25,714 bases of DNA from a virus. The stretch lies in the IMG/VR virus record IMGVR_UViG_3300006920_000214, positions 1 to 25,714 of that record; one strand, written 5' to 3'. Both the position numbers and the translations under genes were made by a program. Every line of letters starts with the position of its first letter. Position 1 is the stretch's first letter. This document shows positions 1 to 25,714 of this stretch, in pieces. The notes beneath the pieces were generated by a model. That model saw only the letters and a list, made by a program, of their open reading frames with translations, ran no database searches and had not been told where the DNA came from.

Positions 1-684
1 CTTAATTGGATGGGTAGTGATATGACTGTGGTCAACGCAGCCAGAGTGAGTTTTGACCAGAGTTCTGAGGAGTTGGGTCAATCTGGTGTAGTGGGCCAGC
101 ATATGACGCCTGTGCTGAAAGATGGAGACAAGAGGCTGATTAAGTATCTAGCCAAGCATAAGCACTTATCTCCATTCGGACATTGCTTTGCGTCTTTCTA
201 TGTAAGCTGTCCAATATTTGTTGCACGTCAACTTGTGAAACATTCGTACTTGAGGATTAATGAAGTCAGTAGGCGATACGTCAAATCGAGGCCAGAGTTC
301 TACGAGCCTGAAGTCTGGCGGGGTCAAGCCAAAGACAAGAAGCAAGGTAGTTGGGGAAGAGTAGACCTATGGAATGACGTTGATCCTCGCAATCCCCCCT
401 TCGCAACTTTTGAGACCTTCCAGCATTACCAGAAGCTGCAGGTAGAGCTTTATACCAGTATGCTTGAAGCTGGTGTGTGTGAGGAACAGGCTAGAATGGT
501 ACTTCCCGCAAATCTCATCACGCACTTTTACTGGTCCGGTAGCCTAGACGCCTTCGCTAAAATGGCTAATCTCAGGTGTGCGGGTGATAGCCAATATGAG
601 ACCAGACTAGTTGCACAAGATATATCAACCGAAATGGCTGAGTTATTTCCCTATAGCTGGGCTGCACTGAGGAGCATAACATGA
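1..684 (+). CDS. thyX: Flavin-dependent thymidylate synthase ThyX (5' end outside window)
   Basis: ThyX makes dTMP from dUMP using methylene-tetrahydrofolate and FAD/NADPH, feeding phage DNA synthesis. The frame is open to the window edge; the first internal ATG is at 10, but family members normally have a few more residues before the 'YMGSD..VVNAARVSF' start, so the true start is probably upstream. Numbering from that ATG, the signature region is RQLVKHSYLRINEVSRRY at 73-90 and the C-terminal part has EQARMVLP (159-166) and LRCAGDSQYETR (188-199), as expected for ThyX. The usual RHR-x7-S motif reads KHS-x7-S here, so both arginines are replaced. The stop overlaps the next start as ATGA. The family call is firm; activity despite the changed motif is not proven. 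Confidence 0.93.
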   Translation, partial: LNWMGSDMTVVNAARVSFDQSSEELGQSGVVGQHMTPVLKDGDKRLIKYLAKHKHLSPFGHCFASFYVSCPIFVARQLVKHSYLRINEVSRRYVKSRPEFYEPEVWRGQAKDKKQGSWGRVDLWNDVDPRNPPFATFETFQHYQKLQVELYTSMLEAGVCEEQARMVLPANLITHFYWSGSLDAFAKMANLRCAGDSQYETRLVAQDISTEMAELFPYSWAALRSIT

Positions 685-986
685 ACCGTACAATTCAAAT
701 CACTGGACTAAGAGGACGCGACTTTGATGCTAATGACATTGTGGAAACTAGCCACGATGTAGCAGCCGCTTTGCGTAATCCCGCCAAGGGCTGGCATACT
801 GAGTGTGCAACAGGTTGCGCTGCAATTATTCGCATTGCTATAAACAAAAACCCTGATCTATACACAGACAAAGATGCTGGGCTTTCGCCTATTATTGATT
901 GGGAAGCTGGCACCATTGACGCCCCACAAATCTCACTTAACCATAAAATCACATTCAGAAATATTGAGGGGATGACTGATGGCTGA
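681..986 (+). CDS. Unknown 101-aa protein downstream of thyX
   Basis: I do not recognise this protein. It is soluble-looking, with no membrane segment, and has two cysteines close together in the middle (residues 42 and 46). The start is fixed by an ATGA overlap with the end of thyX, and its own end overlaps the next gene by 8 nt, so it is probably translated by coupling in the thyX operon. The reading frame on the opposite strand here is a shadow. Phage operons of this kind often carry small accessory proteins next to nucleotide genes, but nothing in the sequence points to a function. Confidence 0.75.
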   Translation: MNRTIQITGLRGRDFDANDIVETSHDVAAALRNPAKGWHTECATGCAAIIRIAINKNPDLYTDKDAGLSPIIDWEAGTIDAPQISLNHKITFRNIEGMTDG

Positions 987-1191
987 TAAATACATTGACG
1001 TAACCCCAAGCTGGTTACAGATGACAAACGTCATAGAAACTCTTCTCACAGATGGTGACTTTGAGGGTAAGCAAACCGCACGTACTGAATTAAGGAAGAT
1101 GGCTCAAGTCGCTGACCAGTATGTGAGACTGCAGAAAATGTCTCAAGAGAAAGTGGCAGAGCAAAGTCGGGATGTGGGAGATTATGAATGA
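979..1191 (+). CDS. Unknown 70-aa protein
   Basis: This is a small, charged, probably helical protein with no recognised motif. Its ATG lies 8 nt inside the end of the preceding gene (GGGGATGACTGATGGCTG region; GGGG upstream serves as a weak ribosome binding site), and its stop is in an ATGA overlap with the next small frame. The unbroken chain of overlapping starts and stops from thyX to 1322 is the main evidence that it is real. Confidence 0.7.
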   Translation: MADKYIDVTPSWLQMTNVIETLLTDGDFEGKQTARTELRKMAQVADQYVRLQKMSQEKVAEQSRDVGDYE

Positions 1192-1322
1192 GGGTAAGAC
1201 TAGTCTACTATAACGCGAAGACTCATAAACCCTTTGCATTTAAGACTGTTAGTAGCTCAGTGGCAGTGAAAGAGCTTAGTAATTTTAAGCCTCGCGGAGC
1301 CTATCTTAAAATCGAATCTTAA
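1188..1322 (+). CDS. Unknown 44-aa basic protein
   Basis: This frame starts at the ATG of an ATGA overlap with the previous stop and ends in TAA at 1320-1322. The product begins MRVRLVYYNAKTHKPFAFKT and ends YLKIES; it is strongly basic with 8 lysines and 3 arginines. It is too short for most gene callers, but the exact stop/start overlap, which matches the preceding thyX junction, supports translation by coupling. It is the last gene before a non-coding gap. Function unknown. Confidence 0.55.
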   Translation: MRVRLVYYNAKTHKPFAFKTVSSSVAVKELSNFKPRGAYLKIES

Positions 1323-1334
1323 AAATTAAAATCT

Positions 1335-1384
1335 GAAATGGCAAAAATGGCAGACTGCCACTATGCTTTCTGCCATGCCATTTC
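1335..1384. other. Long imperfect stem-loop after the thyX operon
   Basis: GAAATGGCA (1335-1343) pairs with TGCCATTTC (1376-1384), and TGGCAG (1348-1353) pairs with CTGCCA (1370-1375), giving a 15-bp stem with a 4-nt bulge and a 16-nt loop. It starts 12 nt after the last stop of the thyX operon. There is no T-run after it, so it is not a typical intrinsic terminator; it could be an RNA 3'-end stabiliser or part of the recombination region that follows. Confidence 0.55.
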
Positions 1385-1395
1385 TGTTAGCATAC

Positions 1396-1412
1396 AAACG
1401 ATATTATCGTTT
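1396..1412. promoter_or_regulatory. Perfect 8-bp-arm palindrome, operator-like
   Basis: AAACGATA-T-TATCGTTT is a perfect inverted repeat with a single central base, lying in non-coding DNA between a stem-loop and the tRNA-like fragment. A symmetric site of this size is typical of a dimeric DNA-binding protein. No matching regulator gene is identified in the window. Confidence 0.45.
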
Positions 1413-1425
1413 ATTATCAGATATA

Positions 1426-1470
1426 TGGCTCCGGCGGTAGGGATCGAACCTACGACCAATTGATTAACAG
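1426..1470 (-). other. tRNA-Asn(GTT) 3'-half fragment, probable phage attachment site (attP)
   Basis: Read on the - strand, these 45 nt are exactly the 3' part of a tRNA: anticodon loop CTGTTAA (anticodon GTT), 3' anticodon strand TCAAT, a 5-nt variable loop TGGTC, T-arm GTAGG-TTCGATC-CCTAC, 3' acceptor strand CGCCGGA, discriminator G and encoded CCA. Similarity stops at the first base of the anticodon loop; the upstream sequence has no D-arm or acceptor 5' strand, so this is not a functional tRNA. Fragments running from the anticodon loop through CCA are the classic attP core of phages whose integrase targets host tRNA genes. No integrase lies in the window; it would have to be beyond an edge. 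The alternative is a relic of past integration. Confidence 0.75.
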
Positions 1471-1533
1471 ATAGCGTTTGTTTTCAATAGGTTACACGAT
1501 TATTAATGAAATGACTGTTATCATAAATTGGTT

Positions 1534-1572
1534 CTCTAAGTGCTTAATTAAGTGTTGACGGAAGTGCATAAC
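1534..1572 (+). promoter_or_regulatory. Tandem AAGTGC boxes upstream of primase
   Basis: TCTAAGTGCTTAA begins at 1534 and GAAGTGCATAAC at 1561, so the AAGTGC cores are 25 bp apart. The second copy lies in the spacer of the promoter at 1555-1583. A similar pair with 24-bp spacing precedes the helicase gene. Probably a binding site for a phage or host regulator (inference). Confidence 0.45.
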
Positions 1573-1583
1573 GCCTGTATCCT
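1555..1583 (+). promoter_or_regulatory. Sigma70-like promoter for the primase gene
   Basis: -35 TTGACG (1555-1560), a 17-nt spacer, and -10 TATCCT (1578-1583). The spacer begins with GAAGTGCATAAC, the same box found in the promoter at 6691-6719. Transcription would start near 1590, which rules out the upstream in-frame GTG (1552) as the primase start. Confidence 0.6.
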
Positions 1584-1626
1584 TAAAGAGTTCTTTCTTG
1601 AGGCTGTATACTATAGGACTAGGCTA

Positions 1627-2385
1627 ATGACCTATGCTGAACAACTACAGGTAATACAAAGTCTTCACCTAAGAGAAGGTGATAATGTCACCATCCAATG
1701 CCCCTTCTGTGGAACCGCCAAGAAACTTTCAGCATCTAAACAAGATGGTAAGCTCATGTGGAATTGTTACAGAGCTAGTTGCAATGGCAGGGGTATACAC
1801 TCAGGAAGACGTGACCTGCAGACTGCTAAGGAGTACGTGGCTAATAAAACTAAGATATCAAAGCAAAGATATAAGCCCATCCCCAGCCTCACCACACGCC
1901 CTGAGAACCACCCACAAGCCCTAGACTACCTAGCATCAGTCAACAGCCTAGAAGCCTACGAGAGAGGCCTCATAGAGGTCAGGTATGCCCCTGCTGAGGA
2001 CAGAGTGCTGTTCATTCAAGGGGATGGTGCAGTGGGCCGCTCATTAAGCAGTGGGACAAAATGGCTCACCTATGGCCTATTGCCAGAAGGTATAAGAGTA
2101 GGTAGTGGCTCTACAGCAGTGGTAGTTGAAGACACGCCATCTGCCTGTAGTATTAGTAGATTACCTAACACTGCTGGGATAGCAATGCTTGGCACAACAC
2201 TTACTAACTCCATTAAAACCACTCTTAATAAGTTTAATAAAGTGTATTTTATCCTTGACAAGGACGCATCAATCAAGGCTATAAATACACGCAAGTTTGT
2301 TTGTTCACATATAAAAGTGAGGTTCACTCAAAAAGACCTTAAGTGTTTAGATGTCGAGCAGATCAAGGCAGTATTATCTGCGTAA
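1627..2385 (+). CDS. DNA primase (zinc ribbon plus TOPRIM, stand-alone)
   Basis: A T7 gp4-type primase that makes RNA primers at the fork. From this start (252 aa) there is an N-terminal zinc ribbon with cysteines at 25, 28, 47 and 52 (CPFC ... CYRASC), then a TOPRIM-like fold with the glutamate at 168 (AVVVEDTPSA) and the acidic pair at 211 and 213 (FILDKD). In T7 the primase is fused to a helicase; here the helicase is a separate gene two genes downstream. The frame is open further up to a GTG at 1552, but that stretch overlaps the promoter; ATG 1627 has an AGGA-containing ribosome binding site at proper spacing and leaves a normal N-terminus ahead of the zinc ribbon. The domain call is strong. 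Confidence 0.85.
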   Translation: MTYAEQLQVIQSLHLREGDNVTIQCPFCGTAKKLSASKQDGKLMWNCYRASCNGRGIHSGRRDLQTAKEYVANKTKISKQRYKPIPSLTTRPENHPQALDYLASVNSLEAYERGLIEVRYAPAEDRVLFIQGDGAVGRSLSSGTKWLTYGLLPEGIRVGSGSTAVVVEDTPSACSISRLPNTAGIAMLGTTLTNSIKTTLNKFNKVYFILDKDASIKAINTRKFVCSHIKVRFTQKDLKCLDVEQIKAVLSA

Positions 2386-2409
2386 TAAATTGGATGGAGG
2401 TTAGTTAGT

Positions 2410-2703
2410 ATGCAAGCAGGTAAAGCATCGCCGTTTTCAATAGCGAAGACACACGTAGTTTATTTGCGCTACGGTGAGCATATCGGCTCACAGGCAAATC
2501 AAGAAATGCAAGGTATGTTGGCGGTATCGGCTATTACTACGCCCTCTGTTGCAGCATGTGGCGCAACCACTGTTTGGGGTAACGGACCAACAGCACCGCC
2601 CAGTTCAGCCCCAATTTTGAAAAGACTTCGAAAGGATGCGTCCATGACGATTGGTGCCGTAGATAGAGTGTCAATGCACGTCGGGTCGCTGGCTGATAAA
2701 TAA
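2410..2703 (+). CDS. Unknown 97-aa protein
   Basis: It begins 24 nt after the primase stop with a good ribosome binding site (GGATGGAGG upstream of ATG). The product is basic and rich in Ala, Thr, Ser and Val, with a proline-rich stretch (GPTAPPSSAP) at about 59-68 and no membrane segment. It uses GCG, ACG and CCG codons more freely than the AT-rich neighbours, which might indicate a recent arrival, though I judged this by eye. No family recognised. Confidence 0.6.
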   Translation: MQAGKASPFSIAKTHVVYLRYGEHIGSQANQEMQGMLAVSAITTPSVAACGATTVWGNGPTAPPSSAPILKRLRKDASMTIGAVDRVSMHVGSLADK

Positions 2704-2726
2704 TTACTTAGGAAAGAGAAATCCGC

Positions 2727-2927
2727 ATGAAAGCCCGTGGAATTGCCGTTATCGATGTAGACATCGAAGGCTATAGAGAAGCTGCCGAGATAGAAGATAG
2801 GCTCAATGAAGTAATCAAGAACTTAGTGGATGGTGATAAGAGAGTAGTCCACTATGCCGTTGAGCTACGTGAACGTAGAGGGGATATCCCTCCCGACATC
2901 AAGAAGATGAAGTTTAGAGCGAACTAA
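2727..2927 (+). CDS. Small conserved-looking early protein, 66 aa, unknown function
   Basis: The ATG follows GGAAAGAGA at suitable spacing. The protein is mixed-charge: an N-terminal beta-like stretch (ARGIAVIDVDI), a helix with many Glu/Asp, and a basic end containing ERRGDIPPDIKKMKFR. Small proteins with this style of ending (ERRG..PPDI.KMKFR) are, as I recall, found among early genes of marine T7-like phages, without known function. It is the last gene before a strong terminator, so it closes the primase transcription unit. Confidence 0.7.
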   Translation: MKARGIAVIDVDIEGYREAAEIEDRLNEVIKNLVDGDKRVVHYAVELRERRGDIPPDIKKMKFRAN

Positions 2928-2948
2928 AGTATAGCATTAACTATACTT
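2927..2948. promoter_or_regulatory. 8-bp inverted repeat overlapping a stop codon
   Basis: AAGTATAG-CATTAA-CTATACTT is a perfect 8-bp-arm inverted repeat beginning at the last base of the stop codon of the 66-aa gene, just before the terminator. It may be a hairpin protecting or assisting the 3' end, or an operator. AT-rich, so weak as RNA. Confidence 0.35.
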
Positions 2949-2954
2949 AATATA

Positions 2955-2985
2955 AAAGCCTCGCAGCTTAAGCGGGGCTTTTTTT
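2955..2985 (+). terminator. Rho-independent terminator after the primase unit
   Basis: AAAGCCTCGC and GCGGGGCTTT form a 10-bp stem (one G-U pair) around the loop AGCTTAA, followed by a run of T. This is a strong canonical forward-strand terminator and separates the primase unit from the helicase unit. Confidence 0.88.
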
Positions 2986-2988
2986 ATG

Positions 2989-3026
2989 TCTAAGTGCATT
3001 ATACATTGTTACTCTAAGTGCATAAC
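2989..3026 (+). promoter_or_regulatory. Tandem TCTAAGTGCAT boxes upstream of helicase, possible promoter/operator
   Basis: TCTAAGTGCAT occurs at 2989-2999 and again at 3013-3023 (second copy continues AAC), 24 bp apart, between the terminator and the helicase start. No clear -10/-35 pair matches sigma70 consensus (TATACA at 3000-3005 is a possible weak -10), yet the terminator implies that a promoter is needed here. The repeat is probably a regulator binding site or part of a phage-specific promoter. Confidence 0.45.
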
Positions 3027-3040
3027 AATGGAAGTTGTAA

Positions 3041-4255
3041 ATGGATCAGTCTATAGTTAAATCTTGCTTCAGTAATGAGTTCTACACCTCAAATAAATCT
3101 AAACTGCGATCATCCATATTCGATGATACTTTAAAAGATGTCTATGAAACGATAGTGCAAATGCACGAAAAATTTGAAGCTGATATCAGCCCAATTGAAT
3201 TATTTGGATTTTGGAAAGCTAAGAACCCAACCAGTACAGCAGCTAGAACTACTGAATTTGAGGACTTAATTGGCTCAATATATAATTCTCAGGCGGTTAA
3301 TCCTGACATAGCCAGTGATGTTATAGAAAGCCTTTGGCGGCAGTCTATTGGGCTGGATATAGCTAACTATGGCATCAAAATGTCAGAGAACGATCCCACT
3401 GCTTGGGATGGGCTACAAGCTCTACTTACTCGCGTAGCTGATGGCTACATGCCTGATGATTTTGGTGAGCCTGTCACAGATGATATCTATGAGCTTCTCG
3501 CGTGTGTGAGTAATGACAACAGATTTAAGTTCAATATCGAAACTTTAAGTAGAGAAGTCTACGGAATTGGTCGGGGAGAGTTTGGCTGCATTGCTGCATA
3601 TTCTAATGTAGGTAAGACAGCATTTGCGGTTAGCCTGTCAGCGGGACCAGCAGGTTTTTGCCAACAAGGGGCTAAGGTCGGATACCTCGCCAATGAGGAA
3701 ATAGCTAAAAAGACAAAACTCCGCGCAGTTACTGCTTATACAGGACTAACAGAACAACAGTGTAGATTAGACCCCCCTGCGGCCTATGCAAGATATTCCG
3801 GTATAAGAGACCGTTTGATTTTCTTGGAAATTACAAATTGGGATATGGCTAAGTTAGATGCCTATCTTGGTTTTGAGCAATATGACCTAATATTTGTGGA
3901 CATGGCAGACAAGATTGAACTGTCTACTAAATTCAACAGCGGTCATGAGCGTCTTCGGGAATTATACTACCGACTAAGGGAACTCGCTAAGAAGCATAAC
4001 TGTGCAATCATTGGACTATCACAAGCCTCTGCTGAGGCTGAAGGTAAGACCCGCCTCACGCCTACGATGCTTGAAGGTTCTAAAGTCGGGAAAATTGCAG
4101 AATGCGATATTCTTCTTGGCGTAGGGAAGATGAATAGCCCTGAAGAGCCTGATGATCCTACTCGCTGGATCACAGTGATGAAGAATAAGATCAGCGGCTG
4201 GCACGGTACAGTTATTTGTAATCTCGACATCCATACTTCGAGGTACGAAGTATGA
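3041..4255 (+). CDS. Replicative DNA helicase (DnaB/gp4 RecA-like core)
   Basis: A 404-aa hexameric-type helicase that would unwind the fork with the separate primase. The first 160 residues are a helical N-terminal domain. The RecA-like core starts near 165 with a Walker A-type loop AYSNVGKT (186-193; the usual first Gly is Ala), the DnaB-style catalytic glutamate region LANEE (216-220), Walker B LIFVDMAD (283-290), and a sensor/DNA-binding segment IIGLSQAS (323-330). The C-terminal KNKISGWHGT (381-390) resembles the arginine-finger region of DnaB-like helicases. GGAAG upstream supports the ATG. Its stop overlaps the next ATG (ATGA). It could alternatively be called the helicase half of a split T7 gp4. 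Confidence 0.87.
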   Translation: MDQSIVKSCFSNEFYTSNKSKLRSSIFDDTLKDVYETIVQMHEKFEADISPIELFGFWKAKNPTSTAARTTEFEDLIGSIYNSQAVNPDIASDVIESLWRQSIGLDIANYGIKMSENDPTAWDGLQALLTRVADGYMPDDFGEPVTDDIYELLACVSNDNRFKFNIETLSREVYGIGRGEFGCIAAYSNVGKTAFAVSLSAGPAGFCQQGAKVGYLANEEIAKKTKLRAVTAYTGLTEQQCRLDPPAAYARYSGIRDRLIFLEITNWDMAKLDAYLGFEQYDLIFVDMADKIELSTKFNSGHERLRELYYRLRELAKKHNCAIIGLSQASAEAEGKTRLTPTMLEGSKVGKIAECDILLGVGKMNSPEEPDDPTRWITVMKNKISGWHGTVICNLDIHTSRYEV

Positions 4256-4557
4256 TAGACCATAACATTCACTCAATCCTAGCTGTGTTAGAAGGCTCTA
4301 ACAAAGTCACTTGCCCAGAACTTCAGGGCGCACCCTTTGTGCAATCCAATAGAGGCAGTCTGATAGGCACATTAGCAAGGATGCTTATCCTAGATGGGTA
4401 TAACCCAGACCGTATTCTAATAGTTCAGCGAGGACCAACAATCTGCTTTGAGCCTCTGTCGCTAAGGGCATGGTCGAAGATGTCTATCACAGAAGCTGAC
4501 ACAAGTATTCGCTCGGCCTTGTACAGGCAAGATCAACGGTGGGGTGATGATGACTAA
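4252..4557 (+). CDS. Unknown 101-aa protein between helicase and polymerase
   Basis: Its start overlaps the helicase stop by 4 nt, and its end overlaps the polymerase start, so the three genes are translationally coupled. No motif recognised; no membrane segment. The N-terminal half (SILAVLEGSNKVTCPELQG ... RGSLIGTLARMLILDGY) has the helix spacing of a small winged-helix DNA-binding domain, but this is only an impression. The position suggests a replication accessory protein. Confidence 0.7.
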   Translation: MIDHNIHSILAVLEGSNKVTCPELQGAPFVQSNRGSLIGTLARMLILDGYNPDRILIVQRGPTICFEPLSLRAWSKMSITEADTSIRSALYRQDQRWGDDD

Positions 4558-6694
4558 AATCCTTATCGGAGACCTTGAGACCACCGTTAAGCGCATCGAT
4601 GGCAGGATAGACAATAGCCCATATAACCCAACCAATCGCCTTGTCGCGGCTGGCTGGGGGTTCTTGGGATGGGATGGTCTGGAAGACTACCAGCATTCAA
4701 TTTATTACCATAACGAGTGCATTACTCCTGACAGCGTAGATGCCTTTCAGTCTGCCTTAGATGAAGCTGATGTGGCGGTATTCCATAATGCCAAATTTGA
4801 TGTCAGTTGGCTGCTAGAAATGGGCTTTCGTATCCCAGATAAAATTGTCTGCACAATGAATGCTGAATACTTGCTGGCTAAAGGGCAGCGTATGAAGCTG
4901 TCGCTCAAGGAGACTGCACTCAGACGTGAACTTACCAACATCAAGAAGAGTGATTTGGTTGATGAGATGTTCAGAGAGGGTACAGGCTTTGAGTCTATGC
5001 CTCTGGATACAGTCACTGAATATTTAGAAGCTGACATCAGAACCACTGCTGAACTCTACTTACGTCAGCAGGATGACTTTCAGGCTGAAGAGAATAAGTC
5101 ATTACTCACGGCAGTAGACCAGATGAATGACATGCTGATGTTTCTGGTCGAGATTGAAAGAAATGGATGCCAGATTGATCTAGAAGTCTTAGCTAAGGTC
5201 GAAGATGACTTTGTTAAAGAAAAGGCTGAATTAACCTCGCGCCTGAATGAAATCGTCCAAGACGTGATGGGAGACACGCCCATAAATCTAAATTCTGGGG
5301 TGGATATGACTAAGGTCATCTACTCCCGCGAAGTTAAGGATCGTCTCGCGCACATACAGACATGGAATATTGGGACTAATGAATCTGGTAAGTCACTTAG
5401 ACCCCCGCGCATGTCTTCTGGGCAGTTTATTGATGCAGTCAGGGCCACCACTCAAATTGTCAAAAAGACGATGGCGGTGCAATGCAAGGACTGTGGCGGT
5501 GTAGGATCAATTCAGAAATACAAGAAAATCACCAGACAGAAGAATGGTAAGAAGTATTACCTGACAGGTGATCCATACAAAACTCGCAGTAAATGCCCAA
5601 ACTGCGAGGGTATTGGTGCTGTTTATGTCAGTACTGGGGTTACAGCGGGGCTGAAGATGTCTCCAACCAGCCCAGTGGATGCAAGTATCAACGGATTTAA
5701 GTCCGATAAAGAGACAATTAAAGCCTTAATTCAACAAGCAGAGCGTAAAAAAGACTCACTCGCTGTTGAGTTTTTAATTAAATTATCCCGCCTATCAGCC
5801 ATATCTACTTACTTAGATAGCTTTGTCGCGGGTTTAAAACGAGGAACTCGCGCAGATGGAATACTTCATGCAAATTTCAACCAATGTATCGCTGCTACTG
5901 GTCGCCTGTCTTCTAGTAATCCTAATGCTCAGAACTGGCCCAAGAGAGGCTTCCCTGTACGGGCTTCTATTGTCTCTAGGTTTGATGGCGGTCTGTTATT
6001 AGAGGCTGATTACTCCTCTCTTGAGATGGTTGTCGCATGTGAATTGGCGAGAGACGGACAAGGCATAGCCGACATCCTTGAAGGTAAGGATATTCACAGA
6101 CAGACTGCTAGTATTGTTAATCAAAAACCTCCCAAAGAAGTAACTAAAGTAGAGAGACAGGGCGCAAAAGCATATACATTTTTACCCCTTTTTGGTGGTA
6201 CAGGGAATGGAGAGCTGCCCCACATCAAAGCATATTTTGACCGTTTTTATACTCTATATGAGGGCATAAAGGTTTGGCATGACAGCCTCATGCGCGGTAC
6301 ACTTAAGAATGGGATCGTGCAGACGCCTTCGGGCCGACAGTATTACTGGCCTAATGTAGTCAGGACACGGGGTGGTAGGGTCAGCTTTGCCACACAAATA
6401 TTGAATTATCCAGTTCAGGGCTTCGCTGCTGACATAGTACAGATCGCATGTATTCGCGCATTAAGACTATTTAGGCAGCAAAATCTACGCTCTAAAATCA
6501 TCCTCACTGTCCACGACAGTTTGGTCTCAGATACCCACCCTGATGAAATAGATCAAGTAAAAGCAATCCTGACCACGGCTATGACTGAGGTCGGAGAGGA
6601 GCTTGAATCTCGTTTTAATTACAAGGCAGTAGTACCTCTTAAAATTGAGATTTCCAGAGGTAAAAATTGGCTTGATCAAGAGGAATATACTTGA
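4550..6694 (+). CDS. DNA polymerase, family A, with DnaJ-like zinc insertion
   Basis: The replicative polymerase, 714 aa from ATG 4550 (ATG 4547 and GTG 4544 are in-frame alternatives; 4550 has the best distance to GGTGGGG). The 3'-5' exonuclease has DLE (D8, E10), N80/D84 and Y158xxxD162, so proofreading residues are present. A four-cysteine motif of the DnaJ central-domain type follows: CKDCGGVG (C312, C315) and CPNCEGIG (C349, C352). The polymerase domain carries TGRLSSSNPNAQN (450-462), motif A LLEADYSSLE (D487), the O-helix RQGAKAYTFLPLFGG with Phe544 at the position of E. coli Phe762, and motif C TVHDS (H655, D656). I recall such a zinc insertion from phage HMO-2011. Its role is unknown; it may replace a processivity-clamp contact. 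Confidence 0.95.
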   Translation: MTKILIGDLETTVKRIDGRIDNSPYNPTNRLVAAGWGFLGWDGLEDYQHSIYYHNECITPDSVDAFQSALDEADVAVFHNAKFDVSWLLEMGFRIPDKIVCTMNAEYLLAKGQRMKLSLKETALRRELTNIKKSDLVDEMFREGTGFESMPLDTVTEYLEADIRTTAELYLRQQDDFQAEENKSLLTAVDQMNDMLMFLVEIERNGCQIDLEVLAKVEDDFVKEKAELTSRLNEIVQDVMGDTPINLNSGVDMTKVIYSREVKDRLAHIQTWNIGTNESGKSLRPPRMSSGQFIDAVRATTQIVKKTMAVQCKDCGGVGSIQKYKKITRQKNGKKYYLTGDPYKTRSKCPNCEGIGAVYVSTGVTAGLKMSPTSPVDASINGFKSDKETIKALIQQAERKKDSLAVEFLIKLSRLSAISTYLDSFVAGLKRGTRADGILHANFNQCIAATGRLSSSNPNAQNWPKRGFPVRASIVSRFDGGLLLEADYSSLEMVVACELARDGQGIADILEGKDIHRQTASIVNQKPPKEVTKVERQGAKAYTFLPLFGGTGNGELPHIKAYFDRFYTLYEGIKVWHDSLMRGTLKNGIVQTPSGRQYYWPNVVRTRGGRVSFATQILNYPVQGFAADIVQIACIRALRLFRQQNLRSKIILTVHDSLVSDTHPDEIDQVKAILTTAMTEVGEELESRFNYKAVVPLKIEISRGKNWLDQEEYT

Positions 6695-6719
6695 TCAAAG
6701 TGCATAACTATCGTATAAT
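6691..6719 (+). promoter_or_regulatory. Strong sigma70-like promoter for the recombination/nucleotide operon
   Basis: -35 TTGATC (6691-6696), a 17-nt spacer, and a consensus -10 TATAAT (6714-6719). The -35 overlaps the polymerase stop codon. The spacer carries AAAGTGCATAAC directly after the -35, the same arrangement as at 1555-1583. Transcription would start near 6726, so the in-frame TTG at 6691 and ATG at 6718 cannot be the translation start of the next gene. Confidence 0.75.
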
Positions 6720-6744
6720 GAGTGACATTGTAAGGGAAACAGTA

Positions 6745-7569
6745 ATGACTGAACTAGTTCTACAAGAAAATGGTTTATCGATTGATGAACTGAATGCCCA
6801 ATTAGGCGTAGGCTCTAAGTCTACTAATACCACAGCCAAGTTAAAGATCGTACATAACCCTCTAGATGAGAGCGGCAATCAACTGACTTTAGGGGCATTC
6901 TACACCACCACAGACGGGGAGAAAGTCTACGCCACTGAAGGTGTGCGGTTGAGAGTACTAAGCTCCAAGATACAGTACCAGCATTGGGGTGATGATGGTC
7001 TCATAAACAAGTCCATTCTGGTCGATAACCAGAGGGATGAGGCCCGTGACCAGCTAGGTGGTTATATGTGTGGGATGCCTACATTTGAACAAAGCCAAGC
7101 TATGACCCCAGATAAAAGGGCCGAGTTTGTAGGTCGTGATAGGTTTAGGATCATTCGTGGATTGGTGTCCTATACAGGTAAGACAGCAACCGGAGAAGAA
7201 AAGACTATCACCAATCTCCCTGTATTACTGTCTTTAAAGCGCAAGAATTATGGGCCATTCTTTTGGGATGTAATTAAAAAAATACCAAGAAGTTCTGCGA
7301 CATACGACTATGAATGTGTGCTGTCGGCTGAGAGGCATACCACCCCAAAAGGCGCAAGCTACTATGTAATGCGATTTGCCCCAGACCTTTCTAAGAAAAT
7401 TCCAATCGATCAGGTGACCTATGACAGCTTGCAGCATGTCGCTGGTTTGATTGTTGAAGAGAATGCTAAGATTGAAAAGGCATTTAAATACGCTCTTATG
7501 CAGCAAGATGACGAGGATGAAGCTGCACGAATTATGGATGCAGTAGACACTTTATCTGGCGATTATTGA
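6745..7569 (+). CDS. Candidate phage single-stranded DNA-binding protein
   Basis: I do not recognise this 274-aa protein with certainty. The start ATG 6745 follows AAGGGA at good spacing and is the first start downstream of the promoter at 6691-6719. It has an extended, beta-rich middle and a strongly acidic C-terminus (QQDDEDEAARIMDAVDTLSG then Asp-Tyr), like the acidic aromatic-ended tails that ssDNA-binding proteins such as T7 gp2.5 use to contact polymerase and helicase. It sits between the polymerase and a RecE-like exonuclease, where SSB or annealing proteins are commonly encoded. No OB-fold motif can be proven by eye; a recombination mediator is the alternative. Confidence 0.45.
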   Translation: MTELVLQENGLSIDELNAQLGVGSKSTNTTAKLKIVHNPLDESGNQLTLGAFYTTTDGEKVYATEGVRLRVLSSKIQYQHWGDDGLINKSILVDNQRDEARDQLGGYMCGMPTFEQSQAMTPDKRAEFVGRDRFRIIRGLVSYTGKTATGEEKTITNLPVLLSLKRKNYGPFFWDVIKKIPRSSATYDYECVLSAERHTTPKGASYYVMRFAPDLSKKIPIDQVTYDSLQHVAGLIVEENAKIEKAFKYALMQQDDEDEAARIMDAVDTLSGDY

Positions 7570-7578
7570 TCCTCTGAC

Positions 7579-8352
7579 ATGGGTATCATTAAGGATATGA
7601 GTAACGAGATGTACCACTCGACCAGTGGTATATCTTCTAGCGCAGTTAAAACTGTTTACAAGAAATCTCTCGCGCATTGGAAAGGCGAGAAGCGTACTCA
7701 AACCTCTGCTTTCACAATAGGCTCTGCCACACATGCCGCATTACTAGAACCAGAGAGAGACCTTCTGGTTAAGGGCGGTAAGACAAAGAATACTAAGGCG
7801 TGGCTGGGCCTGAAGGCTGACCTAAAACCAGATCAGGTTCTTTTAACTGAAGTAGAATATCATGTGGTTAATCGCATGGCTACGTCAGTGCTTAGTAATA
7901 AGATATGTAGGAATATCCTGAAAGATAAAGACCGACAGAATGAAGTCAGTATCTTTGCTGAAGACCCTAACACTGGGTTGGTCATCAAATGTCGTCCTGA
8001 CTGCATGATTGAGCATGAAGGGTCAATTTATGACGTTAAAACTACCCAAGATGCCAGCCCAAGGGGGTTTGCGCGAGAGTGTCAAACTTATGCCTATGAC
8101 TTACAGGCTGCTCACTACATCTGGACATGCCAGCAAGCGGGTCTTTCTCACATAAAGAACTTCTCTTTTATGTGCGTTGAGAAGTCGGCTCCTTACGCCA
8201 GCCATGTCCACCATGTCTCAGAAGAGTTACTTGAATCAGCTACTGAACGAATGCACCGGACATTAGCTGTAATTGCCGAAGCCGAAGTTAAAGATGATTA
8301 CGGTACTGGTTGGGGTGATTATACGATCTTAGAGAAACCTAAGTGGCTATAA
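7579..8352 (+). CDS. RecE/exonuclease VIII-like PD-(D/E)XK exonuclease
   Basis: A 257-aa nuclease of the family that includes the RecE nuclease domain and phage 5'-3' exonucleases. The typical order is present: an N-terminal TSGISSSAVKTVYKKSLAHW segment, FTIGSATHAALLEPERD (45-61), then catalytic residues E122, D141 (KCRPD), D152 and K154 (YDVKTT), and the QAAHY helix (176-180). It probably degrades host DNA or resects phage ends for recombination together with the upstream SSB candidate. The start used has a weak ribosome binding site; ATG 7597 is an alternative. Its end overlaps the next gene by 10 nt. Confidence 0.85.
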   Translation: MGIIKDMSNEMYHSTSGISSSAVKTVYKKSLAHWKGEKRTQTSAFTIGSATHAALLEPERDLLVKGGKTKNTKAWLGLKADLKPDQVLLTEVEYHVVNRMATSVLSNKICRNILKDKDRQNEVSIFAEDPNTGLVIKCRPDCMIEHEGSIYDVKTTQDASPRGFARECQTYAYDLQAAHYIWTCQQAGLSHIKNFSFMCVEKSAPYASHVHHVSEELLESATERMHRTLAVIAEAEVKDDYGTGWGDYTILEKPKWL

Positions 8353-8690
8353 CCACCTCATCGGCTAAGGCAAAGGGTCGGCGTCTTCAGCAATATGTTC
8401 GGGATAAAATCTTAGGATTATTTCCAAAACTTGAGCCAGATGATGTCCGATCCACGAGTATGGGTGCTGGCGGCGAGGATGTTCAACTCAGTCCCGCTGC
8501 CAGACGCCTATTCCCATATTCAGTGGAGTGTAAATCTTACAAGCACTTCGCGGTTTATAAGGTGATGGATCAAGCTGCTGAGAATTGCCCCAAGGGGGCT
8601 TCTCCAATCTGCATCATTAAAGGGGATCGAAAGAAGCCTCTCGCAGTAATGGATGCAGCCCTGTTTTTCAAATTAGCCAGTAAAAGGTGA
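8343..8690 (+). CDS. Small PD-(D/E)XK endonuclease, Holliday-junction-resolvase-like
   Basis: A 115-aa protein with the compact nuclease pattern STSMGAGGEDVQLS (D46) followed by YSVECKSYK (E62, K64) and a later Gln/Glu-containing helix (DQAAEN). This matches small phage endonucleases of the archaeal HJR-like type. It would cut branched DNA before packaging or help digest host DNA, paralleling T7 gp3 next to exonuclease gp6. The start is GTG 8343, overlapping the exonuclease stop; no in-frame ATG occurs until 8460, which would delete part of the domain. Function is inferred from motif and position. Confidence 0.65.
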   Translation: MAITTSSAKAKGRRLQQYVRDKILGLFPKLEPDDVRSTSMGAGGEDVQLSPAARRLFPYSVECKSYKHFAVYKVMDQAAENCPKGASPICIIKGDRKKPLAVMDAALFFKLASKR

Positions 8691-8693
8691 ATA

Positions 8694-9032
8694 ATGCCAA
8701 TTCTAAAAAACCAAATACAGTTTACCTTAAATGTGGATCAAACTTCAGACACGCTCAATTTAAAAGTAGAGCATAATCTTTCAGCTACCATGCGTGAAGA
8801 TCAGCATGAGTTTTACTTCGACCTTATCAATGGGTTGATCAGTAAAATTAACACTGGCGCAGATGAACTGGCATTTCAGGGAAGTTTACTCAGAGAGATT
8901 TCAAATCTTAGAAGTATTATTGATGATTTGGATGAGGATGATGACGAGGGCATCACCTTTGAGCCTGATGAGATGCTACTCAAAGCTCTCAAAGACCGCA
9001 ATGTTATTAGCATCAAGAAGAAGATGCATTGA
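8694..9032 (+). CDS. Unknown 112-aa acidic protein
   Basis: AGGTGA just before the ATG gives a clear ribosome binding site, 3 nt after the previous gene. The N-terminal half looks like beta strands (QIQFTLNVDQTSDTLNLKVE), followed by a helical segment and an acidic stretch (IIDDLDEDDDEGITFEPDE), ending in a basic tail (SIKKKMH). No family recognised. Its stop shares one base with the next start (TGATG), indicating coupling. Confidence 0.7.
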   Translation: MPILKNQIQFTLNVDQTSDTLNLKVEHNLSATMREDQHEFYFDLINGLISKINTGADELAFQGSLLREISNLRSIIDDLDEDDDEGITFEPDEMLLKALKDRNVISIKKKMH

Positions 9033-9325
9033 TGGCAAAGTGGTCAGAAAAAGATTGGCATCAAGGTTCTATAGATCAGCCTACAGACCGTAAGAAGGTG
9101 GCCTCTGATGGAGCCTCTACGTCGTATTACAAAATTCCCTGTCATGCAGATGAGCTAAGGCATTTGATCTCATATAAATCCATGTCCAAGTCCCGTGGAG
9201 ACATCTTCAAGGCCTGTTACAGGCTGGGGGAAAAGGCGGGGGTAGACATTGGCTATGACCTTCAGAAAATGAAGTTTTTTATTGATGATTTAATCGAAAT
9301 GCATCGTAGAGGAGAGCATCTATGA
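9032..9325 (+). CDS. Unknown 97-aa protein
   Basis: The start is the ATG of a TGATG overlap with the previous gene. The product begins MAKWSEKDWHQ and ends with a helical, charged region (KFFIDDLIEMHRRGEHL). The middle part SMSKSRGDIFKACYRLGEKAGVD looks helical. No motif recognised. Its stop overlaps the next gene as ATGA. Position in the operon suggests an accessory role in DNA or nucleotide metabolism, but nothing specific can be claimed. Confidence 0.7.
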   Translation: MAKWSEKDWHQGSIDQPTDRKKVASDGASTSYYKIPCHADELRHLISYKSMSKSRGDIFKACYRLGEKAGVDIGYDLQKMKFFIDDLIEMHRRGEHL

Positions 9326-9804
9326 TCACTCAACAAGACATCGATGATTGTGCGGAAGATCGATTTAAAGAAATAATCGAAACTTTTAAGCAGGTAAAAG
9401 ACCTGCCTGATGATCCTGTAGACGCATATTTGGATGATACACCACTGCAGATGGTACGAGAATTTGCCACTTCTATGGATCATCCTTTGGACGAGAATTG
9501 GTACTTCAACATTAAGCTAGAAGATATGCGATTTAGCTTAATACGCGAAGAGTTTGGCGAAGTATCCGACGAGAGTGACGCAGGTAATCACCCAGCGGGG
9601 ATGCTTAAGGAGTTAGCTGATCTCATCTACGTGACGTATGGATATGCAGCTACTTACGGATGGGATTTGGACGAGGCTGTCCGACGAGTTCACGTCAGTA
9701 ATATGTCCAAGCTAGGTGTTGATGGCAAACCCCTAAAACGCCCAGACGGTAAAGTTTTAAAAGGCCCAAATTATCAAAAACCCGACCTATCAGATTTAGT
9801 ATGA
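9322..9804 (+). CDS. MazG-like nucleotide pyrophosphohydrolase
   Basis: A 160-aa all-alpha NTP pyrophosphatase-type protein. The metal-binding pattern is visible as E77xxE80 (LIREEFGEV) and E97xxD100 (MLKELADLIYVTYGYAATYG), followed by the typical WDLDEAVRRVHVSNMSKLG helix (114-132). Phage MazG proteins hydrolyse (d)NTPs, or have been proposed to act on alarmones, to adjust host metabolism; the substrate cannot be told here. The long C-terminal tail (DGKPLKRPDGKVLKGPNYQK) matches family members with a phosphoribosyl-ATP-pyrophosphohydrolase-like fold. It lies directly before the ribonucleotide reductase, consistent with dNTP pool control. Confidence 0.82.
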   Translation: MITQQDIDDCAEDRFKEIIETFKQVKDLPDDPVDAYLDDTPLQMVREFATSMDHPLDENWYFNIKLEDMRFSLIREEFGEVSDESDAGNHPAGMLKELADLIYVTYGYAATYGWDLDEAVRRVHVSNMSKLGVDGKPLKRPDGKVLKGPNYQKPDLSDLV

Positions 9805-9814
9805 GAGTAGCATT

Positions 9815-11560
9815 ATGAAGAACGAGTACGGGCCTACACTGCCCATTTCCGAAGAAATTCACGCAATGAAATACCGCTCCGAAGGTGAGAGCTTTCGTGA
9901 TGCTATGACTAGAGTAGCAGCGGCACTGCAAGACGATGAAAGTCACTTCAATAACTTTAGGACTATACTGTATAACCAGCGGTTCCTGCCAGCAGGTCGA
10001 GTACAGAGTGCTATGGGCGCACCTCGCAAGGTTACGCCATACAATTGCTTCGTATCCACCACCATTGAAGATAGCATGGAAGGCATTATGGGCGCAGCCA
10101 AGGACGCTGCCAAGACCATGCAACTGGGTGGTGGTATTGGATATGACTTCTCCACCTTGAGACCCCACGGAGCTTTAATACGCAGCTTGGAGAGCCGCTC
10201 TAGTGGCCCTCTTAGCTTCATGGGTATATTCGACAGCATCTGTAAGACTATCGCCTCTGCAGGTCACCGGAGAGGCGCACAAATGGGCGTTTTGAGGGTC
10301 GATCATCCCGATATCGAAAAGTTCATCAGAGCTAAAAACAACTCCACAGACCTTACCCAGTTTAACATCAGTGTGGGTGTGACCGACGAGTTTATGGATG
10401 CCGTTAAAAATAACCTAGACTTCGATCTGACTTTCGAGGGCAGAGTTTATAAGACTGTTTCTGCTGTCGCCTTATGGGATGACATCCTTCGCAGTACATG
10501 GGATTGGGCAGAACCGGGCATTCTGTTTATTGACAGGATTAACAAGAAAAATAACCTGCATTATTGTGAGACTATTGCCGCAACTAATCCTTGCGGAGAA
10601 CAGCCACTACCCCCGTATGGGGCGTGTCTACTTGGGTCATTCAATCTAACCAAATACATCAGCATGATGCCTGACGGCACTTATGCTTTTAACATGAATA
10701 TGCTTAAGAATGACATCCCCCACGTAGTCAGGGCTATGGATAATGTCTGCGACAGGGCAACCTTCCCTCTACCAGAACAAGAGCAAGAGGCTCAGAATAA
10801 ACGGCGTATGGGGCTAGGGGTAACTGGCGTGGCTAATTGCCTAGAAGCTATGGGCCATGAATACGGATCAGATGACTTCATCCAGTGGATGGAGAAGATC
10901 ATGACGGTAATTCGGGACGGCTGCTATATGACATCAGTAGCCCTAGCCGTAGAGAAGGGGGCATTCCCTCTTTATAACCCTAGCTATCTGGATTCCGACT
11001 TTGCAAAGACTTTACCTGCAAGTATTAGGTCGTTGATTTCCGCTCATGGTATCCGCAATAGCCACCTACTGTCAGTCGCTCCCACAGGAACAATCAGCTT
11101 AAGTGCTGATAACGTAAGTAGTGGGATCGAACCTGTATTCTCGCACAGCTATGACCGCACGATCCAAACCTTCGACGGGCCTCGGATAGAGACAGTCGAG
11201 GATTACGGATATAGGGAATTTGGGGTGAAGGGTAAAACCGCTGATGAATTAAGCGTGTTTGATCACGTCAAGGTTCTAAATTCAGCATCTAAATTCGTAG
11301 ACAGTGCCTGTTCTAAGACTTGCAATACCGGAGATGACGTTAGCTGGGAAGACTTCAAGCGGGTCTACATGCAAGCCTACGAGGGCGGTGCCTCTGGATG
11401 TACCACCTTTAGAGCATCCGGTAAGAGATACGGAATTTTAAATGCATCTGCCTCAGAAGATGTCGTTGAACAACCTCCCGTGGAAGAAAACCAAGATTTT
11501 GTTGAGGAAGGTGGAGCCTGTTACTTCGATCCAGCAACAGGTCTCCGCAAGTGTGAGTAA
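9815..11560 (+). CDS. nrdJ: Ribonucleotide reductase, class II (adenosylcobalamin-dependent)
   Basis: A 581-aa reductase converting ribonucleotides to deoxyribonucleotides in a single subunit. Key sites: C78 (TPYNCFVS), the active-site block ATNPCGEQPLPPYGACLLGS with N258, thiyl-radical Cys260, Glu262 and redox partner Cys271 (spacing 11, as in NrdJ), the glycine-rich QLGGGIGYDFSTLRP (103-117), and APTGTIS in the C-terminal half. A redox cysteine pair lies at the very end (C569, C580). No small-subunit or activase gene follows, supporting class II. The enzyme would need host vitamin B12, which fits marine bacteria. GAGAG upstream of the ATG is the ribosome binding site. Confidence 0.92.
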   Translation: MKNEYGPTLPISEEIHAMKYRSEGESFRDAMTRVAAALQDDESHFNNFRTILYNQRFLPAGRVQSAMGAPRKVTPYNCFVSTTIEDSMEGIMGAAKDAAKTMQLGGGIGYDFSTLRPHGALIRSLESRSSGPLSFMGIFDSICKTIASAGHRRGAQMGVLRVDHPDIEKFIRAKNNSTDLTQFNISVGVTDEFMDAVKNNLDFDLTFEGRVYKTVSAVALWDDILRSTWDWAEPGILFIDRINKKNNLHYCETIAATNPCGEQPLPPYGACLLGSFNLTKYISMMPDGTYAFNMNMLKNDIPHVVRAMDNVCDRATFPLPEQEQEAQNKRRMGLGVTGVANCLEAMGHEYGSDDFIQWMEKIMTVIRDGCYMTSVALAVEKGAFPLYNPSYLDSDFAKTLPASIRSLISAHGIRNSHLLSVAPTGTISLSADNVSSGIEPVFSHSYDRTIQTFDGPRIETVEDYGYREFGVKGKTADELSVFDHVKVLNSASKFVDSACSKTCNTGDDVSWEDFKRVYMQAYEGGASGCTTFRASGKRYGILNASASEDVVEQPPVEENQDFVEEGGACYFDPATGLRKCE

Positions 11561-11605
11561 TGACGTACAAATCATAAAATTACTTTATGGCGTACAAATC
11601 ATAGG
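11560..11605 (+). repeat. Duplicated 18-bp mini-ORF (Met-x-Tyr-Lys-Ser-stop) after nrdJ
   Basis: ATGACGTACAAATCATAA (11560-11577) and ATGGCGTACAAATCATAG (11588-11605) match at 16 of 18 positions and start 28 bp apart. Each is a complete start-to-stop five-codon frame, and the first overlaps the nrdJ stop (TAATG). The second ends in the ribosome binding site of the next gene. It may be a leader-type duplication or a replication-slippage relic. Confidence 0.4.
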
Positions 11606-11614
11606 AGTATGTAC

Positions 11615-11803
11615 ATGTGGATATATGTAGTCGTTTTAATGCAGCTAGGGACGTATAAAGTTCATGCTCCTAATGTAGTTTTTATAGATCAGCAATCTTG
11701 TGAAGAATATCAAGAATTTGATAGATATAGGCTGCTAAGTACTGCCCCAAGTTCAGAACACAAGATGTGGTCTATGTGTACACAAATTCCACGAGAAGCC
11801 TAA
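11615..11803 (+). CDS. Unknown small protein with N-terminal hydrophobic segment (62 aa)
   Basis: The ATG at 11615 lies 7 nt after GGAG; the in-frame ATG at 11609 is too close to it. The protein starts MWIYVVVLMQLGTYKVHAP, a hydrophobic stretch that may be a signal or short membrane anchor, and has two cysteines (about 31 and 56) that could form a disulfide outside the cytoplasm. It is the last gene of the left arm. No family recognised; a superinfection or membrane-associated role is possible but unsupported. Confidence 0.6.
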   Translation: MWIYVVVLMQLGTYKVHAPNVVFIDQQSCEEYQEFDRYRLLSTAPSSEHKMWSMCTQIPREA

Positions 11804-11831
11804 AATAAGGTAACTTAAAGGAATGTGCTAC

Positions 11832-11860
11832 TTGACCTTTAGTATGTAGTAGCATATCTA
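11832..11860 (+). promoter_or_regulatory. Orphan sigma70-like promoter before the convergent terminator
   Basis: -35 TTGACC (11832-11837), a 17-nt spacer, and -10 TATCTA (11855-11860). Transcription would begin near 11867 and reach a terminator about 70 nt later without a reading frame. It has no AAGTGC box, unlike the other promoters. Confidence 0.45.
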
Positions 11861-11865
11861 ACTAT

Positions 11866-11938
11866 CAAACATGGCAAAGATTGGTCGCTATGTTTGTTGG
11901 TTGAAACCCCTGCTTTGGTTGGCGGGGGTTTCTTTATT
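11866..11938 (+). ncRNA. Candidate small RNA of about 72 nt
   Basis: From the predicted start (about 11867) to the T-run (11938) the sequence folds as two consecutive hairpins. The first pairs CAAACATGGC (11866-11875) with GCTATGTTTG (11887-11896) through 10 bp with one G-U; the second is the terminator stem. There is no ORF. The last bases are antisense to the stop of the 1206-aa virion gene. It could be a regulatory RNA, or the promoter may be fortuitous and the hairpins only end the left-arm transcript. Confidence 0.4.
11903..11938 (+). terminator. Rho-independent terminator at the convergence of the two arms
   Basis: GAAACCCCTGC and GCGGGGGTTTC form an 11-bp stem with one G-U pair and an 8-nt loop, followed by TTTATT. 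The T-rich tract lies only on the + strand side, so it stops left-arm transcription before it runs antisense into the virion genes. The stop codon of the convergent gene lies within the T-rich tail. Confidence 0.85.
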
Positions 11939-14900
11939 GAAAGGCCGCTTCCATCTGGTCATCTACCGTGACAGTCGGACGCCTATTGTCTTCAGTATTA
12001 CCGCTCAGTGCAGATGAAGTTGCAATAGGGGCTTGTGAAGCTCTTGAGGCTATCCCTGAAACAGTTCCCTTAGCAGCACCTACCGTGGCATCTTTAGCTA
12101 CTTTAGCTACTGCCTGTCCTTTACTCAGACCTTTAAATTCTGACCCATACTTTAGGAAGAACTCTTTCAGACCATCCATCACACCCCTGCGTATAGCTGG
12201 GTTCTTCTGCATTAGACCTAGAAGTGTTCTAGGCTGTAGCATAAGCGTCTTCATGCTCTCCAGTTTATTACCTGTAGGAAGGTCAGCAACTATCTTTCTA
12301 AATGCTGCAGAACCAATGGCTGCTGCCTGAAGCTGTGATCCCTCTCCCATACCAAACATGGCACCAAAGTTAGCACCGAATATCCTAGCTGAATTAGTAA
12401 CTAGGTCTCCGGTCCCAGTGACAGCTTGGGCTATTTGAGTTGGGTCCATAGTACTTTTCTGGATACGCAAACCCTCTGCAATCAGACCTCCAATGGCCTG
12501 AGTTTCTTCAGGGCTTATGACGCCTAGTTCTTCCATGACATCTAAGATGCTCTGGTCTCCAGACCTCCCGCTTAGTGGTCGGGTAAGCTCTGCAGTTAAC
12601 TTAAAGAAGTCAGGATTATTTCCGGTCTTAGAAGACTCGAACAGCTTGTCTATTGTAGCCATTCGCAAGTCTCTTAATTCGTTTGGTAATCCCATAGCCT
12701 CATTAGCTAATTTAGTATAATTCTCGACAGGGTTCTTAGAGGTCAGAACCTCACCGATTGCATCAGGAAGTTTGCCTGTCTCAGCTATAGCAGAGAACTG
12801 CTTAAACATCTCGTCTGCAACTCTCTGGGCATCTACCAATCCAGTTAACTTAGCTTGAAAGTCAGGGAATGCCTTTAATACCTCTGCATTCTCTTTAGCT
12901 GACATAAACTGTTCTAATTTATCAGCATCGATAGTATTGTCTGTATTCTTCAGCTTCATGACAGCACCGCGCAAGAAGTCTTCTTGAGCCGCTGACATTG
13001 TCGGACCCAAGTCTACTGCCGCAGCGTCATCTAATATAGCTGGGACGTTGCCTATTTGACCGCCTTCATTGATCGCAAACTCGTCTACTGTCTCAGGAGA
13101 TGCCTTCTCTGTAGCTGGGTTGAAATACTCTTCCCCTGCTGGACCTCTGCCCTGTGCCGCAGCCATTGCCCTAGCTTGTTCAGCCATAGCTGTTTTACCT
13201 TGGGCATCCATCTCCTTAGCAAACGCCTCAAGGTCATCTGCTAAACCCCTGAAGGCATCAGCGTCATCTGGCCTGTCTCGCGGGTCTAACCTAGACGTAT
13301 CCCCACTAGCCTTAGTTGAAGGAGATAAGTTTGTAGCGACAGGGCCAATGTCTGCATCTGACTGACCGAAGCGAGTGATGGCTGGAGGTATTACTACATC
13401 ATTAGGATTTTGCCCTAGTTTCACTGCCTTCTCTGTAGCCCACTGTGAGTATGCCTTTGCAAAGTCCTGTTGCTTAACGGTCTCTACCCTTGGCCCCATC
13501 TTATCTGCAAATTCAGCACCTTCTCTAAGCTCTCCCATGTTCAAAGCTCTATTAGTCTCTGAGCCAGACATTGCAGATTCTAAAACCTGCTCTTCTCGTA
13601 TTGCAGTTCCTCCAGTAGAGGCTTTCTCCATTGCATCTAAGTTAAAATATCTGGTGAATCTTTGGTTCATTTCAGCACTAAATCTAAGTGCAGCGTCTAA
13701 TGAATCCCCGCCCTTTTCGTATGGAATTGACTTTAATTCATCCATAGCGGAATTAGCTAATTCATCAAATATACCCGCCTGATGGAAGTCTTTATCAGCC
13801 GCTGCTTGGCGTGACGCTGCAAGCATACGTGACCTAAACGCCCTGACCTTCTTAACAGTCATAGGGCCATCGCCCCTCGCCTGTTGGTAGATGTTGCTGA
13901 TTACTGCATCAAGCTGACCGCCACCAGCAATGGTCTCCCCCGCTAATATACGTTTGCTAATCAGAGACTCTATTGTGTTGGCTATAGTCCCGCCATCAGT
14001 AGTCAGGCTAGGGTCAATACGATCAAACAGGTAAGTCTCCATAGCGCGGATAGTACCCTTAGCCTCGAATAGTGTGCGTTGAGCCACGCTAGAAGCCTCT
14101 GTCTGGCTTACATTAGGTCCAAGCTCAGATACTCTAGCCTTTGCCTCAGCCTGTGCAGAGTTAATTCTGGTATCTAGCAGGTTCTGAAAATATCTATTCC
14201 TAAGAGTATTAGCGGCGGCTGTGTTACCTGCACTAGCTAGACGCTCTGAAGTAAGGAGTATTTGATTGAGTGCGGTGTTAAGCTCCTTAATTACATCACC
14301 TGAGAAACTTGCGTCTTGTGATACTAGAGCATTCTGCACCCCGACCAGAAGAGGGTTATCTGTGAGAGTACCCGCTGGTAGGTTTACTCCTTCTACTGGA
14401 CTTGTTTCCCCAAGAGCCATTGAGGTCTCTAGGTCTTGCATAATCCTTTCTGGGGTATGTGCATCGGCATCTGCCATAAGCCTGTCGTACAATGCCGTGT
14501 CACCGGACTGTTGCGCTACATCGGCTCTTTCAATCAGCAGGTCTCTCTGAGCTTTAGCTGCTATGAGAATATCATTTACAGCACCTTTATTAGCAGCATC
14601 CTTGCTTACTGCAGCTATTAAGCCTTCCATAGACTTACTGACAGCAGAACTTGCCCCGCCAACTTTACTGGCTCCTGAAGCTACGTTACCGCCCAGTATA
14701 GAGCCTATAAACTCTGCGCCCATAATGGCCCAAGGATTATCCCCCAGGCCAATTGCCTCAGTGAATGCTGCTAGTCCAGCCGCTGTACCAGAAGCCGCTG
14801 TCTCTACGTTTCTGAATTTAGTAGGGTTAGCTGCAACCTCTGCGACTAGAGGACTACTAAGGCCTATGCCTACCTTAGCTGCTTTTAAAAGTGCAGCGGC

Positions 14901-15554
14901 TGGGACTAGGTTCTCTGTCATAACTCTCCCGACCTGAAACGCTGGCCTTAATTCTGGAGAAAGCTCCTCTTTACTATCTATATAAGTGTTGTCTTCTTTA
15001 GGCGTTATGTTAAGGGCATCGTAAGTGGCTTCCAAACCATCCCTGATAGACTGCCCACCGCCAATGGCAGTAGGGTCTGAAAGCCAAAAGTCTTCTGGGT
15101 CAGTACTTACATCTCCCCCTGCCGCATTAATACCGCTACGGACAAGGCCTTCACCTGATTGAACAGCGGTATGCATCAAGTCCACGGGTAAGCCGAGAAA
15201 GTTTGTCCCTGCAGTGCCTACGCTCTTAAGAAGGGCGTCTCCTTGAGAATCTACTTCAGTATCAACCACATTACCTGACAGGATGAAGTCTAGGAGTGCA
15301 GTGGAGCTAGTGGTTTTAAGATGGGGAGCTAAGTCAAAAGGCTTCCCATCCATTTTAAAAGAAGTGCCAGCCTGTTGGACGATGTCGTTTAATATAGTTT
15401 CATCATCGTTCCCATCCTCTTTAGAGTCCCTTCTCTGCTGTAGACTTTCGAGGTCTATCTCTCCTGAAGTAGGCTTATCGTCTTCTTGATCGAAATCAGC
15501 TAAATCTTGCTCTAAGGAAAACGCCTTAAGATCATTTTGCAGTTCTTGATCCAT
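11934..15554 (-). CDS. Very large virion protein, probable internal/ejection protein (1206 aa)
   Basis: The last gene of the virion operon, in the place where T7-like phages encode internal core proteins that are ejected into the cell. The start ATG 15554 has GAGGG 8 nt upstream and lies just after the previous stop; the frame reaches back to a TTG at 15569, which overlaps that gene and is less likely. The first 60 residues are strongly acidic; residues about 253-300 are Ala/Gly-rich and weakly hydrophobic; the rest is long, helical and rich in Ala, Glu and Lys with few cysteines. No lytic transglycosylase motif, as in T7 gp16, was seen. The C-terminal end is Ala/Ser/Thr-rich. Role assigned from size, composition and position. 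Confidence 0.7.
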   Translation of the reverse strand: MDQELQNDLKAFSLEQDLADFDQEDDKPTSGEIDLESLQQRRDSKEDGNDDETILNDIVQQAGTSFKMDGKPFDLAPHLKTTSSTALLDFILSGNVVDTEVDSQGDALLKSVGTAGTNFLGLPVDLMHTAVQSGEGLVRSGINAAGGDVSTDPEDFWLSDPTAIGGGQSIRDGLEATYDALNITPKEDNTYIDSKEELSPELRPAFQVGRVMTENLVPAAALLKAAKVGIGLSSPLVAEVAANPTKFRNVETAASGTAAGLAAFTEAIGLGDNPWAIMGAEFIGSILGGNVASGASKVGGASSAVSKSMEGLIAAVSKDAANKGAVNDILIAAKAQRDLLIERADVAQQSGDTALYDRLMADADAHTPERIMQDLETSMALGETSPVEGVNLPAGTLTDNPLLVGVQNALVSQDASFSGDVIKELNTALNQILLTSERLASAGNTAAANTLRNRYFQNLLDTRINSAQAEAKARVSELGPNVSQTEASSVAQRTLFEAKGTIRAMETYLFDRIDPSLTTDGGTIANTIESLISKRILAGETIAGGGQLDAVISNIYQQARGDGPMTVKKVRAFRSRMLAASRQAAADKDFHQAGIFDELANSAMDELKSIPYEKGGDSLDAALRFSAEMNQRFTRYFNLDAMEKASTGGTAIREEQVLESAMSGSETNRALNMGELREGAEFADKMGPRVETVKQQDFAKAYSQWATEKAVKLGQNPNDVVIPPAITRFGQSDADIGPVATNLSPSTKASGDTSRLDPRDRPDDADAFRGLADDLEAFAKEMDAQGKTAMAEQARAMAAAQGRGPAGEEYFNPATEKASPETVDEFAINEGGQIGNVPAILDDAAAVDLGPTMSAAQEDFLRGAVMKLKNTDNTIDADKLEQFMSAKENAEVLKAFPDFQAKLTGLVDAQRVADEMFKQFSAIAETGKLPDAIGEVLTSKNPVENYTKLANEAMGLPNELRDLRMATIDKLFESSKTGNNPDFFKLTAELTRPLSGRSGDQSILDVMEELGVISPEETQAIGGLIAEGLRIQKSTMDPTQIAQAVTGTGDLVTNSARIFGANFGAMFGMGEGSQLQAAAIGSAAFRKIVADLPTGNKLESMKTLMLQPRTLLGLMQKNPAIRRGVMDGLKEFFLKYGSEFKGLSKGQAVAKVAKDATVGAAKGTVSGIASRASQAPIATSSALSGNTEDNRRPTVTVDDQMEAAFQ

Positions 15555-15555
15555 A

Positions 15556-18372
15556 TTACTGACCCTCAATTTCTACAGAAAATGTACCGTCACCAGACGG
15601 GCGTGACCTCATTTTCTGTCCTAAATATGGAGCAAAACTAGGATATTTTTTAACCATTTCTTCAGTTACTAACTGAAATGGCTTACCTCGTGGTACTGTA
15701 GACTTTTCATTGCCCTGTTTAAACACACTTTTCGTAACTTGGCCTGACTTACCATCTCCTTCCATAGATTGAAGGAGCTTTGCGTAAGTTTCCGACAGAG
15801 GCTTTAGAGCGTATAGTGCAACATTAGCTTTCGCTGCATCTGTAGTCCTGACAGTTGTGCTTTCAGCAATTGAACTCTGGTTAACTATAGCTTGATCTAA
15901 GGCGGTCTTTACTTGCTGGAACTTCCGTAATGCCTCTGGCTTACTTTGAAAAAACTCTCCAGTTTCGGGTATTAAACTAGCAATTTGCGTTTTTAACTGG
16001 ACACTATCCCTAATACCGGGGAATGCTGTCACAAGTTGTAGAGTTGTAACTGTCTTGAGTGCCTTAATAGTAGCCGCTGCATTAGCAGTGTCTGGCATAG
16101 CCGTTGCCCCGAAGATACCCGAAATATTATTTATCAACTTACCGCCAAAACCCTCTGGGCCAAATGCTGCTGAAATATCTTCTAGATTATCTATCTGACC
16201 TGAGAACCCAGCTTCCTGTAATGCTGCAGCGGCATTGTCTTGAGCAACTTCTATCGCCGCACGTTCTTCATCAGTGAGATTATCAGTATTTACCCTAGAA
16301 GAAGCCTGTTCAGTAGTCTCTCCTGTAATAGAGGAGATTTCTCCAGTACCTGTATTAACAGTTATAGGCCTTCCAAGGCCATCAGAAGTAATTTTCAAAC
16401 TTCCACTAGCAATAGCTAAAGCAACATCTTCTGGTATCCCTCCTTCTATGAGAAGGTCAATTTCTGCCCTTTTGTTAATCGTAGATACCGCACTTAGTGT
16501 GCTTTGGATGATAGGCTGCTGAATACTAAACCAATCAGTGGCCTCTTTCACTTCATTAACATCACTGGAAGTAAGCATCTTAGAGAATTTAATCACATCA
16601 GCACTATAGTTAGCAGTGGTGTATGAACCCTGCTTCTCTTCTACTGTCTTAATGGATACAGCCCAATTCTTCTCAAACTCAGACATCTTAGCCTGTACTT
16701 CTTCAGGTTTTAGGGTGTCTAACTGGTTAGCTGCTATGAAGGCGTCTAAGGAAATTTGCTTGGCGGTCTTAGTCTTCTCAGTCTGACCTGCCCGTTCACT
16801 TTCTACTGCAAGCGACTTCAATCTTGTGAATTTAGTAAGTTTTTTAGAGTTTTCAGGTTTAGCAAAATACTCAGCGTTGTTATTAAAGTATTGGTCTAAT
16901 TCCAGAACTGACTTACCTATTAGTTGATCTAAGTTTCCTGTCTCTAGATTATCTCTAGCCCCGTAAGCTGCATTGACAGCTTTGTAGGCTTCTGTTTCAG
17001 AACCACCTATAAGACCAGAGTCCATAAGCGTCTTAAGAGCAATTGGGTCCATCTTAGCCAGTACGTCAGGCTTTTGCCAAAATTCCTTATCGCCTTCGGC
17101 TGTTGATGTAGCCACCTTCCAGCCTTTTTCAAACTCAGCCATCAGTTCCATTCTAGAATTGGCATCAACAGAATTAGCACCTGTCTGTTCTAAATACGCA
17201 GCCAAGGCCATTTGCTTGGCAGTAGCACTCTCCTCGCCTTTTTCTGCGTATTCTTCTGCAATACTACGCATGTCAGTAAGAGTATTTTTATCAGCCGCAT
17301 TTAATCTACCTGCGTTAGCTTTAATATACTGATCTATTTTTTGAGGATCGGCACCGATAAGCGTCTCAATACCTGCCTTGCCTTCTTGTACTAATCGTAT
17401 TTCCAAGAACCCGTTGATAGCTTTATAGGCTTCGCTGCCTTCTGCATAATTACCAGTGCTTAAAAATGCCTCAAGTGTATTAGCATCGTAGGTAGACAGT
17501 TTAGTATCATCCTGCCAGAAGTTTGGTTCCGCTTCTCTAGTTTCGGCAGCGGCTAGTCTGGTGGTTGCCCATTCATAATCTTCAGGTGCGGTTTTCTTGT
17601 CTATAGTCGTTAATAAGTCGGCAAAGTAATTACTGCCTTTACCCAACATACTTGAGTGAGAAATGCCATTAATCTTCTTGTCCCAACCATTAGCTGCAGC
17701 AACTTCTTTTATTTGAGCTACGGCTTCAGTATTCCCTGAAAGTTCTTCAGTTCGCATTTTTCCAAGGTAGTTGTTCTCAGTCACAGATGCTAAGTCGTAT
17801 AGCTCTGGCTGCACACCAAACTGGATCATGTCGGCATTAAAGAGCGGTTCAGCGTTTAGTGTTTCGGCTATTTGGTTATCTCGTTGATTTAGATCATCGG
17901 TGAAATAAGTTATTTGGCCTTTTTCTTCATTAATTTCTGTAGGTTGGGGCACACTAGGCGAGGGAACCGGAGAATCAATAGACATACCTGTACCCTCTAT
18001 AACCTTAGAGGATTTCTTCATGAAAGTATTCAAGTCATTAATACCAGAAAAGCCACCATCCTTAACCACACCCAGCACAGCATTTATATTCTGGGTGGTT
18101 GGATCAATACCATTACTGGTGAGATATAGGTTAGTGAGTTTAGTGTCTTTCTGATCCTGTTTGTCTTGAGCATCCTGCTTGGCTTTAACTCTACGGCCTT
18201 CAGCACGGGCTTCTCGTCGTTGTTCCAAACGCTCTTGCCGTTTCTCTTCATCCTGCTTCTTAATGCCGTAGGCAAGTTCATCAAAGAAGCCACCCCAAAT
18301 ATTGGTCTTTTCTTTATATGCACCAGCAGCAATGTTAGCTTTTACGTTAGCGGCCTCTGACTTAAAGCTCAT
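15556..18372 (-). CDS. Large virion protein, probable internal/ejection protein with internal repeats (938 aa)
   Basis: It starts with a highly charged helix (residues 30-75, rich in Glu, Arg, Lys and Gln; coiled-coil-like). The central part contains a duplicated unit of about 150 residues: FWQ ... EAYKAINGF ... IDQYIKANA ... MAEFEKGW in copy 1 (about 285-418) and FWQ ... EAYKAVNAA ... LDQYFNNNA ... MSEFEKNW in copy 2 (about 431-570), with the FW pair 146 apart. The C-terminal third is helical and lacks the repeat. The ATG overlaps the previous gene by 11 nt with GAGG upstream. The helical, repeat-built nature fits an ejectosome or core protein like T7 gp15, but there is no sequence motif to prove it. 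Confidence 0.68.
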   Translation of the reverse strand: MSFKSEAANVKANIAAGAYKEKTNIWGGFFDELAYGIKKQDEEKRQERLEQRREARAEGRRVKAKQDAQDKQDQKDTKLTNLYLTSNGIDPTTQNINAVLGVVKDGGFSGINDLNTFMKKSSKVIEGTGMSIDSPVPSPSVPQPTEINEEKGQITYFTDDLNQRDNQIAETLNAEPLFNADMIQFGVQPELYDLASVTENNYLGKMRTEELSGNTEAVAQIKEVAAANGWDKKINGISHSSMLGKGSNYFADLLTTIDKKTAPEDYEWATTRLAAAETREAEPNFWQDDTKLSTYDANTLEAFLSTGNYAEGSEAYKAINGFLEIRLVQEGKAGIETLIGADPQKIDQYIKANAGRLNAADKNTLTDMRSIAEEYAEKGEESATAKQMALAAYLEQTGANSVDANSRMELMAEFEKGWKVATSTAEGDKEFWQKPDVLAKMDPIALKTLMDSGLIGGSETEAYKAVNAAYGARDNLETGNLDQLIGKSVLELDQYFNNNAEYFAKPENSKKLTKFTRLKSLAVESERAGQTEKTKTAKQISLDAFIAANQLDTLKPEEVQAKMSEFEKNWAVSIKTVEEKQGSYTTANYSADVIKFSKMLTSSDVNEVKEATDWFSIQQPIIQSTLSAVSTINKRAEIDLLIEGGIPEDVALAIASGSLKITSDGLGRPITVNTGTGEISSITGETTEQASSRVNTDNLTDEERAAIEVAQDNAAAALQEAGFSGQIDNLEDISAAFGPEGFGGKLINNISGIFGATAMPDTANAAATIKALKTVTTLQLVTAFPGIRDSVQLKTQIASLIPETGEFFQSKPEALRKFQQVKTALDQAIVNQSSIAESTTVRTTDAAKANVALYALKPLSETYAKLLQSMEGDGKSGQVTKSVFKQGNEKSTVPRGKPFQLVTEEMVKKYPSFAPYLGQKMRSRPSGDGTFSVEIEGQ

Positions 18373-18931
18373 TATTTAATTCCTCTTCGACCATAGGTGC
18401 TTCTTCTGGCACTACCCCGCCCAGCATTTCATCTTGTTCTTCTTGGGAAGCTGCCATCTTATCAGGCATACCCATTAAACCGCCCTCAGCTTCTACTGCG
18501 ACAGGTTCCTCTGCTAGAGGCTCTTCTTCCAATTCATCTTCTTGTTCTAGTATTCCGAGAGAGGCTTTTAAAAGGCTGGGAGTAATTACAGCACGGTCCT
18601 TGTTTTCAATACCCATCTCATATTTAATGCCTACGTCCTTAGCAATAATCTCAATATATCGGGCTAGTGGTCCTGCAATCAAAACAGCCAAGTCAATGCC
18701 GATTTTGCCTTTGCTTATGCCTTGCAACAGGAGTGTGGTAACTACTGTGGAAATGTGAGCATCGATGCCCAGCATTGCATGTATAACTTCTATCTGTTCT
18801 GGCTCATCAATCTTATCAATTAGGTAAGATACCGCCTCGTCATAATCTACTAGATCTGGTGGACGATGCCATGCGTAATTTCTTGTATCTGCTAGATAAT
18901 TACCGCCGGGAATAGGAGCCTCAATCCGCAT
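18362..18931 (-). CDS. Unknown structural-operon protein, acidic C-terminus (189 aa)
   Basis: The N-terminal 110 residues look folded (YLADTRNYAWHRPPDL ..., then hydrophobic helices IDAHISTVVTTLLLQGI and IGIDLAVLIAGPLARYI, which might be membrane-active or packed inside the virion). From about residue 130 it is dominated by Glu and Ala with a run EDELEEEPLAEEPVAVEAEG. A ribosome binding site GAGGAG precedes the ATG, inside the previous gene; both ends overlap their neighbours by exactly 11 nt. Not recognised. Position between the tail protein and the ejection proteins suggests a minor virion or assembly protein. Confidence 0.7.
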   Translation of the reverse strand: MRIEAPIPGGNYLADTRNYAWHRPPDLVDYDEAVSYLIDKIDEPEQIEVIHAMLGIDAHISTVVTTLLLQGISKGKIGIDLAVLIAGPLARYIEIIAKDVGIKYEMGIENKDRAVITPSLLKASLGILEQEDELEEEPLAEEPVAVEAEGGLMGMPDKMAASQEEQDEMLGGVVPEEAPMVEEELNNEL

Positions 18932-19115
18932 CTTCTAGCTCCTCATCTCTGGTAATTTTACTGTCAGTAGGCTCGTCCAGAAGCTGGGTTTCCAAATCAT
19001 CAAAATACTCTGGGGTGTAGAATAACCCGTCTGTCTTCAAGCCATTTGTATTCGTGGGCATTGTGCCTTTCAGGAATACTTTAATCGACTTCTTCACTGC
19101 CTCATCAAAGGTCAT
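18921..19115 (-). CDS. Unknown small acidic protein (64 aa)
   Basis: It begins MTFDEAVKKSIKVFLKGTMP and ends in an acidic tail (KITRDEELEDAD). It overlaps both the upstream tail-protein gene and the downstream gene by 11 nt, which ties it into the virion operon by translational coupling. No motif seen. It may be a small virion component or assembly factor; this is position-based only. Confidence 0.65.
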   Translation of the reverse strand: MTFDEAVKKSIKVFLKGTMPTNTNGLKTDGLFYTPEYFDDLETQLLDEPTDSKITRDEELEDAD

Positions 19116-21666
19116 TGTTGATCATCCCATAATTAACTGCGAGATACCCATCTTTGCCTACTATGACTGCCTCTGGATGGGTCTTTTGAATTTCTTGGGC
19201 TATTACCCCAAAGGTTGGATGCCTATCAGCCCCAATTCTTATGGCCTCGTCGTTCCACTCCCACTCGTAGAAGTTAATACCTTTTAGGGTATCTATCTTC
19301 TTAATATTCTTCTTAAGTCTGGAATCTGACTTAAACACACTTGTCAGCCAAGAAGAGCCACTACTTGAGCCTAAGTATGCCCCGCCTAACGTAAGTAGTC
19401 CGGTCATGAAATTACTACCGGAACTAGCACCAGAGGCAGACGCTTGTGCAGTCATCTGTGCAGTCAGAAGCCTAAGTTCCCGCTCCATGTCGCTGTCGGT
19501 AGTCTTCCAAATATAATCTAGAAGATTGTCGGCACTGTCCCAAAGATTATTCAAGGCTTCCTGCGTAAGGTCTAATCCAGCTTTTACGTCAGCAGTATGT
19601 GCCTCAACCATATTAGTGGTATTGGTAGTCTCAACAGTCTGACGCCATTTGGCATTAGCTAAATCAATATTATACCGCATCTCACTTAGGAATTTCTGAC
19701 GGTCATTTTTAATGTCAGCATTAAACTGCGCGGCGTCATTAATTTCGCCGGTATTAAATCTACTAAGTGCATTTATTTCAGAGCTATTATGACGTTCAAC
19801 CGCCACCTGTAATTCTGAATAAAACTTATTTATGTCGTTAGTGCTTTCTGCCGTGAATAGGCGAGAAGCATTGATAGCCTTAGTGTCATCGAACAGAGCC
19901 TGAACTAAAGCCTGTTTGTTTACCATCTCAGCTTGTTGCTCATTGGTTAGGTTCTTGAGGTCCATTTCCATAAAGTTTTTAGCGTTAGTGACGGCTGCTG
20001 TAGACCTTGCATCTAAGTTAGCCATCTCCAGATTAGAAAGGACATTAGCTTTGTTAATTATTGACTGCTGTCGGTTATCTAAGTTCTTAGTGGTTAAAGT
20101 CTGAAAGAAAGTTGCCTCTTTGTCTGCAACTCCTAGAGTAGCTTCCATGATGGCATTGCTCATGGCAGCAATTTCAGCGGTCCCACTAAGACCAGTAAAC
20201 GCCACGGATTTGGCTGCATTTCTAGCCATACCCTGCGCCCAAGGCGGGATGATAGGCTCTCCCGCACTGTTCTTAAACTCATCACTAATAATCTTCATCT
20301 GACCGAGGACCGTGGCCTTACTGTCAGTGTAGTTGCCTTCACCCAACTTCTGGGCAAGCAACTTCCCAGCTACTGTGCTGGTATCAATAATTGTGGAAAT
20401 GTCTTGTGTGGCAAAGTCATTTAGAGCTTCGCCCAGTACACTAACTGTGCCATCAGCATTCACGCCTGTAGCCGCACCCTGCGTGTCAATAGTGTAGTCT
20501 TCTGCATTAACAGTAGCCTGATCACTGACTGTACCAGTGGCTGCAGTCATCATCTCGTTATCAGTCAGAGTATTAGTGGCGGCATTATAGGAAGTTACTG
20601 GAGCTTTTACTACATCGGCTACTGTACTGGCATCACCTGTTTCACTTGCAGTGTAGCTAGGGTCAGTGCCTAATCCATAATTAGCGTCATCTGCATCAAG
20701 AGTAGTACCTGTGGTTTCGGCATCAGCTTCTGGAATTAAATCAGATAACTTTAAACCCCTGTCTAATAGAAATTTATCTGGGTCGGCTATAATATCTTCC
20801 ATATCTTCTTGATTTGCAATAACCCCAGCCTCTGTAGCCATTTCCGAGATAGCTGTTGAGGTCAATCTACCTGTAGACACTTCACCGCTGGTGTTGGCAT
20901 TGTCTTCAGCATACTGACGTAGTTTATGTACCTCGTCATCGTCTCCGTCTTTTTCAGCTTGTTCAATATTCCTGTCGTAGCCAGATTTAGCAGTTTTTGG
21001 GTCAAAACCTGTTTGCCCCTCACGCAAACCACTGGCATCTGTTTTGATAGACAATTTGTCCACAGCCACACCATCTATTACTTCGACAGAATAGGGCATC
21101 CCAAGAAAATTGTACGAGTAGGTGTAGTCACTATCCTTCTTAGTGTATACCATTCTCCCACCTACATTAGCAGATGCGTCTACTTTTGGATCAATGCCAG
21201 AAATACCCCCGACTATAGAGCCAATAATCCTTGGCATACTTAGGCTCATTAATCCAACTTTAGGGGCTGTACCTTTTACACCTGAACCGCCCCCGAAGAT
21301 GGACCCCCCAGAACTTGGGATATTAATAGAAGCCCCAGCCTGTATTTCATTAGGCTTAGTTATATTAGGATTAGCTGCCATAAGCTGGGCAACTGTTAAG
21401 CCATTAGCAGCCGCAATACCTGATAAAGTCTGCCCTGATTTAATAGTCGATGTAGTACTACCCCCCGTTACCGCTCCAACAACATCATCAATAGTATTGC
21501 CTACAAAAGAACCGCCGCCATCGTGCGCCTTAGCTGTTTTATCTCCGGTTCTATCCTTATAATCCTCAAAAGATTCTCCCGGTTTTCCGTATCCTTTGTC
21601 ACTGCTACCCCCAGCCCCACCGCCATCGAACATATCGCTGATGCTGTCATATCCGAAAATACCCAT
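19105..21666 (-). CDS. Tail fibre/spike-like protein with LysM and S74 chaperone domains (853 aa)
   Basis: ATG 21666 overlaps the spanin stop (TAATG); AAAGGG upstream supports it over the in-frame ATG 21693. Domains in order: a Gly-rich N-terminus, a LysM peptidoglycan-binding repeat at about 74-117 (TIKSGQTLSGIAAANGLTVA ... INIPS), a long Thr/Asp/Ala-rich region, a helical region (about 500-730), a Gly/Ser-rich linker, and a C-terminal peptidase S74 intramolecular chaperone (780-853) starting SDSRLKKNI, with the Ser780/Lys785 dyad and the closing VGKDGYLAVNYGMI. S74 domains trimerise tail fibres and spikes and then cut themselves off. LysM suggests contact with the cell wall during entry. 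A host-recognition fibre is the likeliest role; an inner tail protein is an alternative. Confidence 0.8.
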   Translation of the reverse strand: MGIFGYDSISDMFDGGGAGGSSDKGYGKPGESFEDYKDRTGDKTAKAHDGGGSFVGNTIDDVVGAVTGGSTTSTIKSGQTLSGIAAANGLTVAQLMAANPNITKPNEIQAGASINIPSSGGSIFGGGSGVKGTAPKVGLMSLSMPRIIGSIVGGISGIDPKVDASANVGGRMVYTKKDSDYTYSYNFLGMPYSVEVIDGVAVDKLSIKTDASGLREGQTGFDPKTAKSGYDRNIEQAEKDGDDDEVHKLRQYAEDNANTSGEVSTGRLTSTAISEMATEAGVIANQEDMEDIIADPDKFLLDRGLKLSDLIPEADAETTGTTLDADDANYGLGTDPSYTASETGDASTVADVVKAPVTSYNAATNTLTDNEMMTAATGTVSDQATVNAEDYTIDTQGAATGVNADGTVSVLGEALNDFATQDISTIIDTSTVAGKLLAQKLGEGNYTDSKATVLGQMKIISDEFKNSAGEPIIPPWAQGMARNAAKSVAFTGLSGTAEIAAMSNAIMEATLGVADKEATFFQTLTTKNLDNRQQSIINKANVLSNLEMANLDARSTAAVTNAKNFMEMDLKNLTNEQQAEMVNKQALVQALFDDTKAINASRLFTAESTNDINKFYSELQVAVERHNSSEINALSRFNTGEINDAAQFNADIKNDRQKFLSEMRYNIDLANAKWRQTVETTNTTNMVEAHTADVKAGLDLTQEALNNLWDSADNLLDYIWKTTDSDMERELRLLTAQMTAQASASGASSGSNFMTGLLTLGGAYLGSSSGSSWLTSVFKSDSRLKKNIKKIDTLKGINFYEWEWNDEAIRIGADRHPTFGVIAQEIQKTHPEAVIVGKDGYLAVNYGMINNDL

Positions 21667-21911
21667 TAGATTGTATCCCTTTCTTCTTGGCATCTACGGA
21701 TACGATCACGCAGATAAATATAATTCTTCACAGCTTCATTGATTGCCGTAGAGGTGGCATCTAGACTTTCTAATTCATTAGCTAGTTGGTTATTAAACCG
21801 CTCATCATACTGCTTAATGTTCGGACAGTAGATTTCGAGTTTGGTTTTATAGACCGTTTGAGCGCAGCCTGTCAGTAACAGACTTGCGGTCAGTAAGAGT
21901 GTCAGTTTCAT
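21666..21911 (-). CDS. Outer-membrane spanin lipoprotein (Rz1-like)
   Basis: An 81-aa protein with a lipoprotein signal MKLTLLLTASLLLTGC; the lipobox LLTGC makes Cys16 the lipidated residue. The mature part is helical and charged (YDERFNNQLANELESL ... YLRDRIRRCQEERDTI). It starts inside the inner-membrane spanin gene in another frame (65-nt overlap), the hallmark Rz/Rz1 arrangement. Together the two proteins fuse inner and outer membranes in the last step of lysis, so the host is Gram-negative. Confidence 0.8.
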   Translation of the reverse strand: MKLTLLLTASLLLTGCAQTVYKTKLEIYCPNIKQYDERFNNQLANELESLDATSTAINEAVKNYIYLRDRIRRCQEERDTI

Positions 21912-22086
21912 GCTCTGCCATATTCTTGTAGAAATCAGACGCTTTATTTTGCGCCTCTAGTTCGTCTTTTAAGACTTTATTCTTTTCTTTAGCTCTGCCC
22001 GTAATTTGACCCACTACATAGAGAATAGGTAAAGCCAGAGCTAAAGTAGCTATTATGTAAGTTTTGATCTTACCAAAGATAAACAC
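21847..22086 (-). CDS. Inner-membrane spanin (Rz-like)
   Basis: A 79-aa protein with one N-terminal membrane segment (about 8-27, YIIATLALALPILYVVGQIT) followed by a charged, helical periplasmic part (RAKEKNKVLKDELEAQNKAS ...), as in i-spanins. The start is GTG 22086, sharing one base with the endolysin stop (TAGTG), with GAAGG upstream. The lipoprotein partner is encoded in an overlapping frame. The architecture and position after endolysin make the call reasonable although the sequence itself is not diagnostic. Confidence 0.75.
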   Translation of the reverse strand: MFIFGKIKTYIIATLALALPILYVVGQITGRAKEKNKVLKDELEAQNKASDFYKNMAEHETDTLTDRKSVTDRLRSNGL

Positions 22087-22817
22087 TAGTGGATGCCTTC
22101 TTTGTTATCCTTCCAACGGGCGTATGCAGCTAAGGCAATCCCGCCGATAGCACACAGTAGGAAGATCGTTTTTAAACTATCTGCATAAGCAACCAGCCCC
22201 TGTAGTTGACCTGCTACCTCGTTAAGGCCCGTAGCTGCACCTGCGATACCCGCACCAGCCATAGTCTTGGATTTAATAAGAGGTTTTGGAGCCTCTGCCG
22301 TGGGCTTTTGTACCATCTGAGGACCACCCTCATCAGAAGGTAATTGAGCGTCACGGCTGAAGATTGCGGCTTCCGCTGAACGGCGTCTGGTAAGTCCTCG
22401 CAAGGGAGTTAATTTACCATCTACCCGCGCCTTGTTCCATCTAAGAATCTGAGCGGGTACGTCATCGTAATTTCCTGAGTTTAGGCGTTTTAGCAAAGTG
22501 GAGCTTCTAAACGCCCCACCGCCTAGATTGAATACAAAAGATGTAAGGCTGTCGTACTGCCCTTGAGAGAGAGGCACATTAACATACTTCTTAACGATCT
22601 TACCGTGTTCATCTAAGTCATCTTTAAGACGCTGTTCAGCTTCGGCTACCGTGCAGGTCATCCCAGAGCGAATACCCTTAGTTGCGCCAAATCCAAGTGT
22701 CCACTTTCCCGCTGGGCAGCGATATGCGTGGACTAGGCCATCGTCTTTGAGTTTATGCAGACCTTCAAACTTTTTAACTAATTCTACACAGTCTTGTGAT
22801 ACGTTATTTGGATGCAT
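22086..22817 (-). CDS. Endolysin, GH24 lysozyme with C-terminal membrane segment
   Basis: A 243-aa muramidase that cuts peptidoglycan at lysis. The GH24 catalytic Glu-Cys-Thr set is E18 (KKFEGL), C34 and T40 (AYRCPAGKWTLGFG), with the C-x5-T spacing of P21/P22-type lysozymes; a 7-residue insert lies between E and C. The domain ends near 155. A linker (about 160-185) leads to an Ala/Gly-rich segment and one clear membrane helix at about 216-234 (IFLLCAIGGIALAAY) with a charged tail RWKDNKEGIH. This tail may anchor the enzyme or act like a pinholin; no separate holin is visible. AAGG precedes the ATG. Confidence 0.88.
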   Translation of the reverse strand: MHPNNVSQDCVELVKKFEGLHKLKDDGLVHAYRCPAGKWTLGFGATKGIRSGMTCTVAEAEQRLKDDLDEHGKIVKKYVNVPLSQGQYDSLTSFVFNLGGGAFRSSTLLKRLNSGNYDDVPAQILRWNKARVDGKLTPLRGLTRRRSAEAAIFSRDAQLPSDEGGPQMVQKPTAEAPKPLIKSKTMAGAGIAGAATGLNEVAGQLQGLVAYADSLKTIFLLCAIGGIALAAYARWKDNKEGIH

Positions 22818-22820
22818 TGG

Positions 22821-25043
22821 TTACCTTGTTTGTGTAAATGGAGACGCAAAACCTCCATTATTTGCGTTAACGGCAGGGCTTAGATTGCCCATACTGGTAT
22901 TAGCCCCCGGCAAATATCCATATTCTCCGAGGAAGTTTAATTGCTGGTTAATATCCACGACTTTGTTACCAAGTTCGTTGCCAGTGGCATCAAAGGCTCT
23001 GAGCATAAGATTACCATTTTGATCTATAGCACGGGCTGTTGTCACACCATTTTCTGCAACAGTGGACCGGATTAATCGGCCTTGGTCATCAAAAGCCTGA
23101 GACAAGTCACTTAAGTCTTCCCTTCTGGCAATATCTAAATCTTGTATGGAACTTATGGCCTTAGCCATGTCTCTTACTTGGGTATCCATAGTCTGATTAT
23201 TAGCATTAAATCCTGCCGTAATCTGGTTGCGGATATCCCCTGTCTGGGACATTAATCCAGTACTAGTCTGATCTAGATTTACACCAAGGGCATTAATATC
23301 GCTAGACAATCCTGTTTGACCAGACTGCATTGCATTGTTTGCATCAGCAATTGATTTAGCAATATTGGAGGAGGATTGGTCTATTAAACCGCCTGTCTGA
23401 TCAAACCTCGTTGTTATTAGATTACCGTTTTGATCAATCTGACGTTGGATTGTGTTTCCGAGATTATCAGTATATCGACCAATAAGATTGCCCGTGTCAT
23501 CAAATGCAGAGGCTACTGCTGTAAATTCATTACGGACGGTCTGATCCAAAGAATTATTCTGACTAGCTAGATTAAGTAGTGATTTTCCTTGGGCATTCAT
23601 TGTGCCAGTTTGGACATCAAATCTAGCTTGTGTTGCAGCACCCACGTCAGTGATCTGTCCAGAAACAAACTCATTCGCGGTAGAAATCATCTGGCCTACA
23701 TCCATGCGGAATTGCCCGATTTGATTACCAGATTGATCAAAGCGAGTTTCTATCACCGCACCTTGGGCATCTAGCTCACGCCGCAACGTATTTCCCTGAT
23801 CGTCGATACCTTGAGTTATTAAGTTACCTTGTTGATCAAATGCGTCAGCTAATTTTTGGTATTGATCTCGCGTAGAGGCATCTAGAGATTGTCCAGTGGT
23901 CTGCAGCAAATCACGAATGTTATTAAGGTCATTAGTCTGTTTTCTTGCAGCAATTTGCTCGTCTGTGGAAGCGTCTCTAAAGCCGCCTGTAATAGTCTGA
24001 TTAAGTTGATCGACAGCAGACTGAGTACCAGTGTTAGCCGTAGATGCTGCTTCTGCAAAGTTTCCGACATCCTCACGTAGACCTCTAAATGCATTTGTCT
24101 GTGCTTCTTCTAGGTCAGTGCGGAATTGATTGGCTAAATTAACATCGTCTGTGTAACGGTCAACATAGTTATCAAAATTAGATACAAAGCCATCCTGACC
24201 AGATTGAAGATTTGCCTGATTTTCTAGGGATTGGGCAGCATATATGTCAGCAGTATTACCCATCGTATCTAATGCTGTATTGAGGCCTTGCTGACCTGCT
24301 AATACGTTAGCTTGTGTATTTGTTAATTGGGATTGTGCGTCTGAAAAACCAGTATTCATCGCGGTATTAGATGCTTCAAATCCAGCATTCAAAGTATTTT
24401 GGTTGTCTTCAAAGCCTGAAGCCATATTAGCATTTACGGCAGTAAAGCCTTTAGCTTGATCCTCAAAGCCTTCATTTACAGAAGTCTGCATGTTTGTATT
24501 AGCTTGGTCTATAGTATCAAATCTACCCGTAAACCCTGCAAGGCCAGTATTCACATTATCTTGTAAGTTACCTAAGCCTGTAACTAACCCCGATTGCCCT
24601 GAAGCTAAACCAGCTTGGCCTGAAGCTAAAGCGGAAGTCTGGGTGTTAACATTGCCAGTAAGGTCTGTGAAACCCGTATCCATCCGGTCAGATAACCCAG
24701 TGAGATAGTTATACTGATCGTTGAATTGACCGTACAGTCCAGTAGCAGGAGTAACTAATCCATCGTCATCCGTTGAAGCCGCACTACCAATAAGGTTAGT
24801 TATGCCAGATTGCCCAGTTTTAAGGGCATCGCCATAGGTTTGAACATCAGTGCCTAGACCTGTAATATCGCCACGAATATCACTCTGATTAGTTTGCAGC
24901 GTCTGAAACTGTGTGTCTCCCAGACCAGTTTCAGTGATGTTTGTTACTGCCCCTGCAGCCGCACCACCGCCTTTATAAACAATCATACCCGCATGGCGAG
25001 GATGCAAATATCGGCTAACGCCAAACGGGTTAATCAAGGTCAT
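22821..25043 (-). CDS. Repeat-rich fibrous virion protein, tail-fibre-like (740 aa)
   Basis: No enzymatic motif. The first 35 residues (MTLINPFGVSRYLHPRHAGM ... GGGAAAG) may be an attachment region. Residues 115-260 carry GF/GL-centred repeats (GFEDNQNTLNA, GFEASNTAMNT, GFSDAQSQLTN; 11-residue spacing with some 18-residue steps). Three separate blocks of four 11-residue repeats follow at 401-444, 513-556 and 650-693, consensus hhDxxGNxIxR (for example AFDQQGNLITQ, QIDQNGNLITT). Composition is dominated by Asn, Gln, Asp, Thr, Gly and Ala, with no cysteine. This is typical of long trimeric fibre shafts. GGAG precedes the ATG; only 3 nt separate it from each neighbour. The exact place in the virion is unknown. 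Confidence 0.65.
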   Translation of the reverse strand: MTLINPFGVSRYLHPRHAGMIVYKGGGAAAGAVTNITETGLGDTQFQTLQTNQSDIRGDITGLGTDVQTYGDALKTGQSGITNLIGSAASTDDDGLVTPATGLYGQFNDQYNYLTGLSDRMDTGFTDLTGNVNTQTSALASGQAGLASGQSGLVTGLGNLQDNVNTGLAGFTGRFDTIDQANTNMQTSVNEGFEDQAKGFTAVNANMASGFEDNQNTLNAGFEASNTAMNTGFSDAQSQLTNTQANVLAGQQGLNTALDTMGNTADIYAAQSLENQANLQSGQDGFVSNFDNYVDRYTDDVNLANQFRTDLEEAQTNAFRGLREDVGNFAEAASTANTGTQSAVDQLNQTITGGFRDASTDEQIAARKQTNDLNNIRDLLQTTGQSLDASTRDQYQKLADAFDQQGNLITQGIDDQGNTLRRELDAQGAVIETRFDQSGNQIGQFRMDVGQMISTANEFVSGQITDVGAATQARFDVQTGTMNAQGKSLLNLASQNNSLDQTVRNEFTAVASAFDDTGNLIGRYTDNLGNTIQRQIDQNGNLITTRFDQTGGLIDQSSSNIAKSIADANNAMQSGQTGLSSDINALGVNLDQTSTGLMSQTGDIRNQITAGFNANNQTMDTQVRDMAKAISSIQDLDIARREDLSDLSQAFDDQGRLIRSTVAENGVTTARAIDQNGNLMLRAFDATGNELGNKVVDINQQLNFLGEYGYLPGANTSMGNLSPAVNANNGGFASPFTQTR

Positions 25044-25046
25044 TTG

Positions 25047-25478
25047 CTAAATCTCCATAGAAATTACTGTATAGAGTGGCTCATACTTTTTGCCGCTCTC
25101 GCTGGTTACGTTTTCCAAACGCTTGGCCCATCCTTTGCGGCCCCAGATTTGGATATTTTGGCATTCATTGTCCTTGGCAAATTGCTCAAAGATTGAATGT
25201 ACGGGTTGTGTTACTTCCCAATCTGCGACAGACCCACCGCAAGCCATGATCTGCAGTGATTTTGTGTTGTCGAAAATTAAGAAGCGGGTAGCGGCAACAG
25301 AGGTTATCTTGTCCTGATCCACATATACCCAGACATGTATCTGGTTTAGCATCGCCTGTTGAAAGGTTTGAAATGTGGTTATCTCTCCTGCAGAATGCTC
25401 AAGTGCAGCATCAATGTGTGGTGAGATTTGAGGCCAGTAGTTTAGGATTTCCTCTGCACGTAATAAGTGCAGTGACAT
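25047..25478 (-). CDS. GNAT-fold-like conserved phage protein (143 aa)
   Basis: The pattern HVWVYVDQDKITSVAATRFL ... IMACGG ... FAKDNECQNIQIWGRKGWAKRLENV is one I associate with a phage family related to N-acetyltransferases: a beta strand pair, a central strand ending in GG, then a helix, a strand and the GRxGWxxxL end. A full acetyl-CoA pyrophosphate loop (Q/RxxGxG/A) is not obvious, so it may not be an active acetyltransferase. It is the first gene after the late promoter and precedes the fibre-like gene, in the virion operon. Function unknown. Confidence 0.55.
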   Translation of the reverse strand: MSLHLLRAEEILNYWPQISPHIDAALEHSAGEITTFQTFQQAMLNQIHVWVYVDQDKITSVAATRFLIFDNTKSLQIMACGGSVADWEVTQPVHSIFEQFAKDNECQNIQIWGRKGWAKRLENVTSESGKKYEPLYTVISMEI

Positions 25479-25500
25479 ATAAATTCCTGATTAGTTTGTC

Positions 25501-25516
25501 AGTGCATAATAGCACT
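25501..25516. promoter_or_regulatory. AGTGC...GCACT inverted repeat spanning the late-promoter -10
   Basis: AGTGCATAATAGCACT has 5-bp inverted arms around the -10 hexamer of the - strand promoter. Each arm is the AGTGC core of the box found at the left-arm promoters, and the + strand copy reads AGTGCATAA. A protein bound here would cover the -10, so repression is the simple guess. Confidence 0.45.
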
Positions 25517-25534
25517 TTGTTATTTATAATACAA
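25506..25534 (-). promoter_or_regulatory. Sigma70-like promoter for the virion/lysis operon
   Basis: On the - strand: -35 TTGTAT (25534-25529), a 17-nt spacer and -10 TATTAT (25511-25506), giving a start near 25499, about 20 nt before the 143-aa gene. It lies in the only sizeable gap in the right arm. Confidence 0.6.
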
Positions 25535-25552
25535 GTACTTAACTAAATATTA

Positions 25553-25714
25553 CTACGCCGCTGAACTACCTGACATATCGCTTTGAGCCATAACCCAAGC
25601 ATAACATTTTGCTAAGAAGGTAGCACCAGATGCTGCCTCTACATCGTCCAACGGTGCGTCATACCGTTTGAAATCTACTTCCCGTGTGTCATCATCAGGA
25701 GTTGCAGCATAACC
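25553..25714 (-). CDS. 3' end of an unidentified virion-operon gene (partial)
   Basis: An open frame enters from the right edge and ends at TAG 25555-25553, giving 53 residues: acidic, beginning GYAATPDDDTREVDFKRYDA and ending MAQSDMSGSSAA. It has no stop up to the edge and is followed by the only sizeable gap in the right arm, which holds the next promoter. The upstream part is missing, so the product cannot be named; position suggests a head or tail structural protein. Confidence 0.6.
   Translation of the reverse strand, partial: GYAATPDDDTREVDFKRYDAPLDDVEAASGATFLAKCYAWVMAQSDMSGSSAA

Follow-up and report, generated by a model that had tools for sequence, protein, structure and literature searches.

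The minus strand of positions 1426-1470 in the 25,714-nt stretch of viral DNA analysed here (hereafter the window) is identical, at 45 of 45 positions, to the last 45 nt of Rhodobacteraceae tRNA-Asn(GTT), including the encoded CCA. From sequence comparisons we conclude, with a probability of about 95%, that these 45 nt are the attP core of an HMO-2011-type phage, which a tyrosine integrase would recombine with the 3' half of the host tRNA-Asn(GTT) gene. In the ocean, HMO-2011-type phages belong to the most abundant viruses. The preliminary description of this DNA had already proposed an attP core at this place, and the proposal is now backed by exact host genes, an integrase gene on an overlapping contig and a conserved site in relatives.

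Structure of the core

Read from 1470 to 1426, the minus strand is CTGTTAATCAATTGGTCGTAGGTTCGATCCCTACCGCCGGAGCCA and comprises, in order, the anticodon loop, the 3' anticodon strand, the variable loop, the T-arm, the 3' acceptor strand and CCA. The following parts are distinguished:

1426..1470, minus strand: predicted attP core, tRNA-Asn(GTT) 3' half from the anticodon loop to CCA; exact match, complete host tRNA-Asn genes carrying the same 45 nt
1426..1463, minus strand: conserved 38 nt of the core, running from the 3' anticodon strand through CCA; sites located by a generic pattern of T-arm and CCA
1464..1470, minus strand: CTGTTAA, the portion of the core that belongs to the anticodon loop; many relatives have a degenerate version

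The recognition of a precise tRNA-Asn 3' half in the preliminary description is borne out by exact copies inside complete 75-nt Rhodobacteraceae tRNA-Asn(GTT) genes, as is the sharp end of the similarity: identity to the host stops at 1470, base 1471 being T in the window and A in the host. The T-arm forms a perfect hairpin. The core lies in an intergenic position and is overlapped by no gene in the list of open reading frames. It is the sole match to the 45 nt in the window at up to three mismatches, a level reached in 0 of 100 shuffles. ARAGORN detected no complete tRNA in the window, so that 1426-1470 is a genuine half, and an Rfam search at relaxed threshold gave no tRNA match for this half.

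Gene neighbourhood and integrase

The genes and elements around the core are as follows:

about -1541 to -414 in window coordinates (L005:1361-2488): integrase, left of the window, seen in the overlapping contig L005
1..684, plus strand: thyX, cut by the left end of the window (Thy1, 140 bits)
1338..1383, no strand assigned: TGGCA/TGCCA repeat block on the integrase side of the core; conserved in the alignment with L004 and CRP-738, strongly so with CRP-738
1627..2385, plus strand: DNA primase, right border of the gap; resembles the annotated CRP-738 primase
4544..6694, plus strand: DNA polymerase, whose translation contains two CXXCXGXG motifs (CKDCGGVG and CPNCEGIG); 65.6% identity to CRP-738

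The two CXXCXGXG motifs of the polymerase (DnaJ-like insert) are a mark of HMO-2011-type phages, and the best twelve matches to this protein all belong to that type. Compared with CRP-738, the window and L005 together present the HMO-2011-type layout, with a syntenic primase-helicase-polymerase module and the integrase upstream. For the primase, a start at ATG 1627 is favoured over GTG 1552. Among phage records, megablast found nothing close to the window.

The integrase gene is absent from the 25.7-kb record of the window itself. Contig L005, which comes from another metagenome, is 100% identical to window positions 1-2121 (2,121 bp) and reaches 2.9 kb further left; a further contig, L002, shows 99.93% identity to the window over 3 kb. 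Since L005 overlaps the window identically, its integrase probably belongs to the same phage population. The preliminary description had pointed to the genome left of position 1 as the place to look for an integrase, and L005 indeed encodes an intact tyrosine integrase there, with an uninterrupted frame of 375 aa (Pfam PF00589 Phage_integrase, 53.8 bits). Residues R217, K242, R325, H348 and Y357 are invariant across 16 relatives, in which the box II His is not conserved. The profile of this integrase found no match among solved structures at 0.001.

The interval from the last listed gene to the core contains two further features: a possible frame of 44 codons (1188-1322) and the TGGCA/TGCCA block at 1338-1383, which may be an element of operator, excisionase or terminator type.

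Host gene and probable host

Complete host tRNA-Asn genes, which read TCCGGCGTAGCTCAGCGGTAGAGCAGTTGA-CTGTTAATCAATTGG..., were recognized by ARAGORN at 23 of the 24 Rhodobacteraceae loci inspected. Of 395 Rhodobacteraceae genomes drawn, 307 contain the 45 nt with no more than one mismatch, and comparison with alphaproteobacterial tRNA-Asn genes, as the preliminary description had recommended, yields many exact matches in this family. In a class-wide draw, the exact 45 nt were present in 2 of 142 alphaproteobacteria (G001, the centre, and G211), both Rhodobacteraceae; SAR11 and SAR116, because of this distribution, appear unlikely as hosts for the tRNA-Asn core. The most likely host is a marine member of the Rhodobacteraceae (Roseobacter group), so the core names the host family of an uncultured contig.

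Two elements of the host tRNA had been predicted from the half. The 5' acceptor strand TCCGGCG is correct in complete Rhodobacteraceae tRNA-Asn genes. The 5' anticodon strand was expected to be ATTGA and is actually GTTGA, with a G-T wobble, in 26 of 28 matching loci. A host pattern with ATTGA gave one match in 84,980 GTDB species, a displaced half and no gene.

Comparison with known systems

The preliminary description had considered HMO-2011-type phages to be generally lytic. This view is outdated: phages of subgroups I-III carry integrase genes, and CRP-3 is a temperate phage (PMC6918029 for CRP-3). As the lytic premise is no longer current, an attachment site comes as no surprise and is to be expected. 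CRP-3, of subgroup III and of a lineage sister to that of the window phage, integrates at the 3' end of tRNA-Met(CAT) of its host FZCC0040, as established by sequencing and PCR (PMC6918029). Its attP resembles the site in the window in being a tRNA 3' half ending in CCA, in its location in the gap between the integrase operon and the primase, in its orientation and in its flanking motif. The two phages encode related tyrosine integrases (29% identity) and differ in their target, tRNA-Met with demonstrated integration in CRP-3 and tRNA-Asn with integration predicted from sequence in the window phage. The tRNA-Met half stands at the syntenic place, in the same orientation as the Asn half, in CRP-3, CRP-212 and CRP-235, and is also found in complete tRNA-Met genes of Rhodobacteraceae. 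The proven CRP-3 site at the syntenic place is the strongest argument for a function of the tRNA-Asn half. In the accessible text of the published work on HMO-2011-type phages, an integration site is demonstrated for one isolate only; the present analysis adds tRNA-Asn as a predicted target and Rhodobacteraceae as the likely host family, and indicates that arms are retained while cores change.

The closest isolate is Roseobacter phage CRP-738 (MZ892992), with 65% identity in the integrase and 66% in the DNA polymerase. Its tRNA-Asn half occupies the same gap as that of the window (integrase 536-1660, tRNA-Asn half 2934-2979, primase at 3134), and its core differs by a T-stem pair swapped to GTTGG/CCAAC. 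No attachment site is annotated in MZ892992 or mentioned in the accessible text of PMC9038755. Another marine Roseobacter phage that targets a tRNA gene, the CHUG Roseobacter phage CRP-810, integrates at tRNA-Thr (PMC11288001); unlike the window phage, it has a 13-bp core in mid-gene and a phage tRNA-Thr gene nearby (PMC11288001).

Conservation of the half in relatives

The tRNA-Asn half stands between integrase and primase in CRP-738 and in dozens of relatives from IMG/VR. A generic pattern of T-arm and CCA was applied to 121 distinct loci in which integrase and primase are syntenic. In 114 of them, the gap between these two genes contains a single tRNA 3' half, always on the minus strand; this proportion is not an unbiased frequency because some of the loci were retrieved by core patterns. 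Among loci found by protein alone, all 15 primase-found loci that cover the gap carry one tRNA-Asn half, and so do all loci of an integrase search except L046. The seven loci lacking a half are HMO-2011, CRP-1, CRP-2, CRP-207, CRP-345, CRP-603 and L046. The six isolates among them carry HMO-2011-like integrases; for HMO-2011 (L021 with L403) and CRP-1 (L022 with L404), the T-arm pattern applied genome-wide detected no 3' half with CCA, despite the presence of the integrase. In L046 (3850-5210), the integrase is present, the gap is shortened and the tRNA half is missing, which represents a natural loss of the site.

Located with the generic pattern, the Asn halves of relatives differ from one another at few columns, whereas their flanks diverge strongly. 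(The column table of the cores, built with a pattern fixing most core columns, was used for the flanks only and not for invariance.) The columns that vary among phage halves also vary among host genes. For instance, the T-stem change from GTAGG/CCTAC to GTTGG/CCAAC in some phage halves is a real tRNA-Asn allele in 2 of 395 genomes, the phage acceptor variant CCGTCGG has a host gene with the matching TCCGACG, and the phage allele AATTTGTCG (L233) also occurs in several Rhodobacteraceae genomes. Many sites have a degenerate anticodon loop (CTATTAA, CTACTAA, CTACCAC and others); at these, the anticodon would have to be supplied by the host side, with strand exchange taking place 3' of the loop.

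Flanking motifs and possible exchange of cores

A 16-nt motif, TAAGTCATTGATTTaA, was fitted to the primase-side flank of the Asn sites. The putative arm motifs, also designated TAAGTCATTGAT, lie in the window as follows:

1404..1419, plus strand: integrase-side putative arm motif TTATCGTTTATTATCA, inverted, weak; local score 2.8, rank 34 in the window
1479..1494, minus strand: TAACCTATTGAAAACA, putative arm motif on the primase side (consensus of the group, TAAGTCATTGATTTaA); ranks second among the motif sites of the whole window

In the same flank, the motif recurs at held-out Met sites (z 24 against shuffles) and at sites of a third core type (z 9.8), and its inverted form is found on the integrase side of Asn (z 13.8) and Met (z 11.4) sites, compared with z -1.4 to 2.1 in control stretches 60-110 nt from the core; these z values are raised by relatedness among the sites and are not probabilities. 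The putative arm motif is thus present group-wide on both sides, in inverted orientation, but is strong on one side only in the window. The direct repeat CTGTTANCATA reported earlier on both sides of the core is present in two exact copies (1384-1394 and 1515-1525). Its interpretation as arm sites is not supported, the integrase-side copy being kept neither in the closest relative, L004, nor in CRP-738.

The third core type (L242, L257, L272, L273 and L283) is a tRNA 3' half that occupies the same place and ends in GCCTACCA; it was found in 0 of 41 Rhodobacteraceae genomes at up to three mismatches. On a quickly built tree of 89 integrase rows, core type requires 9 changes versus 37 in shuffles, exact counts being unsafe owing to long branches (L196, L333 and L145). 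The third type is scattered over five places in this tree, one of them adjoining an Asn phage (L242 with L176). Core type is clustered on the tree, in step with integrase clade, and related phages seem to have changed their tRNA target while keeping the att arms. We find it evenly poised whether the att site is modular, with conserved inverted flanks holding a swappable core, such that Asn, Met and third-type cores were exchanged several times while integrase position and arms were kept. If so, core exchange would be a simple means for phages to track a changed host or target.

Proposed integration and alternative explanations

The integrase gene, which would lie about 1.8 kb left of the core and be transcribed in the same direction as the primase, is predicted to encode the enzyme that recombines the phage core with the 3' half of the host tRNA-Asn(GTT) gene. 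The phage would then reside in the chromosome beside a tRNA-Asn rebuilt from the 5' half of the host and the 3' half of the phage, its opposite end being marked by the displaced 3' half of the host gene. The integrase thus presumably acts at this core, and the window phage presumably makes lysogens. The preliminary description had suggested looking for integrated copies and attL/attR junctions; none were found in host genomes or viral contigs. At E 1e-40, the integrase was detected in 0 of 395 Rhodobacteraceae genomes, the positive controls of the profile being matched; a narrower scan of GTDB gave none among 84,980 species, and 0 of 57 IMG/VR viral contigs with a complete tRNA-Asn were of the window's phage type. 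The missing prophages are compatible with integration: the sampling of pelagic hosts is sparse, and both lysogeny and use of the site may be infrequent. With the predicted site and its exact host gene, lysogeny of CRP-738 and its relatives can be tested by PCR.

The same missing prophages, in both the 395 Rhodobacteraceae genomes and the IMG/VR contigs, together with the loss of the site in L046, would also fit a relic, i.e., a genuine attP in a lineage that is now effectively lytic and integrates rarely or never. We consider this unlikely, since the frame and catalytic residues of the integrase are intact, the core still matches host alleles, covarying ones included, and CRP-3 integrates (PMC6918029). 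It is hardly credible that the half is what remains of a phage tRNA-Asn gene that formerly served translation and is now decaying. Complete tRNA-Asn genes do exist in other phages, but here the half keeps host alleles exactly although its flanks have strongly diverged, relatives show neither a complete nor a gradually decaying tRNA-Asn (0 of 200 loci contain a complete tRNA), and other tRNA halves replace the Asn half in step with integrase clade. A T-arm hairpin with CCA could, as a functional RNA or decoy, mimic tRNA, for instance against a host RNase or by occupying CCA-binding enzymes. Such a role, to which the perfect hairpin and the nearly invariant sequence would be suited, leaves unexplained the inverted flanking motifs common to the tRNA-Met sites, the dependence on integrase clade and the absence of the half in subgroup I isolates, and seems to us extremely improbable.

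Other elements at the same gene

The tRNA-Asn gene is a general insertion hotspot in Rhodobacteraceae. Islands or prophages at this gene (e.g., L102, L105, L108, L110 and L127) share the target of the window phage and are otherwise unrelated to it; they have a complete tRNA-Asn at one end and a displaced half at the other, the two copies being about 10 kb apart. In most of them, the identity reaches into the 5' anticodon strand (GA-CTGTTAA). A Rhodobacteraceae MAG (CALKOT010000088.1, L049:3358-3407) carries a displaced tRNA-Asn half with ATTGA, the complete gene being absent there; this half is probably the end of another island. On contig C7 of G198, a complete tRNA-Asn and a displaced half, at 697799 and 707836, belong to an unrelated element.
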